DNA of 64,000 nt from Chloroflexota bacterium (GTDB taxonomy: Bacteria; Chloroflexota; Anaerolineae; UBA2200; JACIWT01). Location: assembly GCA_014360825.1 (NCBI GenBank), contig JACIWT010000002.1, positions 140,782 through 204,781 of the forward strand. The letters are read 5' to 3'. Shown here one piece after another: positions 1 through 64,000 of this stretch. The notes beneath the pieces were generated by a model that saw only the letters and a list, made by a program, of their open reading frames with translations, did not search any database and was not told the DNA's origin. The position numbers and the translations under genes are program-made. Every line of letters starts with the position of its first letter. Positions within the stretch are counted from its first letter, which is position 1.

Positions 1-1
1 G

Positions 2-838
2 GTACTGCTCGGTATCCTGGCGGTGGCGTTAGATGGCAGCAATGCCTATCTCAATCGGCGCCAGGCACAGAACGCGGCCGATGCGGGGGCGCTGGCCGGG
101 GCGCGGCTGCTGGCCCTGGGTGCCAGTCCAGCCGAGGTAGAGGCAGCGGCCACCGAGTATGCCGTACAGCGCAACGGAGCCGATTCGTGTCAGGTTACCA
201 TTCTCGGCAACACGGTGAGGGTGAGCACTACAAAGCGCACATCCACTTTCTTTGCTGGTGTGGTGGGCATTTCGGAGGTCGAGGCCCTGGCCGAAGCGGC
301 GGCTACTTTCGGAGCCCCGGATAGCGCCGGTGGCCTGCGGCCCATTGCCATCAAGAATTTCCCGTATGTCTATGGGGAGGAATACGCCATCTGGGATGAC
401 AACCCAGATGAAGATCCAAATCCGGAGACCACCCACATCATCGCCGGCAGTTACCGCGGGTGGCTCAATCTGTCCTGTGCCTATCCTGCTTCGTGCAGCG
501 TTGGCAGCGATGACCTCAAGGAGTGGATGGCAAACGGCTACCAGGGCACTGTGCAGGTGGGCTCATGGTTGCGCGGTGATCCTGGGACACGGGCCAGTGT
601 TCTCAAACAGGCGCAGGTAGGAACCGAAGTGATCATCGCCGTGTACGACGATATTCGGAATCTGTACCCGGGCAAAGAGTATTACCACGTGATCAAATTC
701 GCCGTCTTTCACATCACGGAGGTGAAAGCGACGGGGAACCCGAAATATATCGAAGGGCGTTTTATCCGGCACGTCCAGATGGGGAATCCCAGCGGAGGTC
801 CGGATGGCGGTCTAAGGGTGGTGCGGCTCACAAAGTAG
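2..838 (+). CDS. TadE/TadG-like pilus protein, 5' truncated
   Basis: Reading frame open to the left edge, so the gene begins outside the window; a GTG at 23 is internal, because the residues before it continue the membrane helix seen in the intact paralogue that follows. The visible part starts at the end of the N-terminal hydrophobic helix and runs into the conserved motif RRQAQNAADAGALAGA, the signature of the Tad (TadE/TadG-like) N-terminal domain. The remaining 200 residues are an extracytoplasmic domain with two pairs of aromatic-rich motifs and two cysteines (CAYPASC). Proteins of this type are minor pilin-like components anchored in the membrane during Flp/Tad pilus assembly. It is followed after about 80 bp by a close paralogue. 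Family assignment is firm; the exact role (TadE, TadF or TadG) cannot be decided. Confidence 0.8.
   Translation, partial: VLLGILAVALDGSNAYLNRRQAQNAADAGALAGARLLALGASPAEVEAAATEYAVQRNGADSCQVTILGNTVRVSTTKRTSTFFAGVVGISEVEALAEAAATFGAPDSAGGLRPIAIKNFPYVYGEEYAIWDDNPDEDPNPETTHIIAGSYRGWLNLSCAYPASCSVGSDDLKEWMANGYQGTVQVGSWLRGDPGTRASVLKQAQVGTEVIIAVYDDIRNLYPGKEYYHVIKFAVFHITEVKATGNPKYIEGRFIRHVQMGNPSGGPDGGLRVVRLTK
55..125 (+). repeat. Near-identical 71-bp repeat, copy 1
   Basis: These bases match 1049-1119 at 70 of 71 positions (A67 versus G1061). They encode the conserved RRQAQNAADAGALAGARLL segment in the two tandem TadG-like genes. The rest of the two genes has diverged more, so this block is either under strong constraint or kept alike by gene conversion. 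Confidence 0.85.
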
Positions 839-865
839 ACAGTTCACAGACCACCAGATAGCAGA

Positions 866-884
866 GCGGGCAGGGCAAGCCCGC
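866..884 (+). other. Small intercistronic hairpin
   Basis: A 6-bp GC stem (GCGGGC/GCCCGC) with a 7-nt loop sits between the two TadG-like genes. No T-run follows, so it is unlikely to be a full terminator; it may only stabilise or separate the messages. Confidence 0.3.
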
Positions 885-920
885 AACGGAGAATGGCAGG
901 CAACTGCGGAGGTGGTTCTT

Positions 921-1829
921 ATGCGCACAATATCAGATTACCTAATGCGAGGAAGGAGAGGCCAGGTCTGGGTTTTTGTGGCCATATTGATGGTGTGTCT
1001 GCTGGGCATCCTGGCCCTGGCCATTGACGGGGGCAGTGCCTATTTGGCTCGGCGCCAGGCGCAGAACGCGGCCGATGCGGGGGCGCTGGCCGGGGCGCGG
1101 CTGCTGGCCCTGGGTGCCACCCCGGCCGAGGTGGAGGCGGTGGCCACCCAATATGCAGTGCAGCGCAACGGGGCCGATTCGTGCCAGGTTGCCATCGCCG
1201 GCGATACTGTAACGGTAACAGCGACTAAGCACATCGCGATGTACTTCGCGCCCATAGTGGGCATATCGGAAATGACCCCCTCCGCTCGGGCCAAGGCCCG
1301 TTACGGCGCCCCGCAGCAGGTGGATGGGTTGGCCCCCATTGCGGTGAAGGATTTCGCATACGCGCTTAATGAGATCTACACCATCTGGGACGACGATTCC
1401 ATTGAGCCGGACCCGGAGACCACGCACGAGATCGCAGGTAGTTACCGAGGGTGGCTAAATCTGGGGTGTGTTTACCCGGCAAGTTGCAGCACGAGCAACG
1501 ATGACCTGAAAAATTGGATGCTCAATGGCTATCCGGGCTTCATCCTTGCAGGCAGTTGGCTTTACGGCGACCCTGGAACGAGATCCAGTGCCATCCAGCA
1601 AGCCCAGGTGGGCCAAATCTTAAAGGTGGCAGTGTACGATAGCGTGCAGGAACTTTACCCCGGTAAGCCATACTTTCACATCAAGAAATTCGCCGTCTTT
1701 GAGGTCACCGAGGTGATCCCCACTGGTTTCCCTAAAGGTATTCGTGGCAAATTCATCCGCAGCGTGGATATCGGTGAATTGGGGGGCACATCCGACGGCG
1801 GTCTGCGGGTGGTCAAATTAGTGCAATAG
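921..1829 (+). CDS. TadE/TadG-like pilus protein (paralogue 2)
   Basis: Intact 302-residue paralogue of the preceding gene. The ATG at 921 is preferred over the in-frame GTG at 912 because the Shine-Dalgarno sequence (GGAGGT, about 908-913) overlaps that GTG and lies 8 bp before the ATG. A short basic N-terminus (MRGRRGQ) precedes one hydrophobic helix (about residues 15-35) and then the Tad-domain motif LARRQAQNAADAGALAGA. The C-terminal 200 residues are predicted to lie outside the membrane and keep the CVYPASC cysteine pair and the GSYRGWLNL motif of the first copy. The protein probably serves as a membrane-anchored minor pilin or assembly factor of the Tad system encoded directly downstream. 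No SpeI/Ig or VWA domain of long TadG proteins is visible. Confidence 0.85.
   Translation: MRTISDYLMRGRRGQVWVFVAILMVCLLGILALAIDGGSAYLARRQAQNAADAGALAGARLLALGATPAEVEAVATQYAVQRNGADSCQVAIAGDTVTVTATKHIAMYFAPIVGISEMTPSARAKARYGAPQQVDGLAPIAVKDFAYALNEIYTIWDDDSIEPDPETTHEIAGSYRGWLNLGCVYPASCSTSNDDLKNWMLNGYPGFILAGSWLYGDPGTRSSAIQQAQVGQILKVAVYDSVQELYPGKPYFHIKKFAVFEVTEVIPTGFPKGIRGKFIRSVDIGELGGTSDGGLRVVKLVQ
1049..1119 (+). repeat. Near-identical 71-bp repeat, copy 2
   Basis: Partner of 55-125, with a constant offset of 994 bp and one mismatch. It marks the best-conserved part of the tandem TadG-like duplication. Confidence 0.85.
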
Positions 1830-1838
1830 GAGCGAGCG

Positions 1839-2600
1839 ATGGGACAGCGAAAGGGTTGTCTTTGGATCACAGCAGGCATCATCACGGCACTCATCGCGGG
1901 CGTAACCGCTTTCGTTGTCGTGTTCCAAGCGACGGCACAGCGTCCAGCCACGCCCGAGATACCGATGACCGAGGTGGTGGTGGCGCGACGGAGCATAGCC
2001 CCCAGGACGGTCATTGACCTGGAGGCCATCGAGATGCGTTCGTTGCCGGCGGATTCAGTGCCTGAGGGCGCAGTGCAAAGTCTGGAGGAAGCCAACGGCA
2101 AGATGGCCATAGTTGGGCTCTCGCCGGGCGAAGTATTGCTCTCTCACCGGCTGGCGGACCCTACCAAGGCAGGCGCGAATGTGGCCATCGTGATGGACGA
2201 GGATCGGGTAGCCGTTGCCTTCCCGGTCAGCGACCTGATGAGCCGCATCGGTATGTTGCAGCCTGGCGATCGAGTCGACATCCTTTACTCTATCCTCATG
2301 AAACAGGATGAGGGGAGTGAAGGAGAACAAGTTACATTCGCCGCCTTGCAGAATGTAGAGGTGGCAGCGATCATTCGGCCGCCTGCCCCAGAGGGCTCCA
2401 CACAGGCACAAGCACCATCGGCTCTTGTGTTCGCCCTCGACCCGCAAGATGCGTTGGTCTTGAAATACTTAGAGGATGCGGGAGGCATTGTGGACTTGGT
2501 TGTTCGCTCGCCGACCCGAGAGCAACCCTTCGACACGGTGCCCGTACATAAGGATTACCTGAGCGACCGTTATCGGATACGACTTCCCCAGAACCCTTGA
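1839..2600 (+). CDS. rcpC: Flp pilus assembly protein RcpC/CpaB
   Basis: 253 residues. ATG at 1839 follows AGGAG after 9 bp of spacing from the upstream stop. One N-terminal membrane helix (about residues 8-32) is followed by a SAF domain (about 45-107, with VVVARRSIAPRTVIDLEAIE and the LSPGEVLLSHRL edge strand) and then the RcpC domain (about 115-225), containing VAVAFPVSD and LQPGDRVDILYS. RcpC/CpaB proteins are periplasmic or cell-wall-side partners of the pilus channel; in diderm bacteria they contact the secretin. No secretin gene is visible here, which suits a monoderm cell where RcpC may act at the wall. The gene lies between the TadG-like proteins and TadZ in one operon. Confidence 0.9.
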   Translation: MGQRKGCLWITAGIITALIAGVTAFVVVFQATAQRPATPEIPMTEVVVARRSIAPRTVIDLEAIEMRSLPADSVPEGAVQSLEEANGKMAIVGLSPGEVLLSHRLADPTKAGANVAIVMDEDRVAVAFPVSDLMSRIGMLQPGDRVDILYSILMKQDEGSEGEQVTFAALQNVEVAAIIRPPAPEGSTQAQAPSALVFALDPQDALVLKYLEDAGGIVDLVVRSPTREQPFDTVPVHKDYLSDRYRIRLPQNP

Positions 2601-2622
2601 TGACGAATTGAGGCAATAAGCC

Positions 2623-3804
2623 ATGGCTAAGCGGATATTACTCGTGGATGACGACCCACAAATATTGCAGACCGTGCCGCCAGCCCTTCAGGAAGCGGGC
2701 TACGAGGTGAGCACTTCTCCCAATGGCAGAAATGCACTGTTAACCATCCACCAAAGTTTGCCGGACTTGGTCATTGCGGGGGCCTTGTTGCCCGACGTGG
2801 ATGGTCTCGAACTCTGTCGGCGCCTGCGTAGTTCCGGGGAGACAGCCCACGTGCCCGTGCTCATACTGGGCGCGGGAGCAGATGTAGAGGACAAGGTGGC
2901 TGCTTTTGAGGCTGGCGCAACCGACTATATGACAAAGCCTTTGGCTATAGAGGAACTGGTGGCGCGAGTCAATGCAGCCCTGCGTCGAAGGCCAGGACTG
3001 CAGGGTCGAGTGATCGCGTTCCTCGGATCCAAAGGCGGCGTGGGTACGACCACACTGGTCACCAATACCGCTGTGGCGCTTCGCAAGCGCACTAAGGGGC
3101 GGGTGATTTTGGCTGACACAAGCGTGCAACTGGGAGACGTAGGCATTTTCCTGAACCTGACTTCGCGTCGTACCATCGCTGACCTGGCACCACGTACAGG
3201 AGAACTTGACTCCGAGTTGGTCAGCGCTATGCTAACTGAGCATGCTTCTGGGGTGCGTGTCCTGTTGGGGGCTCCCTGGAACCCCGCAGCGAAAATGATC
3301 GACCCCATGCATTTGCGAAAAATCTTGGTCACCCTTCGTGATATGTGCGACTATTTGATCTTGGACACGTGGCCAGTCTTGGACCGCACCACGGTCTCCG
3401 TGTTGGAATTCAGTTACCGGGTGGTGTACGTCATCGCACCCGAGATGTCTTCTTTGCGCAACGCGCGGATCTTCCTGGATGCCGCTCCCGCCCTCGGGTG
3501 CCCTCAAGAGAGGATTATCCTGGCATTGAACCGCTATCCTCGCCGAGGGGGCATCCAGTTGCGAGAGATTGAGAAAGCGCTGCAGCGCAAGATCACGGTG
3601 CAGATTCCAGATGACGACGCGCTCGTTACCAGCGCGGCGAATCGGGGCGTGCCCGTGGTGATGAGCAGCCATCGCAGCCGAGTGGCAGCGGCTATTAATA
3701 ACTTGGCTCTTTCTTTGATGGCAGAGGCCAAACCATCTGTGAGTCGTTCTGCGCCGCAGAAGGCGGTTGCACCCCAGCGCAAGCGTTTCTTTGGCTGGTT
3801 GTGA
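2623..3804 (+). CDS. tadZ: TadZ/CpaE: pseudo-receiver plus MinD-like ATPase
   Basis: 393 residues. An N-terminal response-regulator-like domain (about 3-122) keeps the acidic DDD (9-11) and the MTKPL lysine, but the phospho-acceptor aspartate is Gly53 and the switch Thr is also missing, so it is probably not phosphorylated. A MinD/ParA-type ATPase domain (about 128-350) follows, with the deviant P-loop KGGVGTTT. TadZ proteins place the Tad machinery at a cell site and dock the TadA ATPase. The C-terminus ends in a basic tail (KRFFGWL). The gene is followed at once by the prepilin peptidase gene, whose start lies 13 bp downstream. Family assignment is secure; polar localisation is known for the family, not shown here. 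Confidence 0.9.
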   Translation: MAKRILLVDDDPQILQTVPPALQEAGYEVSTSPNGRNALLTIHQSLPDLVIAGALLPDVDGLELCRRLRSSGETAHVPVLILGAGADVEDKVAAFEAGATDYMTKPLAIEELVARVNAALRRRPGLQGRVIAFLGSKGGVGTTTLVTNTAVALRKRTKGRVILADTSVQLGDVGIFLNLTSRRTIADLAPRTGELDSELVSAMLTEHASGVRVLLGAPWNPAAKMIDPMHLRKILVTLRDMCDYLILDTWPVLDRTTVSVLEFSYRVVYVIAPEMSSLRNARIFLDAAPALGCPQERIILALNRYPRRGGIQLREIEKALQRKITVQIPDDDALVTSAANRGVPVVMSSHRSRVAAAINNLALSLMAEAKPSVSRSAPQKAVAPQRKRFFGWL

Positions 3805-3817
3805 GCGGAGGTGCAAG

Positions 3818-4534
3818 GTGCTGTGGCCGTGCTGGGTAGCCCTAGGGTTGGTGTTGGGCAGCCTTATCAACTGGGTGGCGGATCATCTGGCGCAGCATTA
3901 TCTTAGCCAGACTGATTCGCCATCGAAGACCACTGCTGCTCCACGACTGGACATTACCTCGCTGCGCGTGATTTGGCTATGGATGCAGCGTTCTACCGAC
4001 TTCCGGGCGATCCCTAGGCTACAGCGCCGGCTCCTGGTGGAGTTGACTATCATCGCCGTTTGTGTGTATCTGTGGAGACAGTTCGGCGCTTCACCAGAGT
4101 TCGTTGCTCTCCTGGCCTATGCCGGCCTGTTTTCTGTGATCTTCGTAGTGGATGCGGAAACCGGCTTTGTCCCGAACCTGGTGCTCGGTGCTGGGGCGAT
4201 CATCGCGTTGACTCTGCGTCTCGCCTATTCAGCGCTCCCGGTAAGCAGCGCACTCTTAGGGGCGGTGGTGGGTTTCACCTTGTTTCTGCCGCTGGCCCTG
4301 ATCCGTAAGGGGGTTATGGGAGCTGGGGATATCAAATTGGCCGGACTCATCGGCCTTGTGGTAGGGTTCCCAGGTGTCATTACTGCGCTGGCTATGGGCG
4401 TGGTTCTGGGCGGCCTTGGTGCACTGATCCTCATGTTGAGTGGAGCCAAACGACGACATGACTACATGCCGTACGCACCATATTTGGCCGTAGGGTGTAT
4501 GGTGACCTTGCTCCGGGGGGCAGCGATTTTCTGA
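3818..4534 (+). CDS. Prepilin peptidase (TadV/CpaA type, A24 family)
   Basis: About 238 residues. GTG at 3818 is chosen because a GGAGGTGC ribosome-binding site lies just upstream; an earlier in-frame start at 3767 would run back into tadZ. The protein is polytopic. The two catalytic aspartates of type IV prepilin peptidases are visible: one in VVDAETGFVPN and one in the GxGD signature, here GAGDIKL. The cysteine-rich methyltransferase-type cytoplasmic insert of PilD is missing, as in TadV. It would cleave the leader peptides of Flp pilin and of pseudopilins. No Flp pilin gene is in the window, so the main pilin is probably encoded upstream or elsewhere. Confidence 0.88.
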   Translation: MLWPCWVALGLVLGSLINWVADHLAQHYLSQTDSPSKTTAAPRLDITSLRVIWLWMQRSTDFRAIPRLQRRLLVELTIIAVCVYLWRQFGASPEFVALLAYAGLFSVIFVVDAETGFVPNLVLGAGAIIALTLRLAYSALPVSSALLGAVVGFTLFLPLALIRKGVMGAGDIKLAGLIGLVVGFPGVITALAMGVVLGGLGALILMLSGAKRRHDYMPYAPYLAVGCMVTLLRGAAIF

Positions 4535-4559
4535 CTATGCGTCTGTAGGTGAGTGTAAC

Positions 4560-5522
4560 ATGGTGTGGATCGCAATCACAATCGGGGTCATGTTCCTCCT
4601 CTCTGTTTTGGCATTGTTCGTCGGTATCTGGCAGGTAGAACAGGGACAGGAGACCGCAGAGGCCAGATTGCGGGCTTACATAATAGAGTCCATCCGGCCC
4701 ACGGTAACCCCTCGAGAACAAGGTTCATCTGGCAAGACCATTTTGGGCCGCCTGATTGCTCGTTTCAGGAGAAGCGGTGGCACCTCGGCTGTGGCTCGCT
4801 CCCTTGCCCTGGCCAATGTGCCCTTGAAAAGCCATGAGTTTTACCTGCTGCGAGTTGGTTGCGCACTGCTGGGCTTCGTGCTGGCTTTGGCCCTGACCAG
4901 ACAGTGGCCTATCGCCATGGTGGCCGCCTTTCTGACTTCGTTTCTTCCGGAGATGTATGTGAGCAACAGACACAAGAAACGCCACCGTGCGTTCCAAGAG
5001 CAACTGGTGGATGTGCTCACCCTGATTGTGGGCTCTTTGCGGGGTGGCTACGGCCTCACCCAGGCGCTCTCTCTGGTAGCACAGGAGATGCCACCCCCAG
5101 CCTCGGAGGAATTCGGGCGCGTCGTCCGGGAAACAGCCCTGGGCCTTTCCACGGAGCAGGCGCTACTGAATCTGGCCCAACGAATGGAGAGTGACGACCT
5201 GGACCTGGTTGTTACTGCTATCAATATACAACGCACTACTGGCGGCAATCTAGCAGAAATCTTGGACACCATCATTGGAACCATCCGAGAACGGATCCGT
5301 TTGAAAGGTCAGTTGAAAGCCTTGACCGCCCAGCAGTCTCTCACTCGTTATATTCTGACTGGTCTGCCTGTTGCCTTGACCATGATCATGTATGTGCTGA
5401 ATCCGGGGTATGTGAGTGGCATGTTCCAACCGGGATGGCCGATGCTCATCCCTATCGGAGCAGCTATATCGGTGGTGACAGGCTTCATCATTATGGGGAA
5501 GATAATGCAGATCGAGGCCTGA
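4560..5522 (+). CDS. tadB: TadB-like type II secretion F-domain protein
   Basis: 320 residues. Membrane helices lie near residues 3-25, 95-130 and 270-320, with the T2SSF domain in between (about 145-270), containing FQEQLVDVLTLIVGSLRGGYGL and the ERIRLKGQLKALTAQ segment typical of TadB. TadB and TadC form the inner-membrane platform on which the TadA ATPase acts to extrude the pilus. The next gene is the paired TadC. Confidence 0.9.
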   Translation: MVWIAITIGVMFLLSVLALFVGIWQVEQGQETAEARLRAYIIESIRPTVTPREQGSSGKTILGRLIARFRRSGGTSAVARSLALANVPLKSHEFYLLRVGCALLGFVLALALTRQWPIAMVAAFLTSFLPEMYVSNRHKKRHRAFQEQLVDVLTLIVGSLRGGYGLTQALSLVAQEMPPPASEEFGRVVRETALGLSTEQALLNLAQRMESDDLDLVVTAINIQRTTGGNLAEILDTIIGTIRERIRLKGQLKALTAQQSLTRYILTGLPVALTMIMYVLNPGYVSGMFQPGWPMLIPIGAAISVVTGFIIMGKIMQIEA

Positions 5523-5546
5523 GTCATACGGAGAGAGGACGGTGCT

Positions 5547-6473
5547 GTGTTTGGAACGTCGTTCGTGATCAGCATTTTAGTAGCCGTAAGTGTTTTTCTG
5601 CTGCTTGTGGGACTCCGCCTAGGTCAGTCGGAAGAACCGCCTGCGGAGAGGCTGAAGCGCCTGAGCCAGGCCGAGGACCCTCTGACAGAGGTGGAGTTAA
5701 CCAAGCCATTCTATCAGCGGGTACTCAAGCCATTTCTGACCCGGTATTTGCAAGCGCTCGGACGACTGGCACCCAAACGCAACATTGATAGTCTCCGACA
5801 CGCGCTCGCTACCGCTGGCCACCCTTTTGATTTGGGGGCGATGGATTTCCTGGGGTTGAAAGTGCTGCTGACAGTCAGTGTCGGGTCGCTGGCGATGTTC
5901 ATCCTCTTCGTCCGCCAACGTCTTTCCTTCGCGCCAATTGGTGCACTGCTGGCGGCAATGGTGGCGTTTTTGCTCCCCGACCTCTGGCTTCGTCTCCGGA
6001 TCCGCAGCCGTAAGGCGGAGATAAGACGCTCGCTGCCCGATGCCTTGGATATGTTGACCATTTGTGTGGATGCTGGGGAAGGCTTCGACAGCGCCCTGCG
6101 CAAGATCAGCCAGAAGTGGAACAATGCACTGGCCATGGAATTCGGGAGGATAGTGGCCGAGATTGGGGTGGGGAGAACACGTCGCGAGGCTTTTCGGAAC
6201 ATGGCTCGCCGGGTAGATGTGGAGGAAGTATCCAGTTTCGTGGCCGTCCTTCTGCAGGCCGATCAGTTGGGGCTGAGCGTTTCCAGGGTGCTTCACGCTC
6301 AGTCGGAGCAGCTGAGAGTGAGGCGATGGCAGCAGGCAGAAGAACATGCTCGCCGGATACCCATCTTACTGCTGTTTCCGCTGATTTTCATGATCTTTCC
6401 GGCAGTGCTGGCGGTGACCATCGGGCCAGCCATTCCAGCCATCGTGGAAGCATTCGCTGAACTGGCGCACTGA
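5547..6473 (+). CDS. tadC: TadC-like type II secretion F-domain protein
   Basis: 308 residues, GTG start at 5547 with GAGAGAGGA upstream. N-terminal helix, two central helices (about 100-150), a T2SSF domain (about 160-285) with the motif RRSLPDALDMLTICVDAGEGF, and a C-terminal helix. It is the second membrane platform protein of the Tad machine and pairs with the TadB encoded 25 bp upstream. Confidence 0.9.
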   Translation: MFGTSFVISILVAVSVFLLLVGLRLGQSEEPPAERLKRLSQAEDPLTEVELTKPFYQRVLKPFLTRYLQALGRLAPKRNIDSLRHALATAGHPFDLGAMDFLGLKVLLTVSVGSLAMFILFVRQRLSFAPIGALLAAMVAFLLPDLWLRLRIRSRKAEIRRSLPDALDMLTICVDAGEGFDSALRKISQKWNNALAMEFGRIVAEIGVGRTRREAFRNMARRVDVEEVSSFVAVLLQADQLGLSVSRVLHAQSEQLRVRRWQQAEEHARRIPILLLFPLIFMIFPAVLAVTIGPAIPAIVEAFAELAH

Positions 6474-6511
6474 CATACTGTTGATCACGCGAAATTTGGA
6501 GAGAAAAACAC

Positions 6512-7834
6512 GTGAACGAGACAACCTGGCAACCGGAAGAGGATCAGGCCTTTGTGAACGGGGTGCGGAGTTTGCAAAGGGGTGATTTCCAAACTGCGAT
6601 CACGCTGTTCTCAGATCTCAGTAGCAAACACCCCGAGAATGAGGAGGTGCGCACCCTGCTGCAAGAGGCCCAGATGAAGATGTCACTGATAAGGTTCGAC
6701 GCGCGCCGGGTCATCGCTTCGGACATACCGCGCTTTTTGAGGAAGTTGATTGTACTCCTGGCTGCAGTGGATGTGATATTGTACTTGACCGTGGCGATGA
6801 CCACTTTTTACCAGCGGAACGTGGTACCACAGTCGCTGATAGTGCAAGCCGCCTCCGAGCAAAGAGACCTTCTTTCGCAGGCGGAGCGGTATATGGCATC
6901 TGGTGACTACACTAACGCGATCCAGACCTTCGAGACGCTGTTGCAAAAATATCCGGGACACACCGCCGCTCAAGAGGGCCTGGCCGCAGCAGAAAAGGCA
7001 CAGAAATTGCAGTCTTTGTACACCCAAGCACTGCAAGAGCAAGAAGAGGGACGTTTGAGGGAAGCCCTGACGCATCTGCAAGAGATCGCGACTATCCAGA
7101 GTTTTTATCGCGATGTTGAACAGCGTATCACCGTCATCCAACAGCAACTGGTGCTGCAAGCCCTGATGGAACAAGCCCAAGGTGCTTATGAAGCGGCGGA
7201 GTGGGCTACACTGGCCACAATATGCCAAGAGATCCGCCAAGTGAACCCGGAGCACGAAAAGACGAAAGTGAACGATTGGCTTTTCGCAAGTTACCTGGGT
7301 CAAGGGCAAGGCAAAATTGCGATTGCGGGCACGGATATCTCGCTGGTTGAGGAGGCGCTGGACTTCTTTGAGAAAGCCCTGGTGCTGCGACCTCTCCATC
7401 CGGAAGCCTCGACCGAGCGCTATCTTGCCCAAGCGTACCTGGCTGCCTTGAAGTCATTGTCCGAAGGCCAGAACGAGCGAGCCGCGCAATTTCTGGAACG
7501 CGTTATCGGTCAGCGCACCGATTACGCGGGTGGCTGGGCCAGAAGGCTGTACCTGGAATCTTGCATCAAAGCGAGCGAGGACTACATAGGAACGGAAAAT
7601 TATGAACTTGCAGTGTCTCTGCTTCGCAAAGCGTTGAGTATCGTCTCCGGCTCGGAGGAGGTGCAAAACTGGGAGGAGTTCCAGGAACAAGTAGCCTTGG
7701 GTGATGAATTGGTAGCCGAGGGATCTCTGAGCGAAGCGGTAGCGGCTTACCAGGCCGCAGTGGACCAAATTCGCATCGTGGGAACCATGGAGCACGCTTC
7801 TGACAACGGAGATTTCGGGTTGGCAGGGAGGTAA
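6512..7834 (+). CDS. Membrane-anchored TPR protein of the Tad locus
   Basis: 440 residues, GTG start. TPR-like helical repeats lie both before and after one membrane helix (about residues 72-96). The N-terminal repeat is SLQRGDFQTAITLFSDL; further repeats include ASGDYTNAIQTFETLLQKYPG and GRLREALTHLQEI. This arrangement suggests a scaffold that spans the membrane, similar in role to the TPR lipoprotein TadD of other Tad loci, although it has no lipobox. It lies between tadC and tadA and ends 2 bp before the tadA start, so it is almost certainly translated with the pilus genes. Specific function unknown. Confidence 0.75.
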   Translation: MNETTWQPEEDQAFVNGVRSLQRGDFQTAITLFSDLSSKHPENEEVRTLLQEAQMKMSLIRFDARRVIASDIPRFLRKLIVLLAAVDVILYLTVAMTTFYQRNVVPQSLIVQAASEQRDLLSQAERYMASGDYTNAIQTFETLLQKYPGHTAAQEGLAAAEKAQKLQSLYTQALQEQEEGRLREALTHLQEIATIQSFYRDVEQRITVIQQQLVLQALMEQAQGAYEAAEWATLATICQEIRQVNPEHEKTKVNDWLFASYLGQGQGKIAIAGTDISLVEEALDFFEKALVLRPLHPEASTERYLAQAYLAALKSLSEGQNERAAQFLERVIGQRTDYAGGWARRLYLESCIKASEDYIGTENYELAVSLLRKALSIVSGSEEVQNWEEFQEQVALGDELVAEGSLSEAVAAYQAAVDQIRIVGTMEHASDNGDFGLAGR

Positions 7835-7836
7835 CA

Positions 7837-9243
7837 GTGAGTTCGAAAGAGTGGGAAGGTTTGCCAATTATAGATATTGATGCGCTGGAGGTGGAACCAG
7901 AGCCCCTGGAGCAAAAAGGCGATGAGGATCTGGTGGGCGAATTCCCGCTGCCTGGCGAACGCGCAGGTGTTTTGGAGAAATTCAAAAATAGCGTGCGGGA
8001 TGCGTTGCTGGCAGAATTGGATTCGCAGGTGGATTTGACCGACGAAAAGGCGGTCCATACGGCTCTGCGACGCGCCTATCCCACCGTACTTGAACATCAG
8101 GACATCGTCCTCAGCCGTTCGGAGCGGGTGCGCCTGTTCCAGCAGGTCGTGGCGGAGATCCTCGGCTACGGCCCCATCGAGCCGCTATTACATGACCATA
8201 GCGTGACCGAAATTATGGTGAACGGGCCCAAAGCCGTGTACGTGGAACGCAATGGCAAGATCTATAAGACCGACATCACTTTCGAAAATGAAGATCACGT
8301 GATGCGGATCATCGAGCGGATCGTTGGGCCTATCGGACGCCGAGTGGACGAGAGTTCGCCGATGGTAGATGCCCGACTGCCGGATGGCTCGCGCGTCAAT
8401 GCCACTATCCCACCGCTCTCGCTCATCGGCCCGGTGCTGACCATCCGCAAGTTTGCGGTAATTCCCTATACAGACGAAGATCTGATTAGGTTCGGCACTA
8501 TGAGCCGTGAGTTCGCTGAGTTTCTGAAGGCGTGTGTCAAAGCCCGGCTGAACATCTTGATCTCAGGTGGCACAGGCACAGGAAAGACTACTCTCCTCAA
8601 CGTCGTCTCGGGTTATGTGCCCAACGACGAACGTATCATCACGATCGAGGACGCAGCGGAATTGCAACTCAAGCAGGAGCATGTGGTGCGCCTGGAAGCG
8701 CGTCCGCCAAATATCGAGGGCAAGGGTCAGGTGACAATTCGGGACCTGGTTATCAACGCCTTGCGTATGCGGCCTGACCGAATCATCGTTGGAGAGGTGC
8801 GCGGAGGAGAGGCCCTCGATATGTTGCAGGCGATGAACACCGGGCATGATGGTAGCCTAAGCACGCTTCACGCCAACGGACCCCGTGATGCTCTCAGGCG
8901 GTTGGAGACAATGGTGCTTATGTCGGGCATGCAATTGCCGCTGCGCGCCGTGCGGGAACAGATGGCCTCAGCCATTGATCTCATCGTTCATCTCGAGCGT
9001 CTCAAGGATGGATCGCGCCGGGTCGTGCAGGCCACAGAGGTAGAGGGTATGGAAGGCGATGCGGTCGTAACACAGGATATTTTCGCCTTTGAGATGAAAG
9101 GTATCCGCGATGGGCGCATTATCGGCGAATTAAAGCCTACTGGTATCCGCCCCAAGTTTGCGGAGAAGATGGAAGAGCGCGATGTACACCTCCCCGCGTC
9201 GATTTTCGGCTTCGATCTTGACCTAAGGGAGCGGCGGGAGTGA
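7837..9243 (+). CDS. cpaF: TadA/CpaF secretion ATPase
   Basis: 468 residues, GTG start at 7837 with GGGAGG upstream. It belongs to the type II/IV secretion (PilT-like, GspE/VirB11) ATPase family: an N-terminal domain of about 150 residues, then the conserved [18 protein letters not shown] segment, a Walker A motif ([12 protein letters not shown], about 245-256), a Walker B region ([21 protein letters not shown]) and a His-box ([16 protein letters not shown]). It powers Tad pilus assembly and perhaps retraction. There is an ATGA-like overlap with the next gene (GTGA, 4 bp), so the DUF192 gene is translationally coupled. Confidence 0.95.
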
Positions 9244-9584
9244 AAGCACGTAACGTGAGCAAAGACACGTGGTTGGTGAGCAATGGCCGCACCGCCTCCA
9301 GTTTTATGGAACGGCTGCGTGGACTGATCGGTACTGCTCCTCTGCGACCGGGTGAGGGACTGCTGCTCACGGGTTGCCGCTGGATACACACCTTCGGGAT
9401 GACTTATCCGATCGACGCCATTTACTTTGCGAAAGACGGCCGAGTGGTGGGGCTGAGCAAGTCTCTATGGCCCGGACGCATTGGGCCTCGTGTAGGAGAA
9501 GCGGTTCACACACTGGAATTGCCCCAGGGAATTATAGAGGATAGCCAGACAGAAATAGGAGATATAGTGGAAATCTCGCCATAG
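9240..9584 (+). CDS. DUF192 family protein
   Basis: 114 residues, GTG start overlapping the cpaF stop by 4 bp. It has the DUF192 (COG1430) pattern: RLRGLIGTAPLRPGEGLLL, a CRWIHTFGM(T)YPIDAIYF core and the closing GxVHTLELPQG. The function of this family is unknown; members are often exported or sit next to secretion genes. This copy has no signal peptide. Its coupling to cpaF suggests a role tied to the pilus operon, but nothing in the sequence says what that is. Confidence 0.8.
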   Translation: MKARNVSKDTWLVSNGRTASSFMERLRGLIGTAPLRPGEGLLLTGCRWIHTFGMTYPIDAIYFAKDGRVVGLSKSLWPGRIGPRVGEAVHTLELPQGIIEDSQTEIGDIVEISP

Positions 9585-9619
9585 GAGCAACCCATTGAGG
9601 GCAGCATGAGGTACAGTGT

Positions 9620-11146
9620 ATGAAAAAAGGTGCTGAATTAAGCAACTTGCGGTGGCCGTTGACTTTGCCTGCGAGGCCGTGGCCTAAGACCTGGCCTCGT
9701 CTGGCTTTTAGTGCGTCGGCTGCTGTCAATGCGTTCCTTCTTGTAGCCATCACAGTATTATCTTTGGCGGGTTCCACAGACCCTGATTTCTGGTGGCATC
9801 TTAAGACCGGCGAACTCATTGTCCAGAGCGGACGAGTACCTCAAGTGGACCCATATTCGTTCACCGCTGCTGGACAACGCTGGATTGCCCATGAGTGGCT
9901 GTCGGAAGCCCTCATTTACCTGGGATATCGCGCTGTCGGGTATGTGGGTTTGGCTGTAATGTTTGGCTTGGTCTTAGCCTTCACTTTCCTCATCATCCTG
10001 CGCCTCCTGGAGAGGCTGGGGCTCTCTCTACTCGCGCGGACTGCCCTCGCTTTGTATTCTCTGGGCATGTACTTGCCTCTTATAACCGTTCGCCCGCAAC
10101 TTATCTCCTGGCTGCTCTTCGCAGTGTATCTGTATTGCCTCTTCCTGTATCTGGAAGGACTTGCTTCTCAGATCTGGATTTTGGTGCCCCTTATGGCGCT
10201 GTGGGCCAACTTGCACGGTGGATATGTTGCGGGGCTTATGCTCATCGCTCTCGCATGGGCTTCGCTACTGTTTCGGCGTTTACGTGGCCAGACGACTCCC
10301 AGCCTCAAGCACCTCGCGTTCGTTGGTATCGGGAGCGGCATAGCGGCTCTGTTCACGCCACACGGCCTCGACTTACTGCGATACCCGTTCACCTATGTGG
10401 GCACAAGCAACGGGTCAATGACCTTTATCCAAGAATGGCAGTCACCTAACTTCCACAGCCCCCTCTGGCTACTCTTCGCGGGCAGCCTGTTGCTCCTGGT
10501 CGTGCTTGGTGTGGGTGGGAGCGAATCTGATCCCTGGTCGGCAGTGCTAATAACGACTCTGGCGGTGATGACTCTGCTATCCCGCCGGCATGTGGCTCTT
10601 TATGCACTGGCCTGGGTGCCCGTGGCAGGGCTTAGCCTACGGCGAGTGTGGGGCTTTGCACGAGCCTGGCCGACGCGGCCACTTAGTACACCGGTCACAT
10701 TGTTAAGCATCATAGCATTGGTTGTATTTGCGGGTTCACTGACGCGCTTTGTGGTGAATCGACCTTGGAGTCAGATCGGAGTCACACCGCAAGTTCGTGG
10801 CACATGCGCATACCCGGCGGATGGGGCCAGATACATCCTAGAGAATTTGCCAGATGCCAGGGTCTTGAACGAGTATGCCTGGGGAGGGTATTTGATCTGG
10901 GCCTGGTATCCGTACCAGCGAGTGTTTATTGACGGGCGCGCCGATATGCATGGGGATGCATTCTTGCAGGAATACATGGATGTGCGCCAATGTCGCCCGA
11001 ATTGGCGAGCCATACTGGACAAGTACGAAGTCAATGCGGCTTTGGTGGAAAAGGGCTCGCCGCTCAGTGTGTTGCTCTCCGAAAGCCGTGATTGGGAACG
11101 GGTGTTCGTGGGGCCCGTGGAGGAGATTTTTGTGCGCCGGGAGTAG
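9620..11146 (+). CDS. Polytopic GT-C-like membrane protein
   Basis: 508 residues with about ten membrane helices. The first outside loop carries the motif STDPDFWWHLKTGELIVQSG followed by VPQVDPYSFT and WIAHEWLSE, a pattern common in large GT-C-fold membrane proteins (acidic residue in the first loop). The C-terminal soluble part contains YAWGGYLIWAWYP and VFIDGRADMHG. It resembles proteins that use lipid-linked sugars to glycosylate surface molecules, but no specific family can be named with certainty. It follows the Tad operon by 35 bp and may glycosylate surface proteins or pilin; this is inference from position only. Confidence 0.6.
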   Translation: MKKGAELSNLRWPLTLPARPWPKTWPRLAFSASAAVNAFLLVAITVLSLAGSTDPDFWWHLKTGELIVQSGRVPQVDPYSFTAAGQRWIAHEWLSEALIYLGYRAVGYVGLAVMFGLVLAFTFLIILRLLERLGLSLLARTALALYSLGMYLPLITVRPQLISWLLFAVYLYCLFLYLEGLASQIWILVPLMALWANLHGGYVAGLMLIALAWASLLFRRLRGQTTPSLKHLAFVGIGSGIAALFTPHGLDLLRYPFTYVGTSNGSMTFIQEWQSPNFHSPLWLLFAGSLLLLVVLGVGGSESDPWSAVLITTLAVMTLLSRRHVALYALAWVPVAGLSLRRVWGFARAWPTRPLSTPVTLLSIIALVVFAGSLTRFVVNRPWSQIGVTPQVRGTCAYPADGARYILENLPDARVLNEYAWGGYLIWAWYPYQRVFIDGRADMHGDAFLQEYMDVRQCRPNWRAILDKYEVNAALVEKGSPLSVLLSESRDWERVFVGPVEEIFVRRE

Positions 11147-11305
11147 GCGTCTGCTGAGAGTCAGAATAGCCCCGGGTTCGAGGCAGAGAAATACCATCTC
11201 TTGTTTCCAGTCCCCTGGTCCTAGTTACCGACCCACTGTCTTCGGATAGTGTCTTGTACGCGCTCTGAGCCAATTGTTGACGGTATGGCTATCTGGATGT
11301 GAGAA

Positions 11306-13057
11306 ATGAGAGGCCCAGTGACCCCAAAAACATTCTCGAACATCTCGTGGTCCGAGTGGCGCTGGGTGATCAGGTGCACACTAGTGCTCCTTGCTGTAAT
11401 GTTCTTACCCTATGCCTACGGCTATCTCACCACCCCCCCAGACTTGCAGTTCATGGGCATACATACCCTCAATTCCGGAGATACGTATACCTACCTGGCC
11501 TGGATGCAACAGGCCCGAGAGGGAAACCTGCTATTCATTAACCTTTACACCAGCGAACCTCACGAACGGGTCTTCTTCCATCCGTTGTTCTTAATGATGG
11601 GGTGGCTGGCCGATGCCCTGCGCCTGACAAATATCGCCGCTTTTCACTTGAGCCGAGCTTGCCTGGTATTTGTCTTTTGTTTGGTTGTTTACGCTTTCAT
11701 TGCAATGTATCTGCGGTCAGTGTTCTGGCGGAAGACCTGTTTTTTGTTGCTCTCGACCTCCTCCGGGCTCGGCTGGCTGCTGGGTTCAGTAGTGCCTTCC
11801 TCAGTGGATTTATGGCAACCGGAGGCCATCACCTTCATGAGTCTCTACGAATCACCGCTTTTCACGGCCTCGCTGCTCCTGATGCTCGTCGTCTTCTATG
11901 CTTGGCTACAGTCTCTGGAAAATACCCCCCGATGTGCCATTGGGGCTGGTTTGGCTATGCTAATCCTCAGTGTCATCCATCAGTACGACGTGTGCACCGT
12001 CGGTGCTACACTGGCAGTATGCTCGGCGCTCTTATGGTGGTTACGAGGCATCTCAGCGTATCGGCTCTTGGGGCGGGTGGCCGTCATCCTTGGATTGTCT
12101 TCACCTGGGATAGTGTACAGCCTATGGGCCGTTTCCACTAACCCGGTGTTTCGTGCCTGGAGCCAGGCCCGGATAGACGCTTCTCCCGGCCCCTTGGGTT
12201 ATGTAGTGGGTTTCGGGGTGGTGTTCTTCCTGGCACTGATCGGGATAGCCAAGGTTATCTCTCATTCCACCGTTCGAGGGCTTCTGTTAACATCCTGGGT
12301 GTTGACCACAGCCGTGCTGGTATACACCCCGATCAGTTTCCAGAGGCGGCTGATTCAGGGCGTACACATCCCCCTGACCATCCTGGCTACCGTGGGACTC
12401 TCGCGACTTGTGGCCTGGCTGATCCGACGCGCCCCCTTGTCGCGCGGCTCCCCTTGGCAATTCCGCAGGGTGATCGTCGAAGTGGTGATCGTGCTCTCAT
12501 GTCTTTCAAACGTGGTGTTGCTCAAGCGCGACATACTTGCCTTCCGCTCGAAGACCTGGCCGTACTACGTGAACAAGAGCACGATGGAGGGCATTGACTG
12601 GCTGGCGAAGCACACGGATTCGAGCCAAATTGTCTTGGCGCCACCCGAAATAGGCTACTGGATACCAGGGATCGCGGGGAATCAGGTCTATGTGGGCCAC
12701 AACCCTAGCACAATCAACCTACAGCGCAAGTTGGCTACTGCGGCCTGGTTCTTCGGGTCGAGCACACCAGATCCAGAGAAACTCCAGTTTTTACGGGACA
12801 ACCGAATCTCGTACATTTTCACAGACCAGGCTTTGCAGTTCGGGGATTGGGACGTGGATGACTATTTGCGACTCGTGTTCGTTAACGACGACGTGTGGAT
12901 TTGGCGTGTGGAATCGACCCAGTGGAAGACCAGCGTCAAACTGCCCAGTTTCAATAGAGCCATAAGCGCGCAGGTCTGCAGAATGCCCAATGCTGGGAGC
13001 AGGACAACCGAGGCGAGCAAAGCCCCCAGAAAAGCACCGAGGAGATCCGCAGCATAG
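11306..13057 (+). CDS. GT-C-like membrane protein with 3' end running into the opposite gene
   Basis: 583 residues, about eleven membrane helices, with an aromatic- and acid-rich first loop (NSGDTYTYLAWMQQAREGN) like that of GT-C glycosyltransferases, and a soluble C-terminal domain (WLAKHTDSSQIVLAPPEIGY and ISYIFTDQALQFG). The natural domain seems to end near VWIWRVEST (about 12915). The last 45 or so residues are low-complexity, rich in Ala, Arg, Ser and Lys, and lie antisense to the C-terminus of the convergent gene; they may be read-through after loss of an earlier stop codon. Substrate unknown. Confidence 0.6.
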   Translation: MRGPVTPKTFSNISWSEWRWVIRCTLVLLAVMFLPYAYGYLTTPPDLQFMGIHTLNSGDTYTYLAWMQQAREGNLLFINLYTSEPHERVFFHPLFLMMGWLADALRLTNIAAFHLSRACLVFVFCLVVYAFIAMYLRSVFWRKTCFLLLSTSSGLGWLLGSVVPSSVDLWQPEAITFMSLYESPLFTASLLLMLVVFYAWLQSLENTPRCAIGAGLAMLILSVIHQYDVCTVGATLAVCSALLWWLRGISAYRLLGRVAVILGLSSPGIVYSLWAVSTNPVFRAWSQARIDASPGPLGYVVGFGVVFFLALIGIAKVISHSTVRGLLLTSWVLTTAVLVYTPISFQRRLIQGVHIPLTILATVGLSRLVAWLIRRAPLSRGSPWQFRRVIVEVVIVLSCLSNVVLLKRDILAFRSKTWPYYVNKSTMEGIDWLAKHTDSSQIVLAPPEIGYWIPGIAGNQVYVGHNPSTINLQRKLATAAWFFGSSTPDPEKLQFLRDNRISYIFTDQALQFGDWDVDDYLRLVFVNDDVWIWRVESTQWKTSVKLPSFNRAISAQVCRMPNAGSRTTEASKAPRKAPRRSAA

Positions 13058-15231
13058 AGAATCCCCGCTGTTCGGCTGAGGCTTCCTCCGAAGTACATCT
13101 TGTTTGCCAAAGGGAATTCCAGACCCACGAGAAACCCGCTCAGGATGTTTAGGATCAGAAGCACAGGTGCTACCAGAGGAGCAACTTGTGGCCGATGGGC
13201 CTGGGCATATATTGAGAACAGGATGGCTGGAAATAGAATCCAATATCCAGCCAATGCTTCCTCCAATCGAATCAGAGTGCGTTTCCCCACCTCTACCCGT
13301 CTCACTTGATGTGTCATCACCAAACCGCCCACGCTCAGTCCCGCCATAAAAGCGGTGATCAAGAGCCCTATCTGATAATACACGTATCCGTAGAAGATCT
13401 GGAAGGCGAATATTACCAAAAGGTCAAAAGCCATGCCCCCAAAGCCTGTAGTGACAATGGCGATGGGAACGGCAGTCTCCTTGAACCGGGGGAACAGCCT
13501 TCCAACCATCCACAGGGCGATAGTCGCTGCAATGAGCATGGCAGCGAGAGGCAGCAGTCCCAGTGTTCCTAAGGATTCAAAGTAGCGGCTGAGACGCGGA
13601 GAAAAGAGGTCGCTCCAATACGCCAGGCCGTATAGAAGACCGGCCGGACGGAGGTCTTCGTTAGCTATCGCTCGTTTGGTTCTCTGCAAGGAGTCCAGGA
13701 ACCTGGCTAACCGCTGCTCATCCAATTTAAGGCCAATGTGAAAATCGCTCATCATACGACTGGGGATGGCACGCTCTCGCCAGCGTTGAATCAGCACTTC
13801 CTGCGGAATATCTTCCACCGCTAAGGTGGGCGAGGCCAGCCAGATGCAAACATCTCCCGGAATGGGCCTAATGTGTGGAAAGATTTGCCCTAAGGTGAGG
13901 TACAAACTCGCGTTTAGGTCTCGCATGCCAGGGCTCATGTGGGTGAGCGTGCTCGGCGAGGTGATGACCATCACCCCCTCATCCGCCAAAAGAACCCGTA
14001 CCAGGGCATCGAATTCCCGACTGTAGAACCTGTTCAACTGCAGGGTAGAAGGATATGGAAGGTTGATAACTACCAAATCATATTGACCTGCTGGAGTGCC
14101 CTCGGTGGCCATTTGTCTGGCTAGTAGACGGCCATCCACATTCCGGACGTGGACTCGAGGGTCAGTTAATTCGGCGGTGGTGAGGGGGGTAGGGAGGCTC
14201 TCCACCGCTTCGATGAGCAGGGGATCCAGTTCAGCATAGTCTACACGCTCCACCGGGTACTTCAAGATCTCGGTCAGGAGGCCGCCCACCCCACCACTGA
14301 GCACCAGGACTCGGCGAGGCTGGGGAATGAAGAGCATAGGGAGATGGACCAGTTCCTCTACAAAGGTGATGTCGGGGACAGGAGCAGTGATGATGGGAAC
14401 ACCATTCGCGAAGAAGGTATACTGCCCTTCCTGCTCGATAGCAGCCACATTGCCGTAGATGGAGTTGCCATAATAGACCAGATTGTACCCACGCCACTGT
14501 TGGCCTACGAGCCAGCGATGAAGATTGCCGGCTTGAGGAGGGAGGAGTAGGTACAGACTGATGAAAAAGAGCCCCGAGATAACGATCATGAGTTTAGAAC
14601 GCTGAGGGGCAACCAGAGTCAATGCCGAAGCCAAATTCATGGCGGTCAGAACCAATACAACTTGGATTGGCTGCAAGTAAGGAATGAAAAGATAAGTAAA
14701 GACCACGCCGCCGATGATTCCTCCAATGGCTTCCAAAGCGTAGACCCAGCCGACGGCAGATACCTCTCGGGCATAGGCTCGACAGCCGAAGGCAAACATA
14801 GCCCCATCCACCAGACCTAATGGCAGAAGTACTAAGAGGGCATAAGCAGCCGTGGACGCAAGTCCTATTCCTTCACCAGGGAGAACACCGGTGAGGGTGC
14901 GCAAGGCGAAAGCCGTATAGAGAGAAAGGGGGAGGAGGAGGGAGAGTATGATTTGCAAAGCAGCGTAGGAGAGGGTTACCGCCTTTACTCTCTCGGCCAG
15001 TCGGCCTAACACCCCGCTCCCCACTGCCTCCAAGATCAGCCAACTTCCCAGTACAAGCCCAATGGAAAGTTCATTACCGGAAAAACTGACCATGAGTTGT
15101 CGGGCCATGAGCGTCTGGGTTACGCTGAAACTGAAACCCATGAGCAGGAAGGCGAACAGGAGGCGGTATTTCGGGGAACTCTTGGACTCTATGGATAGTT
15201 GGAGCCTGGTACTACTGTGACTTGCTGACAT
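12862..15231 (-). CDS. Membrane-embedded spermidine-synthase-like protein
   Basis: 789 residues. Seven or so membrane helices (1-230) come first, then a spermidine-synthase-like Rossmann domain (about 250-500), then six or so more helices (about 560-780). The SAM/decarboxy-SAM binding strand VLVLSGGVGGLLTEILKYP and DYAELDPLLIE are present. The motif that supplies the aspartates for the amine acceptor in true spermidine synthases (DSxDP) is replaced by NLPYPSTLQLNRFYS, so a normal aminopropyl transfer is doubtful. This MFS-like fusion class is widespread but has no firm function. The ATG overlaps the end of the feoC-like gene by 20 bp, so it is the last gene of the iron operon and is probably iron-regulated. 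Confidence 0.75.
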   Translation of the reverse strand: MSASHSSTRLQLSIESKSSPKYRLLFAFLLMGFSFSVTQTLMARQLMVSFSGNELSIGLVLGSWLILEAVGSGVLGRLAERVKAVTLSYAALQIILSLLLPLSLYTAFALRTLTGVLPGEGIGLASTAAYALLVLLPLGLVDGAMFAFGCRAYAREVSAVGWVYALEAIGGIIGGVVFTYLFIPYLQPIQVVLVLTAMNLASALTLVAPQRSKLMIVISGLFFISLYLLLPPQAGNLHRWLVGQQWRGYNLVYYGNSIYGNVAAIEQEGQYTFFANGVPIITAPVPDITFVEELVHLPMLFIPQPRRVLVLSGGVGGLLTEILKYPVERVDYAELDPLLIEAVESLPTPLTTAELTDPRVHVRNVDGRLLARQMATEGTPAGQYDLVVINLPYPSTLQLNRFYSREFDALVRVLLADEGVMVITSPSTLTHMSPGMRDLNASLYLTLGQIFPHIRPIPGDVCIWLASPTLAVEDIPQEVLIQRWRERAIPSRMMSDFHIGLKLDEQRLARFLDSLQRTKRAIANEDLRPAGLLYGLAYWSDLFSPRLSRYFESLGTLGLLPLAAMLIAATIALWMVGRLFPRFKETAVPIAIVTTGFGGMAFDLLVIFAFQIFYGYVYYQIGLLITAFMAGLSVGGLVMTHQVRRVEVGKRTLIRLEEALAGYWILFPAILFSIYAQAHRPQVAPLVAPVLLILNILSGFLVGLEFPLANKMYFGGSLSRTAGILYAADLLGAFLGALLASVVLLPALGILQTCALMALLKLGSLTLVFHWVDSTRQIHTSSLTNTSRK

Positions 15232-15496
15232 CTTGGCTATTCGGCTTTGCTGCCCGCACTCCTTTGCCTGTCAACGTCCAAATACGGCCTGAGGAACCCA
15301 CAAAGCAGGTATCGGCCAGGGGACAACCTGAGCATTGATTAGGGCAATTGCCACCCAAGGGTGCGAGATAACCGGCGCGGGTCAAATCTTCTAACATCTG
15401 CTCCAATAATTCTTCGCTGATGCCTAATTCTCGAACCAACTCGCCCTGGGTATGTGTACCCCCACGAACTAATAGGCTCAATAACCTCTGTAACAC
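15212..15496 (-). CDS. FeoC-like winged-helix protein with cysteine cluster
   Basis: 94 residues, GTG start 1 bp after the feoB stop. The N-terminal half is a small winged helix (LLSLLVRGGTHTQGELVRELGISEELLEQML) and is followed by a four-cysteine motif C-x3-C-x2-C-x5-C (CPNQCSGCPLADTC), which is the FeoC-type Fe-S or metal site. FeoC proteins tune FeoB abundance or sense iron and oxygen. Its position in dtxR-feoA-feoB-feoC fits that role. It could instead act as a small DNA-binding regulator. Confidence 0.75.
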   Translation of the reverse strand: MLQRLLSLLVRGGTHTQGELVRELGISEELLEQMLEDLTRAGYLAPLGGNCPNQCSGCPLADTCFVGSSGRIWTLTGKGVRAAKPNSQDVSKSQ

Positions 15497-15497
15497 C

Positions 15498-17507
15498 TCA
15501 CACCCCCCAGCCTACTAATCTCGCCGCTTGATAAATGGCTATACCTACAGCGAAAGAAATCACCAGCAGCATCGCAATGCTGAAAATGGTCCAGCGCCAC
15601 GAATCGGTCTCCTGGCGGATGGTAGCTACGGTCGCCACACAAGGGATGAACAGAACCTGCACAGCCAGGAAGGCCAACGCTGCTGCGGGCGTTAGCGCTC
15701 CACTGAGAGCCTGGCCCAGACCCGCTTCCTCACTGCCGGCACCATAGAGGACGCTCAGAGTGGCAATGGTGTTCTCTTTGGCCACGAAACTGGTCAGGAG
15801 AGCCACTATCATCTGCCACTTCAACCCCATTAGTGCGCCCAACGGGGCCAAAAGCTGGCCGATGGTCGCCAGGTAACTGGTTTCGATCTCCCCACCGGGC
15901 AGGGTCGAAAGAGCCCAAATCAATATGGAGACTACCAAAATAATACTGCCCGCTTTCTTCAGGAAAGACAAAGTCCGTTGCCACACAGAGAGTCCAATGG
16001 TACGGGCGTTGGGCAGGTGATAAAGCGGCAACTCCATGATGAAGGCCACGTGCTCGCCTCCCAGCACAAATTCATGGAGCGCAACACCTACGATCGCTAA
16101 CACCAGCAGGCTGAGCCCTACCAGGCCCCAGGAAACTAACGCTGCGTTACGGCCAAAGAAGAGCGGGGCCAGCACGGCCACCACGGCCATGCGGGCCGTG
16201 CAGGGTACAAGGGGAGCCACTAAAATGGTCAACAATCGTGCCCGGGGTGAGTCAATGATACGTGTCCCCATCACTGCCGGCACATTGCAGCCAAAGCCCA
16301 GGAAGAGGGGCAGAAATGACTTGCCGTGTAACCCCATCAGGTGCATGAAGCGATCCATGACGTAGGCTGCCCGGGCCATGTATCCTATGTCTTCCAGCAA
16401 CCCCAGAGCCGCAAAGAAAATGACCAGAATGGGCAGGAAGGTGATCACCATCCCTGCCCCGCCGATCACTCCGTCGGCCAAGAGACCCACCAACCAATCC
16501 GGCGCACTACTCAAGGTGGACTGTACCCACTCAGCCCCAGCCTGTATCAAGTAGGTGTCCAGCAGCCTCTGCAAGGGCGCACCTACGGTGTAGGTCAGCC
16601 AGAAAACGCCCCCCAGAATCCCCAGGAGAAAGCCCAGTCCCCAAATCGGGTGGGTGACCAGACGGTCCAGCCGATCCGTCAGGGTGATCTGGCCCATTCG
16701 CGGACGGGTTACAGCGGCGCGCACCATACGCCCGATCCACTCATAGCGGCCACCTGCCACGGCCAAAACGGCATCCTCGTGCTGTCTCAGGACGGCGTGT
16801 ACATTTTCCCAACGGTCACCTAGCCGCTCCTGCATCATACTGGTGATCTCTTCATCGCCTTCCAGGAGTTTGAGGGCTACCCAATCCGCGGGGTATGGTT
16901 CTGGCACCCTGTCCGCGATCAATCGCTGCAGTTCGGCCAACACCGCTTTGTGATCCTCTCGGATCTCTGGGCGGCTGGGGGTGTAGGTCGTGGCACCCCG
17001 GGCCAAGCGATCTATCGCTTGCACTAGTTCGTGCACACCCTGGTTCTTAGAGGCCACCATGGGTACAATTGGCAAACCTAAGGCTGCTTCCAACACATGG
17101 GGCTCAATCTGCATGCCCTGCTGCTCGGCCACATCCATCATATTCAAGCCCAGCACTACCGGAGTGGATAGGCCCATTAGTTCAGCTACAAGGTACAAGT
17201 TGCGCTCCAGGGCGGCTGCATCCACGATCGCCACTACTACGTCGGGTTTTTCCTTGATGATGTAATCTCGGGCAATGCGTTCTTCGACGGAATTGGCAGT
17301 CAGACTATAGGTACCCGGCAGGTCCACAACCCGCACGGTCGTGCCATTGTAGTGGTAGGTGCCGACTTTTTGCTCGATGGTTTTGCCGGGCCAGTTGCCA
17401 ACATATTGGCTGAGGCCGGTCAGCAAGTTGAAGACCGTGGATTTCCCAACGTTCGGCTGACCAGCCAGAGCGACGGTGATGGTACGTCCCTCAACCTGTT
17501 GCTCCAT
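15498..17507 (-). CDS. feoB: Ferrous iron transporter FeoB
   Basis: 669 residues, the usual length for FeoB. The N-terminal G-domain has G1 GQPNVGKST (about 16-24), a G2 threonine region (WPGKTIEQK) and G3 DLPGTYSL, and is followed by the GDI helix region. The C-terminal membrane part has the two Gate segments, including FLGFGCNVPAVMGTR with its conserved cysteine and LVPCTARMAVV. It imports Fe(II) across the cytoplasmic membrane. Its start overlaps the end of feoA by 17 bp. Confidence 0.97.
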   Translation of the reverse strand: MEQQVEGRTITVALAGQPNVGKSTVFNLLTGLSQYVGNWPGKTIEQKVGTYHYNGTTVRVVDLPGTYSLTANSVEERIARDYIIKEKPDVVVAIVDAAALERNLYLVAELMGLSTPVVLGLNMMDVAEQQGMQIEPHVLEAALGLPIVPMVASKNQGVHELVQAIDRLARGATTYTPSRPEIREDHKAVLAELQRLIADRVPEPYPADWVALKLLEGDEEITSMMQERLGDRWENVHAVLRQHEDAVLAVAGGRYEWIGRMVRAAVTRPRMGQITLTDRLDRLVTHPIWGLGFLLGILGGVFWLTYTVGAPLQRLLDTYLIQAGAEWVQSTLSSAPDWLVGLLADGVIGGAGMVITFLPILVIFFAALGLLEDIGYMARAAYVMDRFMHLMGLHGKSFLPLFLGFGCNVPAVMGTRIIDSPRARLLTILVAPLVPCTARMAVVAVLAPLFFGRNAALVSWGLVGLSLLVLAIVGVALHEFVLGGEHVAFIMELPLYHLPNARTIGLSVWQRTLSFLKKAGSIILVVSILIWALSTLPGGEIETSYLATIGQLLAPLGALMGLKWQMIVALLTSFVAKENTIATLSVLYGAGSEEAGLGQALSGALTPAAALAFLAVQVLFIPCVATVATIRQETDSWRWTIFSIAMLLVISFAVGIAIYQAARLVGWGV

Positions 17508-17757
17508 CCTTGCTGTCTCCTTGCGGCCTTACTAGGACTTTATTCGCCTCACCGCGTCCCAGAGCCACCCTGGTGTCTCGCACCATTACGATGACGGGAC
17601 CGTGGCCTAAGTTCTGCACCATGGTTACCTGGACTCCAGGGGTGAAGCCCAGAGCAGCCAGACGACAAACGAATCCCCGCCCTCCGGTCAATTGTACTAC
17701 TACTCCTATGTGCCCGGTGGCTAAGTCGCTTAACGGTAAGCACTCATTGTTTATCAC
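17491..17757 (-). CDS. feoA: FeoA-family protein
   Basis: 88 residues, one SH3-like FeoA domain (LSDLATGHIGVVVQLTGG, LAALGFTPGVQVTMV, ending in GRGEANKVLVRP). FeoA interacts with FeoB and is needed for Fe(II) uptake. It lies between dtxR and feoB in one transcription unit. Confidence 0.92.
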   Translation of the reverse strand: MINNECLPLSDLATGHIGVVVQLTGGRGFVCRLAALGFTPGVQVTMVQNLGHGPVIVMVRDTRVALGRGEANKVLVRPQGDSKDGATG

Positions 17758-17798
17758 ATTCCCCTCCTACGACGACAAAATGGGTGATGCGGGAACCG

Positions 17799-18461
17799 CT
17801 ACAAGAGCCGCACCATGACCAATGAGGCTGCTTCACGCCCCAGCACATGATGGGCCCTGCCAATCTGCACTGTCAGGGGCCCCCGAAAAGGAGCCACTGC
17901 CTCGACCAAAACCGCAGCCTGGGGTCGAAGCCCGAGGCTATCCAAATAATGCAGTAACTCGGGATCCTCGTCCGCCACGTACAATACGACTCCCTCTTGC
18001 CCGGGTTCTAATTCAGCCAGTGGTCGCCCCGCTTCCGTGGTCATTTCCCCCGCGACGGTGGGGATCGGGTTGCCGTGGGGACAAGTCCGTGGTTGGTCTA
18101 AATACTGGGCTATTCTCTCCTCCAGCAGGGGCGAGGTGGCATGCTCCAGCCTGCACGCCTCAGCGTGTACCTGATGCCAAGGTAGCCCCAGCACATCGGT
18201 GAGGAATCGTTCCCACAGGCGATGACGGCGGATCACCCGCAGTGCCTGGGCCCGCCCCTCGGTAGTCAACGACACACCCTTGTAAGGCACGTAAAGGGCC
18301 AGCCCTTGCTCGACCAGTTTCCTGACCATCTCATTGACTGAGACGGGGGAAATTTGTAACTGCTGGGCAAGGGTAGAAAGTGCGACGGGCTGTTCCATCT
18401 CACCTGTTAGTTTGTAGATGGCCTCCAGATACTCTTGGATGCTCTCCGAGACTATAGACAT
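17799..18461 (-). CDS. DtxR/MntR-family iron-dependent repressor
   Basis: 220 residues with the three-part structure of DtxR/IdeR: an N-terminal winged helix (VSESIQEYLEAIYKL, LAQQLQISPVSVNEMVRKL), a metal-binding and dimerisation domain (HRLWERFLTDVLGLPWHQVHAEACRLEH, containing the metal-ligand H, E and C residues) and a C-terminal FeoA-like SH3 domain (from about 145). It is the first gene of the feo operon. The promoter carries a DtxR-type inverted repeat next to the -10 element, so autoregulation together with feoAB is expected. Fe(II) rather than Mn(II) as co-repressor is inferred from the feo context and from the CRLEH cysteine. Confidence 0.9.
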   Translation of the reverse strand: MSIVSESIQEYLEAIYKLTGEMEQPVALSTLAQQLQISPVSVNEMVRKLVEQGLALYVPYKGVSLTTEGRAQALRVIRRHRLWERFLTDVLGLPWHQVHAEACRLEHATSPLLEERIAQYLDQPRTCPHGNPIPTVAGEMTTEAGRPLAELEPGQEGVVLYVADEDPELLHYLDSLGLRPQAAVLVEAVAPFRGPLTVQIGRAHHVLGREAASLVMVRLL

Positions 18462-18474
18462 TCTCCAATTGATA

Positions 18475-18511
18475 TTAGGTTTGCCTTAAATAAATATGTT
18501 GGCATACCTAA
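18475..18511. promoter_or_regulatory. DtxR-type inverted repeat (iron box pair)
   Basis: Two 11-bp arms, TTAGGTTTGCC (18475-18485) and GGCATACCTAA (18501-18511), are inverted with one mismatch and a 15-bp spacer. Each arm matches the left half of the DtxR/IdeR consensus (TTAGGTTAGCC). The left arm continues as TTAGGTTTGCCTTAAATAA, close to a full 19-bp box. The right arm touches the -10 element of the dtxR-feo promoter, so bound repressor would block RNA polymerase. Confidence 0.8.
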
Positions 18512-18539
18512 TTATATAACACTTTCTACCAGATGTCAA
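18511..18539 (-). promoter_or_regulatory. Consensus promoter of dtxR-feoABC
   Basis: On the - strand, TTGACA (18539-18534), a 17-bp spacer and TATAAT (18516-18511) match the housekeeping sigma consensus perfectly. The expected transcript start near 18504 leaves a leader of about 43 nt with TGGAG before the dtxR ATG. Confidence 0.85.
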
Positions 18540-18614
18540 ATCAGGCCCTATCGCATAGCCAGGTTTCAACAAGTTGGGTGTGTTTGGGAAATTTGACGCC
18601 AGAGAAGCGGGGTA

Positions 18615-18647
18615 AACGCCCTGATGAGTGGACATCATCAGGGCGTT
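18615..18647. terminator. 13-bp perfect hairpin downstream of acyl-CoA dehydrogenase gene
   Basis: Arms AACGCCCTGATGA (18615-18627) and TCATCAGGGCGTT (18635-18647) pair perfectly around a 7-nt loop. It lies about 90 bp after the stop of the acyl-CoA dehydrogenase gene and 75 bp upstream of the feo promoter. No U-run follows on either strand, so termination is likely but not certain. Confidence 0.55.
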
Positions 18648-18738
18648 CGTTCATCAGGATGGGGGAACTATTTCGTTTCACCACAATGGGATAGGCATGC
18701 ACCGCGGCGGCGCTATGGGGCACATTCGACCAAATGAT

Positions 18739-19977
18739 TCATTCGTACACTTTCTCATCTGTTGCCCCTGCCTCGTTAGCATCTGCCTCTACATCACGAG
18801 TATCGGTGGGCTTTTCCAATAGTTCTCGGTAATACTCGTGCTGGATCAAGAGATCCATGATCTCGTTCGTACCTGTCCAGATCAACATCAATCGCGCGTC
18901 CCGTAGCATTCTCTCGATGGGGTATACATTTGTGTAGCCTATACCGCCCATGATCTGCATGGCATGATTCACCGCTTGCCAGGCGGCCTCGGTGGCGAAC
19001 TTCTTGGCTTCCGAGACCAGCCGCCGTATCCGGCCAGGTTCATCGCCTGCATCCACTGACCGGGCCGCGGCATAGACCAGTCCTCGCGCTGCGTCCAGCA
19101 AAGTTACACCTTCCGCCACCTTAAAACTCACTGCCTGAAAACGCCGGATTTGTTGGTCAAAGGCTTTGCGTCGGTTGCTGTAGCGGGCTGCTATCTCTAA
19201 AGCCGCCCGACCCAAGCCAATCGCCCCTGCCGCGCTGGTCATACGCTCGGGGATCATCATCCGCCAGAAGACGTCCGCTCCGCCATTCTCACGCCCCACC
19301 AGATTCTCGGCTGGTACGCGGGCCCCGCGGAAATAGATGCGCCCCGTGCCCCCGCCCCGAGTGCCCATTAGCCCGTAGACGTGCTCCACGTCCACACCCT
19401 CACCGCGCTCCACAATGAAAGCGCTTAATGACTCATGTCCGGGCCCTTCGGGCCTAGTGCGGGCATATACCAGGAAGTAATCGGCGCCCTCCGCCCCTAC
19501 CACGAACCGTTTCTGGCCATGCAAGATGTAATGATCGCCTTCTCGCCGGGCCATGGTGGTACTGCCGAAGAAATCAGATCCGCCCCGCGGTTCAGTGAGG
19601 GCCTCTGCACAGGTCAGACGGCCCTCCAGAGTGGGGCGCAGATATCTCTCTTTTTGAGCCTCAGTGCCGAAGACGTGCAACGCTTCGCCAACGATGCTGG
19701 GCAGCGAGTAGAGGCAGGCCAGTGCTGCACCCAGCACTCCCACTTCCTCTAAAGCCACCATCTCATCGGTCCAGGCTAACCCTCGACCGCCGTACTGCTG
19801 CGGGAAGCGCAGCCCTAACAATTTTCGAGCAGCGGCGCGCTCCAAGAACTGGCGTGGATAGCGCACCTGCTCGGCATCCATATCCAAGATGAGTTGGCGG
19901 GGAATATCCTCTCGCACGAAGGCACGGACCTCGTCGCGTAGCGCCCGCTGATCGGGTGATAACATCGCGTCCAGCAT
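18739..19977 (-). CDS. Acyl-CoA dehydrogenase
   Basis: 412 residues from the ATG at 19977, chosen because GGGAGG lies 6 bp upstream; a longer frame to 20184 has no family support. It has the three-domain acyl-CoA dehydrogenase layout: N-terminal helices ([16 protein letters not shown]), a beta domain with the FAD/substrate motif [19 protein letters not shown] and a C-terminal helical domain with [34 protein letters not shown]. The catalytic-base region aligns with [10 protein letters not shown], which suits a short/medium-chain or branched-chain type. It oxidises acyl-CoA to enoyl-CoA using FAD and passes electrons to an electron-transfer flavoprotein. No etf genes are adjacent. Substrate chain length cannot be read from the sequence. 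Confidence 0.88.
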
Positions 19978-20027
19978 ATTAAGCCTCCCGTGTTTGGATA
20001 GTGTGGTAATTGTGGATGAAACGCCTT

Positions 20028-20037
20028 GAGTATACTC
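20028..20037. promoter_or_regulatory. 10-bp palindrome in divergent intergenic region
   Basis: GAGTATACTC is a perfect palindrome midway between the acyl-CoA dehydrogenase and GH13 start codons. It could be an operator, or its central TATACT could be a -10 element for the leftward gene, but no good -35 was found at the right distance. Confidence 0.25.
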
Positions 20038-20154
20038 GAAAGCGCTCGAATATGCACACTCGCTTGTGTGTGATGCCGCGTGCGCCATTTGGCGAGCGTC
20101 CAATTGAGTAGTATTATGCGCTACAGAGAGAATTCTAATGGGGGACCGAGCAAG

Positions 20155-22317
20155 ATGGATTTCAAAGTCATCGAAGACAAACACAGTGTTGCCCTACTCA
20201 CCGACAAACTGGTATTGGGGTGGGATAAGGCGACTGGTGCCTTGATTCAATTGCACCCTGCCGATGTGAAAGAGAACTGGATCGGTCACACCACCTCCAG
20301 TCCCTCGGTGGAACTTACCCTAGAGGATACATACCAATTGAACAAAACCCACTGCGTTTGTCACGAGGCAACTGTGGAGGGTGAAGCGGTCCATTTCACT
20401 CTCACTTTACGATTGGATGACCTGTTGGTGCGGGACACGTACGTCGTGGATGGCCTGCTGGTCGAGCGGCGGATTGCTGTGGAGAACACCGGCCAGCAAG
20501 AGGTACGGCTTACTGCGGTCTGGCTCAACGTGCCAGGGGCGTGCGTTGGTGATCCTGAGCAATGTCTGTTCGAGGCGCCGGGAAACACTGTGCGCCCGCG
20601 AGTGCCTTTCCGCGTGGCTGCGCGCGTGCACCGTGCCGATAGCGCCGCACCTTGTGAATTCAGCCCCGGTGTGCGCTGGGAGCGTCTCTTTGAAGGGGCA
20701 CCCGATTCGGGCCCCGGCATCCTTGCCATTCACAACCCGAGAGCACAAGCCACGCTTATGACCTGGTACTACAGCGAGGTCGAACCGGCCTGGCCGCTCA
20801 TCGATGGCTCTGACGGTGCACTGACCTTGATACACAAGATCGGCCTGGCCGACTGGCTTGCTCCGGGAGAGTCGGTCTCTGGCGGGAGCCAGTACATTTT
20901 GTTGCATCGCGGGACGTGGAAGGAGGCATTGGCGGCGCGTCAAGCGCTATATCCGCGTATGGGCACATTGCCACCCCTCTACGGTGAACCTCCGTCTTGG
21001 GTCCGTGATGCGGTCATTTATGAGGTGCATCCCTCCCAATTCGGCGGGTTCTTAGGTCTGGCTGCCGAACTCCCGCGTCTCAAAAGCCTGGGTTTTAACA
21101 CCCTATATCTACTTCCCTTCTGGTCCTACAACAATCTCAGCGGCAGGATGTGGGACCTCAATTGGAAAGCCTCAGGTAGCGTCTACGCCATGCGCGACTT
21201 CGAGGTCATTGAGCCGACGCTGGGCACTGAGGCGGATCTGAAACTAATGGTAGATACTGCCCATTCGCTGGGGATGCGCGTTCTCTTTGATCTTGTGACC
21301 CAGGGCTGTGCCCATGACGCCCGTTACGTCCAGGAGCACCCAGAATGGATGGCCCGCGATGAGCGAGGCGAATTGCGCTGGTCCCACGATTGGTCCGACA
21401 CCTGGTCCTTCGATTGGGCCAACCCCGATTTCCAGAACTACATGTTGGACTGGGCTATCAGACAAACGGTGAAATTCAATGCAGATGGCTGGCGGGTGGA
21501 TGCACCCCATGACAAGGAACCGAACTGGGACCGTCGCATCCCATACCACGCCAGTTACACCAGCCTGGGTGTTCTGCGCTTATTAGAACGCTTACAGGTG
21601 GAACTCAAGAGACTGGGGTCAGACAAGGTATTGCTTTGCGAACTCTACGGTCCGGTATATGTGAAATCCCACGATTTCTGCTACGACTACCTGCCCCATC
21701 ATGCAATGCACTATCTGGCCATTGGCAAACTGACGCCTTGGGAATTGGGCGAGTGGCTGTGTGACCATCGGGCCAGTTTACCCGCTGGTGCGGTGCGCGT
21801 CACTTTCACTGAGACCCATGATACAAGAGATACGACGCCCCTCGCTCTGGCACTGCGCGGTTCGCTTGTCCGCTGTGCCGAGGCCGCTTTGATCCTGATG
21901 ACGGGGTTTGTGCCCATGGTCTGGTCGGGCGAGGATGTGGGGTTGGAGGGCTACTACCAGCGCCTCTTTGCGCTATGGCATAAACACCCGATCCTGCGCT
22001 ACGGGGAAGTGCTGTATAATCGGGTTGGGTGCGATGATCCCAATGTTTTCGCGATCATCCGCCGATTCGAAGAACAAGCCTTCGTCGGGCTGGTCAACTT
22101 CTCGCCTCACAAGAAGACTTTTCATTTGTCATTGCCTGTAACTGAGATGGGCTTGCGAAATGAGATGAATTATCGTCTGTACGATGCTTTAGCGGGCGAA
22201 GACCTGGCCGAGGAGGGCAGATCACGTTGGACGGGTGTGGAACTCCAGGATGTCCGGCTGACTATGGAACCCTATAAGCCGCATTTCGTGTTCGTTAACC
22301 CTGAGGGTGAGTACTGA
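20155..22317 (+). CDS. GH13 family glycoside hydrolase
   Basis: 720 residues from the ATG at 20155, which has a G-rich Shine-Dalgarno (GGGGGA) upstream; an ATG at 20116 is a weaker alternative. An N-terminal beta-rich domain of about 280 residues precedes a GH13 barrel (about 290-620). The catalytic triad is visible: nucleophile Asp449 in GWRVDAPHD, acid/base Glu496 in LLCELYGP and transition-state Asp556 in TETHDTR. Region I is [11 protein letters not shown]-terminal beta domain completes the protein. There is no signal peptide, so it should be cytoplasmic and act on alpha-glucans or imported maltodextrins. It is paired with an exported GH57 enzyme directly downstream. The exact specificity (alpha-amylase, neopullulanase or other) is not clear. 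Confidence 0.85.
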
Positions 22318-22417
22318 CGTCTACGGAAAAATCGGTCGTTCGGGCATTTAAGTGCCCAGCCACATGACATAAATAAGAGTTTTGAGTGTACGGTAAATTC
22401 GCACAAGGAGGAAGAAT

Positions 22418-25400
22418 ATGAAATCCTCGAGGGATATGCTCCTGTTGCTCATCCTCTTGGCTCTGGTTGCAGGTTGCGGGCCGACACCCACGCCAGCACC
22501 GCCAACTCCTACCGCCATCCCGGTTGAGCCTACAGCCACTGCAGTGTCCGAGGAACCGCTATACTTGGCTATCATCTGGCACCAGCACCAGCCTTTGTAT
22601 TACAAGGACCCGCAGACCGGTGTCTATGCCAAGCCTTGGGTACGCGCTCACGCTACCAAAGACTACTATGATATGTGTGCTATGCTTCAAAGTTACCCCA
22701 AGATCAAAGCCACGTTCAACCTGACCCCTAGTCTGCTCAAGCAACTGCAGGATTTCGTGGAACAGGGCGCTAAGGACTACTACTGGGTGTTGGCGGAGAA
22801 ACCCGCGTCCGAGTTGACTATCGAGGAGAAGGGCTACATCCTGCGCCGCTTCTTCGATGCCAACCCCACTAACGTGATAGGTCGGTTTCCGCGTTATAAG
22901 GCTCTGATGGCCAAACGGGGCAGTGTGGACTCGGACGCCGATCTGGCGGCCGCTATCGAGCGCTATAGTGAACAGGATTTCCGTGACTTGCAAGTTTGGT
23001 TCAATCTGGCCTGGTTCGACCCAGACTTTCTGGCCACCGAGCCGCTCAAGAATCTGGTGGACAAAGGAGAGAATTTCTCTGAAGAGGATAAGACCATTCT
23101 CTTCAATGAGGTGCGCCGCGTCATGGCTATGGTGATTCCCATTCACAAGCAGTTGCAGGATGCGGGTCAGATCGAGGTAACTATGACGCCTTATACGCAT
23201 CCCATTTTGCCCCTCCTTTACGACACCAACTTAGCCAAGATTGGTATGCCTGATGCCTCATTGCCCACCCGCTTTTCTTTTCCCAACGATGCTATAGCCC
23301 AGGTGCAGAAAGGGGTAGAGCGCTACCGGCAGATCTTCGGGCGTGACCCGCGGGGCATGTGGCCTGCCGAGGGAGCAGTGGCCCAGCAAATCGTCAAGAT
23401 CGTGTCCGATGCCGGGATTGTCTGGATGGCCTCAGGTGAGCAGGTACTCGCCAAGTCCATTGGTCTCGAAAGCTTCACCCGCGATGCAAACGACGTGGTG
23501 CAGCAGGCTGACCAACTCTATCGCCCTTACTACGTGCGAGAGGGCGATGGTCGTCCGGTGGGCATGGTCTTCCGCGATTTGACCATCTCCGATATGATTG
23601 GCTTCCGCTACTCTGGCATGGACGGTGCTGTCGCTGCCAAAGACTTTATGGCTCGGCTACGGGCAGCGAAGAACCGCCTGAAGCAGGAGGGCGCAACTGG
23701 CCCCCACTTGCTCACTGTTCTACTCGACGGAGAAAATGCCTGGGAATACTATAAGAACGATGGCAAGAAGTTCCTCCATGAGATGTACCGCCTGCTCTCC
23801 GAGGCCACGGACATCGTGACCATCACGCCGTCTGAGTATCTGGCAAAATTCCCCGACCAGCGCGCAATCGAGACCCTTTGGGCTGGTTGTTGGTTCACGC
23901 CAGACTATTCCACATGGATCGGCGAGGACGAAGAGAACACGGCCTGGGAATACTTACTGCGCGTCCGCAATCGGCTGATCCATGTCCAAAACAAATTATC
24001 GCCGGAAGCACTCAATAAAGCGTTGGAAGCCATGTATGCTGCGGAGGGCTCGGATTGGTTCTGGTGGTATGGTGCAGACCAGACCGTCGCCGATGAGGGC
24101 TCTTTCGACATCCAGTTCCGCCAGACACTGATGGACGTCTACGCTGCGATTGGCGAACCCATCCCCGATTTTCTCTACGTGCCTATCATGCCTGCCCAAT
24201 CTCCACCGCCCGCACGGGCTATCGCAGGTATGTTCACGCCGACGATAGATGGCGTAGCCGATGATGTGGAATGGGCAGACGCTGGCTATTACGACGAATC
24301 GGGCGGGGCAATGGCCCGTGCGGACGACATAATCAAGTCCCTTTATTACGGGTTCGACAAAAAGAATATTTACTTACGGGTGGACGGGCGGAGCCCATGG
24401 GCTAGTTTCGCCGAAGATCTCAGTGTTTCTGCCTACTTCGGCGTGCCCCGCACCAAGCAGGTCAGCAGTTTCTCTCGCTACGGTGGGGCGGAGCCAAGGA
24501 CGGTGTTAGGTTTCGGCGCGGCGGTGGAGGTGGCAGTGAACTTCTCCGCTGGTCAGGTGACTTGCACCGTATCCCGCCCGTCGGGTGGGCAATGGGGCCG
24601 CGGACAGCCCCTCGACACCTTCGCTGTCCGGGGCGAAGTGCTCGAACTCGCCGTGCCCTACGATGTCCTGGGCGAGTTGGAGGCGGGGGATAAGGTGCCC
24701 ATTTACGTCGTGGTCAGTCGTGCTAACACCGACATAGACACAGCACCTTCCGGGGGCCCAGCCATGGTCATTGTGCCTGACATCAGTGCTATCACACCGG
24801 TGCTTGTCATAGATGACCCAGCGGGCGATGACAATGGCCCCGGAACTTACACTTATCCCACCGACAGTGTGTTCAAGCCACAAGTGTTTGACCTGGCACA
24901 GTTCACAGCAGGCTACGATGAGAAGGGCAATGCCGTGTTCACTTTTGTAATGTATGGCCCCATCCAGAACGTCTGGGGATCTGGCAATGGTCTCTCTGTA
25001 CAGGCCTTCGATGTGTACATAGATGTGGACCATCAGCCCGGTTCGGGTCGGCGGTTGCTTTTGCCTGGGCGTAACGCTGCTGTGGCATCAGAGGACGCTT
25101 GGGATTATGCCATCTGGGCAGAAGGTTGGACGCCCGGAGTCTTCAAGGTAGGTGCGGATGGTAATCCCCTGCAGATAAGTGCAGACATGAAAATCGTGGT
25201 GGACCCGGTGCTCAAGAAAGCCACCGTTCGCGTGCCATTGGCTGCTCTCGGTGGCGGCGACCCGACCACCTGGGGCTATCTGGCAGCGGTCTGCGGGCAA
25301 GAAGGCTATCCCGCGCCAGGGGTGTGGCGCCTCCGCGATGTGGAGCCAATGGCTGCCCAATGGCGTTTCGGCGGCGGCCCTGCCGATACCAATCACACGC

Positions 25401-25543
25401 GCATCATAGACCTGGCATTGCCAGTGAACTACACCCCTGACCAGGCGACGCTCCTGAGCAAGTACTCGCCATCACAAGAGCCGAACATGGATAAACTCAC
25501 ACCCGACGACTTCGCTCAAGTGCCAATGATGCGCGTTCAATAG
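22418..25543 (+). CDS. GH57 family glycosidase lipoprotein with C-terminal binding domains
   Basis: 1041 residues; ATG at 22418 with AAGGAGG 6 bp upstream. An N-terminal lipoprotein signal ends in the lipobox LVAGC and is followed by a Pro/Thr-rich linker. The GH57 catalytic domain (about 48-520) shows motif 1 IIWHQHQP, motif 2 GQIEV, motif 3 GMWPAEGAV with the nucleophile Glu318 and motif 4 LLDGENAWEY with the acid Asp437. The last 400 residues hold two beta domains, the second resembling the C-terminal domain of glucodextranase-type enzymes (DDPAGDDNGPG, AFDVYIDVDHQPGSGRRLL). The enzyme probably sits on the outside of the cell and attacks alpha-glucan polymers, feeding oligosaccharides to the cytoplasmic GH13 enzyme encoded upstream. 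Confidence 0.9.
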   Translation: MKSSRDMLLLLILLALVAGCGPTPTPAPPTPTAIPVEPTATAVSEEPLYLAIIWHQHQPLYYKDPQTGVYAKPWVRAHATKDYYDMCAMLQSYPKIKATFNLTPSLLKQLQDFVEQGAKDYYWVLAEKPASELTIEEKGYILRRFFDANPTNVIGRFPRYKALMAKRGSVDSDADLAAAIERYSEQDFRDLQVWFNLAWFDPDFLATEPLKNLVDKGENFSEEDKTILFNEVRRVMAMVIPIHKQLQDAGQIEVTMTPYTHPILPLLYDTNLAKIGMPDASLPTRFSFPNDAIAQVQKGVERYRQIFGRDPRGMWPAEGAVAQQIVKIVSDAGIVWMASGEQVLAKSIGLESFTRDANDVVQQADQLYRPYYVREGDGRPVGMVFRDLTISDMIGFRYSGMDGAVAAKDFMARLRAAKNRLKQEGATGPHLLTVLLDGENAWEYYKNDGKKFLHEMYRLLSEATDIVTITPSEYLAKFPDQRAIETLWAGCWFTPDYSTWIGEDEENTAWEYLLRVRNRLIHVQNKLSPEALNKALEAMYAAEGSDWFWWYGADQTVADEGSFDIQFRQTLMDVYAAIGEPIPDFLYVPIMPAQSPPPARAIAGMFTPTIDGVADDVEWADAGYYDESGGAMARADDIIKSLYYGFDKKNIYLRVDGRSPWASFAEDLSVSAYFGVPRTKQVSSFSRYGGAEPRTVLGFGAAVEVAVNFSAGQVTCTVSRPSGGQWGRGQPLDTFAVRGEVLELAVPYDVLGELEAGDKVPIYVVVSRANTDIDTAPSGGPAMVIVPDISAITPVLVIDDPAGDDNGPGTYTYPTDSVFKPQVFDLAQFTAGYDEKGNAVFTFVMYGPIQNVWGSGNGLSVQAFDVYIDVDHQPGSGRRLLLPGRNAAVASEDAWDYAIWAEGWTPGVFKVGADGNPLQISADMKIVVDPVLKKATVRVPLAALGGGDPTTWGYLAAVCGQEGYPAPGVWRLRDVEPMAAQWRFGGGPADTNHTRIIDLALPVNYTPDQATLLSKYSPSQEPNMDKLTPDDFAQVPMMRVQ

Positions 25544-25554
25544 CAAGCCGCGCA

Positions 25555-25588
25555 GAGGGGGCGCAGACTCACGAATCTGCGCCCCCTC
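25555..25588. terminator. Strong bidirectional terminator hairpin
   Basis: A perfect 13-bp GC-rich stem (GAGGGGGCGCAGA 25555-25567, TCTGCGCCCCCTC 25576-25588) with an 8-nt loop lies 12 bp after the GH57 stop. It also lies downstream of the nth gene on the other strand. A clear U-run is missing, but stem strength and position between convergent genes support termination. Confidence 0.75.
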
Positions 25589-25625
25589 AACTGTAGTAGG
25601 TGACCCGCCCGGAGTGCGATTCCCA

Positions 25626-26369
25626 CTATTTCGGTGCTTGTCCCGTGCCAATCACACTCTCCATCGCTTGCCGAACCACGCCGCAGAAATGATCGCACAG
25701 ATCCGCAAGCCTGCAGATTTCACAGCGAGGGCGCCGGGCTTTGCAGACGCGTCGCCCATGGGCGATGAGATTGACGTGAAAGGGGTAATAGGTTTCCGGT
25801 GGCATCATCTGCTCGAGTAACAGCCCGGTCTTGCCCGCTCCAGTCTTAGGTGGGACGAGTCCCAACCGTTGGCTCAGCCGATGCACGTGGGTGTCCACGG
25901 GGAAGGCGGGCTTGTCGAGGGAAAACAACAGCACAATAGCCGCCGTCTTTGGTCCCACGCCCACCAAACGCACAAGCCAGGCGCGCGCGTCGTCTACACT
26001 CATGCCGGCTAAAAAGTCCAAGTTAAGTTCTCCCCGTTCCTCGGTGATCTGCCGTAAGATGGCTTGGATGCGGGGACCTTTCTGCTCCGCCAGGCCGCCC
26101 AGACGAATGGCGTCTATAACCTCTTCCGCAGGCGCATCACGGACGGCCTCCCAGGTAGGAAAGCGCTCCCGCAACTGGCGGACCGTCCGCTCTGTGTTCA
26201 CGTCGGCGGTGTTCTGGGAGAGAATGGTGTACACCAACTCACTTAGTGGGTCAAGTTGACGATGCTTCTGTTTGCGCGGGCCGTACTCCTCGATTAGCAA
26301 CTCGTGAATTCGCAATGCCTTTTGACGACGCCTATTTAGATCGTCAGGGCTTAACTTCAGGCGAGTCAC
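25626..26369 (-). CDS. nth: Endonuclease III (DNA glycosylase/AP lyase)
   Basis: 247 residues, GTG start overlapping the DUF362 stop by 4 bp. HhH-GPD fold with the helix-hairpin-helix LVGVGPKTAA containing the catalytic lysine, the catalytic aspartate in PVDTHVHRL and a C-terminal [4Fe-4S] loop C-x6-C-x2-C-x5-C (CKARRPRCEICRLADLC). It removes oxidised pyrimidines from DNA. Slightly longer than E. coli Nth because of extra residues at both ends. Confidence 0.93.
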   Translation of the reverse strand: MTRLKLSPDDLNRRRQKALRIHELLIEEYGPRKQKHRQLDPLSELVYTILSQNTADVNTERTVRQLRERFPTWEAVRDAPAEEVIDAIRLGGLAEQKGPRIQAILRQITEERGELNLDFLAGMSVDDARAWLVRLVGVGPKTAAIVLLFSLDKPAFPVDTHVHRLSQRLGLVPPKTGAGKTGLLLEQMMPPETYYPFHVNLIAHGRRVCKARRPRCEICRLADLCDHFCGVVRQAMESVIGTGQAPK

Positions 26370-27481
26370 TTTTCCACCGGAATGAGTTCGTACTGCCGAC
26401 TGCCCAGCCCGATGCGTTCTCCATGAGCCAACTGGACTCGCCAGTCATGGTCCGGCCAGAGCACGCCAAATTTGTCATTTGAGTTGGCGTTTTTTCCCAA
26501 GCGCGAGGAAGTGATCCCCGGCGCGGCATTGACCAGATCCACAGAAGCCTGATCAATGGCCACCGGATCCTTGCTGGCCAGGATGCCCAGGTCAGGGACA
26601 ATGGCGGCATCATTGAATCCGTAGCAATCACAGAGGGGTCCCACGTGCATCAGGAAGTTGAAAAATCCCACCTTGCCGGCTTTTCCTTGCACTGCACCCA
26701 AGGCATATTCGGCCATGCGTTCTTGCATGCTGTTCTTGTCGCCCTCGCTCCACTGGATACTAATAGCCTCATGAGGGCAAAGAATAGTGCACTCTGCACA
26801 GCCAATGCAAATGGTCTCGTCAATGTAGGCTTTCCGGTCTGATCGAAGGGTGATAGCCTGTACGGGGCAGGCGCGAATGCACAGTTGGTCACCTTTGCAT
26901 TTCGTGGGCTCCACCTTGGGTTTAATGGATGAATGTTGGATCTGCTTGCCGGCGCGGCTCGCACAACCCATCCCCAGATTCTTGATCGCCCCGCCAAAAC
27001 CGCTCACTTCGTGGCCTTTGAAATGGGACAGAACTATCATCGCATCGGCGCGGGCAATGGCTGCCCCTATCCTCGCTTCACGCAGGCGAACACCATCGAT
27101 GGAAACCACCACTGCCTCGCGCCCGGTCAGCCCATCGGCGACGATAAAGGGCGCTTTGACTGTGGCGTAGGAGAATCCGTGCTCGATAGCGGCGACGGTG
27201 TGCTCGATGGCATTAGAGCGAGGGCCAGAATATAAAGTGTTGCAGTCGGTGAGGAATGGCTTGCCGCCACGCTCGTATACCAAATCTACTACCTGCCGAA
27301 CCAGTGGCGGGGGAATAAAGGCTAGGTTGCCGGGCTGGCCAATATGCAACTTGAGCGCCACGAGGTCCCCCGGGGCTATCAAATCGCTGAAGCCAGCAGA
27401 TCGGAAGAGACGGACTACTTTCCCGGCGAGATTGCGCTTAGAGCCCGTGCGCATGTCGGCGAAATAGACCTTGCTGCTCAT
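26366..27481 (-). CDS. DUF362 protein with two [4Fe-4S] ferredoxin motifs
   Basis: 371 residues. The DUF362 domain (LVALKLHIGQPGNLAFIPP, LSHFKGHEVSGFGGAIKNLGMG) surrounds a bacterial ferredoxin pair (CKGDQLCIRACPVQA and CIGCAECTILCPHEA, about residues 195-245). Proteins of this family are probably iron-sulfur oxidoreductases or cluster carriers; their reaction is not established. The gene lies between marR and nth in a tight - strand operon. Confidence 0.85.
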   Translation of the reverse strand: MSSKVYFADMRTGSKRNLAGKVVRLFRSAGFSDLIAPGDLVALKLHIGQPGNLAFIPPPLVRQVVDLVYERGGKPFLTDCNTLYSGPRSNAIEHTVAAIEHGFSYATVKAPFIVADGLTGREAVVVSIDGVRLREARIGAAIARADAMIVLSHFKGHEVSGFGGAIKNLGMGCASRAGKQIQHSSIKPKVEPTKCKGDQLCIRACPVQAITLRSDRKAYIDETICIGCAECTILCPHEAISIQWSEGDKNSMQERMAEYALGAVQGKAGKVGFFNFLMHVGPLCDCYGFNDAAIVPDLGILASKDPVAIDQASVDLVNAAPGITSSRLGKNANSNDKFGVLWPDHDWRVQLAHGERIGLGSRQYELIPVEK

Positions 27482-27482
27482 G

Positions 27483-28001
27483 CTATACCCCTGCTACCTT
27501 TCTCCGTTCCTCGCTCTGCTCTTCTCTTTCTAATTCGCCTTGTAGGGCTTCCAGATATTTCGTCATAAGGGATATGAATTGTTTCTCTTCCTCGGGTTTG
27601 AGACGCGACAATGTGCGTATTAACTGTTTGCGTCGCGTTTGACGCACTTCATCTACTACCGCTTCGCCATGTTTGGTCAGCATGACCAAGACAACACGGC
27701 GATCGGCCGTTGATCTTTCGCGGGTTACTAATCCTGCCTGCTCCAGCCTGCCCACGATGCCTGTGAGAGAAGGCAACACTTGCATGGTATATTCGGCCAG
27801 TTCGCTCATCGCGCAGCGACCACCGATGGCGCGGATGACATTTAGTGTATGGAACTGGGGTGCAGTGAGGCCATAGAGACTGAGTGTACGCGCGAAGTGT
27901 CGCCGTTCTAACCACGCTGCGCGCAGGATGAGTTGTTCGAGGTTTTGCTCGACTTCTGGTGGCAATCCCGAATCTTGCAACAGGACCTCCCGTTCCCACA
28001 T
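27483..28001 (-). CDS. MarR-family transcriptional regulator
   Basis: 172 residues with a winged helix-turn-helix (LTAPQFHTLNVIRAIGG, MSELAEYTMQVLPSLTGIVGRLEQAGLVTRERSTADRRVVLVMLT) flanked by dimerisation helices. It stops 1 bp before the DUF362 start and so probably controls its own operon (marR-DUF362-nth). The ligand is unknown. The predicted transcript start leaves only about 9 nt before the ATG. Confidence 0.88.
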   Translation of the reverse strand: MWEREVLLQDSGLPPEVEQNLEQLILRAAWLERRHFARTLSLYGLTAPQFHTLNVIRAIGGRCAMSELAEYTMQVLPSLTGIVGRLEQAGLVTRERSTADRRVVLVMLTKHGEAVVDEVRQTRRKQLIRTLSRLKPEEEKQFISLMTKYLEALQGELEREEQSEERRKVAGV

Positions 28002-28016
28002 TATTTCGCAGCGCTA

Positions 28017-28044
28017 AGTATAACGGTGGAAATGGCTTTGTCAA
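28017..28044 (-). promoter_or_regulatory. Promoter of marR-DUF362-nth
   Basis: On the - strand TTGACA (28044-28039), a 16-bp spacer and TATACT (28022-28017). The -10 element is only 15 bp from the marR ATG, giving a very short leader without a clear Shine-Dalgarno sequence. Confidence 0.65.
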
Positions 28045-28111
28045 ACCTCGGGCTCTCCTAAGATCGCCGGCAACCTTTCAGTAGATCTGCTTGTTCCCAT
28101 GAGCCCGAGGT
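28045..28111. promoter_or_regulatory. 11-bp inverted repeat upstream of marR promoter
   Basis: Perfect arms ACCTCGGGCTC (28045-28055) and GAGCCCGAGGT (28101-28111) are separated by 45 bp. The first arm abuts the -35 element of the marR promoter, so it could be a regulator site; it could also be part of a weak terminator for the upstream hydrolase gene. Confidence 0.4.
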
Positions 28112-28136
28112 GGCGTTGGCCTATCCTCAGAAGGAT

Positions 28137-28907
28137 TCAAAGGCGGTCGAGCAAGGCAGCAACCGCGTCAGCGACAGCCTTTGGACGTTCTAACATGACC
28201 ATATGACCGGCGCTTTCAATCACGCTCAGCTGTGCGCCAGCAATGTGATCGCGTAAGTATTCCGAATACTTGAGGGGCGTCAGCATGTCGCTGGAGCCAC
28301 AAATGACCTGAGTTGGGCAGTGAATGTGACCCAACTCCGTCATCACATCGAAGGCGTCGCAGGCGGCAAAGTCATCATAGAGAACTGCAGGCGATGTGGC
28401 AAGCATCTGTTTGCGGGCCGCAGCGATGAGAGATGGGTCCGCGCTAGGGGCGAAAGAGTATTGAATGATGAGATCTACTGCCGCGGCGAAGTTCTGTCGC
28501 AGACCATCCAGGATAGCGGGGTTCACTCGGAGCCGCGCCCCTGTTCCCACCAGAGCCAGGCCTTGCAGACGAGTTGGGTTGCGGAGGCCACATTGGAGGG
28601 CGATAGCGCCGCCCATCGAATGCCCTGCGATTACTGCTCGTTCCAGTGTGGCGGCGTCCAAGAAGCGGGCGATGAATTCAGCGTAATCGCCGATGGACCA
28701 ACGACCTCGGCCGTCGGAGCGCCCATGACCAGGCAGGTCCAAGGCGTACACATTGGCCCCTTGCAGGCTGCGGATGGCGTGACCCCACAGGAGATGACTG
28801 CCTCCTGCGCCATGGATGAGTACCAAGGCAGGGGCGCGTCCTCGTTCACTGCGATGATAAGTGTAGAAGATCCGCTCGTCGCTTATTTTGAGATATGGCA
28901 CTGGCAA
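28137..28907 (-). CDS. Alpha/beta hydrolase
   Basis: 256 residues with the alpha/beta-hydrolase fold: oxyanion strand LVLIHGAGG, nucleophile elbow GHSMGG with Ser97, an acid in ICGSSDMLTP and the catalytic His in ESAGHMVMLERP. No signal peptide. The substrate (ester, lactone or similar) cannot be told. It is separated from marR by 135 bp and so may be a separate unit. Confidence 0.85.
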   Translation of the reverse strand: MPVPYLKISDERIFYTYHRSERGRAPALVLIHGAGGSHLLWGHAIRSLQGANVYALDLPGHGRSDGRGRWSIGDYAEFIARFLDAATLERAVIAGHSMGGAIALQCGLRNPTRLQGLALVGTGARLRVNPAILDGLRQNFAAAVDLIIQYSFAPSADPSLIAAARKQMLATSPAVLYDDFAACDAFDVMTELGHIHCPTQVICGSSDMLTPLKYSEYLRDHIAGAQLSVIESAGHMVMLERPKAVADAVAALLDRL

Positions 28908-28959
28908 TCCCCCACCTTAGGAAAGAACACTCAACGAGGAAGGCCAGAAAACTCTGCTC

Positions 28960-29181
28960 TCATCGCCTGGTGGGCTTTGCTTCCGCTTCGCCGACAGCAG
29001 CGTTCAGATCGCGCAGGAGTGCGTCCACGTCAATGCCATGAGCCAGCGCGCCTTGCTCTATGTTCTCATAGCGGGCAATAGCGCAACCGAAGCAACCCAG
29101 ACCGTGGCTGAGGAATACGGGGATGGTCTGGGGATATTTGCTCACTACCTCACCAATTGACATATCTTTGCGAATGCTCAT
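28960..29181 (-). CDS. DUF1858 domain protein
   Basis: 73 residues from the ATG at 29181; an upstream in-frame start at 29247 would add a hydrophobic stretch without family support. It matches the small DUF1858 domain (SIGEVVSKYPQTIPVFLSHGLGCFGCAIARYENIEQGALAHGI split around the CFGC pair). The two cysteines suggest a redox-active disulfide or Fe-S binding; the domain is often found near hybrid-cluster or NO-related proteins. Function unknown. Confidence 0.75.
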   Translation of the reverse strand: MSIRKDMSIGEVVSKYPQTIPVFLSHGLGCFGCAIARYENIEQGALAHGIDVDALLRDLNAAVGEAEAKPTRR

Positions 29182-29301
29182 TTTTCCCTTTCTGTCTCCA
29201 TAGTGTAGTGTAATGCCCACAATTGCCGCGAGAAGTAGTGGTGTCACACCGCTACCCTCTTCGGTTGTGAAAGCGGGCTAATTTTACCTGTTTTTCGCGC
29301 T

Positions 29302-29330
29302 TTGGCAAATAGGAGGGCTTCGGTTATAAT
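29302..29330 (+). promoter_or_regulatory. Promoter of the N-ATPase operon
   Basis: TTGGCA (29302-29307), 17-bp spacer and a perfect TATAAT (29325-29330). The transcript would start near 29337, leaving a leader of about 100 nt before atpD. No other good promoter was noticed inside the tightly packed operon. Confidence 0.75.
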
Positions 29331-29433
29331 TTTTGTAATTCCCCATAATATCAGTACCGGTAGTAGCATACGACTTCTGCGGTGTCGGATGGGCACGTAG
29401 AGGCCTTTTTCTGTTTCAGTAGACGGAGAGTGA

Positions 29434-31130
<1,697 letters not shown>

Positions 31131-31141
<11 letters not shown>

Positions 31142-31430
31142 ACTGCCGGATCGCAAGGAACACCACGCGCGCCAGGCGTGGCGCGCCCTGGCTTACGCCA
31201 CCACGTTAGGATGGGTGTTGGCCCTTCCCATCTTCGGTGGCACGCTACTTGGTTACTGGCTGGATCACCGGCTGCATACAGGCATGACCATGACTCTGGG
31301 ATTGATGGCCTTGGGCGTTTTCATTGGCTTCTATAACCTTTATAACATCATGCAGCGCGAGGCGGATGCCGATAGAACGCCTTCGGGCTTGGATGAAGAA
31401 GAGGTAGAGGAAACAAAGCGGCGATTATGA
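31131..31430 (+). CDS. atpQ: N-type ATPase accessory protein AtpQ (AtpI-like)
   Basis: 99 residues, GTG start overlapping atpC by 11 bp. Two membrane helices (about 22-45 and 52-75) joined by LLGYWLDHRLHTG, the hallmark of the AtpI-like family. In N-type operons this gene sits between epsilon and atpR and is thought to help assemble the c-ring, possibly through Mg2+ handling. Charged C-terminal tail. Confidence 0.85.
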
Positions 31431-31708
31431 CTCGGATAGTCTGGCTAGGGGCAGGTTTGTTCATTGGGGCGATCAGCACCCTGTCTCTGCATTGGCAAAT
31501 CACCAACTTGCGACCCAATCAGCCACGGTCTGCCGCCGTATGGGTTGTCGGGGCTATGTTGTTGAGATTGGCAATGACTGCGGCGCTGCTGGGCTGGGCG
31601 CTTTCCAAAGGGATCATCCCGATGTTGGTCGCTGCTTGTGGCTGGACCTTGGGGCGACTGGCTATGATTGGTTGGGCAGAGTTCTCGAGATCTCGCAGGG
31701 GTACATAG
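31427..31708 (+). CDS. atpR: N-type ATPase subunit AtpR
   Basis: 93 residues with three membrane helices and arginines buried in or at the ends of helices (MLLRLAMTAALLGW, LGRLAMIGW). AtpR is found only in N-type ATPase operons; the arginines have been proposed to face the c-subunit glutamates during ring assembly. It overlaps the atpQ stop by 4 bp (ATGA). Position and topology, more than residue identity, support the call. Confidence 0.82.
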   Translation: MTRIVWLGAGLFIGAISTLSLHWQITNLRPNQPRSAAVWVVGAMLLRLAMTAALLGWALSKGIIPMLVAACGWTLGRLAMIGWAEFSRSRRGT

Positions 31709-31720
31709 AACGAGAGGAGA

Positions 31721-32446
31721 ATGATGGAGCCCGTTTTCACGCGCGTGGTTTTCACTATCCCGTTGTTCGGAGGCATCCCTGTGCGTGACACAGTGGTGAC
31801 CACTTGGATAATCATGGTCATGCTGAGCGGCCTGGCTTTTCTACTTGGTCGCCGCCGGCCATTTCTATTAGAGGTCGTTGTGGACCTCTTGCTTGATCTA
31901 ATTACCGGGATGATGGGCAGGCCGGCTGCTTCCTACCTGCCATTGCTGGGCACGCTGGCCATCTTCATCGCCACTGCCAACCTGATCGGCATCATACCCT
32001 CCATCCCGCTTCCTGGAGGCACCATATTTCCCATCGTTGCACCCACCCGTGACATAAACACTCCTTTGGCTCTGGCCCTCACCATCTTCTGCGCCGTCTA
32101 CTACTACGGATTTCGCACCCACGGGGTGTGTGGTTACGTGAAAAAACTTGCCTCTCCCGTCTTCATGCTGCCTTTGGAACTCATTAGCCAAGTGAGCCGT
32201 ACCCTCTCGCTGAGTCTACGCCTTTTCGGCAATGTCCTCAGCGGTGAGTTAATAGTGGCCGTTGTGGCCATGCTGGCTCCACTCATTGTACCGTTGCCCT
32301 TACAGGTTTTCACTATGATCACCGGCGTATTGCAATCCTATATTTTCACCACACTGGCCACCGTTTACATTGGCGCTGCAGTGGAAGTTGCAACGGCTCC
32401 CACTCACCGGGATAGCACAACAAACGAAACAAGCCACACTAACTAG
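31721..32446 (+). CDS. atpB: N-type ATPase subunit a
   Basis: 241 residues; tandem ATGs at 31721 and 31724, the second better spaced from GAGAGGAG. Five or six membrane helices. The essential stator arginine is in SRTLSLSLRLFGNVLSGE. LGTLAIFIATANLIGIIPSIPLPGG and the C-terminal QSYIFTTLATVYIG helix are typical of subunit a. It forms the ion half-channels beside the c-ring. Confidence 0.93.
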   Translation: MMEPVFTRVVFTIPLFGGIPVRDTVVTTWIIMVMLSGLAFLLGRRRPFLLEVVVDLLLDLITGMMGRPAASYLPLLGTLAIFIATANLIGIIPSIPLPGGTIFPIVAPTRDINTPLALALTIFCAVYYYGFRTHGVCGYVKKLASPVFMLPLELISQVSRTLSLSLRLFGNVLSGELIVAVVAMLAPLIVPLPLQVFTMITGVLQSYIFTTLATVYIGAAVEVATAPTHRDSTTNETSHTN

Positions 32447-32464
32447 AAAGGGAAGGTATGTAGC

Positions 32465-32734
32465 ATGGACTCCGGACTGCTAATCACTCTGGTCACTATT
32501 ATCGTCACTGCCCTTGCCATCAGTATCGGCACTATCGTGCCCTCATTGATGGAAGGTTGGGCGGTCGTCAAAGCCTTGGATGGGATCGCCCGACAACCCG
32601 AAGCAGCAGATAGCATTCGTGCCACTTTGTTTGTCTCCATAGCGCTCCTGGAGTCAGTGGCCATTTATGTGCTGTTGATCTGCCTGATCCTGCTCTTCGC
32701 CAACCCATTGGTTGGCCGCGTTCTTGGCTCATAG
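32465..32734 (+). CDS. atpE: N-type ATPase subunit c with Na+-binding signature
   Basis: 89 residues, two helices joined by the polar loop ARQPEA. The ion site resembles that of Na+-translocating rings: Glu30 in helix 1 (Gln32 in Ilyobacter), Glu63 and Ser64 in helix 2 (Glu65, Ser66) and Tyr68 (Tyr70). The only clear difference is Val65 in place of the water-binding Thr. Two carboxylates per hairpin (Glu30 and Glu63) are characteristic of N-type c subunits. Na+ is therefore the likely coupling ion; H+ remains possible at low Na+ or low pH. Confidence 0.92.
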   Translation: MDSGLLITLVTIIVTALAISIGTIVPSLMEGWAVVKALDGIARQPEAADSIRATLFVSIALLESVAIYVLLICLILLFANPLVGRVLGS

Positions 32735-32742
32735 GAGCACCG

Positions 32743-33528
32743 ATGCTGGAACTTGATTGGGCTACGTTGATTTTCCAAGTCATCAATTTCCTGATCCTGA
32801 TAGCGCTGCTGTACCGGTTCCTATTCCGACCAGGCTTGCAAGCAGTGGAACACCGTCGCCGACAGGTACAGGAGATGATCGAGCGAGCGCAGAAGGAGCA
32901 CGAGGAGGCAGAAGCGTTACGTCAGGAACTGGAAGCGCGTTTGGCCCAAGTGGAGGAGGAGACAGAGATCTTGCTTTCGAAAGTTCGAGCCACTGCCTCC
33001 GAGGAAGCACAGGCTATCCTGGAGGCAGCCCGGCAAGAAGCAGAGGAGATTCTGGCGGAGGCACGTGCGGAGGCTCAGCGGGAGCGCGATCACGCCCTCG
33101 GCCAATACGCCGAGGAGATTGTAAACACCGTGTTGTACGTGAGTGGGCGGTTGTTGGGGCCCGTAACACCGCCTGAGGTGCACGATGCTTTGGTTGCCCG
33201 ACTCAATGAGCACGTCTATCAAATGGGCCAGCATTCTGAACAGATCCAGATGTTCCGCCAGACGCTAGGGGATCGGAACCTGACTGCCCAGGTCTCCACT
33301 GCTCGCCCACTCACCATGGAACAGCAAGGACAACTGGCACGCACTCTGACCGCCCTCGCTGACCAGCACGTGGATCTGGAGATCACCGATGACCCAACTC
33401 TCATCGCCGGACTGCGCGTTCGCCTGGGCGATACTATCATTGACACAAGTCTGGCTGGCCAATTGGAGCAACTCAAGGAGCGTGTGCTCTCGACATTGGA
33501 GGAAAGGTTGACTCGTGTCCGAAGTTGA
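32743..33528 (+). CDS. atpF: N-type ATPase b-delta fusion subunit
   Basis: 261 residues, much longer than a normal b subunit. One N-terminal membrane helix (about 8-30) is followed by a long coiled coil (about 35-130) rich in Glu, Ala, Gln and Arg, and then by a C-terminal domain resembling the delta (OSCP) C-terminus (DDPTLIAGLRVRLGDTIID, SLAGQLEQLKERVL). No separate atpH gene exists in the operon, so this protein supplies both the peripheral stalk and the alpha-binding cap. It overlaps atpA by 14 bp. Confidence 0.9.
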   Translation: MLELDWATLIFQVINFLILIALLYRFLFRPGLQAVEHRRRQVQEMIERAQKEHEEAEALRQELEARLAQVEEETEILLSKVRATASEEAQAILEAARQEAEEILAEARAEAQRERDHALGQYAEEIVNTVLYVSGRLLGPVTPPEVHDALVARLNEHVYQMGQHSEQIQMFRQTLGDRNLTAQVSTARPLTMEQQGQLARTLTALADQHVDLEITDDPTLIAGLRVRLGDTIIDTSLAGQLEQLKERVLSTLEERLTRVRS

Positions 33529-35065
33529 CGCAGCGAAACGAAGCCCCCTCAATGTATTGGGCATCGCAGATCTGATTCGAACAGGGGCTGCCGCATACGA
33601 GTATCGCCCCCGGGTCTTGGAGGTTGGGACGGTGCTGCGCGTGGGCAATGGCGTGGCTACTCTATCGGGGTTACTCAGTGCTCGCACTGAAGATGTGGTT
33701 GTATTCCCTACCGGTGTGCAGGGCATGGTCCTCAATCTAAACCGCCTTCAGACGGACGTGATACTGCTTGGGCCGGATCAGGGCATCCAAGGGGGGGACA
33801 TTGTTCTCAACACCGGCCGTCGCCTACGTGTCCCTGTGGGGTGGGGATTCTTGGGACGGGTTGTAGATCCCCTTGGCAAGCCGCTGGATGGCCGAGGTCC
33901 CATTGCTCCTTCAGAATGGTCACCTTTAGAAAAGGAGGCGCCGGGCATCATTGCTCGCCAGCCTGTGAACACGCCTTTACAGACGGGCATTAAGATCGTG
34001 GATGCGCTGGTGCCCCTCGGTAGGGGCCAGAGGGAGTTAATCATCGGAGATCGGCAGACCGGCAAAACTGCTCTCGCCCTAGATGCTATAATCAACCAGC
34101 GTCGAGGCGATGTTCTATGCGTATATGTGGCTATTGCGCAGAAAAAGTCATCGGTGCATTCGGCAATACAGGTGCTCCGCCAATATGGAGCGATGGATCA
34201 TAGTATTGTAGTGGTCGCTAACCCCGACGATCCACCTGCACTACGCTACTTAGCCCCGTACGCGGGTTGCAGCATGGCGGAATTTTTTATGTACGAGGGT
34301 CGTGACGCGCTCATTGTATACGACGATTTGACGAAGCATGCTGATTCCTATCGTGAACTGAGTTTACTGCTGCGTAGGCCGCCAGGCCGTGAGGCTTACC
34401 CTGGAGACATCTTCTATCTGCACGCCCGGTTATTGGAACGCGCCTGTAAACTCAGCGAGGAACACGGTGGTGGTTCTCTGACCGCGCTCCCAATTGTAGA
34501 AACACGCCGCGGCCATATTGCTGCTTACATCCCCACCAATCTGATTTCCATCTCGGATGGTCAGATCTATTTGGATGCTGACCGGTTCAATCGCGGCTTT
34601 AAGCCGGCAGTTCACGAGGGACTTTCAGTCTCCCGCGTTGGTGGTGCGGCACAAACGCACGCTATGCGCGCCGTTACTGCTCACTTGAGACTGGACCTAT
34701 CCCAGTTTGAAGAAGTAGCCCACTTCGCCCGGCTGGGCACCGAAGTAGACGCCGCTACGCGACGCCAGATCGCTCGTGGGCAACGCCTGCAGGCCGCGCT
34801 GAAGCAACGCCAATACGCACCTCTCTCAGTAGGTGAACAGGTTATACAACTATATGCTGCTACCTCCGGTTATTTGGATGATCTCTCAGTGGACGAGGTA
34901 CCAGCCTATCTGGAGGGGTTACCCGACTTCATAGAGCGAGGGTACTCTCATGTGTACTATCCTTTGGAACGCACTAAAGAACTCGATGCGGAGATAAAAG
35001 AGGCCCTCGAAGAGGGCTTAGAAGCCTACCATGCGTATTGGAAAGAGAGGGCATTAGGGTCATGA
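33515..35065 (+). CDS. atpA: N-type ATPase subunit alpha
   Basis: 516 residues, GTG start inside the end of atpF. Non-catalytic nucleotide-binding alpha subunit: P-loop GDRQTGKTA, the YVAIAQKKS segment, DALIVYDDLTKHADSYRELSLLLRRPPGREAYPGD split over the Walker B region, and the arginine finger region (VGGAAQTHAMR). Its last bases overlap the next small gene by 4 bp (ATGA). Confidence 0.95.
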   Translation: MSEVDAAKRSPLNVLGIADLIRTGAAAYEYRPRVLEVGTVLRVGNGVATLSGLLSARTEDVVVFPTGVQGMVLNLNRLQTDVILLGPDQGIQGGDIVLNTGRRLRVPVGWGFLGRVVDPLGKPLDGRGPIAPSEWSPLEKEAPGIIARQPVNTPLQTGIKIVDALVPLGRGQRELIIGDRQTGKTALALDAIINQRRGDVLCVYVAIAQKKSSVHSAIQVLRQYGAMDHSIVVVANPDDPPALRYLAPYAGCSMAEFFMYEGRDALIVYDDLTKHADSYRELSLLLRRPPGREAYPGDIFYLHARLLERACKLSEEHGGGSLTALPIVETRRGHIAAYIPTNLISISDGQIYLDADRFNRGFKPAVHEGLSVSRVGGAAQTHAMRAVTAHLRLDLSQFEEVAHFARLGTEVDAATRRQIARGQRLQAALKQRQYAPLSVGEQVIQLYAATSGYLDDLSVDEVPAYLEGLPDFIERGYSHVYYPLERTKELDAEIKEALEEGLEAYHAYWKERALGS

Positions 35066-35415
35066 AGATGATAATGGCTGTGGTACAGCGGGCAGAGGCC
35101 AGACAGTTGCTCGATGCACTGGTTACCGCTGGTTATGCTGTTACCTATTCCGAGAGTCGGGGGGGCCTCTTGCATCAGGCCAGCGACACACTTTTCATTG
35201 GTGTGGAAGACGAGGCTGTGGACTCGGTATTGCAGATCATTCGCGAAAACTGTCATGCCTGTGTCGCTCTCCGCGAGACTACGGCTGCTGAGGCCTCCGA
35301 GCAGTTGAATGAAAGTACCACGACGAGCCCTCTGGCTCCACCCCGCCATTCTGAAATCACCGTTGGTGGAGCAGTGGTCTTTGTCTGGCCTATTGAACGC
35401 TTCGAGAAATTCTAA
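35062..35415 (+). CDS. PII-like protein of the cyclic-di-AMP receptor family (DarA/PstA type)
   Basis: 117 residues. The ATG at 35062 overlaps the atpA stop (ATGA), so the gene is translationally coupled; a GTG-type start further upstream is not needed. It starts with KMIMAVVQRAEARQLLDAL and ends in EITVGGAVVFVWPIERFEKF, both hallmark strands of the CdAMP_rec (PF06153) family of trimeric PII-like proteins. The GG of the ligand loop (SRGGLL) and the following FIGV are kept, but the Arg and Asn that contact c-di-AMP in Staphylococcus PstA are replaced (AVT, ASDT). It may therefore bind c-di-AMP weakly or bind a different nucleotide. It lies inside the ATPase operon between alpha and gamma, where no such gene is usual. 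Confidence 0.88.
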   Translation: MKMIMAVVQRAEARQLLDALVTAGYAVTYSESRGGLLHQASDTLFIGVEDEAVDSVLQIIRENCHACVALRETTAAEASEQLNESTTTSPLAPPRHSEITVGGAVVFVWPIERFEKF

Positions 35416-35425
35416 TCTCTGATCC

Positions 35426-36352
35426 ATGGAAGATATCGAGCAGGTTGAAGCCCGGCTGCGCAATATCCGTAGCATCACGCCTATCTTGAGCGCCCTCCGC
35501 ACCATTGCCCTTGGTGGCTGGCGGGTGGCACTTGCCAGACTGAATGCGGTGCGAGCCTATCAGGAACAACTGACCGATATATTGTACCTGATATTGCCCC
35601 GCTTGTCCGGGACTCGCTTGCACGGTCAGCCAACTAAGGCAACTGTCGCACGTCGAGGCCTGTTGGTCATTGGCAGTGAACGGGGACTGTGTGGTTTATT
35701 CACGACTTCCGTTGTCGCTGTCGCGGAGGCGGAGTTGGCTCGGTGGCGAGCCATGGGAATTGAGGGCGAACTCATGGTCTTAGGAGAGAGGGCCAGGCGC
35801 GAATTCCGTCGCCGCAACTTATTTCCTGTCTGGGAAGCCAGGTTGCCTGTGACAGGCGTGCCCTCCATCTGCCTGGCTGCTGAATTGGTGGCCAAGACGT
35901 TACCGCGTTTCAATAGAGGGGAACTGGAGGCAGTTGCGGTTGCCTACAATCACTATCTCGGTCCAGCGCGTTACGAATCGCGGGTACTGGAACTTCTGCC
36001 TCTGGTCTGGCCCCACCGTGCTGTAAGGAGACCGCCCTGGCCCCCGCCTATTATAGACACAGACCCCTACAGTCTGTATCAACAGATCACAGAGCAATTA
36101 GTGTTGATCGCCTTTTTCCGCGTGCTTCTGGAATCAGCCGCCGCGGAACAATCGGCTCGCTTTCAATTGATGGAAGGTGCCAGCCAGAATAGTCATCGCT
36201 TGATTGATGAACTCACGCTGGCCTATCATATGGCTCGGCAGCAGAGAATTACCATGGAGATGCTCGACTTGGCTGTGGGAGCAGGGCTGGTGGGCCAAAG
36301 CCAGACTCAGTGGTCAGAGATGTCTTCCACCGATATGCCCGCTGATTTGTAA
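35426..36352 (+). CDS. atpG: N-type ATPase subunit gamma
   Basis: 308 residues. Central rotor subunit: N-terminal helix (IEQVEARLRNIRSITPILSALRTIALGGW), a Rossmann-like middle domain with LLVIGSERGLCGLFT, and a C-terminal helix (EGASQNSHRLIDELTLAYHMARQQRITMEMLDL split around the conserved MARQQRIT). The sequence is diverged from ordinary gamma subunits, as expected for N-type enzymes. It is the last gene of the operon. Confidence 0.92.
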   Translation: MEDIEQVEARLRNIRSITPILSALRTIALGGWRVALARLNAVRAYQEQLTDILYLILPRLSGTRLHGQPTKATVARRGLLVIGSERGLCGLFTTSVVAVAEAELARWRAMGIEGELMVLGERARREFRRRNLFPVWEARLPVTGVPSICLAAELVAKTLPRFNRGELEAVAVAYNHYLGPARYESRVLELLPLVWPHRAVRRPPWPPPIIDTDPYSLYQQITEQLVLIAFFRVLLESAAAEQSARFQLMEGASQNSHRLIDELTLAYHMARQQRITMEMLDLAVGAGLVGQSQTQWSEMSSTDMPADL

Positions 36353-36437
36353 GATTGCCTTGCACTCCTCATCGTGCAGGAATTAGGCCAAATGGTCTGG
36401 GCAGCAGGGCCTGGACACAGTCCATTAGTAGCAGTCA

Positions 36438-37376
36438 TCACTGGCGCGGAGGATAGGCTCGGTCTTCCAATTCCGCCAGGAACTTGTCGGCTTCCATCGC
36501 CGCAATAGCGCCCGTACCAACCGCGGTGGCGATCTGTTTCAACACTAATTCCTGCACATCTCCAGCGGCGAAGACCCCCGGGACACTGGTGTGGCAGCGC
36601 CGGTCAGTGACAATATAGCCGTTGGCGTCCAGTTCCAGTTGCCCGACGAACAGTCTTGTATTGGGGTCGCTGCCGATGTAAATGAAGACCCCATCCACCG
36701 GCAGTGTGGATTCCTCGCCGCTCTCCATGTTGTTCAGAAGCACCGCATTGACGGTCTCCGCGCCGAGGATGGCACGGACCACACTATTCCAGATGAAACT
36801 GATATTCTCTCGGCGCCTGGCTCGATCCTGGGCTATTTGTTGGGCGCGCAGGCGGTTGCGACGATGAATAACATAGACCTTGTCTGCCAAACGGCTCAAA
36901 TACAACGCCTCCTCCACTGCAGCGTCGCCACCTCCGACGACGGCTACCGTCTTACCCTTGTAGAAGAAACCATCACAGGTGGCGCAGTATGAGACCCCTC
37001 GGCCTGTGTACTCTTTTTCGCCTGGCACCCCCAACTTGCGCGGGGCAACACCGGTGGCGATAATCAGCGCTTCGGTCTCATAATTGCTGCCGTGAGTGGT
37101 AAGTTTGAAGGGGCGGCTGGATAAGTCTGCGGCAGTTACTTCATCGATTACTACGCGGGTTCCCAGACGCTCGGCTTGCTGTTTCATGCGCTCCATCAAT
37201 TCGAAACCGGAGATGGCCTCCGGAAACCCGGGATAATTCTCTACTTCTGCTGTGAGTCCGGCCTGCCCACCCAGAACGTTGCCGGATATAATCAGCGGGC
37301 TGAGTCCCGCCCGGCAGGCATAGATAGCAGCGGTGTAGCCCGCTGGCCCTGAACCCATGATAATGACCTTTTCCAT
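36438..37376 (-). CDS. trxB: Thioredoxin reductase
   Basis: 312 residues from the ATG at 37376; an in-frame GTG at 37397 lies before the GGAGGAGGG ribosome-binding region's best spacing and is less likely. FAD-binding GSGPAGYTAAIYA at the N-terminus, redox-active CATC (SYCATCDGFFYKG), NADPH-binding GGGDAAVEEALYLSR and closing GDVQELVLKQIATAVGTGAIAA split around the FAD motif. It reduces thioredoxin with NADPH. Bacterial low-molecular-weight type. Confidence 0.95.
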   Translation of the reverse strand: MEKVIIMGSGPAGYTAAIYACRAGLSPLIISGNVLGGQAGLTAEVENYPGFPEAISGFELMERMKQQAERLGTRVVIDEVTAADLSSRPFKLTTHGSNYETEALIIATGVAPRKLGVPGEKEYTGRGVSYCATCDGFFYKGKTVAVVGGGDAAVEEALYLSRLADKVYVIHRRNRLRAQQIAQDRARRRENISFIWNSVVRAILGAETVNAVLLNNMESGEESTLPVDGVFIYIGSDPNTRLFVGQLELDANGYIVTDRRCHTSVPGVFAAGDVQELVLKQIATAVGTGAIAAMEADKFLAELEDRAYPPRQ

Positions 37377-37513
37377 CGAGAGACTGCCCTCCTCCACGCG
37401 GTTAAGTTTCCGGTATCTATTCTAACTGCGCAAAACCTGCCTGGCAAACCACCTTGTTTGAGTGGCAGCATCTTTTTGGCACTTCCCACTCCTTCGGTTA
37501 ACATTATTTCGCT

Positions 37514-38242
37514 ATGGATGAAGATGCCAAGGCTATCCAACTCGGTCATCCCAGTTACGTCTGGCGCTTTGGACAAGACCGACGCCTGGCTTTGATCGCT
37601 CGCTATGCCCGGCTCGATGGAGCGCGTATCTTAGATGTAGGTTGTGGTCTGGGAACCTATGTGCGCAAACTGCGCCGCTTCAGCGAGGAAGTCTATGGTG
37701 TGGATGTGGACGCCGATCGCGTCGCCGAAGCCAGCCAGACATTGCCCAACATCGCCTGCGCCCCAGCCGAGAAACTCCCGTTTGACGATGGCTTCTTTGA
37801 CACGGTCTTGCTCCACGAGGTGTTAGAACACGTGAACGATGACCGTCAGGCCATGAGTGAAGCCTGTCGAGTGCTCCGGGTTGGTGGACGTGCCGTGATT
37901 TTCGTGCCCAACCGCCTTTACCCTTTCGAGACGCACGGTGCGTATTGGGGTGGGCGTTACCATTTCGGCAACATACCTCTCATCGGCTATCTTCCCAATG
38001 CACTACGCCGACGCCTGGTCCCTCACGTCCGGGCATACACCGCGCGCGAACTGCATCGTCTGTTAGACGGCTTGCCCTGCCGCATCGTAGTGCACACCCA
38101 GATATTCCCCGGCTACGACAACATCGCCCACCGTTACCCGCGTCTGGCGCAGGTTCTGCGCAGTCTCACTTATGCTCTGGAAAAGACCCCGCTGCGGGCG
38201 CTTGGACTCTCTCACCTCTTGGTGGTGGAAAAGACCGGCTGA
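37514..38242 (+). CDS. Class I SAM-dependent methyltransferase
   Basis: 242 residues. SAM-binding motif I ILDVGCGLGTYVRKLR, motif II YGVDVDADRV, and DTVLLHEVLEHVNDDRQAMSEACRVL, the Methyltransf_11 pattern. The C-terminal half (PYRFYPFETHGAYWGGRYHFG in part) is like that of methyltransferases acting on lipid-linked or polysaccharide sugars. Its neighbours are GT-C sugar transferases, which supports a role in cell-surface glycan synthesis. It converges on the next gene with a gap of 10 bp. Confidence 0.8.
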   Translation: MDEDAKAIQLGHPSYVWRFGQDRRLALIARYARLDGARILDVGCGLGTYVRKLRRFSEEVYGVDVDADRVAEASQTLPNIACAPAEKLPFDDGFFDTVLLHEVLEHVNDDRQAMSEACRVLRVGGRAVIFVPNRLYPFETHGAYWGGRYHFGNIPLIGYLPNALRRRLVPHVRAYTARELHRLLDGLPCRIVVHTQIFPGYDNIAHRYPRLAQVLRSLTYALEKTPLRALGLSHLLVVEKTG

Positions 38243-38252
38243 CCCCCGTTCC

Positions 38253-39890
38253 TCATGGGGCAGCCACAAGGCGGTATACAATGACCGCCCATTTTCCCCC
38301 TGAGAATTTCCGCACGAATTCCAGTTCCGGTGGTGGATTCGTTGTGTCCGCGAGGAAACTCAATTGTGGACGTATCACTGTTACCTCACGCTCGTCCACT
38401 ACCCAATATTGGACGCGGTTTTTGCGGGCATAGTGGATGAGGCGCTCGTAGGGTTCATTGGCCGATGGAATCCAGGGCCTTTCAGCATAAAATGGCACCT
38501 GGGTATCACGGGTCATGAGCAGCGTCTCCGGTGGAGTGTTCGCCTTAAGCCATAGTCCTGCCTCTCGTGGCGCAGGGTTCATGTCAGCCAGACCATTGGC
38601 CACAACAAACGGTTGCAAAGCGAGGAAGAGCGCGCAGAGTGCGAAGGCTGGCAGGCGTGTTCCCAAGGCGAGCCAGGCTGGGTGGGGCTCGTGCCCCATG
38701 AGGTTGGAAACCGTCTCGCGCCACCAATGACCCAATTCCGTGATCCCTTCCGCCACCCAGAGGAGAAGCACTGGGAAAAGGGGGGCGAAGTATCGTAACT
38801 CGATGTGGAAGGGCAGGAAGGATGCCAAAGGCAGGCAAAAAGCCAGAAGCATCGCCATACTCCAGACCCGTCTCTGATCCCACTTTCGAGCGAACCACGC
38901 CAGAGCGACTAACCCTAGCAGATAAAAAGGAAACGCCTGGTGAGAGAAGAGCGATTGCTCTAATGCGTTGAAGTTATGCCAGGTGCGATATAGGAATAGG
39001 CGAGGGTCTTGGCGGATGTAGTCGAGCAAACTGTACTTGAAACGATCTGGAGAGAACCAGATGATATGCTCGCCGGCCTCGTCAAGCCGCGCCAACTCGC
39101 GGTCGTAAAGCACGGGGTCGCCTATTACTACCCCTAACCCTGCTGCGTAGGTCACGCCTAATTTGCCACTGAGCAGAACGCGCCCGGTGTATCGGTATAG
39201 GTACGCTATGTATGGAGAGATCACCATAATGAAAGCCAATGCAGCCAACGCCAGATTGGTTATTGTCCTGCGGTCTCGCATTGTTCTGGTAGCCAAGCGG
39301 TAAAGTGTTACAATAGCCCACAAGAACGCCATGTGAAGCAGCGCCTCGGGTTTGGTAAGGTAGGCCAAGCCCAGCAATACACCCGCCCCTAGATGCCACC
39401 TGGCCAGGTTGGTATCCAAAGCGCGAAACCAGGCGTAGAGAGCGGTAAGGAGGAGCACGACGTACATGGGCTCAATCATCGTCCCCCAGAAGAGCACCCC
39501 TGCAGACAAAGGGGGAAAGACGCCCACTAGCGCTGCTGTGATGAGGGCAGCTGTCGTTCCGCTTGTCCGTCGGGCGACCAAATACGTGCACAGGGGCAAC
39601 AGGGTGCCGAAGATCAGATAGCAGAGGTCGCTTGCCCGTTTGGCGTCACCGAGCACCAGGCCCAACGTTCCAGTGACAATGGGGAAGAGGGGTGCGTAAT
39701 GCAATTCGGGCACTTGGCCTACGGTGAGCCCCCGGCCAGAAAATAGGTTGATGCCCATCAGGAGGTAATCCGGTTCGTCCCAACGCACGATGCGATCCAC
39801 GCGCAGCAAGAGCAGCCGCAGGACGAAGGAAACCAAAATAATGGCATATATCGTGAATTTTGTGGCGCGCTGCTTTCCTACGTTCTCCAT
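38253..39890 (-). CDS. GT39-like membrane glycosyltransferase (3)
   Basis: 545 residues from the ATG at 39890, 1 bp after the upstream gene's stop; a GTG at 39905 would overlap it by 14 bp. About eleven membrane helices. The first outside loop holds the acidic DEP motif (DRIVRWDEPDYLLMG), the catalytic pattern of protein-mannosyl/ArnT-like GT-C enzymes that use polyprenyl-phosphate sugars. The C-terminal soluble domain contains TQVPFYAERPWIPS and YWVVDEREVTVIRPQ, which is also found in the paralogue at 41530-43158. Acceptor unknown. Confidence 0.78.
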   Translation of the reverse strand: MENVGKQRATKFTIYAIILVSFVLRLLLLRVDRIVRWDEPDYLLMGINLFSGRGLTVGQVPELHYAPLFPIVTGTLGLVLGDAKRASDLCYLIFGTLLPLCTYLVARRTSGTTAALITAALVGVFPPLSAGVLFWGTMIEPMYVVLLLTALYAWFRALDTNLARWHLGAGVLLGLAYLTKPEALLHMAFLWAIVTLYRLATRTMRDRRTITNLALAALAFIMVISPYIAYLYRYTGRVLLSGKLGVTYAAGLGVVIGDPVLYDRELARLDEAGEHIIWFSPDRFKYSLLDYIRQDPRLFLYRTWHNFNALEQSLFSHQAFPFYLLGLVALAWFARKWDQRRVWSMAMLLAFCLPLASFLPFHIELRYFAPLFPVLLLWVAEGITELGHWWRETVSNLMGHEPHPAWLALGTRLPAFALCALFLALQPFVVANGLADMNPAPREAGLWLKANTPPETLLMTRDTQVPFYAERPWIPSANEPYERLIHYARKNRVQYWVVDEREVTVIRPQLSFLADTTNPPPELEFVRKFSGGKWAVIVYRLVAAP

Positions 39891-39891
39891 A

Positions 39892-41529
39892 TTACTCTTG
39901 CTCACTCAGCCGGGCACGCAACGTGGCCCCACTCGTACTAGCCACAAGTTGGGAGTGAGCCAGGATATACGCTTGCGTGTCGCTACTCAATTGCCGTGCC
40001 GTTCGGGCATCGAGTACAACGTAATCCGATGACTGGAACAAGGCCAATATCGCATCCTGAGCCGGTTGCCGGTGGAAAACGTCTATGGCATTGGCCTCGT
40101 TGTCTTCGTTCGTTCTGCCCGAGAGCGCAAACAGCGGTGTGTTCGCCATCCCCAAGTTAATATATAACATTTCGCCATAACTGTCCACGAAGAAACCACC
40201 ATCGCGCAACCCCGCCAACGGTCGTGACGACAGGAAAGTGTAGTTGGGCTCGAATACGAGCACGCTGGCTCCTTCTGGCACCTGGTCGCGCAACACGGCA
40301 GCCATCTCCAAGTGCACAGGTTTGATCTGACACAGAGCATCTCGAGTGGCCTTGGCTTGTCGGACTAGGTTACCCGCGCCGAGTACACACACCAGGGCGA
40401 TCAGGCCAACTTGGAAATAAGGTAGTGGCATCTTCGCTATCTTCAGATTTGCGAACCGGTCGCTCAGCAGCCCTCCAGCCCACACCGCGAGCGGAAAAGC
40501 CAACTGGGAGAAATAAGTCGCCCAGTACGTTCTGGAAACGAGATTGAGCAACAAAGCCGTTACGCCCCAGCCGATGATCACAAGCCACTGTTCACGCTGC
40601 CCGTCCTGCCGTAGCGTCAAAATGGCGAAGACCAAACCCAATAATCCCAGGCGTACAGTGAGCCAACTCCAGGTGTAATTCCATATCTCTATCAACCGGG
40701 CGATGATACCAACCGTGCCATCAGGAGGGCGCAACAGGTGAAAAAGGTACATTTGTTTGAGGTATTGTTCCGGGCACGTGATCAGGAAATAGCCTGCCAA
40801 TAGCAGGTAGGTAACTGCAACAGTCGCAGCGAAGATGAGCAAGGCGCGAAATCTTCGTTGCAGTAGTACATGCAACACAATCAATACTGGAACTATTAGC
40901 GCTGTTCCCTTCGACAAGAGCGCTAAGGTAGAGCACACGCCCGCCGCTGCCAGCGGTAGGCGTTTTTCGCTTTCTATGGCTCCCAGATAGGCGAAGAGGG
41001 CCAAGAGGGTGAACAGATTACTGGGTGCCTCGAGCATGGCACGGCGGTCCTGAGCGACCACGATGCCATCCACCGCCACCAGAAATGCAGCCAGTAGCCC
41101 CGCCCACCGCCCGCCGACTTTGCGCCCGATGAGATACGTTACCAGCACTGAAACGGTGCCCATCGCCACGCACAGATAACGGACCGCCATGAACCCGCTC
41201 GGGCTGCCCCACGGTGTGTAAGTCAGGCGCAAGATCGCAGCGAAAAGGTGGAGTGCAACAGGAGGGATAACCGCGAAGAAATCCCGGTAAGGCAGGTAGC
41301 CTTGGAGCATCAACTGGGCGCTGGTAAGATATGCCCCCTCGTCAGCGTCTTGGGCATAACGAAGTCCTTGTTCCGGAGGCACAAGCCGATACAGGCGCAG
41401 GCTTAGCGCCAGAAGGAGCACGATGATCAATGTTGCGATTTCTGTAGCGGCTGCCCTTTGCCGAAGGTTCATCATCCCCCTTGAGATACTGGCCAATGCC
41501 GTGAAACGGGCATCACCACGCGTGGGCAC
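39892..41529 (-). CDS. GT39-like membrane glycosyltransferase (2)
   Basis: 545 residues; the GTG at 41529 directly follows the upstream stop (TGAGTG), while an ATG at 41475 is also possible. About eleven membrane helices; first loop acid motif DADEGAYLTSAQLMLQG, followed by YRDFFAVIPPVALHL, characteristic of the ArnT/PMT-2 group. The soluble C-terminus ends in VVLDARTARQLSS. It is part of a four-gene - strand operon of surface-glycan genes. Confidence 0.78.
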   Translation of the reverse strand: MPTRGDARFTALASISRGMMNLRQRAAATEIATLIIVLLLALSLRLYRLVPPEQGLRYAQDADEGAYLTSAQLMLQGYLPYRDFFAVIPPVALHLFAAILRLTYTPWGSPSGFMAVRYLCVAMGTVSVLVTYLIGRKVGGRWAGLLAAFLVAVDGIVVAQDRRAMLEAPSNLFTLLALFAYLGAIESEKRLPLAAAGVCSTLALLSKGTALIVPVLIVLHVLLQRRFRALLIFAATVAVTYLLLAGYFLITCPEQYLKQMYLFHLLRPPDGTVGIIARLIEIWNYTWSWLTVRLGLLGLVFAILTLRQDGQREQWLVIIGWGVTALLLNLVSRTYWATYFSQLAFPLAVWAGGLLSDRFANLKIAKMPLPYFQVGLIALVCVLGAGNLVRQAKATRDALCQIKPVHLEMAAVLRDQVPEGASVLVFEPNYTFLSSRPLAGLRDGGFFVDSYGEMLYINLGMANTPLFALSGRTNEDNEANAIDVFHRQPAQDAILALFQSSDYVVLDARTARQLSSDTQAYILAHSQLVASTSGATLRARLSEQE

Positions 41530-43158
41530 TCACAACATTACCTCATACACCACCATGCGCTCGCCTTGGAGCGTTTCAGAGTAGATCAGCCGTAGCCAGG
41601 CAGGCACTGCCTCGCCGGAAATGAGCCCCTCAAATTGCGGTCGCAATCTCACTTCTCGTTCATCCAAAACCCAATAGCGGACGTTTTTAGCCTGCAAGTA
41701 ATCGGTGATCTCCCCGACCTCTGCGTTGGGCGTGGCAGCCCACTTCGTGTCTGCATGGAACGCAATGGCCGGATACCGTGACATAATCACCGTATCCGGC
41801 GTGACCTTATCTCGCAGCCACAGACCTATCTCCTTGTGCGCCGGACGCCAAGAACCGGTGCTGGTCTTGTTTAGCATGTTCGGCTGCATAGCCAGACAGT
41901 AAACCAAGACAAACAGCAATGGGATCAGGTTCAGGAAAGATCGGATTACCTTAGGCATCGCACCAGGAAGGCGCAATTGAGTCGCGGTGTCGGATAGCCA
42001 TCTCCCTAATTCCCACAAGCCCGCTCCCAACCATACCAACAAGCCTGGCAGTACTGCCGCGATGTAGCGCTCCTGGACGAAGAACAGCACGAATCCCAAC
42101 ACTGGAGCAATGCTTGCCACCATGAACAACTGGCGCTGTAAGTAGAGCCTGTCCCATGGCTTCTGGAACAGTGCCAGGCCGACTGGTATCAGGAAGAAAT
42201 AAGGGAAGAGCCGCCAGGTGAATAGCAGTTCGATAAATGCCCAACTGTTGCGCAGGATCAGTTTCACAAAAGCGGTTCGAGTGATGGTTGCTCCGCCCAC
42301 CTCCACCAGGTAACTCTCAGGCGAGAAGAAGTAGACCTCTTTTCCTGTGCTATCCAACCGCCAGGTGGACTTATCAAAAGCAGCGGTATTGCCGTACGCC
42401 AAGCCGATGCCAGTCTCAAACGTTACCCCTGCCTTCTCGGTGATCATCCAATGACCGGTGTGGTATGCCGTGTAGGCGGCATAAGGTAGCACGAAGAGGG
42501 CCGCGCTGGCCGCAAACAGCACCAACCCTGCTAACACAGGGCGGTGGAAGAGTCGCCGTGAGAACAATTTCATGGCCGACAAGAACAAGAACAAAACCAC
42601 GATGTATCCGATAGCCTCTGGGCGCACGAGATAGGCCGCTCCGAAGAGCGCGCCTGCCAGGGCATAGGCCCAGCGGCGCTCGTCCTCCAGGGCCACCAAA
42701 CAAGCGTAGAGGCCACTGTACACGAGGGTGTAGTATGGTGCTTCCGTCAATGTGCCCCAGCGCAGGATCGCGCCCGTCAAGGCAGGATAGAGAGCAGCGA
42801 GCAGTCCTGCGAAGGTAGCAGGGGGACCGTAGATACGCCGAGTGATCAGATAAATCGGCAGGGGGAGCAAGGAACCGAAGACCAGGTAGCAAAGATCCGA
42901 ACTCAGTTCCATATTGTGTGTGAGCGGGTAAATAATACCTGTGAGAAAGGGATAGCCAGGGGTATGATGCACATCAGGGTGACCCGTGAAACTATAACCC
43001 TGGCCAGTGATCCAATTCCTTCCTAACCAGAGGTAGAAAGGCTCGTCACCCCACACTACACGGTCAACTTGGAGTAGTGCCAGCCGCGCCAAAAACGCGA
43101 TGAGGATGAGCAAAGCGATGGTGAAACGCTCTTGTCGGGACAAGGATGGCTGCGTCAT
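41530..43158 (-). CDS. GT39-like membrane glycosyltransferase (1)
   Basis: 542 residues from the ATG at 43158. About eleven membrane helices and the first loop motif DRVVWGDEPFYLWLGRNW, closely matching that of the gene at 38253-39890; the C-terminal YWVLDEREVRLRPQF is also shared, so these two are paralogues. Likely transfers a sugar from a polyprenyl-phosphate donor to a surface glycan or protein. It follows the DUF2304 gene with no gap. Confidence 0.78.
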   Translation of the reverse strand: MTQPSLSRQERFTIALLILIAFLARLALLQVDRVVWGDEPFYLWLGRNWITGQGYSFTGHPDVHHTPGYPFLTGIIYPLTHNMELSSDLCYLVFGSLLPLPIYLITRRIYGPPATFAGLLAALYPALTGAILRWGTLTEAPYYTLVYSGLYACLVALEDERRWAYALAGALFGAAYLVRPEAIGYIVVLFLFLSAMKLFSRRLFHRPVLAGLVLFAASAALFVLPYAAYTAYHTGHWMITEKAGVTFETGIGLAYGNTAAFDKSTWRLDSTGKEVYFFSPESYLVEVGGATITRTAFVKLILRNSWAFIELLFTWRLFPYFFLIPVGLALFQKPWDRLYLQRQLFMVASIAPVLGFVLFFVQERYIAAVLPGLLVWLGAGLWELGRWLSDTATQLRLPGAMPKVIRSFLNLIPLLFVLVYCLAMQPNMLNKTSTGSWRPAHKEIGLWLRDKVTPDTVIMSRYPAIAFHADTKWAATPNAEVGEITDYLQAKNVRYWVLDEREVRLRPQFEGLISGEAVPAWLRLIYSETLQGERMVVYEVML

Positions 43159-43163
43159 ATTCA

Positions 43164-43535
43164 CTATTTCTCTGCCTCGTTCAGGTTGTTTTCTAATTCC
43201 CTCACCCGCCGTTCCAGCAAAGCGATCTCTTGGGTTAGCACCTTGATACGGTCGCCAAAATCGGAGATGGTGGTAGAGAACTGGAACAGGATCAGCACAA
43301 AAAGAAGGAAGGCGATCGTGAAGAACAGAGCGGGTGGGTAATCAATGCCCAAGGCATAGGCGATGCGATCGAGTGAGTTTATTACAATGGGCGAAATGGC
43401 AAACAATGCCGCAATTGCCAGCCAGAGGAGAGCATACTGTTCACGCAGTTTCTTGGTGCGAACCAGGTTAATCACCGTGACGAGAACAGCCAGTCCCAGG
43501 AGGCTGAGGAAAACCTGAGCACGTGGTTGCATCAT
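43164..43535 (-). CDS. DUF2304 membrane protein
   Basis: 123 residues from the ATG at 43535 (GGGGGA upstream). Three membrane helices, the conserved LREQYALLWL segment of DUF2304 and a C-terminal coiled coil (LTQEIALLERRVRELENNL). DUF2304 proteins accompany polyprenyl-phosphate glycosyltransferases in glycan clusters; the role is unknown but the context here agrees. Confidence 0.8.
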   Translation of the reverse strand: MMQPRAQVFLSLLGLAVLVTVINLVRTKKLREQYALLWLAIAALFAISPIVINSLDRIAYALGIDYPPALFFTIAFLLFVLILFQFSTTISDFGDRIKVLTQEIALLERRVRELENNLNEAEK

Positions 43536-43629
43536 CGTCCCCCTTTCAATAGAATTGCCATCGTGGCGATTTCTAAGCAAGGAGATGATACCATAGCGGG
43601 GCTATCCGGTCAATCGTGCGGCCGAGGTT

Positions 43630-44448
43630 CTATTGCGAACGGGCGACATGCAGGGGTCTTACCATCCACCACAGCGTCACCTCAATGGCGAAGTGGAGAG
43701 CCAAGCACAACCACAGATTATGGGTGAGGGCATAGGCAGTTGCGGTTAAGAAACCCAGGCTTCCCAAAAGCAAATACTCCTCCCGACATCCCACCGCCCG
43801 CAAGAGCGTTCGCAATCCTGGGTCCACCAAAGCGACCAGCAGTACAAAGACGAAGCCGGCATACGCGCCGTAGTAGTCGCCAAAAGCGAAGACGAAAGGA
43901 CTGCGACAGAACGCCCAGGACACTTCCAGATAGATGCTCTCTCTTAGCAGAAAAGCCCATCCCCACGGCTGGTCAAGGACGGCCAGGCGGGTGAATCTCC
44001 GCCTTCCATTCTCGGACAGTCTGCGGAGCAACCGTGCCATGAGCGCCAAAAGCATGTATCCCAAGATGCCAACGACAACAGCCCAACCGATCCCTGCGAT
44101 CCAATCTGATCGGGCCAGACCCATATCCCGCAAATTGACAAACCCCAGATAAAGGGCCACATAAGGCAGCCCTACGTAGTAGACCAGGCGTAGGATTTCG
44201 GCAATATGGTATTGAGCGAGAGTGGTCATGATCTGTTGCCAGCGATATCGGACTGGCTCTTGCGCCCGCTGAGATGCCCACCAGATCATGAGGTTTGCGG
44301 CGATGGCAAGGAAAGCGTAACCTAGCACGCAAGCGATGAGGCGACCGAGGTAGTTTAGTGCAAAACCCGACAATGGCGCGCCCTCCATAGCCCTGATTAG
44401 AAAAGCCACGGCCAAGCCTCCCCCTAGGCCTTGCCATGGCTCAAACAT
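43630..44448 (-). CDS. Polytopic membrane protein of unknown function
   Basis: 272 residues with about seven membrane helices. The last part (YALTHNLWLCLALHFAIEV) resembles the second and third motifs of CPBP-type (CAAX-like) membrane proteases, but the first EExxR motif is not convincing, so I do not assign that family. It lies next to tRNA-Val and upstream of the glycan operon, from which it is separated by about 95 bp. Confidence 0.6.
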   Translation of the reverse strand: MFEPWQGLGGGLAVAFLIRAMEGAPLSGFALNYLGRLIACVLGYAFLAIAANLMIWWASQRAQEPVRYRWQQIMTTLAQYHIAEILRLVYYVGLPYVALYLGFVNLRDMGLARSDWIAGIGWAVVVGILGYMLLALMARLLRRLSENGRRRFTRLAVLDQPWGWAFLLRESIYLEVSWAFCRSPFVFAFGDYYGAYAGFVFVLLVALVDPGLRTLLRAVGCREEYLLLGSLGFLTATAYALTHNLWLCLALHFAIEVTLWWMVRPLHVARSQ

Positions 44449-44451
44449 AAA

Positions 44452-44525
44452 TGGGCGAGATAGGGCTCGAACCTACGACCTCACGGATGTGAACCGTGCG
44501 CTCTGACCGACTGAGCTACTCGCCC
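44452..44525 (-). tRNA. tRNA-Val (CAC)
   Basis: Read on the - strand, a complete cloverleaf: acceptor stem GGGCGAG/CTCGCCC, D-arm GCTC/GAGC, anticodon stem CACGG/CCGTG with loop TTCACAT (anticodon CAC), a 5-nt variable loop and T-arm GTAGG/CCTAT with loop TTCGAGC. Discriminator base A at 44452. CCA is not encoded. Confidence 0.97.
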
Positions 44526-44537
44526 ACAGGTAATTCA

Positions 44538-44566
44538 ATTATACCTGCTTTGTACGAATTTGACAA
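44538..44566 (-). promoter_or_regulatory. Promoter of tRNA-Val
   Basis: On the - strand TTGTCA (44566-44561), 17-bp spacer and perfect TATAAT (44543-44538). The start near 44531 would give a 5' leader of about 6 nt ahead of the mature tRNA. Confidence 0.8.
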
Positions 44567-44620
44567 ATTGCGCTTTTCGACCCAAACTAAAAGACCTTGG
44601 GTACTGGCAAACCGTTCCGC

Positions 44621-44649
44621 TGGACAACTCGACGCAAAGGTTGTAAAAT
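44621..44649 (+). promoter_or_regulatory. Candidate promoter of the fumarase-Hdr-Frd operon
   Basis: TGGACA (44621-44626), 17-bp spacer and TAAAAT (44644-44649), each one base off consensus. It is the best match ahead of the 15.6-kb operon and predicts a long 5' leader. Confidence 0.5.
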
Positions 44650-44716
44650 ATGTGATTGGGAGATAGGCTCGATGAAGAGCCATGACCACATTTTGTTGAA
44701 CACAGACAAAGGCTCC

Positions 44717-44753
44717 TGGTCACCGCGCGGCAGTGGACACTTGGTCACCGCGC
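44717..44753 (+). repeat. Direct repeat in fumarase operon leader
   Basis: TGGTCACCGCGC occurs twice (44717-44728 and 44742-44753), 25 bp apart, in the predicted leader. The 25-bp distance is a little over two helical turns. It could be a protein-binding site or part of an RNA structure; there are no further copies, so it is not a CRISPR or longer repeat array. Confidence 0.45.
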
Positions 44754-44872
44754 AGTGCCAGTACAAGTGGATAGAGTACAGGCCATCGGCTTCGGGGACA
44801 TCGCGGGCTGGTCGTAAGGGCGTTTGGTAGGCGGCCTTGTGATGTCCTCATTTTTGTAAAGGAGGTGGGACA

Positions 44873-45718
44873 GTGCGCGAAATAAAGGCCGATGAAATCT
44901 CTGCAACGGTGGCTAAACTCTGCATCGACGCCAATTACTACCTAGGCGAAGACGTCTTGGATGCACTGAGAGCGGCCAGAGCACAAGAAATATCGCCGGT
45001 AGGACAGGCTGTGCTCGATCAGATCCTGCAAAACGCGGATGTGGCACGAGAGGAGCAGATGCCCCTCTGCCAAGATACCGGGATGACGGTGGTCTTCCTT
45101 GAGCTGGGACAGGATGCGCACATTGTCGGTGGTAGTTTGGTGGATGCGATTAACGAAGGTGTGCGTCGCGGTTATACGGAGGGCTACCTTCGCAAGTCGG
45201 TGGTAGAGCATCCCTTCTCTTCCCGCATTAATACGAAGGATAATACCCCGGCCGTGATCCACACTGACGTCGTTCCCGGTGACCGCCTTAAAATCACTGT
45301 CGTGCCCAAGGGCGGCGGCAGCGAAAACATGAGTTACCTCAATATGATGGCTCCGGCGGCGGGACGGAAGGGCATTGTGGACTTCGTCGTGGACTGCGTG
45401 GATAAGTCCGGCGCCAATCCCTGTCCACCTATTATCGTGGGTGTGGGCATCGGGGGGACAGCCGACAAGGCGATGCTCATCGCTAAGAAAGCGCTCCTGC
45501 GCCGGGTCGGTGCACCCAACCCCGATCCAGAGGTCGCGTCGTTGGAGGCCGAAATACTGGAGAAGGCCAACAAACTGGGTATAGGGCCCCAAGGCTTTGG
45601 GGGCCGGGTGACCGTATTGGCGGTGCATGCCGAAACTTACCCTTGCCACATCGCCTCAATGCCAGTGGCCGTCAACATCCAGTGCCATTCAGCGCGGCAT
45701 AAAGAAGCCGTGCTGTAA
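44873..45718 (+). CDS. Class I fumarate hydratase, alpha subunit
   Basis: 281 residues, GTG start with AAAGGAGG upstream. It corresponds to the N-terminal half of class I fumarases/tartrate dehydratases (TtdA-like). Key segments are MPLCQDTGMTVVF, KGGGSENMSYLNM, NPCPPIIVGVGIGGT and YPCHIASMPVAVNIQCHSARH; the cysteines in PLCQDTG, the NPCPP loop and the last segment fit the three ligands of the catalytic [4Fe-4S] cluster. With the beta subunit it interconverts fumarate and malate. It is the first gene of the operon that ends with a fumarate reductase, so the pair would supply or drain fumarate. The enzyme should be oxygen-sensitive, in line with anaerobic life. Confidence 0.92.
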   Translation: MREIKADEISATVAKLCIDANYYLGEDVLDALRAARAQEISPVGQAVLDQILQNADVAREEQMPLCQDTGMTVVFLELGQDAHIVGGSLVDAINEGVRRGYTEGYLRKSVVEHPFSSRINTKDNTPAVIHTDVVPGDRLKITVVPKGGGSENMSYLNMMAPAAGRKGIVDFVVDCVDKSGANPCPPIIVGVGIGGTADKAMLIAKKALLRRVGAPNPDPEVASLEAEILEKANKLGIGPQGFGGRVTVLAVHAETYPCHIASMPVAVNIQCHSARHKEAVL

Positions 45719-45727
45719 AGACCTAAT

Positions 45728-46294
45728 ATGTGCAGACTGTTATCTGCTGTCTGCCTAGCGGGTTTTGTCGTCACTGTGACTGGATGTGCGATTCTGTCTA
45801 CCCGCTTGACGCCTACGCCCTCCGAGCCCTCTGCCATTACTGGCTTAGTGATGTTGGAGAAAGACGGCAATTACATCATTGGAGTGAATTGGACATCGCG
45901 TTCGCGGGTAACATATCGGGTGACAGGCGGTGACACGACTCTCCTCAGGAATTATGTGGGCGAGACTGTGACGGTGCACGGGGTAGTGTTCGAGAAAAGC
46001 GCTTTCTTGAAAGAGTTAGTCATCCAGCGAATAGATACTGAAGTTGCCCAGCCCGGCAGCCTTTCTCAGCGAAGCGGCATTGTCCAACGATTGGGTATGT
46101 CTATATATATGCAGGGCTCCCACAAACTCCTCGATGAGAAGGGCGGCCTCATCTGCCTGTTGAGCAGCAAGACGGCGAAGGTTGACCTCGACGGTTACGT
46201 AGGCAGACAAGTCAAGGTGACCGGAACCCTGGCCAAGACCGTCGAAGGTAATGCGTGGATTATGGACGTCCTTTTGGTAGAACCTGTAAACTAG
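45728..46294 (+). CDS. Lipoprotein of unknown function between fumarase subunits
   Basis: 188 residues. A signal peptide ends in the lipobox VTVTGC, so the mature protein should be lipid-anchored outside the membrane. It appears to contain two OB-fold-like repeats, each with a closing V-G-x-x-V-x-V-x-G strand (NYVGETVTVHGVVF and GYVGRQVKVTGTL). It starts 9 bp after the alpha subunit stop and ends 10 bp before the beta subunit start, so it is in the operon. No reason for an exported protein between two cytoplasmic enzyme subunits is evident; it is an open question whether it binds metal or a ligand. Confidence 0.7.
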   Translation: MCRLLSAVCLAGFVVTVTGCAILSTRLTPTPSEPSAITGLVMLEKDGNYIIGVNWTSRSRVTYRVTGGDTTLLRNYVGETVTVHGVVFEKSAFLKELVIQRIDTEVAQPGSLSQRSGIVQRLGMSIYMQGSHKLLDEKGGLICLLSSKTAKVDLDGYVGRQVKVTGTLAKTVEGNAWIMDVLLVEPVN

Positions 46295-46304
46295 GAGGTC
46301 AGAC

Positions 46305-46850
46305 ATGAAAATAACGACACCTCTCACGGACGAAACAATTGCGAAACTTCGCGCTGGAGATGAAGTGCACATTACGGGGACGATCTATGTGGGCCGCGAT
46401 GCAGCCCACAAGCGACTGGTCGAGGCGCTAGAGAAAGGCGAGCCGCTGCCCTTTGACCCCAAGGGCCAGATCATTTATTATATGGGGCCGTCTCCGGCCA
46501 AACCAGGCAAACCCATTGGTTCCGCTGGGCCTACCACCAGTTACCGGATGGATCCTTACACGCCCCGTCTGCTCCAGGCAGGCTTGAAGGGCATGATTGG
46601 CAAGGGGAATCGCTCGCCGGAAGTCCGCGAGGCCATCCGAAAATATGAGGCAGTGTACATGGCCGCCACTGGTGGAGCAGCGGCACTCATCGCCAAATCT
46701 ATCAAAGAGGCGGAGGTCATCGCCTACGATGACTTGGGTGCGGAGGCGCTACGGCGGCTGCAGGTAGAGGACTTTCCTGCCATCGTCGTGAACGATATGT
46801 ACGGTGGCGACGCCTATGAAGATGGCAAAGCCAAATACCAGGTGACATAA
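46305..46850 (+). CDS. Class I fumarate hydratase, beta subunit
   Basis: 181 residues, the C-terminal half of class I fumarases (TtdB-like): LRAGDEVHITGTIYVGRDAAHKR, YYMGPSPAKPGKPIGSAGPTTSYRMD split over the substrate-binding region, and GLKGMIGKGNRSPEVREAI. Good Shine-Dalgarno (GGAGG) before the ATG at 46305. The stop codon overlaps the hdrC start (TAATG), so fumarase and the heterodisulfide-reductase-like genes are translationally coupled. Confidence 0.92.
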   Translation: MKITTPLTDETIAKLRAGDEVHITGTIYVGRDAAHKRLVEALEKGEPLPFDPKGQIIYYMGPSPAKPGKPIGSAGPTTSYRMDPYTPRLLQAGLKGMIGKGNRSPEVREAIRKYEAVYMAATGGAAALIAKSIKEAEVIAYDDLGAEALRRLQVEDFPAIVVNDMYGGDAYEDGKAKYQVT

Positions 46851-47260
46851 TGGCGCGCATTCAACTTTCCACTGGCAGGCTGAATTCCGACTTCGTCCGT
46901 CGGGTTGCAGAATTGAGCGGCCAGGACCTCTTGGCCTGTTACCAATGCGGCAAGTGTTCCGCCGGCTGCCCGGCTGCAGGCTCCATGAACGTTCTGCCCA
47001 GCCAGATCATTCGCCTCGTGCAATTGGGGCTCGAGGATGAGGTCCTGCAATCGGAGACCATTTGGTATTGTGCCTCGTGTTTGACATGTGTCGCTCGCTG
47101 TCCGAAAGGTGTGGACTTGGCCAGAGTAATGGAGGCCATCCGTAAGATCGCTTTAGAGCGCTACGGCGATCACATACTTGTGACCAAAATCTCGCCTGAC
47201 GAACTGGCTGAGTGGCCACAACAGGCATTTATCGGCGGCTTCCGCAAATACACACGTTGA
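46850..47260 (+). CDS. hdrC: HdrC-like [4Fe-4S] protein
   Basis: 136 residues with two [4Fe-4S] motifs: Cys30, 33, 36, 40 (CYQCGKCSAGCP) and Cys74, 77, 80, 84 (CASCLTCVARCP). Length and arrangement match subunit C of heterodisulfide reductase, which wires HdrA to HdrB. Start overlaps the fumarase beta stop by one base. Confidence 0.9.
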   Translation: MARIQLSTGRLNSDFVRRVAELSGQDLLACYQCGKCSAGCPAAGSMNVLPSQIIRLVQLGLEDEVLQSETIWYCASCLTCVARCPKGVDLARVMEAIRKIALERYGDHILVTKISPDELAEWPQQAFIGGFRKYTR

Positions 47261-47283
47261 TTTGTCAACCAACGGAGTCACCT

Positions 47284-48171
47284 ATGAAGATCGCCTACTT
47301 TCCTGGTTGTACGCTGCACGAGAAGGCAGCGGGTTTTGATATCTCGGCGCGAGAAGCCATGGCCGCGCTGGGTGTCGAATTGGTGGAAATGTCCGGCTGG
47401 GGTTGCTGCGGGGCCACCTACCCTCTTTCAAGCGAGAACCTGTTGGAGTTCACGGCCAACGCTCGCAACCTCGCCAACGCCCGCAAACAGGGTGAGGAAC
47501 TCGCCGTCGCCTGCGCTACCTGCTACAACGTTCTGAAACGCACCAATTATTTCCTTGCACACGACACAGAGGCGCGAGATAAAATCAACCTCTTCATCGA
47601 GGAGGAATACGCCGGCGACTTGGCTGTGATCCATTTATTGGAGATCATCCGCGATCGCATCGGATTCGACGCCGTGCGCGAACGGGTGATGCGGCCACTG
47701 ACTGGGCTCAAGGTAGCCGCTTATTACGGGTGTTTGTTACTCCGTCCATTCGCCGAAATCGGCTTGGATGATCCGGAAAAGCCCCGCGTCCTGGAAGACC
47801 TAATGGCTGCGCTGGGCGCAGAAGCGGTGTTTTTCCCGCATCGCAGCGAATGCTGCGGTTCTTACATAGCAGTCAAATCAGCGGAGGCAGCGTTGATGCC
47901 CTCCTACACCATCCTCTCGGCAGCAGAGCGTGCCGGGGCAGATCTCATAGTCACCAGTTGCCCGCTTTGTCAGTTTAACCTCGACCGTCGCCAGTCCGAG
48001 ATGCAGCGGAGATATTCCGGCTTCAGGCCACTGCCAGTGCTGTATTTTACCCAATTGCTCGGTATCGCCCTGGGGCTGGATGCAGGCAAGTATGGACTGG
48101 ACAAACTCTATGTGGACCCGCAGCCGATCTTACGCGAGAGGGGTTTTCTCCTGCAGGAGGTTCCCGCGTGA
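47284..48171 (+). CDS. hdrB: HdrB-like CCG-domain protein
   Basis: 295 residues from the ATG at 47284; an earlier in-frame start at 47212 would overlap hdrC. Two CCG (cysteine-rich) domains are present: first GCTLHE, GWGCCGATYP and CATCYNVLK; second YYGCLLLRP, ECCGSYIAVKS and CPLCQFNLD. In HdrB these bind the two unusual [4Fe-4S] clusters that reduce the heterodisulfide. Here the substrate may be another disulfide, or the subunit may only pass electrons to the fumarate reductase subunits encoded downstream, as in the fused TfrB of methanogens. Confidence 0.92.
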   Translation: MKIAYFPGCTLHEKAAGFDISAREAMAALGVELVEMSGWGCCGATYPLSSENLLEFTANARNLANARKQGEELAVACATCYNVLKRTNYFLAHDTEARDKINLFIEEEYAGDLAVIHLLEIIRDRIGFDAVRERVMRPLTGLKVAAYYGCLLLRPFAEIGLDDPEKPRVLEDLMAALGAEAVFFPHRSECCGSYIAVKSAEAALMPSYTILSAAERAGADLIVTSCPLCQFNLDRRQSEMQRRYSGFRPLPVLYFTQLLGIALGLDAGKYGLDKLYVDPQPILRERGFLLQEVPA

Positions 48172-49505
48172 ATAGCACTCGGGCGCTCGTCATCGGCGCT
48201 GGTATCGCTGGCATCCAGGCGGCACTGGACATCGCCAATTCCGGCTACGAGGTCGTGCTGGTCGAACGACTCCCCTCCATTGGCGGGCGCATGGCCCAAT
48301 TCTCCGAGACTTTTCCCACCTTGGATTGTGCGCAGTGCATTCTGACCCCGCGCACGGTCGAAGTTGGCCGCCACGAAAACATCCATCTGTTGACCTACGC
48401 AGAGGTCGAGTCGGTGAGGGGAGATATAGGCGATTTCTCGGTGCGAATCCGCCGTCATCCGGCCTATGTGGACTGGAGCAAGTGCACTGGCTGTGGCCTA
48501 TGCCAGGAGAAATGCCCCAAGCGCGTGCCGTCGGAATTCGAGGGGCAGATGGGCACACGCAAGGCTATCTACACCTTGTCGCCTCAGGCGGTCCCCAATA
48601 AACCAGTCATTGATCGTGACAATTGCATCTACTTTGAACGCGGCAAGTGCCAGGCTTGTGTGAAGTTCTGCCCCGTCGGCGCGATTGACTGGGATCAAAG
48701 AGAGCAAGTGATAGAGGAGCGCGTTGGCGCGATTATCGTGGCCACCGGCTACGATCTCTACCCGCTGGCTGATCTGAAAGAATACGGCTGCGGCGAGGTC
48801 CCTGATGTGATCAGCGGCCTCCAGTTCGAGCGTTTGCTCTCCGCCTCTGGTCCCACGGCGGGCGAAGTCAGGCGGCCCTCCGACGGCAAGGTGCCCCGGG
48901 AAGTCGTCTTTGTGCAGTGCGCTGGCTCCCGGGACCCCGAAACCGGTGTGCCATACTGCTCCAAATTCTGTTGTATGTACACCGCGAAACATGCCATGCT
49001 CTACAAACATAAGGTGCACGATGGACAGGCTTATGTGTTTTACATTGACATTCGCGCGGCGGGTAAAGGCTACGAGGAATTCATCCGCAGGGCAATGGAA
49101 GAGGATCGCGTGCTCTACCTGCGTGGCAAAGTGAGCAAGATATTCCGTGACGGCGACAGAGTGATGGTATGGGGTGTGGACACGCTCAGTGGGCAGAGTG
49201 TAGAGATTGCTGCCGACTTGGTCGTATTGGCAACGGCCACCGTGCCATCGTCAGGCACGGCGGAACTGGCGAAGTTGCTTCATCTCGAGGCCGATGATTG
49301 CGGCTTTTTAATCGAAGCCGACGCCAATTTACGTCCATTAGAGACTTCGCGCCCTGGCGTTTTCTTGGCGGGAGCGGTGCAGGGACCAAAAGACATTCCC
49401 GAGGCCGTGGCCCAGGCCAGCGGTGCGGCGGCTAAGGTGCTGACATTATTTGGGCAATGGTGCGCCCAAGAGTCCATTCCTGAGGCCGCCCTCGCCTCCA
49501 CGTGA
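48168..49505 (+). CDS. hdrA: HdrA-like flavoprotein 1 (with inserted ferredoxin)
   Basis: 445 residues, GTG start overlapping hdrB by 4 bp. FAD-binding Rossmann motif GAGIAGIQAALDIANSG at the very N-terminus, an HdrA-specific segment (FPTLDCAQCILTPRTVEVGRHEN in part), an inserted two-cluster ferredoxin region (CTGCGLCQEKCP about 105-116; CQACVKFCP about 162-170) and the PYCSKFCCMYTAKHA motif typical of HdrA. It lacks the N-terminal CHCG domain and the C-terminal ferredoxin; both are found in the next gene, so the two HdrA proteins complement each other. Confidence 0.9.
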   Translation: MNSTRALVIGAGIAGIQAALDIANSGYEVVLVERLPSIGGRMAQFSETFPTLDCAQCILTPRTVEVGRHENIHLLTYAEVESVRGDIGDFSVRIRRHPAYVDWSKCTGCGLCQEKCPKRVPSEFEGQMGTRKAIYTLSPQAVPNKPVIDRDNCIYFERGKCQACVKFCPVGAIDWDQREQVIEERVGAIIVATGYDLYPLADLKEYGCGEVPDVISGLQFERLLSASGPTAGEVRRPSDGKVPREVVFVQCAGSRDPETGVPYCSKFCCMYTAKHAMLYKHKVHDGQAYVFYIDIRAAGKGYEEFIRRAMEEDRVLYLRGKVSKIFRDGDRVMVWGVDTLSGQSVEIAADLVVLATATVPSSGTAELAKLLHLEADDCGFLIEADANLRPLETSRPGVFLAGAVQGPKDIPEAVAQASGAAAKVLTLFGQWCAQESIPEAALAST

Positions 49506-49534
49506 CGAGGGCTTGTGAACTCATAGAGGGTAAC

Positions 49535-51241
49535 ATGAAACGCATCGGTGTTTTCATCTGCCATTGTGGGACCAACATTGCTGGCACGGTGGATGTGCAG
49601 CAAGTGGCCGAGGCTCTCCGGGACTATCCCGGAGTTGTATACGCCATAGATTACAAGTATATGTGTTCGGATCCGGGTCAGAACCTGATCCGAGAGGCCA
49701 TCACCCAGCATTCGCTCGACAGCGTCGTGGTGGCGGCCTGCTCCCCCACCATGCATGAGACCACCTTCCGTCGTGCCGTAGCCAACGCGGGACTAAACCC
49801 TTACCAATGCGAGATTGCTAATATCCGTGAACAATGCAGTTGGGTGCACCAGGGTGACCAGAAGAGTGCTACGACAAAGGCTATTGAGATCATCCGGACT
49901 ATGGTGGAGAAGGTGCGTCGCAACGAGGATCTGGAACCTCTGGCGATGCCGCTGGTCAAGCGGGCACTTGTCGTAGGTGGGGGGATTGCTGGCTTGCAGG
50001 CTGCCTTGGATATCGCCGATGGTGGGTATGAGGTCATCCTAGTGGAACGGGAGCCCACTTTAGGTGGGCATATGGCTCATCTGTCCGGTACTTATCTGAA
50101 CTTCGATTCCTCATCCGAACTGCTGGCCGACCGGTTGGATCGTGTCCGTTCTCACCGCCGCATCCGTACCCTGGTCGAGTCCGAGGTCGTGGAAGTGAAC
50201 GGCTACGTGGGCAACTTTGAGGCGCGGATACGCACACGAAGGGGCGAGATAAAGGAGGAGGTGGGCGCAATTGTAGTGGCTACGGGCTACAGCCTCTTGC
50301 CAATGAGCCGCTTGCCAGAGTATGGTGGGGGGGCGGTGCCCGATGTGATAGATGGACTCCAGTTGGAGGCCATGCTTGCATCCGAAGGACCTACGGGTGG
50401 CAGGGTGGTGCGCCCATCCGACGGCAAAGTGCCCCAGCAGGTCGTTTGGGTCCAGTGTGCTGGTTCCCGCGATCCCGAACACAACATGCCCTACTGTTCG
50501 AAAATCTGCTGTATGTACGTGGCCAAGCAGGCGATGATGTACAAAAAGCAGGTGCCCGAGGGCCAGGCCTATGTGTTTTACATTGACATCCGCTCAGCAG
50601 GTAAGGGATATGAGGAATTCGTGCAATGTGCCCAGGAGGAATACGGCGTACTGTATCTACGGGGCAAGGTAGCCAAAATCTTCCGCGACGGCGAGAAAGT
50701 AGCAGTATGGGGCACCGACACCCTGAGTGGACATAACATTGAGATCGAAGCCGACCTGGTAGTGCTGGCCACAGCAGTGGTGCCCCGCGAGGATGCATTT
50801 GAATTGGGCCAGCGGTTGCGCATCAGCACGGACGCTTATGGCTTCTTCAGCGAGGCGCATCCCAAGTTGCGACCTGTGGAGAGCCTAACTGCGGGCATTT
50901 ACTTGGCTGGCGCAGCCCAAGCCCCGCGGGATATCCCGGAAACCGTGGCCCAGGCCAGCGGTGCGGCAGCGAAAGTGCTCTCCCTCTTCTCCCATAAGGA
51001 AATCGTGGCCGAGCCAACGGTCGCTTACGTGGCGGCTGACATGTGCGCAGGCTGTGGCATTTGTGTCAGCGCTTGCCCTTATGAAGCACGAACTATCAAC
51101 CCGGTTACGAATGTGGCCGTGGTGAACGCCGCGCTTTGCCAGGGTTGTGGAGCCTGTGTGATGGCTTGCCCGAACAAAGCGTGCTCAGTGCACAACTTTG
51201 CACCGGAACAGATGTTGGCCATGGTAGAGGCAGTACTATAG
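49535..51241 (+). CDS. hdrA: HdrA-like flavoprotein 2 (with N- and C-terminal clusters)
   Basis: 568 residues from the ATG at 49535, whose N-terminus KRIGVFICHCGTNIAGTVDV is the canonical HdrA start; an in-frame GTG at 49502 overlaps the previous stop. N-terminal [4Fe-4S] domain with CHCG and the CSPTMHE segment, FAD domain (GGGIAGLQAALDIADGG), PYCSKICCMYVAKQA, and a C-terminal 2x[4Fe-4S] ferredoxin (CAGCGICVSACP, CQGCGACVMACP). The inserted ferredoxin region of HdrA1 is missing. In electron-bifurcating HdrABC complexes the HdrA FAD splits electrons between HdrB and ferredoxin. Confidence 0.92.
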   Translation: MKRIGVFICHCGTNIAGTVDVQQVAEALRDYPGVVYAIDYKYMCSDPGQNLIREAITQHSLDSVVVAACSPTMHETTFRRAVANAGLNPYQCEIANIREQCSWVHQGDQKSATTKAIEIIRTMVEKVRRNEDLEPLAMPLVKRALVVGGGIAGLQAALDIADGGYEVILVEREPTLGGHMAHLSGTYLNFDSSSELLADRLDRVRSHRRIRTLVESEVVEVNGYVGNFEARIRTRRGEIKEEVGAIVVATGYSLLPMSRLPEYGGGAVPDVIDGLQLEAMLASEGPTGGRVVRPSDGKVPQQVVWVQCAGSRDPEHNMPYCSKICCMYVAKQAMMYKKQVPEGQAYVFYIDIRSAGKGYEEFVQCAQEEYGVLYLRGKVAKIFRDGEKVAVWGTDTLSGHNIEIEADLVVLATAVVPREDAFELGQRLRISTDAYGFFSEAHPKLRPVESLTAGIYLAGAAQAPRDIPETVAQASGAAAKVLSLFSHKEIVAEPTVAYVAADMCAGCGICVSACPYEARTINPVTNVAVVNAALCQGCGACVMACPNKACSVHNFAPEQMLAMVEAVL

Positions 51242-51267
51242 TACTATTGAGGATAGCAGATATCTCT

Positions 51268-54200
51268 ATGAGCAACTCAGATCACTGCCCCAATCAGACG
51301 AGCAAATCCAATCCCATCGGTGCCGTCTTAGTTGTTGGTGGCGGCATTGCCGGCTTGCAAGCCTCCCGTGACCTAACTGAGGCAGGCTTCAAAGTGTACT
51401 TGGTGGAGGAAAAGCCAGCGCTTGGTGGCCTTGTGGCTCAATTCGATAAAACCTTTCCCACTAACACGAATGATTGTATCCTGTGCATCACGACGCCTAA
51501 ATTGACGGAGGTGGGGCGATACCACAACTGTTGGAACATCTACCATCGCAGTAAGCAATGCGCGATGACGCCCGAATTGCTGGAGACGGGCCGGCACATT
51601 GAAGTCATCACCGGTGCTTCGGTGGAGAGCATTTCAGGTGAGCCGGGCCACTTCAAAGTCCAGGTGCGTCAATTGCCACGCTTCGTGGACCCAACGAAAT
51701 GCGCATTTTGCGGGGATTGCAGCGCTGCCTGCCCAGTGGAAGTTCCGGATGAATTCAATGCGGGTCTGTCGAAGCATAAAGCCATCTACACGCTCTACCC
51801 TCAGGCCACGCCCGGTGCCTACACCATCCAAAAACGCGGCACCGCCCCCTGTCGCAACGCGTGCCCTATCCACCAGCGAGCCCAGGGATACATTGCCCTG
51901 ATCCGAGAGAAACGCTACGAAGACGCCTATCGTGCCATCAAGGAGGACAATCCCTTCCCCAGCGTCTGCGGCCGCATCTGCAACCACCGCTGCGAAGATG
52001 AGTGCACGCGCGGCCGCGTGGACGAACCGGTTTCCATTATGGCTCTCAAACGCTTTGTTGCCGACCAGATCTACGCGCGCGAACGGGCACCTGTGGAACC
52101 TGCCAAACGCACACGGCCAGAGCGTATTGCCGTCGTTGGTTCGGGACCAGCGGGACTGACGGCGGCCCAGGACCTGGTGCGGATGGGCTATGGTGTCACT
52201 GTTTTCGAAGCACTGCCTGTTGCTGGGGGCATGATGCGCGTGGGCGTGCCAGAGTACCGTTTGCCTCGCCAGATCGTTGAACGTGAAATACAAGATATCT
52301 TGGACCTGGGCGTTGAACTGAGACTCAACACCCGCGTGGAGGATGTGGAGTCGCTGTTCGCCGAAGGCTACAAAGCCGTTTTCCTGGCCATCGGGGCACA
52401 CCAGGGACGCAAACTCCCCATCCCTGGTGCGGACCTACCCGATGTTTGGCTTAACACCGACTTCCTGCGCCGAGTGGCACTGGGCGAAAAGATGGACCTC
52501 TCAGGCAGGCGTGTGCTCGTCTTAGGTGGCGGCAACGTTGCCATCGACGTGGCGCGGACGGCGGTGCGCTTCGGTGCAGCAGAAGTCAGCATGGCCTGCC
52601 TGGAAAGTTGCGAGATGCAACCCGCCCACCGCTGGGAGATCGAGGAGGCGCAGGCCGAAGGTGTGGTCATGTATAATGATCGCACTTTCAAAGAAATCCT
52701 CTCAGAGAACGGTCGCGTCACCGGGGTCCGGGTCTGGAACGTGCACTTCCGGGGTTTCACGCCGCAGGGCATTGATATGGATGAATTCCCGGAAACCGAA
52801 CACATCCTGCCCTGTGATCTGGTTATCTTTGCCATTGGCCAGGCTCCAGACACTGGTTTTCTCTCCGCCGACGGCGACATCAAAATCGGGCGTGGGCGCA
52901 CTATCCAGGTGGATGCGAACACATTGATGACCACCAGGCCCGGTGTATTTGCGGGTGGCGATGCTGTAACTGGAACCGCCTTTGTCGTTGAGGCCATTGC
53001 CGCCGGACATAAGGCCGCTCGTTCTATAGACCGCTATATCCGCGGCGAAGAGTTGGGGGCGAAGGAGCCCGTTCTTCAGCCCGTGGTCGAAATCACCGAG
53101 CAGGAACTGGCAGAGAAACTGGAAACTGGCCAGATTGTGAAACGTCCCAGGGTGGAAAAGCCGCAATTGCCTGTCTCTGAACGGGTGAGGGGCTTTGCTG
53201 AGGTCGATTTGGTGCTCACCGAGGAACAGGCCCTGGCCGAGGCCGAACGCTGTCTCTCCTGTGGCATCTGTTCAGAATGCCTGGAGTGCGTGTATGCCTG
53301 CAAGACGGGCGCGCCGATCCACGAGATGCAGGAGACTATCCGCGAATTCGAAGTGGGCGCAGTGGTACTCACTCCTGGCGCGGAACTCACCGACGCCTGG
53401 CTGACAGAAGAGTACGGCTTTGGACGCTGGCCTAATGTGCTGACTAGTATAGAGTTTGAGCGTCTGCTTTCACCAACAGGGCCGTACGGCGGCCGCATAC
53501 AACGCCCCTCGGATGGCAAGGAACCGCACAAGATAGCCTGGCTACAGTGCGTCGGCTCACGAGAGCCCCCTCCTGGACGCGAGTACTGCTCTTCAGTATG
53601 CTGTATGTCGGCCATCAAAGAAGCAATCTTGGCCAAAGAGTATCTCCCTGCTCTTGAGCCTTCCATTTTCTTCCGGGATATCCGCACTTTCGGCAAAGAT
53701 TTCGAGCGCTACTATGAGAATGCACGGAGGGATTATGGCATTCGTCCCATCCGTTGTTCTGCTTTCTCGCTCGAGGAAATGCCCGGGAACCACAATCTCC
53801 TGGTGCGTTACACAGACGAAATGGGGCAGACGCACGAGGAAGAGTTCGATCTGGCGGTACTTTCAGTCGGCTTTCAGTCGGACGAGAACAGGCGGTTGCT
53901 GGCAGAGCGGCTCGGTGTGAAACTCAATCAGTGGGGCTTTTGTGAGACTGGCGAATTCAGTCCCACCACTACTTCGCGCCCTGGGATTTTCGTCGCCGGG
54001 ACTTTCAAAGAGCCCAAAGACATCCCAGAGGCCATCGTCGAGGCTTCCAGTGCTGCGGCCGACGCCTCGCGCCTGCTGGCTGCTGCCCGGGGCACGCTAG
54101 TCGAGGCAAATGCTTATCCTCCTGAGCGCGATGTAACGGAGGAAGAGCCACGAGTGGGCGTGTTCATTTGCCACTGCGGCATCAATATCGGTGGGGTAGT

Positions 54201-55809
54201 CAATGTGACGGAGGTGGTGGAATACGCGGCCAAACTACCCGGTGTGGCCTATGCCGATCAAGACCTGTACGTCTGTTCCCAGGACAGTCGAAACAAGATT
54301 CGAGACAAGATCAAGGAGCACCATCTGAACCGCTTGGTCGTGGCCTCCTGCACGCCCCGCACCCATGAACCATTGTTCCGAGACACAATTCGCAGCGCGG
54401 GTCTCAACCCGTCTCTATTCGAGATGGCCAACATCCGTGAGCAAAGTTCCTGGGCTCATGAAGACACCCCGGGTACAGCCACAGAGAAGGCCAAGGAACT
54501 CGTGGCCATGGCCGTGGCCAAGGTCCGTGCTCTGCGGCCAGTACGGCGAACCAAGTTCGAACCAGTGCGTAGCGCCTTGGTCATAGGCGGGGGCATCGCT
54601 GGCATGACCGCGGCTCTTTCCATCGCTGAACAAGGATACCCAGTTCACCTGGTAGAACGCGAACCGGAGTTGGGTGGTCACTTGCGCCATGTCTACCACT
54701 CCTTAAATGGTGAAGACCCCCAGGCTCTCTTGCATCAAACCATAGCCAAGGTGTCCTCACACCCTCGCATTTCCGTGTACACGAGCGCGCGTGTAGAAAG
54801 CATTGGCGGTTACGCAGGCAGGTATGAGACCATCATTTCTGGGAATGGCGGACGCAGGGTGATAGAGCACGGTGCGATTGTAGTGGCAACCGGCGCGCAG
54901 GCGGCAGCCACCTCCGAATACCTGTACGGCCAGGATGAGCACGTGCTCACCCAAAGTGAACTTGAGGAACGGCTGGCAGCGGGCAACATCGAATTGCTAC
55001 CAGACAGCGATGTGGTGATGATACAATGCGTTGGCTCGCGGGATGAACGGCATCCCTATTGCAGTCGCATCTGCTGTGAGCAAGCAGTGAAGAACGCAAT
55101 CAAGATCAAGCAACATAGTCCCAAAACCAGTGTGTATATCCTGTACCGCGATATCAGCACCTATGGCTTCAAAGAGATATATTATCACCAGGCACAAGAG
55201 ATGGGCGTCGTTTTCATGCGCTACGAGCCGGAGGCCAAACCGCGCGTGTTTGTAGAGAATGGGCGGCTGTGTCTCGAGGCAAAGAGGCCCGGCTCGGACG
55301 ATAAGTGGATGCTGTATCCGCAGTACTTGATCTTGAGCACGGGCATTGTGCCCCATGACAACGAGGAACTGGCACGGCTGCTGAAAGTCCCGCTCAATCA
55401 GGATGGGTTTTTCCTGGAGGCCCATCCCAAATTGCGTCCATTGGATTTCGCTACCGATGGCATCTATCTGTGTGGCTTGGCCCACTCTCCACAGAGCATT
55501 AGCGAATCCATTGCTCAGGCCAATGGCGCCGCCCTGCGCGCGGTGAGATTGCTCTCGAAGGAGGCCATCGAGGCAGCGGTCTTCACGGCAACCGTGAACG
55601 AGCGATTGTGCGCTGGCTGCGGGCTCTGTGTGGCCCTTTGCCCATCCGGTGCACGCCGGTTGGACGAAGAGCGTCATGTGGCCGAAGTCATTGATGCCTT
55701 GTGTCAGGGCTGTGGAGCGTGCAGCACTGCTTGTCCGAATGGCGCAAGTCAACAATACGGCTTTGAAAAACGCGGTGAATTGGCTAAGATTGAGATGGCG
55801 CTTGGCTGA
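51268..55809 (+). CDS. HdrA-GltD-HdrA triple flavoprotein fusion
   Basis: 1513 residues from the ATG at 51268; an open frame reaching back to 51136 lies inside hdrA2 and is rejected. Domains in order: HdrA1-type FAD domain (GGGIAGLQASRDL, about 24-36); first cluster of the inserted ferredoxin (CAFCGDCSAACP, 145-156); a complete GltD/NfnB-like module (about 190-600) with its own Fe-S region (CRNACP, CGRICNHRCEDEC), FAD site GSGPAGLTAA (291-300), NAD(P)H site GGGNVAIDVA (420-429) and FAGGDAV; further cysteines (CLSCGICSECLECVYAC, 662-678); the rest of HdrA1 (to about 945); then a full HdrA2-type unit (CHCG about 968, second FAD site, CSRICCEQA, C-terminal ferredoxin pair). It thus repeats the adjacent hdrA1-hdrA2 pair in one chain with an NAD(P)H-oxidising module spliced in, and is the likely NAD(P)H entry point of the complex. 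Confidence 0.9.
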   Translation: MSNSDHCPNQTSKSNPIGAVLVVGGGIAGLQASRDLTEAGFKVYLVEEKPALGGLVAQFDKTFPTNTNDCILCITTPKLTEVGRYHNCWNIYHRSKQCAMTPELLETGRHIEVITGASVESISGEPGHFKVQVRQLPRFVDPTKCAFCGDCSAACPVEVPDEFNAGLSKHKAIYTLYPQATPGAYTIQKRGTAPCRNACPIHQRAQGYIALIREKRYEDAYRAIKEDNPFPSVCGRICNHRCEDECTRGRVDEPVSIMALKRFVADQIYARERAPVEPAKRTRPERIAVVGSGPAGLTAAQDLVRMGYGVTVFEALPVAGGMMRVGVPEYRLPRQIVEREIQDILDLGVELRLNTRVEDVESLFAEGYKAVFLAIGAHQGRKLPIPGADLPDVWLNTDFLRRVALGEKMDLSGRRVLVLGGGNVAIDVARTAVRFGAAEVSMACLESCEMQPAHRWEIEEAQAEGVVMYNDRTFKEILSENGRVTGVRVWNVHFRGFTPQGIDMDEFPETEHILPCDLVIFAIGQAPDTGFLSADGDIKIGRGRTIQVDANTLMTTRPGVFAGGDAVTGTAFVVEAIAAGHKAARSIDRYIRGEELGAKEPVLQPVVEITEQELAEKLETGQIVKRPRVEKPQLPVSERVRGFAEVDLVLTEEQALAEAERCLSCGICSECLECVYACKTGAPIHEMQETIREFEVGAVVLTPGAELTDAWLTEEYGFGRWPNVLTSIEFERLLSPTGPYGGRIQRPSDGKEPHKIAWLQCVGSREPPPGREYCSSVCCMSAIKEAILAKEYLPALEPSIFFRDIRTFGKDFERYYENARRDYGIRPIRCSAFSLEEMPGNHNLLVRYTDEMGQTHEEEFDLAVLSVGFQSDENRRLLAERLGVKLNQWGFCETGEFSPTTTSRPGIFVAGTFKEPKDIPEAIVEASSAAADASRLLAAARGTLVEANAYPPERDVTEEEPRVGVFICHCGINIGGVVNVTEVVEYAAKLPGVAYADQDLYVCSQDSRNKIRDKIKEHHLNRLVVASCTPRTHEPLFRDTIRSAGLNPSLFEMANIREQSSWAHEDTPGTATEKAKELVAMAVAKVRALRPVRRTKFEPVRSALVIGGGIAGMTAALSIAEQGYPVHLVEREPELGGHLRHVYHSLNGEDPQALLHQTIAKVSSHPRISVYTSARVESIGGYAGRYETIISGNGGRRVIEHGAIVVATGAQAAATSEYLYGQDEHVLTQSELEERLAAGNIELLPDSDVVMIQCVGSRDERHPYCSRICCEQAVKNAIKIKQHSPKTSVYILYRDISTYGFKEIYYHQAQEMGVVFMRYEPEAKPRVFVENGRLCLEAKRPGSDDKWMLYPQYLILSTGIVPHDNEELARLLKVPLNQDGFFLEAHPKLRPLDFATDGIYLCGLAHSPQSISESIAQANGAALRAVRLLSKEAIEAAVFTATVNERLCAGCGLCVALCPSGARRLDEERHVAEVIDALCQGCGACSTACPNGASQQYGFEKRGELAKIEMALG

Positions 55810-55861
55810 AGCGTTCGAGAAATTGGAAGCATCAAGCAATTGAAAAAAGGAGGGAAACACC

Positions 55862-56500
55862 ATGTTAGTGGGTGAAAGAATGACTCATAACCCAATCACA
55901 ATTCGTCCCGAAACCTCGATAGACGAGGCGCTACGCATCATCCGTGAGAACAAAGTGCGGCGGCTGCCAGTGCTAGACCGTAACAAGCGCCTGGTGGGCA
56001 TCGTCTCCGAGAAGGACTTGCTCTACGCCTCTCCATCGCCCGTGACTACTTTGAGCGTGTTCGAGTTGCACTATTTGTTGTCCAAACTCACAGTTGCCGA
56101 CATCATGAAGCGCGACGTCATCACCACCTGCGAGACCTGCCCCTTGGAAGAAGCAGCACGCCTCATGGTGGACAACAAGATCGGCTGTCTCCCCGTGATG
56201 CGTGATGGCAAACTCGTCGGCATCATCACCGAAACCGACATTTTCAAGATCCTAATCGAATTGCTCGGGGCCAGAGAGCAGGGCGTGCGGCTCACGCTTC
56301 TCGCTCCGGATCAAAGAGGGCAGTTGGCCGAACTCACTGCTGCCATCGCCAAGGCGGGAGGCAACATCGTCAGCCTCGGGACCTTCTTGGGCCAGGACCC
56401 CACCAACCGCCTCATCACGGTGAAAGTTCAAGACGTGCCACCGGAGAAACTCACGGCGGTGGTAGAGGAATTGGGCGGAAAAGTGGTGGATGTTCGCTAA
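55862..56500 (+). CDS. CBS-pair plus ACT domain protein
   Basis: 212 residues; AAAAAGGAGGG precedes the ATG. Two CBS domains (GERMTHNPITIRPETSIDEAL; DIMKRDVITTCETCPLEEAARLM, each closing with LVGI) are followed by an ACT-like domain (about 140-212, VRLTLLAPDQRGQLAELTAAIAKAGGNIVSLGTF split over the first strand and helix). This AcuB-like layout usually senses adenine nucleotides or other small ligands. Inside the Hdr operon it may adjust the electron-transfer complex to the energy state. Confidence 0.85.
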   Translation: MLVGERMTHNPITIRPETSIDEALRIIRENKVRRLPVLDRNKRLVGIVSEKDLLYASPSPVTTLSVFELHYLLSKLTVADIMKRDVITTCETCPLEEAARLMVDNKIGCLPVMRDGKLVGIITETDIFKILIELLGAREQGVRLTLLAPDQRGQLAELTAAIAKAGGNIVSLGTFLGQDPTNRLITVKVQDVPPEKLTAVVEELGGKVVDVR

Positions 56501-56547
56501 TTAATCCGGGGACAGCGTGGTCCCCTATCTGACAAGGGAGCGCTCGC

Positions 56548-56970
56548 GTGAACGAATTTGAACCGAGAATCATCGCCTTCCTGTGCAACTGGTGCACGTA
56601 CGCTGGCGCTGATCTGGCAGGCACTTCGCGCATCCAATATCCACCTAACATCCGCATCATCCGCCTGATGTGTAGTGGTGCGTTGGATACTGCCTACGTG
56701 TTAAAGGCCTTGCTGGAAGGCGCCGACGGTGTGCTCATCGGGGGTTGTCATCCCGGCGACTGCCACTATCAGAGCGGCAACTACAAAGCCCGCCGGCGTG
56801 TGGCCATTCTAAAGAACATTTTAGACCAGTTGGGGTTTGATGAAGACCGTGTTTGGTTGCGCTGGATCAGTGCCAGTGAGGGACAAAAATTCGCTGATAC
56901 CGTGAGGGAGATGGTGGCCGCTATCCAAGAGAAAGGTCCTAATCCTCTCCGAACGCTCTGGGGGATCTAA
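56548..56970 (+). CDS. mvhD: MvhD-like [2Fe-2S] protein
   Basis: 140 residues, GTG start. Cys13 and Cys16 (LCNWCTYAGAD), Cys42 (LMCSGALD), Cys67 and Cys72 (GGCHPGDCHY) fit the MvhD/FrhD family ([2Fe-2S]) that carries electrons from a hydrogenase or dehydrogenase into HdrA. No hydrogenase large or small subunit is in the window; the electron donor here would be the FrhB/FdhB-like protein or the GltD-like module. Confidence 0.92.
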   Translation: MNEFEPRIIAFLCNWCTYAGADLAGTSRIQYPPNIRIIRLMCSGALDTAYVLKALLEGADGVLIGGCHPGDCHYQSGNYKARRRVAILKNILDQLGFDEDRVWLRWISASEGQKFADTVREMVAAIQEKGPNPLRTLWGI

Positions 56971-56973
56971 ACT

Positions 56974-58104
56974 ATGAAAGCCATCATGGAGATCCGCGGA
57001 AATGACACCTTGGGCGCTTTGAGGACCTTCTTGCGCACGATGCTGGAGAAAGGTGTAGTGGATGCGCTACTTGTCCCCCAAGTTGTCCCCAGTGGTGACA
57101 ACGTCGTTCAGACTCTCGTGCGCGATCCAGAGCATATGGAAACTACGGACCCCATCTCACCGGTCATCCCGGTGCAATCGGCAACCCTGGTCGCCAACCT
57201 CACGGGGAATATGCCCATCGGCGAGAATATCCCTCGCTTGCGATTGGGCGCCGTGCTCAAGTCTTGTGAGATCCGCGCCTTAATTGAGTTAACTAAACTC
57301 AAGCAAGCCAACCTGGACGACGTGGTCATCATCGGCATAGACTGTCTGGGCACGTACGAGGTGCGCGATTACGCGGCGCTCACTGGCGAGGGTGTATCTT
57401 TGACGGCCGAAGCCCTCGCTGCAGCACGACAGGGGCTCGTCGTGCCACACGGAGGCTACCAGTTCCGCGCCGCCTGTCAGATGTGCGAGTTCCCCACACC
57501 AGCGAATGCAGATATCGCCATCGGGCTTATTGGGGTGCAGAATGGCATCTTGCTGGACGTGAAGGACGAATTGGCAGAGAAATTGGGTCTTTCGCCGGAC
57601 GCAGAGCCAGCAGGCCGCGCCGCTGCTGTGGAGAAGTTGGTAGCGGATCGGATCGCGCGGCGCGACGCCGTTATCTCCGAATTTCGGCAGCGGGTGGTGG
57701 ATATGCCGAGCCTCCTGGCAGAGTTCTCGCGCTGCATCCGCTGCTACAATTGCATGGTGGCCTGCCCCATCTGTTATTGCAAACAATGCCTCTTCCAAGG
57801 TCCAACTTTCGACCATGACTCAGATGTGTACTATCGGCGAGCCGGACGGCAGGGGATTATACGCATGCCCACCGACACGCTGCTCTTCCATCTCACGCGT
57901 ATGAATCATATGGTTACGTCCTGCGTGGGATGCGGACTGTGCACGAGTGCTTGCCCCAGCCAGTTGCCTGTAGGGACCATCTTCCGCGCCGTGGGTCAGA
58001 AGGTGCAGGCTCTCTTCGATTATCAGCCGGGTCGTAGACTGGACGAAGAATTGCCGCTCGCCACTTTCCGCGAAGATGAATTGACCGACCTTGGTGAGGG
58101 CTGA
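56974..58104 (+). CDS. FrhB/FdhB-like protein with two C-terminal [4Fe-4S] motifs
   Basis: 376 residues. The N-terminal and middle part resembles the F420-hydrogenase/formate-dehydrogenase beta family (RLGAVLKSCEIRALIEL, VVIIGIDCLGTYEV, CQMCEFPTPANADIAIGLIG). The C-terminal part has two cluster motifs, CIRCYNCMVACPICYCKQC and CVGCGLCTSACP. In related proteins the core binds FAD and reacts with F420 or NAD(P)H; in Hdr complexes FdhB feeds electrons through MvhD to HdrA. Its place between mvhD and the fumarate reductase genes supports an electron-transfer link. Which coenzyme it uses cannot be read from the sequence. Confidence 0.78.
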   Translation: MKAIMEIRGNDTLGALRTFLRTMLEKGVVDALLVPQVVPSGDNVVQTLVRDPEHMETTDPISPVIPVQSATLVANLTGNMPIGENIPRLRLGAVLKSCEIRALIELTKLKQANLDDVVIIGIDCLGTYEVRDYAALTGEGVSLTAEALAAARQGLVVPHGGYQFRAACQMCEFPTPANADIAIGLIGVQNGILLDVKDELAEKLGLSPDAEPAGRAAAVEKLVADRIARRDAVISEFRQRVVDMPSLLAEFSRCIRCYNCMVACPICYCKQCLFQGPTFDHDSDVYYRRAGRQGIIRMPTDTLLFHLTRMNHMVTSCVGCGLCTSACPSQLPVGTIFRAVGQKVQALFDYQPGRRLDEELPLATFREDELTDLGEG

Positions 58105-58122
58105 TCATATCGGAGGTGTGGA

Positions 58123-58815
58123 ATGCCGGAGAAGAAAAACGCTGAATTGATCCCCATCTACATCATGGGCAAACAGTATATGGTGCCGCCTTCCCTCACC
58201 ATTATGACTGCTATGGAGTACGCTGGATACAAACTGGTGCGTGGAGTGGGGTGTCGGGAGGGCTTCTGTGGCGCCTGCGCCACCGTTTACCGCCTGCCAG
58301 GCGACTATCGCCTATACATCGGCTTGGCCTGCCAGACCATGGTGCAGCCCGGTATGTATCTGGCACAGATTCCCTCTTTCCCTATCCAGCGGGCGGTTTA
58401 CAACATTGAGGAAATCACACCGACCTTGGCTACCATCGTGCGGCTTTATCCAGAAGTGCTGCGCTGCCTGAGTTGTGGCACGTGCAGCAAGGTCTGCCCG
58501 CAGAACTTGGATGTGCGCGATTTCATGGCCGATATCATGCGCGGTGACATCGCCTCTGCCGCCAATAAATCCTTCGATTGCATTATGTGTGGCTTGTGCG
58601 CAATGCGTTGTCCAACCGAGCAAGGGCAGTACAATGTGGCCATTCTTTGCCGTCGCCTCTACGGCAAATACTTGGCTCCAAAAGCCCTTCACCTCGCCGA
58701 ACGGGTGGCGGAAGTGAAGGCCGGGAAATATGATGTCGAACTCGCCCAGATGAAAAAGAAGACCAAGGATGAGTTGAAAGAGTTGTATAACAAAAGGGAT
58801 ATTGAGCCGGAATAA
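58123..58815 (+). CDS. Fumarate reductase/succinate dehydrogenase-type iron-sulfur subunit
   Basis: 230 residues. N-terminal [2Fe-2S] domain with Cys44, 49, 52 and 70 (CREGFCGAC...C) and two [4Fe-4S] motifs, Cys115, 118, 121, 125 and Cys153, 156, 159, 163 (CLSCGTCSKVCP, CIMCGLCAMRCP). It is like the iron-sulfur half of TfrB of methanogens, but without the fused HdrB part, which is encoded separately as hdrB in this operon. GGAGGTG precedes the ATG. It would wire the Hdr complex to the flavoprotein subunit encoded next. Confidence 0.88.
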   Translation: MPEKKNAELIPIYIMGKQYMVPPSLTIMTAMEYAGYKLVRGVGCREGFCGACATVYRLPGDYRLYIGLACQTMVQPGMYLAQIPSFPIQRAVYNIEEITPTLATIVRLYPEVLRCLSCGTCSKVCPQNLDVRDFMADIMRGDIASAANKSFDCIMCGLCAMRCPTEQGQYNVAILCRRLYGKYLAPKALHLAERVAEVKAGKYDVELAQMKKKTKDELKELYNKRDIEPE

Positions 58816-58865
58816 ACTGCCTGTGCTTGCTCAGAACCCAGTGTGAAAAACAAGGAGAGTATTCC

Positions 58866-60473
58866 ATGACTTATACACCCGAGATGCGCGAGTCCATCAA
58901 AAAAGTGGAGGCCACTCGCCCCACCCGGATGCATGAGACCTTCCCTCGTATACCGCCGGAAGAGCGGCAAACGCTTCTCCAGCGGTTTCATCCCGACTAC
59001 ATCAAAGAGGCCATGCGCGAGATACGGGTGGGCCCCAATAAAGGAGACCGCACACCGTTGGAACTGGCCGATTTATTGGAAGCACGCCCCGTCCTGCGCT
59101 CCGATAGCGTTGACCTCACCCAAGTGGATTACGAGACCGATGTCCTGGTGATCGGTGGCGGCGGTGCGGGGTCATCGGCTGCGCTTATTGCTCAAGAGAA
59201 TGGAGCCCGGGTCATCTTGGCTACGAAATTGCGCCATGGTGATGCCAACACAATGATGGCCCAGGGTGGTATCCAGGCTGCAGATCGGCCTGAGGACTCG
59301 CCCGTTCGCCATTATCTGGATGTGATGGGCGGGGGAGGCTTCACCAATGATCCTGACCTGGTCGAGGCGCTCGTGCATGACGCGCCTATGGTCATCCAGT
59401 GGCTGGAGAGCCTAGGCTGTATGTTTGACAAAGAGCCCGATGGCACCCTGAAGCAGATCCACGGTGGGGGCACCTCGCGCAAACGCATGCACTACGCCCG
59501 CGATTACTCGGGGGCGGAGATCATGCGCACTCTTCGGGATGAGGTGCGCAACCGCCCTGACATCAAAGTCATCGAATTCTCGCCTGCCGTCGAGCTGATT
59601 ATGGACACCAAAGGGCAGGTCGCTGGCGCTGTCTTGATGAATCTGGAGACCGGTGAGCACCTCGTAGTAAAGGCGAAAACGACCATCCTGGCCACGGGTG
59701 GTAGTGGACGATTGCATTACCAGGGCTTCCCTACTACCAACCATTATGGAGCCACCGCCGATGGCCTTATCCTGGCGTACCGGGTGGGAGCAAAATTGTC
59801 TTTCATCGATACGATGCAATACCATCCCACCGGCGCAGCCTACCCAGAACAGATCCTGGGCTTCCTCGTGACGGAGAAGGTGCGCGGCCTCGGCGCCCAG
59901 GTTACTAATGTGGATGGGGAACAATTCGTGTATCCCCTGGAAACCCGCGATGTGGAAGCGGCAGCCTTCATCCGCGAGTGCAAAGAGCGGGGTAAGGGCG
60001 TGACTACACCCACTGGCCGCCAAGGGGTCTGGCTGGATTCGCCTATGATTGACTTGATCCACGGCCCAGGCACCATCCAGCGAGAGTTGCCGGCCATGGT
60101 GCGACAGTTCCAGCGTTTCGGCATTGACATAACAAAAGAGCCGATGTTGGTCTACCCCACGCTGCACTACCAGAACGGTGGCATTGCCATCAAACCTGAC
60201 GGTTCTACAGCCATCCCGAACCTATTTGTGGCAGGCGAGGCCGCCGGGGGCATCCATGGGCGCAACCGATTGATGGGTAACTCGTTGCTCGATATCACCG
60301 TCTTCGGTCGGCGTGCAGGGCGGGCAGCCGCAGAGCGGGCAACAAAGGTGAAGTTAGGTCGGCTGACCCTGTCACATCTGGATGATTGGGAGAAACAATT
60401 GAAAGAAGCAGGGCTGGACCCGCAGATCACAGCCCCGCTATTGTTGCCGGATTACACCAGACACGTGAGATAA
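58866..60473 (+). CDS. Soluble fumarate reductase/succinate dehydrogenase flavoprotein
   Basis: 535 residues from the ATG at 58866 (AAGGAGAG upstream). FAD motif GGGGAG (97-102). Active-site segments of the family are all present: QYHPTG, TEKVRGLGA (substrate arginine), LHYQNGGI and AGEAAGGIHGRNRLMGNSLLD. The histidine that carries covalent FAD in membrane enzymes is Asn128 (ANTMMAQGG), so FAD is probably bound non-covalently as in soluble relatives. About 88 residues precede the FAD domain, longer than usual, and may be a docking region. No membrane anchor genes follow; the operon ends 8 bp before the convergent rtcB. Reversible fumarate/succinate conversion is the expected reaction. Confidence 0.88.
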   Translation: MTYTPEMRESIKKVEATRPTRMHETFPRIPPEERQTLLQRFHPDYIKEAMREIRVGPNKGDRTPLELADLLEARPVLRSDSVDLTQVDYETDVLVIGGGGAGSSAALIAQENGARVILATKLRHGDANTMMAQGGIQAADRPEDSPVRHYLDVMGGGGFTNDPDLVEALVHDAPMVIQWLESLGCMFDKEPDGTLKQIHGGGTSRKRMHYARDYSGAEIMRTLRDEVRNRPDIKVIEFSPAVELIMDTKGQVAGAVLMNLETGEHLVVKAKTTILATGGSGRLHYQGFPTTNHYGATADGLILAYRVGAKLSFIDTMQYHPTGAAYPEQILGFLVTEKVRGLGAQVTNVDGEQFVYPLETRDVEAAAFIRECKERGKGVTTPTGRQGVWLDSPMIDLIHGPGTIQRELPAMVRQFQRFGIDITKEPMLVYPTLHYQNGGIAIKPDGSTAIPNLFVAGEAAGGIHGRNRLMGNSLLDITVFGRRAGRAAAERATKVKLGRLTLSHLDDWEKQLKEAGLDPQITAPLLLPDYTRHVR

Positions 60474-60481
60474 GCCCGGCT

Positions 60482-61933
60482 TTAGCCCTTCATCACCCCG
60501 ATGGGCTCCAGGCGCGCCACCTTGCGCGCTAACCCAGCCTTGTGCACTACCTCCACCACGCGGTCAATGTCTTTGTAGGCATCTGGTGCCTCTTCGGCCA
60601 GCCCGGCCATGCTCCCTGCCTTCACTACGATGCCTTTCTGTTCGAGTTCGGCTCGCAGTTGCTCGCCTCGAATCTGGCGCTTGGCAGCAGCCCGGCTGGC
60701 CACCCGTCCTGCACCGTGACAGGTAGAACCAAAACTTTCCTCCATCGCTTGTTTTGTGCCCACTAATACATACGATGCGGTTCCCATATCACCGGGGATG
60801 AGGACGGGTTGGCCTACGTCACGGTAGTCTGGCGGCAGTGCGCTGTGTCCAGGGCCGAAGGACCGCGTTGCCCCTTTGCGGTGCACACATAGTTTCACCT
60901 TCTGGCCGTCAATCTCATACTCCTCGATCTTGGCGATGTTATGCGCCACATCGTAGATTAAGCGCAGGTGCCAATCTTTCACTTTACCTCCAAGTACTTC
61001 CTCGAAAGTGCGCCTCGTCAAGTAGGTCATCACCTGTCGGTTGGCCCAGGCGTAATTGGCCGCACAAACCATCGCCGCGAAGTAAGCCTGCCCCTCCGGT
61101 GAATCAAAAGGTGCGCACACCAGTTCGCGGTCTGGTAAACGGATCTTGTAGCGATCCACTGCGCTCTGGAGCGAACTCACGTAGTCGGTGCAGATCTGAT
61201 GACCCATAGCCCGCGAGCCGGAGTGAATCCATACCGCAATGTCTCCCACACGGAGCCCGAAGCGCTTTGCCACCTCCTCGTCATAGACTTCGACAATCTC
61301 GTCAATCTCCAAGAAGTGGTTGCCTGAACCCAGCGTGCCCACCTGGTCATTGGCGCGTTTCTTAGCCCGCTGACTCACCTTGCTGGCATCGCCTCCAGCC
61401 ATGCTGCCGCCCTCTTCGGTATGTGCCAGGTCTTCGTCGGTAGCATAGCCCCTGCGCTTAGCCCAACGCGAGCCTTGCTCCAGCACTTCGTCCAGATCAC
61501 GAGCACTGACCTGCACATCGCCCCCCCGACCCACACCGCTGGGCACGTTCTTGAAGAGAGCACTCATGAGTTGCTGTATGTACGGCTTAATCTCTTCCGC
61601 ACGGATGGCGCTGGATAGCAACCGCACCCCGCAGTTGATGTCGTATCCCACTCCTCCAGGCGAAATCACCCCGTTAGGTAAGAGAGTCGCCGCCACCCCT
61701 CCGATAGGGAAGCCGTAACCCTGGTGCATATCGGGCATAGCCAGGGCATAGCGCACTACGCCAGGCAGGGTGGCGGTATTGATTAGTTGCTCCATGGATC
61801 GGTCGCGCATGGCCATTTCTAGTAAGTCATCGTCGGCGTAAACGCGCGCCGGGACACGCATGTCAGGACGATACCCCTTGGGTATCTCGTACAGCACATC
61901 GCTCAATTTTCTCAACTCGCTCTTGCTGACCAT
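60482..61933 (-). CDS. rtcB: RNA-splicing ligase RtcB
   Basis: 483 residues; GGAGGG precedes the ATG. Metal-binding Cys101 in DINCGVR, GSGNHFLEID, HSGSR, the GTP-site HRKGATRSFGPG and the nucleophile histidine in STCHGAGRVASR are all present. RtcB joins 2',3'-cyclic phosphate or 3'-phosphate RNA ends to 5'-OH ends using GTP and Mn2+. The upstream gene encodes its activator archease fused to RibF, 12 bp away. It converges on the fumarate reductase gene with only 8 bp between stops. Confidence 0.96.
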   Translation of the reverse strand: MVSKSELRKLSDVLYEIPKGYRPDMRVPARVYADDDLLEMAMRDRSMEQLINTATLPGVVRYALAMPDMHQGYGFPIGGVAATLLPNGVISPGGVGYDINCGVRLLSSAIRAEEIKPYIQQLMSALFKNVPSGVGRGGDVQVSARDLDEVLEQGSRWAKRRGYATDEDLAHTEEGGSMAGGDASKVSQRAKKRANDQVGTLGSGNHFLEIDEIVEVYDEEVAKRFGLRVGDIAVWIHSGSRAMGHQICTDYVSSLQSAVDRYKIRLPDRELVCAPFDSPEGQAYFAAMVCAANYAWANRQVMTYLTRRTFEEVLGGKVKDWHLRLIYDVAHNIAKIEEYEIDGQKVKLCVHRKGATRSFGPGHSALPPDYRDVGQPVLIPGDMGTASYVLVGTKQAMEESFGSTCHGAGRVASRAAAKRQIRGEQLRAELEQKGIVVKAGSMAGLAEEAPDAYKDIDRVVEVVHKAGLARKVARLEPIGVMKG

Positions 61934-61945
61934 TTTGATCCCTCC

Positions 61946-63289
61946 TCACACGTCAAAGATGATCGTCGCCACGAATCCATTTGCATTCTCCTCGATGTGC
62001 AGCCCGTGGAACGTAGCAGCCTTGATGTGTTTGTAGATGCAAGTAGGTGGGCCACCCCGCACAAGTGCTCTCAGTTTGGTATCCGAAAGTTCTGTGATGG
62101 TGAATTCTGTGTAAACTTCGTCATGCTCGTCTTGCATGTACAATAACTCGTTCAGCCAATTCACGAGCAATGCCTCGCGATCTTGAGCCGCCAATTCTAT
62201 GTGCCTCTCTGGTCCCATAGCGGCTACTTTTTCGGCGCCGCACACGAGTTGGAACATCCCATAGGCAGCGTTCGCATACAAATCTGAGAGGGTGTTCCCA
62301 TAAGCGCGGATCGCTAAGTCCGCGGTATGCTCGATCTCCTCGAATCTTCGGGGCTCTGGCATAAATTGTACCTCGCGCAGGATCATTTGTGCCTCTCGGA
62401 CATCATTTTGTATCTGCTCCACCAGTTCTGGAGCACTCGCGAACTGTTTCTCCGAGCGCAGTCGTTTCACGAACTCGACGGCTAGGTCCTGTCCGTAAAG
62501 ATCGCATCTCTCGTCGATAATATGTACTTCAACGACCCGAACCCCCTCGCCAAAGGTGGGGCGCGTGCCGATGTTTGCCACTGCCGGATAGCGGATGCCG
62601 CCAATTAGGGCGAATGCGGCGTATACACCGTCCCCAGGCATGGCTCGCTCTTCGCGCACAGCCAAATTGGCGGTGGGGAAGCCCAAGTCACGCCCACGCG
62701 CCATGCCAGTCACCACCTCGCCCGAAAGGCTGTAGTAGCGCCCTAATAGCCGTGCAGCCTCGGCGACATCCCCTTTACTCAAAAGGTCTCTTATCCCGCT
62801 GCTGCTAATGGGTTCTGAATCTCCTCGGACCGTGGGGATGACGTGCAACACATACCCAAACTCATCGCCCAGCCGGCGCAGAGTCTCCACGTCTCCCTCA
62901 CGGTCCCGCCCCAGAGCGAAATCCTCGCCTGTCCACAGTTCCCTCATCCGCAGCCGGTCCACAAGAGTGCGTACGAACTCACGGGCCGGTGTTGCCGCCA
63001 CCTCCGGGGTGAAAGCAAGCAGGACCATGATATCCAAGCCGAGTTGCTCCAGCAAAACGGCTTTCTCGCCCGGTGTGGTCAAATACTGGATTCCCTTTGA
63101 CGAGTGCAAGACGGCACGAGGATGAGGGTAGAAAGTAACCAGGCCGCTCAGGCGATTGGTCTTCTGCGCCCGGGCAATCACTTGGCGGAGCAGAACTTGG
63201 TGTCCGCGATGGACACCGTCATAAGCACCGATAGTTAGAACGGTGTCCTTATCCAGATTTGCGTCCTCGAGCCGGTCAATCACTCGCAT
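61946..63289 (-). CDS. ribF: RibF-archease fusion
   Basis: 447 residues. Residues 1 to about 170 are the FMN adenylyltransferase domain (GAYDGVHRGH 21-30, ISSSGIR 161-167), about 185-305 the riboflavin kinase domain (GRDLGFPTANL, NIGTRPTFGEG) and about 312-447 a complete archease (EIEHTADLAIRAYG, LLVNWLNELLYMQDE, IKAATFHGLHIE and a C-terminal IIFDV with the metal-binding Asp446). RibF makes FMN and FAD; archease activates RtcB by helping its guanylation. Each normally is a separate protein. The gene lies between truB and rtcB, so the fusion may have come from reading through a former ribF-archease boundary. Confidence 0.92.
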   Translation of the reverse strand: MRVIDRLEDANLDKDTVLTIGAYDGVHRGHQVLLRQVIARAQKTNRLSGLVTFYPHPRAVLHSSKGIQYLTTPGEKAVLLEQLGLDIMVLLAFTPEVAATPAREFVRTLVDRLRMRELWTGEDFALGRDREGDVETLRRLGDEFGYVLHVIPTVRGDSEPISSSGIRDLLSKGDVAEAARLLGRYYSLSGEVVTGMARGRDLGFPTANLAVREERAMPGDGVYAAFALIGGIRYPAVANIGTRPTFGEGVRVVEVHIIDERCDLYGQDLAVEFVKRLRSEKQFASAPELVEQIQNDVREAQMILREVQFMPEPRRFEEIEHTADLAIRAYGNTLSDLYANAAYGMFQLVCGAEKVAAMGPERHIELAAQDREALLVNWLNELLYMQDEHDEVYTEFTITELSDTKLRALVRGGPPTCIYKHIKAATFHGLHIEENANGFVATIIFDV

Positions 63290-63291
63290 GG

Positions 63292-64000
63292 CTACTTAGG
63301 CCAGAATACTTTCTGGGGATGCCAAAGGTCTATTGCCTGATCCTGAGCCAGCAGGGCGACGAAGTTACCATCGGGCGAGTAAGCACGGCAGAGCACGCCC
63401 TGCACGGGTACCGGCAGTGTAATCTGCTGTCCGTGGATCACTCTGGCAAAGTCGTTCTCACTCAAAACCACCGCTGGGTATTGCTTAACTGCTTCGTCCA
63501 TCGGCACAAGCAACTTGGTCCAGTGACCTTTCTCTGCCGCGTCTTCTAATTCAGCCAGCGTAACAGCATCCTCAGCGCGAAAAGAACCTACTGACAGTCG
63601 GCGCAAGGCGACCAGATGCGCTCCACAGCCCAAGGCCTGTCCCAGATCATGAGCCAAAGAGCGAACGTAAGTCCCCTTACCACAGGTCACAGTAAATTCT
63701 AACTCGGGTGGCATCCACTCAGTAAGTTGTATTTCGTGCACATGCACCGGTCGTGCTGCGACCTCCATCGCCTCGCCTCGGCGGGCTCGCGCATAGAGCG
63801 GTTGCCCCTGGTGCTTGATGGCGGAAAACATGGGTGGCACTTGCTCGATCACGCCAACAAACTGAAGCAGTGCCCTTTCGACTATGGCGCGGTCTGTGGG
63901 GATATCATTGCTTGTGGCAACCACGCGTCCTTCGGCATCGTAAGTATCTGTACTCACGCCTAGGCGAACGCGGGCTTGGTACACCTTCGTACTCTGCATC
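63292..64000 (-). CDS. truB: tRNA pseudouridine synthase B, truncated by window edge
   Basis: The reading frame is open to the right edge, so the N-terminus is missing, including the catalytic Asp loop. The visible part has the TruB hallmarks QARVRLGVSTDTYDAEG, QVPPMFSAIKHQGQPLYARAR split over the conserved PPMFSA and YARARRGE, and TCGKGTYVRSLAHDLGQALG, followed by a PUA-like C-terminal domain. It makes pseudouridine 55 in tRNA T-loops. Its stop lies 3 bp before the ribF-archease start, the usual truB-ribF pairing. Confidence 0.95.
   Translation of the reverse strand, partial: MQSTKVYQARVRLGVSTDTYDAEGRVVATSNDIPTDRAIVERALLQFVGVIEQVPPMFSAIKHQGQPLYARARRGEAMEVAARPVHVHEIQLTEWMPPELEFTVTCGKGTYVRSLAHDLGQALGCGAHLVALRRLSVGSFRAEDAVTLAELEDAAEKGHWTKLLVPMDEAVKQYPAVVLSENDFARVIHGQQITLPVPVQGVLCRAYSPDGNFVALLAQDQAIDLWHPQKVFWPK

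What the first reader, a model, noticed from the sequence alone, without database searches (positions are those of the whole stretch)
32465..32734. c subunit carries a Na+-type ion site with two glutamates
Seen: Glu30, Glu63, Ser64 and Tyr68 line up with Gln32, Glu65, Ser66 and Tyr70 of the Ilyobacter Na+ ring. Known: these residues coordinate Na+. Inferred: the ATPase is a Na+ pump. Val65 in place of the water-binding Thr and the extra carboxylate are points to test.
Basis: partly seen in the sequence, partly recalled or inferred. Interest (0 to 1): 0.5.

Follow-up and report, generated by a model that had tools for sequence, protein, structure and literature searches.

The report
Two-glutamate ATPase rotor, nucleotide-sensor gene alongside
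The rotor protein of this bacterium's ATP-driven ion pump keeps most of a known sodium-type binding site but has lost one water-holding residue, so sodium pumping cannot be assumed, and the same operon carries a small nucleotide-sensor-like gene that is kept in relatives and may control the pump.

Summary
The 89-aa ORF at 32465-32734 (+) is a rotary-ATPase c subunit. E30/E63/S64/Y68 align without gaps with E32/E65/S66/Y70 of a two-glutamate Na+ ring; V65 replaces T67. The second glutamate is a described motif (PMC3692424).

"Na+ pump" does not follow. The closest experimental analogue, the N-type ring of B. pseudomallei, has the same layout (Glu, Glu, hydroxyl, hydrophobe, Tyr) and is predominantly H+-selective (PMC5376962). 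In 37 distinct related operons position 65 is T 30, A 3, G 2, S 1, V 1; of 396 class genomes only this one matches a Ser/Thr64-Val65 pattern. I favour H+ or mixed coupling (about 0.6).

The more surprising thing lies next door. This N-type-like operon (Chloroflexota, Anaerolineae) carries, between atpA and atpG and overlapping atpA by ATGA, a PII-like gene of the c-di-AMP-receptor family PF06153. Copies in this position form one clade (35 of 35 rows) and have lost Asn41 in 33 of 33 distinct sequences, while 49 of 49 copies elsewhere keep it. It looks like a dedicated nucleotide-responsive regulator of the ATPase with an altered pocket. My literature searches found no description of it.

The parts
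29440..30846 (+). atpD, F1 beta subunit (first gene of the operon)
   Evidence: TIGR01039 721.8 bits over cut-off; TIGR03305 (alternate F1F0 beta) 609.4, below its cut-off 752
30839..31141 (+). atpC, epsilon; only the N-terminal sandwich domain (100 aa), no C-terminal helical domain matched
   Evidence: PF02823 51.5 bits, residues 6-81; sequence printed
31131..31430 (+). atpQ-like membrane protein
   Evidence: PF09527 56.5 bits, cut-off 26.6; TIGR02230 40.1, below 46.7
31427..31708 (+). atpR-like membrane protein
   Evidence: PF12966 'N-ATPase, AtpR subunit' 25.3 bits, just under cut-off 26; TIGR03165 23.2, below 55.5
31721..32446 (+). atpB, a subunit; Arg167 in SLRLFGN
   Evidence: PF00119 141 bits; sequence
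32465..32734 (+). atpE, c subunit with ion site E30 / L61 / E63 / S64 / V65 / Y68
   Evidence: PF00137 41.6 bits; alignment to 3zk1
32743..33528 (+). atpF, b subunit with a C-terminal delta/OSCP-like domain (261 aa); no separate atpH in the operon
   Evidence: PF00430 residues 8-132 and PF00213 residues 179-247
33515..35065 (+). atpA, F1 alpha subunit
   Evidence: NF009884 685 bits over cut-off
35062..35415 (+). PII-like gene of the c-di-AMP-receptor family, ATGA overlap with the atpA stop; residues 36 and 41 are Leu and Ser instead of Phe and Asn
   Evidence: PF06153 83.2 bits, cut-off 27; overlap read; best PDB match 4rww, PstA with c-di-AMP
35426..36352 (+). atpG, gamma subunit (last gene)
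   Evidence: PF00231 160.6 bits

Best explanation
The finding is the c subunit of an N-type-like rotary ATPase from the Anaerolineae (Chloroflexota). Its ring binds the coupling ion with the known two-carboxylate site: Glu63 is the working carboxylate, Glu30 stays protonated and donates a hydrogen bond, Ser64 and Tyr68 complete the network. Compared with most of its relatives this lineage has Val65 in place of the water-binding Thr, which should weaken the Na+ state. The ring is therefore most likely H+-selective, or mixed with H+ dominating, at ordinary Na+/H+ ratios. The operon also encodes a PII-like protein (trimeric if like PstA), overlapping atpA and preceding atpG, which most likely binds an adenine nucleotide between its subunits and regulates the ATPase. 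Shown: sequence, operon, conservation, clade, altered pocket residues. Inferred: ion preference, ligand, and that the PII-like protein acts on the ATPase.
For: Ungapped alignment to a two-Glu Na+ ring with V65 at T67. Crystal geometry for the Thr67-water contact and arguments for a protonated second Glu (PMC3692424). N-type ring with hydroxyl+hydrophobe measured as predominantly H+ (PMC5376962). In 17 other c subunits from this class, apparently ordinary F-type, position 65 is I 10, V 6, L 1. Ser/Thr64-Val65 pattern in 1 of 396 class genomes, the window's own. Of seven genomes where I read two c subunits, five pair an E30/T65 ring with a Q30/L65 ring. Both membrane pyrophosphatases have Lys in GNT(T/M)KA, which I recall as the K+-independent H+-pumping class; no NQR/Rnf hit. 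PII-like gene: between atpA and atpG in 37 of 80 distinct loci, 24 without it there, 19 undecided; one clade, 35 of 35 rows, 100/97; N41 in 0 of 33 distinct linked copies vs 49 of 49 others, F36 in 1 of 33 vs 39 of 49; diadenylate cyclase and a canonical receptor elsewhere in the genome.
Against: Four of the five side chains of the Na+ site are kept, and Ser64 is the Na+ ring's Ser, whereas the H+ ring 2wie has Ala there and Leu next and 16 of the 17 ordinary-looking c subunits have Ala there; so this site is intermediate. Most relatives keep Thr65, so the family as a whole may well be Na+-coupled, and an N-type ATPase of Aphanothece halophytica is reported as Na+-coupled (PMC5376962 introduction). 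NCBIfam labels both pyrophosphatases 'sodium-translocating' (by recall that name also covers H+ pumps). No model of the ring, energy calculation or measurement was made. Operon position and conservation do not prove that the PII-like protein touches the ATPase: 24 of 80 loci lack it between atpA and atpG, among them a near relative of the window whose family member lies after atpG (L070/L208). The PII-like tree rests on 109 columns and its bootstrap had not settled.
Confidence: 0.6

Rival explanations
1. The ATPase is Na+-coupled: the backbone carbonyl (Ala64 O in the F. nucleatum ring) still holds the water, and the four other ligands suffice when Na+ greatly exceeds H+.
For: E30/E63/S64/Y68 kept; relatives mostly E30/S64/T65; Ala64 O also contacts the water in the F. 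nucleatum ring.
Against: Val65 removes the side-chain contact; B. pseudomallei with Met there is predominantly H+.
Confidence: 0.3
2. The PII-like protein is a true c-di-AMP receptor that ties the ATPase to osmotic/K+ signalling.
For: Family PF06153 over cut-off; T28, G35 and L37 kept in 33 of 33 distinct linked copies and F99 in 31 of 33; genome has a DAC cyclase; family members placed after atpG of other N-like operons keep F36 and N41 in 3 of 3 distinct sequences.
Against: N41 is replaced in 33 of 33 and F36 in 32 of 33 linked copies; in LmPstA N41A weakened binding to about 140 uM and F36A to 7 uM (PMC4475381).
Confidence: 0.25
3. The PII-like gene is an operon passenger (for example an assembly or expression neighbour) with no direct action on the ATPase.
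For: No interaction data; related operons without it exist (24 of 80 distinct loci run atpA-atpG with nothing of this family between).
Against: Kept in place in many families and in one genome of another class (L251), with its own residue signature and, by the tree, one origin.
Confidence: 0.25

Closest known systems
F. nucleatum two-carboxylate c11 ring (PMC3692424; 3zk1 by recall)
   Same: Both glutamates, Ser and Tyr at the same columns, ungapped
   Different: Thr67, which contacts the Na+-bound water, is Val65 here; the operon here is N-type-like
B. pseudomallei N-type ATPase, c17 ring, predominantly H+ (PMC5376962)
   Same: Operon starting with atpD-atpC, then atpQ-atpR; Glu30, second Glu, hydroxyl, hydrophobe, Tyr in the site
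   Different: Ser64/Val65 here vs Thr62/Met63 there; PII-like gene in this operon; ring size here unknown
PstA/DarA c-di-AMP receptors (4rww, 4d3h, 4rle; PMC4475381)
   Same: PII-like fold, full-length match, GG-L turn, Thr28, GGA and the Phe99 column
   Different: Asn41 and Phe36 replaced; linked to a rotary ATPase operon; NCBIfam DarA cut-off not reached (86.9 vs 140)
SbtB-SbtA and GlnK-AmtB (PMC10117731 passages)
   Same: Small PII-type protein acting on a membrane transporter under control of adenine nucleotides; SbtB is coexpressed with SbtA
   Different: Target here would be a rotary ATPase; interaction not shown

Membership tests
N-type ATPase (N-ATPase / alternate F1F0) | Operon order atpD-C-Q-R-B-E-F-A-G | tested here: met
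   Order read, with one extra gene between atpA and atpG; the Figure 1 legend of PMC5376962 gives atpD, atpC first, followed by atpQ and atpR; the full order is recalled
N-type ATPase (N-ATPase / alternate F1F0) | No atpH; long C-terminal extension in atpF; atpR present (PMC4154653 passages) | tested here: inconclusive
   No atpH in the operon, atpF 261 aa with an OSCP-like end: met. AtpR model 25.3 bits vs cut-off 26: just missed
N-type ATPase (N-ATPase / alternate F1F0) | Curated NCBIfam alternate-F1F0 cut-offs (TIGR03305, 03324, 03306, 03322, 03321, 03323, 03166) | tested here: not met
   7 of 7 matched but below cut-off, e.g. beta 609 vs 752, c 83 vs 131; hence 'N-type-like', not a member by that yardstick
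N-type ATPase (N-ATPase / alternate F1F0) | Present in addition to another rotary ATPase | tested here: met
   The only other PF00137 hit in the genome is a V/A-type K subunit
Na+-binding c ring | Gln/Glu32, Glu65, Ser/Thr66, Tyr70 | tested here: met
Na+-binding c ring | Thr67 oxygen contacting the water ligand | tested here: not met
   Val65
Na+-binding c ring | Na+ protects the carboxylate from DCCD/NCD-4 | not testable with these tools
   Needs protein
DarA/PstA c-di-AMP receptor | Family PF06153 and PII-like fold | tested here: met
   83.2 bits; AlphaFold model pLDDT 82.5, best PDB matches PstA/DarA
DarA/PstA c-di-AMP receptor | Phe36 and Asn41 of the binding site; NCBIfam NF058593 cut-off | tested here: not met
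   Leu36, Ser41 in the window copy; 86.9 vs 140 bits
DarA/PstA c-di-AMP receptor | Binds c-di-AMP | not testable with these tools
   Needs protein

The most novel reading that the evidence does not exclude
A Chloroflexota lineage of N-type-like rotary ATPases carries its own PII-like nucleotide sensor as a regulatory partner. It arose from the c-di-AMP receptor family, changed its ligand pocket (towards ATP/ADP/AMP or another nucleotide), and switches the ATPase on or off. It would be the first PII-family control of a rotary ATPase that my searches know of, and a candidate target for the DarA/PstA family.
Probability: 0.4. Interest if true: 0.8.

Novelty: new variant of a known kind. Interest (0 to 1): 0.5.

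Why it matters
The ion site sets up a natural experiment on Na+/H+ selectivity: related rings of this kind differ at position 65 (T, V, G, A, S, C), and some genomes hold both an E/T ring and a Q/L ring. The PII-like gene matters more. The targets of PstA were unknown in PMC4475381 (2015, section read), the start of the PMC7900238 abstract (2021, search listing) still calls DarA a protein of unknown function, and no PII-type control of a rotary ATPase turned up in my searches. A signature-bearing copy inside an ATPase operon names a target that can be tested directly.

Tried and rejected
The extra carboxylate as something new: rejected, it is the two-carboxylate motif of PMC3692424 and is present in 35 of the 37 distinct operons with the PII-like gene. 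Na+ energetics from the rest of the genome: no NQR/Rnf; two membrane pyrophosphatases, called sodium-translocating by NCBIfam but with the Lys signature that I recall for H+ pumps; not decisive. Truncated epsilon replaced by the PII-like protein: epsilon is short in the window and in some relatives, but reaches 120-142 aa in others that have the gene, so I dropped it. Ring-size prediction, a ring model and energy calculations were not done.

Limits of the counts. One search left out L047 and the loci L081-L127 except L114 (nearly all Prochlorococcus/Synechococcus-type); 93 loci gave 80 distinct, mostly N-like operons but with a few that may not be (e.g. L061, L068, L069). All were found with seeds close to the window's c subunit or PII-like protein. 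19 of the 80 could not be scored (contig end, or atpA/atpG not recognised). In some searches the first comparison set is biased to top Pfam scores (29 distinct of 30), so 20 lower-scoring copies were added. No atp gene was found beside any of these 50 copies, but the flanks searched were at most about 1.5 kb for 30 of them and 0.3 kb for 20. The PII-like tree has 35 linked rows (33 distinct); L251-L254 came later and are not in it. The alpha-subunit tree used 74 of 80 representatives and a quick search, drawn with a midpoint root. The class samples (298 and 396 genomes) and the phylum sample (400) are drawn from larger groups. Of seven genomes where I read two c subunits, two do not fit the E/T plus Q/L pairing: G224 has two T65 rings, and G030's second is an ordinary-looking c with Ile30/Ala64/Val65.

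Full report
What is there. The ORF 32465-32734 (+) is an 89-residue c subunit. It is the sixth gene of a ten-gene cluster, 29440-36352, all on +: atpD, atpC, atpQ-like, atpR-like, atpB, atpE, atpF with a delta-like end, atpA, a PF06153 gene, atpG. That is the N-type operon order with one addition. The seven NCBIfam 'alternate F1F0' models for core subunits all match but stay below their cut-offs, while beta and alpha exceed ordinary F-type cut-offs; I therefore call it N-type-like. The genome (2.89 Mb, 64 contigs) has one other PF00137 hit, a V/A-type K subunit. The nearest named relatives are Anaerolineae/Chloroflexota MAGs; the window's own record is not named.

The ion site. One search aligns E30, E63, S64, V65, Y68 without gaps to E32, E65, S66, T67, Y70 of 3zk1; the 1yce row pairs the same columns. 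In the F. nucleatum ring Na+ is held by Glu32, Val63 O, Glu65, Ser66 and a water that contacts Thr67 and Ala64 O; the second Glu stays protonated and is worth about a Gln (PMC3692424, sections 7, 8 and 16 read, other passages by find). For the B. pseudomallei N-type ring, Glu30/Glu61/Thr62/Met63/Tyr66, 15 mM Na+, Li+ or Cs+ left 40, 55 and 44% of NCD-4 labelling and pH 9 left 1%, whereas 15 mM NaCl leaves 1% in the Ilyobacter ring; it was judged predominantly H+-selective, against the sequence prediction (PMC5376962, sections 3, 5, 6 and 8 read). The window ring has the same pattern of hydroxyl then hydrophobe. In the nearest solved ring by sequence, 2wie, these two residues are Ala-Leu; in 17 other c subunits of the class, apparently ordinary F-type, they are Ala in 16 and Ser in 1, then I 10, V 6, L 1. 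So Ser64 is Na+-like and Val65 is H+-like: the site is intermediate. I put H+ or H+-dominated mixed coupling at 0.6, Na+ at 0.3, the rest undecided.

How unusual is Val65. In the seven genomes of the same order position 65 of this ring is V (window), T (3), G (2), A (1). Over 37 distinct operons with the PII-like gene: T 30, A 3, G 2, S 1, V 1; residue 30 is E 35, Q 2; residue 64 is S or T in 37. A DNA pattern for a Ser/Thr-type residue 64 followed by Val65 and by IY...FANP is found in 1 of 396 class genomes, the window's own; the pattern admits a few other residues at 64 and 66 and misses other variants, among them the ordinary Ala64 rings. On the alpha-subunit tree the window branches near the base of the group, closest to rows with C65 and T65, on an open fork, so T to V on the window's branch is the simplest reading, not a proof.

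Two kinds of ring in one cell. Of seven genomes where I read two c subunits, five (G008, G027, G090, G242, G262) have an E30/T65 ring and a Q30/S64/L65 ring; G224 has two T65 rings and G030 pairs an E30/T65 ring with an ordinary-looking one. The five look like a split between a Na+-type and an H+-type machine; that is an inference from residues alone.

The PII-like gene. ATG at 35062 overlaps the atpA stop as ATGA. The protein matches PF06153 (83.2 bits, cut-off 27) and PstA/DarA structures over its full length (8e-16). The AlphaFold model (pLDDT 82.5; about 72 in residues 31-40 and 52-68 in 71-100) has PstA with c-di-AMP as best PDB match. The gene sits between atpA and atpG in 37 of 80 distinct loci; 24 have nothing of this family between them (three of these have a member after atpG), and 19 could not be scored. 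One of the 37 is from another class (L251). In a search of 400 phylum genomes with the profile of these copies, eight places stand apart at 105 bits or more (the next is 86.8), and all eight lie between atpA and atpG (and the window). The 35 linked rows of 89 form one side of a branch (100/97, all 200 bootstrap trees; 109 columns, bootstrap not settled, and the tool warns of long branches meeting). On the alpha tree the label needs two changes.

Its pocket. With LmPstA numbering, Asn41 is present in 0 of 33 distinct linked copies (Q 24, S 5, Y 2, K 1, E 1) and 49 of 49 others; Phe36 in 1 of 33 vs 39 of 49; Gly47 in 2 of 33 vs 49 of 49; Thr28 in 33 of 33 and 49 of 49. In LmPstA Thr28 and Asn41 bind the ribose and Phe36 stacks on the second adenine; F36A and N41A bind at 7 and about 140 uM (PMC4475381, passages and section 22). 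That paper equates the first nucleotide's site with the ATP site of PII. Here Thr28 and Phe99 of that first site are kept but Asn41 is lost and Gly47 is usually Ala, and the second site has lost Phe36. So the pocket is changed in both halves, least in the part shared with PII. SbtB, a PII-like partner of a transporter, binds several adenine nucleotides (PMC10117731, passages). I therefore favour an adenine-nucleotide sensor for the ATPase; c-di-AMP is possible. Three distinct family members that follow atpG in other N-like operons keep Phe36 and Asn41. The window genome also has a canonical copy and a diadenylate cyclase elsewhere.

Literature. Searches combining c-di-AMP or cyclic di-AMP with ATP synthase, N-ATPase, F1Fo, PstA, DarA or PII-like, PII-like with rotary ATPase and atp operon, and Anaerolineae or Chloroflexi with N-ATPase or cyclic di-AMP receptor listed no paper on such a link. 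Searches showed 20 of 23, 10 of 23 and 10 of 16 papers, and I judged from the listings; the library lacks most subscription journals. The original N-ATPase survey was not read; I know it through PMC5376962 and PMC4154653 (passages).

Verdict. Observation confirmed; Na+ pump only partly supported; the ion site is a known type with one lineage-specific change; the PII-like gene is the part that deserves an experiment.

Noticed in passing
window 35062-35415 (+): PF06153 PII-like gene between atpA and atpG, conserved in position in many relatives and forming its own clade with a changed c-di-AMP pocket.
   Followed up: yes
L045, L046, L225-L228: Second N-like operon type in Anaerolineae with Q30/S64/L65 c subunits; in five genomes it was read beside the E30/T65 type.
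   Followed up: partly
L226, L228, L208/L070: PF06153 genes after atpG that keep Phe36 and Asn41 (3 of 3 distinct), a second kind of association with ATPase operons.
   Followed up: partly
window 30839-31141 (+): Epsilon subunit shows no C-terminal helical domain; short epsilons recur in some same-order relatives but not in all operons with the PII-like gene.
   Followed up: partly
L229 1390-3627, L230 1465-3441 (own genome, C6 and C20): Two membrane pyrophosphatases with GNTTKA / GNTMKA, a Lys signature recalled for K+-independent H+ pumps although NCBIfam names them sodium-translocating.
   Followed up: partly
window 38253-43164 (-): Three consecutive membrane proteins of 544-550 aa that look alike (glycosyltransferase-like by eye); no search made.
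   Followed up: no

Follow-up and report, generated by a model that had tools for sequence, protein, structure and literature searches.

The 1513-residue chain encoded at positions 51268–55809 of the window (the whole 64,000-nucleotide stretch of Chloroflexota DNA analysed here) combines two HdrA units and an inserted GltD-type NAD(P)H module. We favour, with some reserve, the reading that this fusion is the NADH-oxidising HdrA subunit, of the Moorella/HdrL kind, of a soluble, Hdr-linked and probably bifurcating fumarate reductase. Coupling to fumarate is likely, and ferredoxin bifurcation by the operon complex is a proposal. Taken alone, the fused chain is already known and belongs to a widespread family; the unusual part is its partner, a fumarate reductase operon and not the usual MetV/MetF folate enzyme. 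The assignment to a fumarate reductase is based on (i) the conservation of parts of the gene row in three other loci (L042, L043 and L130), (ii) the linkage of frdA to hdr genes in 24 of 31 loci and (iii) the residues of FrdA. The role as NADH oxidiser is proposed because the architecture of the Moorella thermoacetica HdrA is shared and because the nucleotide site carries a CLES motif.

The open reading frame starts 26 bases past the hdrA2 stop codon and is translated into 1513 residues without internal stop. The chain and its segments are as follows:

51268..55809, + strand: HdrA-GltD-HdrA fusion (HdrL / Moorella-type HdrA), 1513 residues, 166 kDa
51313..51837, + strand: residues 16–190, first half of the HdrA FAD core and first ferredoxin motif (C145/C148/C151/C155)
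51841..53337, + strand: residues 192–690, GltD/NfnB-type module with FAD and nucleotide site (PRK12771, 558.9 bits)
52585..52635, + strand: residues 440–456, VSMACLESCEMQPAHRW, end of the second strand of the nucleotide site, with CLES versus YRR(S/T) in NADPH enzymes
53338..54102, + strand: residues 691–945, remainder of the first HdrA FAD core, with the bifurcation-type pair E731/K784
54142..55806, + strand: residues 959–1513, complete HdrA2-type unit

Pfam, NCBIfam and PDB matches agreed on this domain order, an HdrA half followed by GltD, the rest of the HdrA and an HdrA2 unit, which the sequence-only reading had proposed together with the presence of three FAD-type units in one chain. The inserted module was recognised as Fer4_20 plus Pyr_redox_2 at residues ∼192–600, with NfnABC, StnC and NfnB as PDB matches, and its PRK12771 score is above the cut-off of 516. 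It carries cluster cysteines at positions 195, 199, 238, 242 and 246 and a C-terminal six-Cys motif at positions 662–678. The GltD-type module is the likely pyridine-nucleotide entry of the chain, as had been suggested. The HdrA2-type unit is composed of an N-terminal cluster domain, an FAD core with E1233/K1275 and a C-terminal 2[4Fe-4S] domain. Because E-values reach 3e-164 and the order recurs in 81 chains, chance is excluded, and the architecture is near certain. An AlphaFold2 model of residues 1–948, built from a 49-sequence alignment, had a mean pLDDT of 88.8 and a pTM of 0.84. Foldseek aligned this model with methanogen HdrA over ∼927 columns, where the HdrA core reached a target TM of up to 0.94, and with NfnABC/StnC/NfnB over ∼430–540 columns, i.e., the predicted structure of this part is an HdrA fold with a GltD module inserted.

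The insertion point differs in one respect from the earlier description, which had placed GltD between the first and second cluster motifs of the HdrA ferredoxin domain. The insertion itself was retrieved, but the second motif looks GltD-derived. The homology of the inserted module ends near residue 684 and takes in the six-Cys motif C662–C678; this stretch matched the C-terminal motif of free-standing GltD-MvhD chains (32–43%, E 5e-10 to 8e-12), while its match to HdrA1 was marginal (E 0.003). It therefore looks as if the "second HdrA cluster motif" of the fusion came along with the GltD module, so that the insertion would have replaced, and not merely split, the second HdrA motif. The fusion also has a private insertion of ∼15 residues near residues 88–103, a local repeat absent from all 17 full-length relatives in the alignment and modelled with a pLDDT below 50 (residues 85–108).

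The same domain order is found well beyond the window. Matches to the fusion at E ≤ 1e-250 are present in 48 of the 150 class genomes searched, which represent 36 of 101 genera, and the best ones are mostly full-length. A profile-based census retrieved at least 81 chains of many phyla with the exact order c1-Fd-GltD-c2-N-c1-c2-Cf, and 16 chains with the same order but without GltD; 18 full-length chains align end to end with the fusion at 47–67% identity. An alignment-based scan of named genomes identified full-length fused chains in Chloroflexota, Myxococcota, Acidobacteriota, Gemmatimonadota, Armatimonadota, Spirochaetota, Atribacterota and others, in the Bacillota isolates Moorella stamsii, Desulfotruncus arcticus and Formimonas warabiya, and, among Thermodesulfobacteriota, in the isolate Desulfopila aestuarii and in Smithella. 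The occurrence of the same order in many independent genomes rules out an assembly, annotation or sequencing error joining separate genes. Novelty of the architecture was likewise ruled out, as it has been described for the M. thermoacetica HdrA (PMC9430772).

The two genes immediately upstream encode free-standing HdrA1 and HdrA2 types, as had been noticed (NF040770, 4.9e-149 and 5.6e-190 respectively), and it had been suggested that a tandem duplication of this pair, followed by fusion and then GltD insertion, gave rise to the chain. The layout of HdrA1 plus HdrA2 is indeed similar to that of the fusion without GltD. However, in a careful maximum-likelihood (ML) tree of 76 HdrA core units, the N-terminal half of the fusion belonged to a 27-row clade (100/99) with its counterparts in fused HdrAs of other phyla, and its C-terminal half to a 26-row clade (100/100) with the corresponding C-halves, whereas HdrA1 and HdrA2 of the operon fell together in a separate nine-row clade (100/100) that includes the single-chain type-I HdrA of a Gemmatimonadota operon (L130). 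A FastTree of 259 core units agreed with this tree. Forcing the HdrA1 group with the N-halves cost 110 log units (p-AU 8.6e-5), and forcing the HdrA2 group with the C-halves cost 102 log units (p-AU 4.7e-6). In addition, the fused kind spans many phyla, whereas in this analysis the only loci with the split pair were Anaerolineae ones closely related to the window. The fused halves are thus not sisters of the adjacent genes: the tree and AU tests indicate that hdrA1 and hdrA2 did not give rise to the fusion, and the duplication scenario is refuted, by the very outcome that had been named beforehand as counting against it (fused halves placed far from the adjacent genes). HdrA1 kept the inserted ferredoxin domain, and HdrA2 the N-terminal cluster and C-terminal ferredoxin domains; the simplest account is that a type-I HdrA was duplicated and the two copies then lost complementary domains, and from this origin we infer that its likeness to the fusion is convergent.

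A single GltD insertion in the family found no support either. The HdrA ML tree mixes fused chains that carry GltD with others that lack it, and a quick GltD tree places free GltD-MvhD chains among the inserts, one of the same order nesting with the insert of the fusion. These placements indicate repeated gain or loss of GltD, the two being indistinguishable from these trees.

The fusion lies in a same-strand row of genes running from fumarase to frdA, whose ends overlap or are closely spaced, in the order fumarase-HdrC-HdrB-HdrA1-HdrA2-fusion-CBS-ACT-MvhD-FdhB-like-FrdB-FrdA:

44873..45718, + strand: fumarate hydratase alpha (Fumerase; PF05681, 5.7e-119)
46305..46850, + strand: fumarate hydratase beta (Fumerase_C; PF05683, 1.6e-60)
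46850..47260, + strand: HdrC-like, two [4Fe-4S] motifs (TIGR03290, 3.7e-22; NF038018 QmoC, 2.8e-22)
47284..48171, + strand: HdrB-like, both CCG cysteine-rich motifs (PF02754, 7e-26; TIGR03288, 3.1e-60)
48168..49505, + strand: free-standing HdrA1, E221/K274 (NF040770, 4.9e-149, profile positions 140–561)
49502..51241, + strand: free-standing HdrA2, E289/K342 (NF040770, 5.6e-190)
55862..56500, + strand: CBS pair plus ACT domain, possible regulatory subunit (PF00571, 9.1e-38; PF22190, 7.8e-7)
56548..56970, + strand: MvhD, [2Fe-2S] linker to HdrA (PF02662, 6.7e-55)
56974..58104, + strand: FdhB/FrhB-like iron-sulfur (flavo)protein (PDB 9t1s_M, 3.1e-29; 8rvu_E; 7bkb_E)
58123..58815, + strand: FrdB-like, 230 residues, one [2Fe-2S] and two [4Fe-4S] motifs (Fer2, 3.9e-4; Fer4_8/9; TfrB N-part, 1.8e-7)
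58869..60473, + strand: FrdA-like flavoprotein, FAD-linking His replaced by Asn (TfrA profile, 1e-111)

HdrA1 consists of an FAD core with an intact inserted ferredoxin domain and is devoid of the N-terminal cluster and C-terminal ferredoxin domains; HdrA2 has both of these around its FAD core and is devoid of the inserted ferredoxin domain. The PDB matches of the FdhB-like protein are FdhB subunits of Hdr-formate dehydrogenase complexes, and Pfam found no CCG domain in the FrdB-like protein. The operon contains neither metV nor metF. Adjacency of genes in an operon is not equal to a complex of their products, and assembly of the encoded subunits would have to be assumed in what follows.

Most relatives of the fusion with readable context are found with HdrCB, MvhD, MetV and MetF, and one variant (L046) adjoins a [NiFe] hydrogenase. 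The nearest relatives (62–67% identical), however, keep parts of the operon row: fusion...CBS-ACT-MvhD-FdhB-like-FrdB-FrdA in L042, FumB-HdrB-HdrA1-HdrA2-fusion-CBS-ACT up to the contig end in L043, and HdrA-HdrC-HdrB-fusion-FdhB-like-FrdB-FrdA in the Gemmatimonadota locus L130. FrdA is present in 31 of the 150 class genomes (E ≤ 1e-120), at 66–80% identity except for one copy at 50–52%, and hdr genes lie within 12 kb of it in 24 of 31 frdA loci examined. Among the seven others, five have less than 4.1 kb of upstream contig and the remaining two are the most divergent (66% and 50%). The HdrA kind associated with Frd varies: some clusters (L246 and G103) read HdrA1-HdrA2-FrdB-FrdA without the fusion, others (L231 and L241) have a fused HdrA without GltD, and a GltD-bearing chain occurs in the window and in L042. 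The first kind shows that the fusion is an add-on and not essential, and this variation makes it look like an exchangeable NADH input module.

FrdA matched the TfrA profile best among NCBIfam models, with a score (374.2 bits) below the equivalog cut-off of 718. In alignment, it has residues identical to H232, R287, H355 and R390 of the fumarate site of E. coli FrdA, an enzyme whose FAD is carried by His44. An Asn occupies the position of the FAD-linking His in all 25 FrdA homologs. In E. coli FrdA, fumarate reduction survives loss of the covalent FAD bond but succinate oxidation does not. From textbook potentials, we calculated that the reaction 2 NADH + fumarate + 2 Fdox → 2 NAD + succinate + 2 Fdred yields about −33 kJ/mol with ferredoxin at −500 mV and −48 kJ/mol at −420 mV; bifurcation is therefore affordable. 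Against the fumarate reductase reading stand the score of FrdA below the TfrA cut-off and the Frd clusters that lack the fusion.

The residues of the fusion bear on its electron donor and on bifurcation. The roles of the E356/K409 pair of bifurcating HdrA have been described (PMC12054007, PMC9430772). Mapping of these positions by alignment showed that each of the four HdrA units encoded in the operon has the E/K pair: E221/K274 in HdrA1, E289/K342 in HdrA2, and E731/K784 and E1233/K1275 in the fusion. All four E/K columns of the two FAD cores are invariant in 18 full-length fusion chains, and the pair is invariant or nearly so across the wider family; in line with the earlier proposal, the fusion could hold the bifurcating flavin. 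In the GltD module, R331 corresponds to R201 of NfnB, at the flavin N5, and is invariant in 49 diverse chains; StnC keeps the same Arg yet is non-bifurcating (PMC10482914). Where the second strand of the nucleotide site ends, the NADPH enzymes NfnB, StnC and NfnABC have YRRS or YRRT, whereas the fusion has CLES, in common with the M. stamsii chain. Among 120 fused GltD inserts, YRR is present in 64 and CLE in 45. We infer that CLE marks an NADH-type site, an assignment that depends, for the fusion, on this single motif. Under a published GXGXXG/GXGXXA rule for NAD preference (PMC12054007), the GGGNVA site of the fusion would be NADP-preferring. This rule was set aside, as M. stamsii also has GGGNVA and the M. 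thermoacetica HdrA oxidises NADH; the second-strand-end residues seemed to tell more.

In the mechanism that we propose, NADH would dock on the GltD module and hand its electrons to the FAD there, from which they would pass via the clusters of this module to the first HdrA unit of the fusion. The HdrA flavins are the candidate splitting site; all four HdrA units carry the E/K pair. One stream would leave through the C-terminal ferredoxin domain to MvhD, the FdhB-like protein, FrdB and FrdA, where fumarate would be reduced; the other would end at an acceptor of low potential. Ferredoxin is the most likely candidate and would dock at HdrA1, the only unit whose inserted ferredoxin domain is still intact. 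The fullest form of this proposal, a fumarate-reducing branch of the Moorella type in which NADH enters via GltD, FrdAB is served via MvhD and the FdhB-like protein, and the split HdrA1/HdrA2 pair is the ferredoxin exit, is offered tentatively.

The same genes could instead encode a non-bifurcating NADH:fumarate reductase, the fusion feeding FrdA via MvhD and the FdhB-like protein while HdrBC exchanges electrons with a thiol or with the quinone pool. The inserted ferredoxin domain of the fusion has been rebuilt by the GltD module, GltD is modelled to block the ferredoxin site in type III HdrA (PMC12054007), and for the M. thermoacetica system, where ferredoxin was not the second acceptor, a menaquinone role has been proposed (PMC13040438). 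The E/K pair of the four operon units, (nearly) invariant in the fusion family, and the intact ferredoxin domain of HdrA1 argue the other way, and we consider this alternative rather unlikely. The balance is more uneven for a complex running in reverse, with reduced ferredoxin pushing succinate oxidation to NADH (confurcation) in syntrophy or carbon oxidation: HdrA systems are reversible in principle and the operon fumarase would serve either direction, but this sense is ∼33 kJ/mol uphill under standard conditions with ferredoxin at −500 mV (our calculation), and the lack of the covalent-FAD His in 25 of 25 FrdA homologs disfavours succinate oxidation, judging by E. coli FrdA. We hold it to be improbable.

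Context in the host bears on a further possibility, that the fusion works as HdrA of a methylene-THF reductase, like its Moorella counterpart, and the proximity of frdAB is incidental. Most relatives with known context do sit beside MetV/MetF, and the host genome encodes CODH/ACS corrinoid subunits and two MetV proteins (C6:11183 and C2:6803). However, each metV lies elsewhere in the genome, within ∼3 kb of a gene for a free GltD-MvhD chain (C6:7767 and C2:8023), so that the fusion is not needed for methylene-THF reduction here, and L042 and a locus of another phylum (L130) also show the Frd linkage. The host methylene-THF reductase thus seems to have its own GltD module, leaving the fusion free for fumarate, and we give the incidental-proximity explanation very little credence. 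The host genome also contains an RnfC-like gene that scores below cut-off.

The bifurcating fumarate reductase that we favour would be of interest beyond this genome. Anaerobes from many phyla commonly have HdrA-GltD-HdrA chains, but the second electron acceptor is disputed in the one studied case, and a relative wired to fumarate, a high-potential acceptor that is simple to assay, would offer a tractable test of bifurcation. A soluble energy-conserving fumarate reductase would be added to uncultivated Anaerolineae, and, if the fumarate-reducing branch is real, fumarate fermentation would conserve energy without a membrane reductase. The CLES and YRR motifs provide a quick hypothesis for telling NADH from NADPH members.

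The best-known relative belongs to the HdrCBA-MvhD-MetVF methylene-THF reductase (type IV MTHFR) of M. thermoacetica, reportedly described by Mock et al. in 2014. Its HdrA (1487 residues, 162.8 kDa) has an extra Fd domain and a TrxR-like domain interrupted by GltD, with eight [4Fe-4S], three FAD, one NAD(P)H site and the pairs E696/K750 and E1204/K1246, and it is credited with 190 U/mg of NADH:benzyl viologen activity (PMC9430772). Ferredoxin was not its second acceptor, and a quinone was suggested (PMC13040438). The fusion (1513 residues, 166 kDa) is slightly longer and has an identical domain order, three FAD, one NAD(P)H site, the E/K pairs and a nearby mvhD; the M. stamsii chain (L124) aligns with it over the whole length at 48% and has the CLES motif in common. 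The operons differ, as FrdAB, fumarase and the FdhB-like protein are encoded here in place of MetVF, together with the extra split HdrA pair.

The HdrL proteins of Desulfobacterium autotrophicum HRM2 were named in 2009: each is a fusion of heterodisulfide reductase and glutamate synthase parts, has an NADH site and is followed by MvhD (PMC2702500). Judged by this description, HdrL is probably of the same kind; it differs in that HdrL1 is found with dsrABC and that two of the three HdrL are selenoproteins. In methane-metabolising archaea, type II HdrA has two fused TrxR/FAD units of different origin, and the ferredoxin domain of type III is interrupted by GltD. Both traits occur in the fusion, but the survey found them in separate types, with a longest chain of 1182 residues (PMC12054007). 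The fusion combines type II and type III.

Among fumarate reductases, the soluble thiol:fumarate reductase TfrAB of methanogens is linked to an HdrB/HdrD-type cysteine-rich protein. In contrast to TfrAB, the FrdB-like protein is without a fused HdrD domain and FrdA falls below the TfrA cut-off. A bifurcating fumarate reductase operon was reportedly proposed for Pseudoclostridium thermosuccinogenes in a 2019 preprint by Koendjbiharie and van Kranenburg. That operon groups fumarase, an Hdr complex and fumarate reductase, as here, and NADH-driven fumarate reduction coupled to ferredoxin was proposed (PMC7282089). NADH enters there through Flx proteins (PMC7282089), versus the fused GltD module here; no gene for a Flx-type NADH dehydrogenase was found among the annotated ORFs of the operon, and the GltD module may replace it.

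The two HdrA genes directly upstream of the fusion, hdrA1 and hdrA2 (48168-51241), look like the products of a single type-I HdrA that was duplicated, the copies then losing complementary domains. An undivided single HdrA chain is still present in the Gemmatimonadota operon L130. Two further features, one in the fusion and one near it, are as follows:

51460-51593, in-frame insertion private to this fusion chain, ~15 residues long and accompanied by a 27-nt direct repeat
45728-46294, 188-aa ORF between both fumarase genes, with a signal/lipobox-like start

The insertion gives the fusion a second copy of the CxxC region close to its first FAD, and the repeat copies (74%) have a spacing of 75. 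None of the 17 aligned full-length relatives carries it, and its pLDDT is below 50 in the structure model. Either it stems from a recent duplication, or the assembly has a local flaw here. At residues 440-456, the fusion and its homologs fall into two nucleotide-site subtypes, CLE (45/120) and YRR (64/120), which are mixed among phyla; judged from sequence, this mixing possibly reflects repeated switching between NADH and NADPH.

In FrdA (58869-60473), the fumarate reductase-like flavoprotein of the same operon, Asn replaces the FAD-linking His, as in all 25 homologs, from the class and beyond. This substitution suggests a family of fumarate-reducing enzymes with non-covalent FAD linked to Hdr genes. 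The inter-fumarase ORF, which had no Pfam match, occupies an unexpected site for a secreted protein. On a Thermoplasmatales contig (L162), genes for fumarase alpha and beta, HdrC, HdrB, a fused HdrA (1017 aa, without GltD) and MvhD lie in one row; from this locus, the fumarase-Hdr association may span domains of life.

Elsewhere in the same genome, two HdrA reading frames contain an in-frame TGA, L063 (C3:209614-211953; 1087 bits with the HdrA2 profile) and L062 (C5:158045-159589), and are probably selenocysteine HdrA. Free-standing GltD-MvhD chains of ~700 aa were also observed: in this genome L065 (C2:7537-9489) and L066 (C6:7767-9770), both adjoined by MetV genes, and in addition L074. Such chains may provide methylene-THF reductase with an alternative entry point for NAD(P)H. 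Finally, the Anaerolineae chains L071 and L073 (~1142 aa) are type-III HdrA, with the layout N-c1-Fd-GltD-c2-Cf (N-terminal cluster domain, FAD core parts c1 and c2, inserted and C-terminal ferredoxin domains Fd and Cf); type III therefore also occurs outside archaea.
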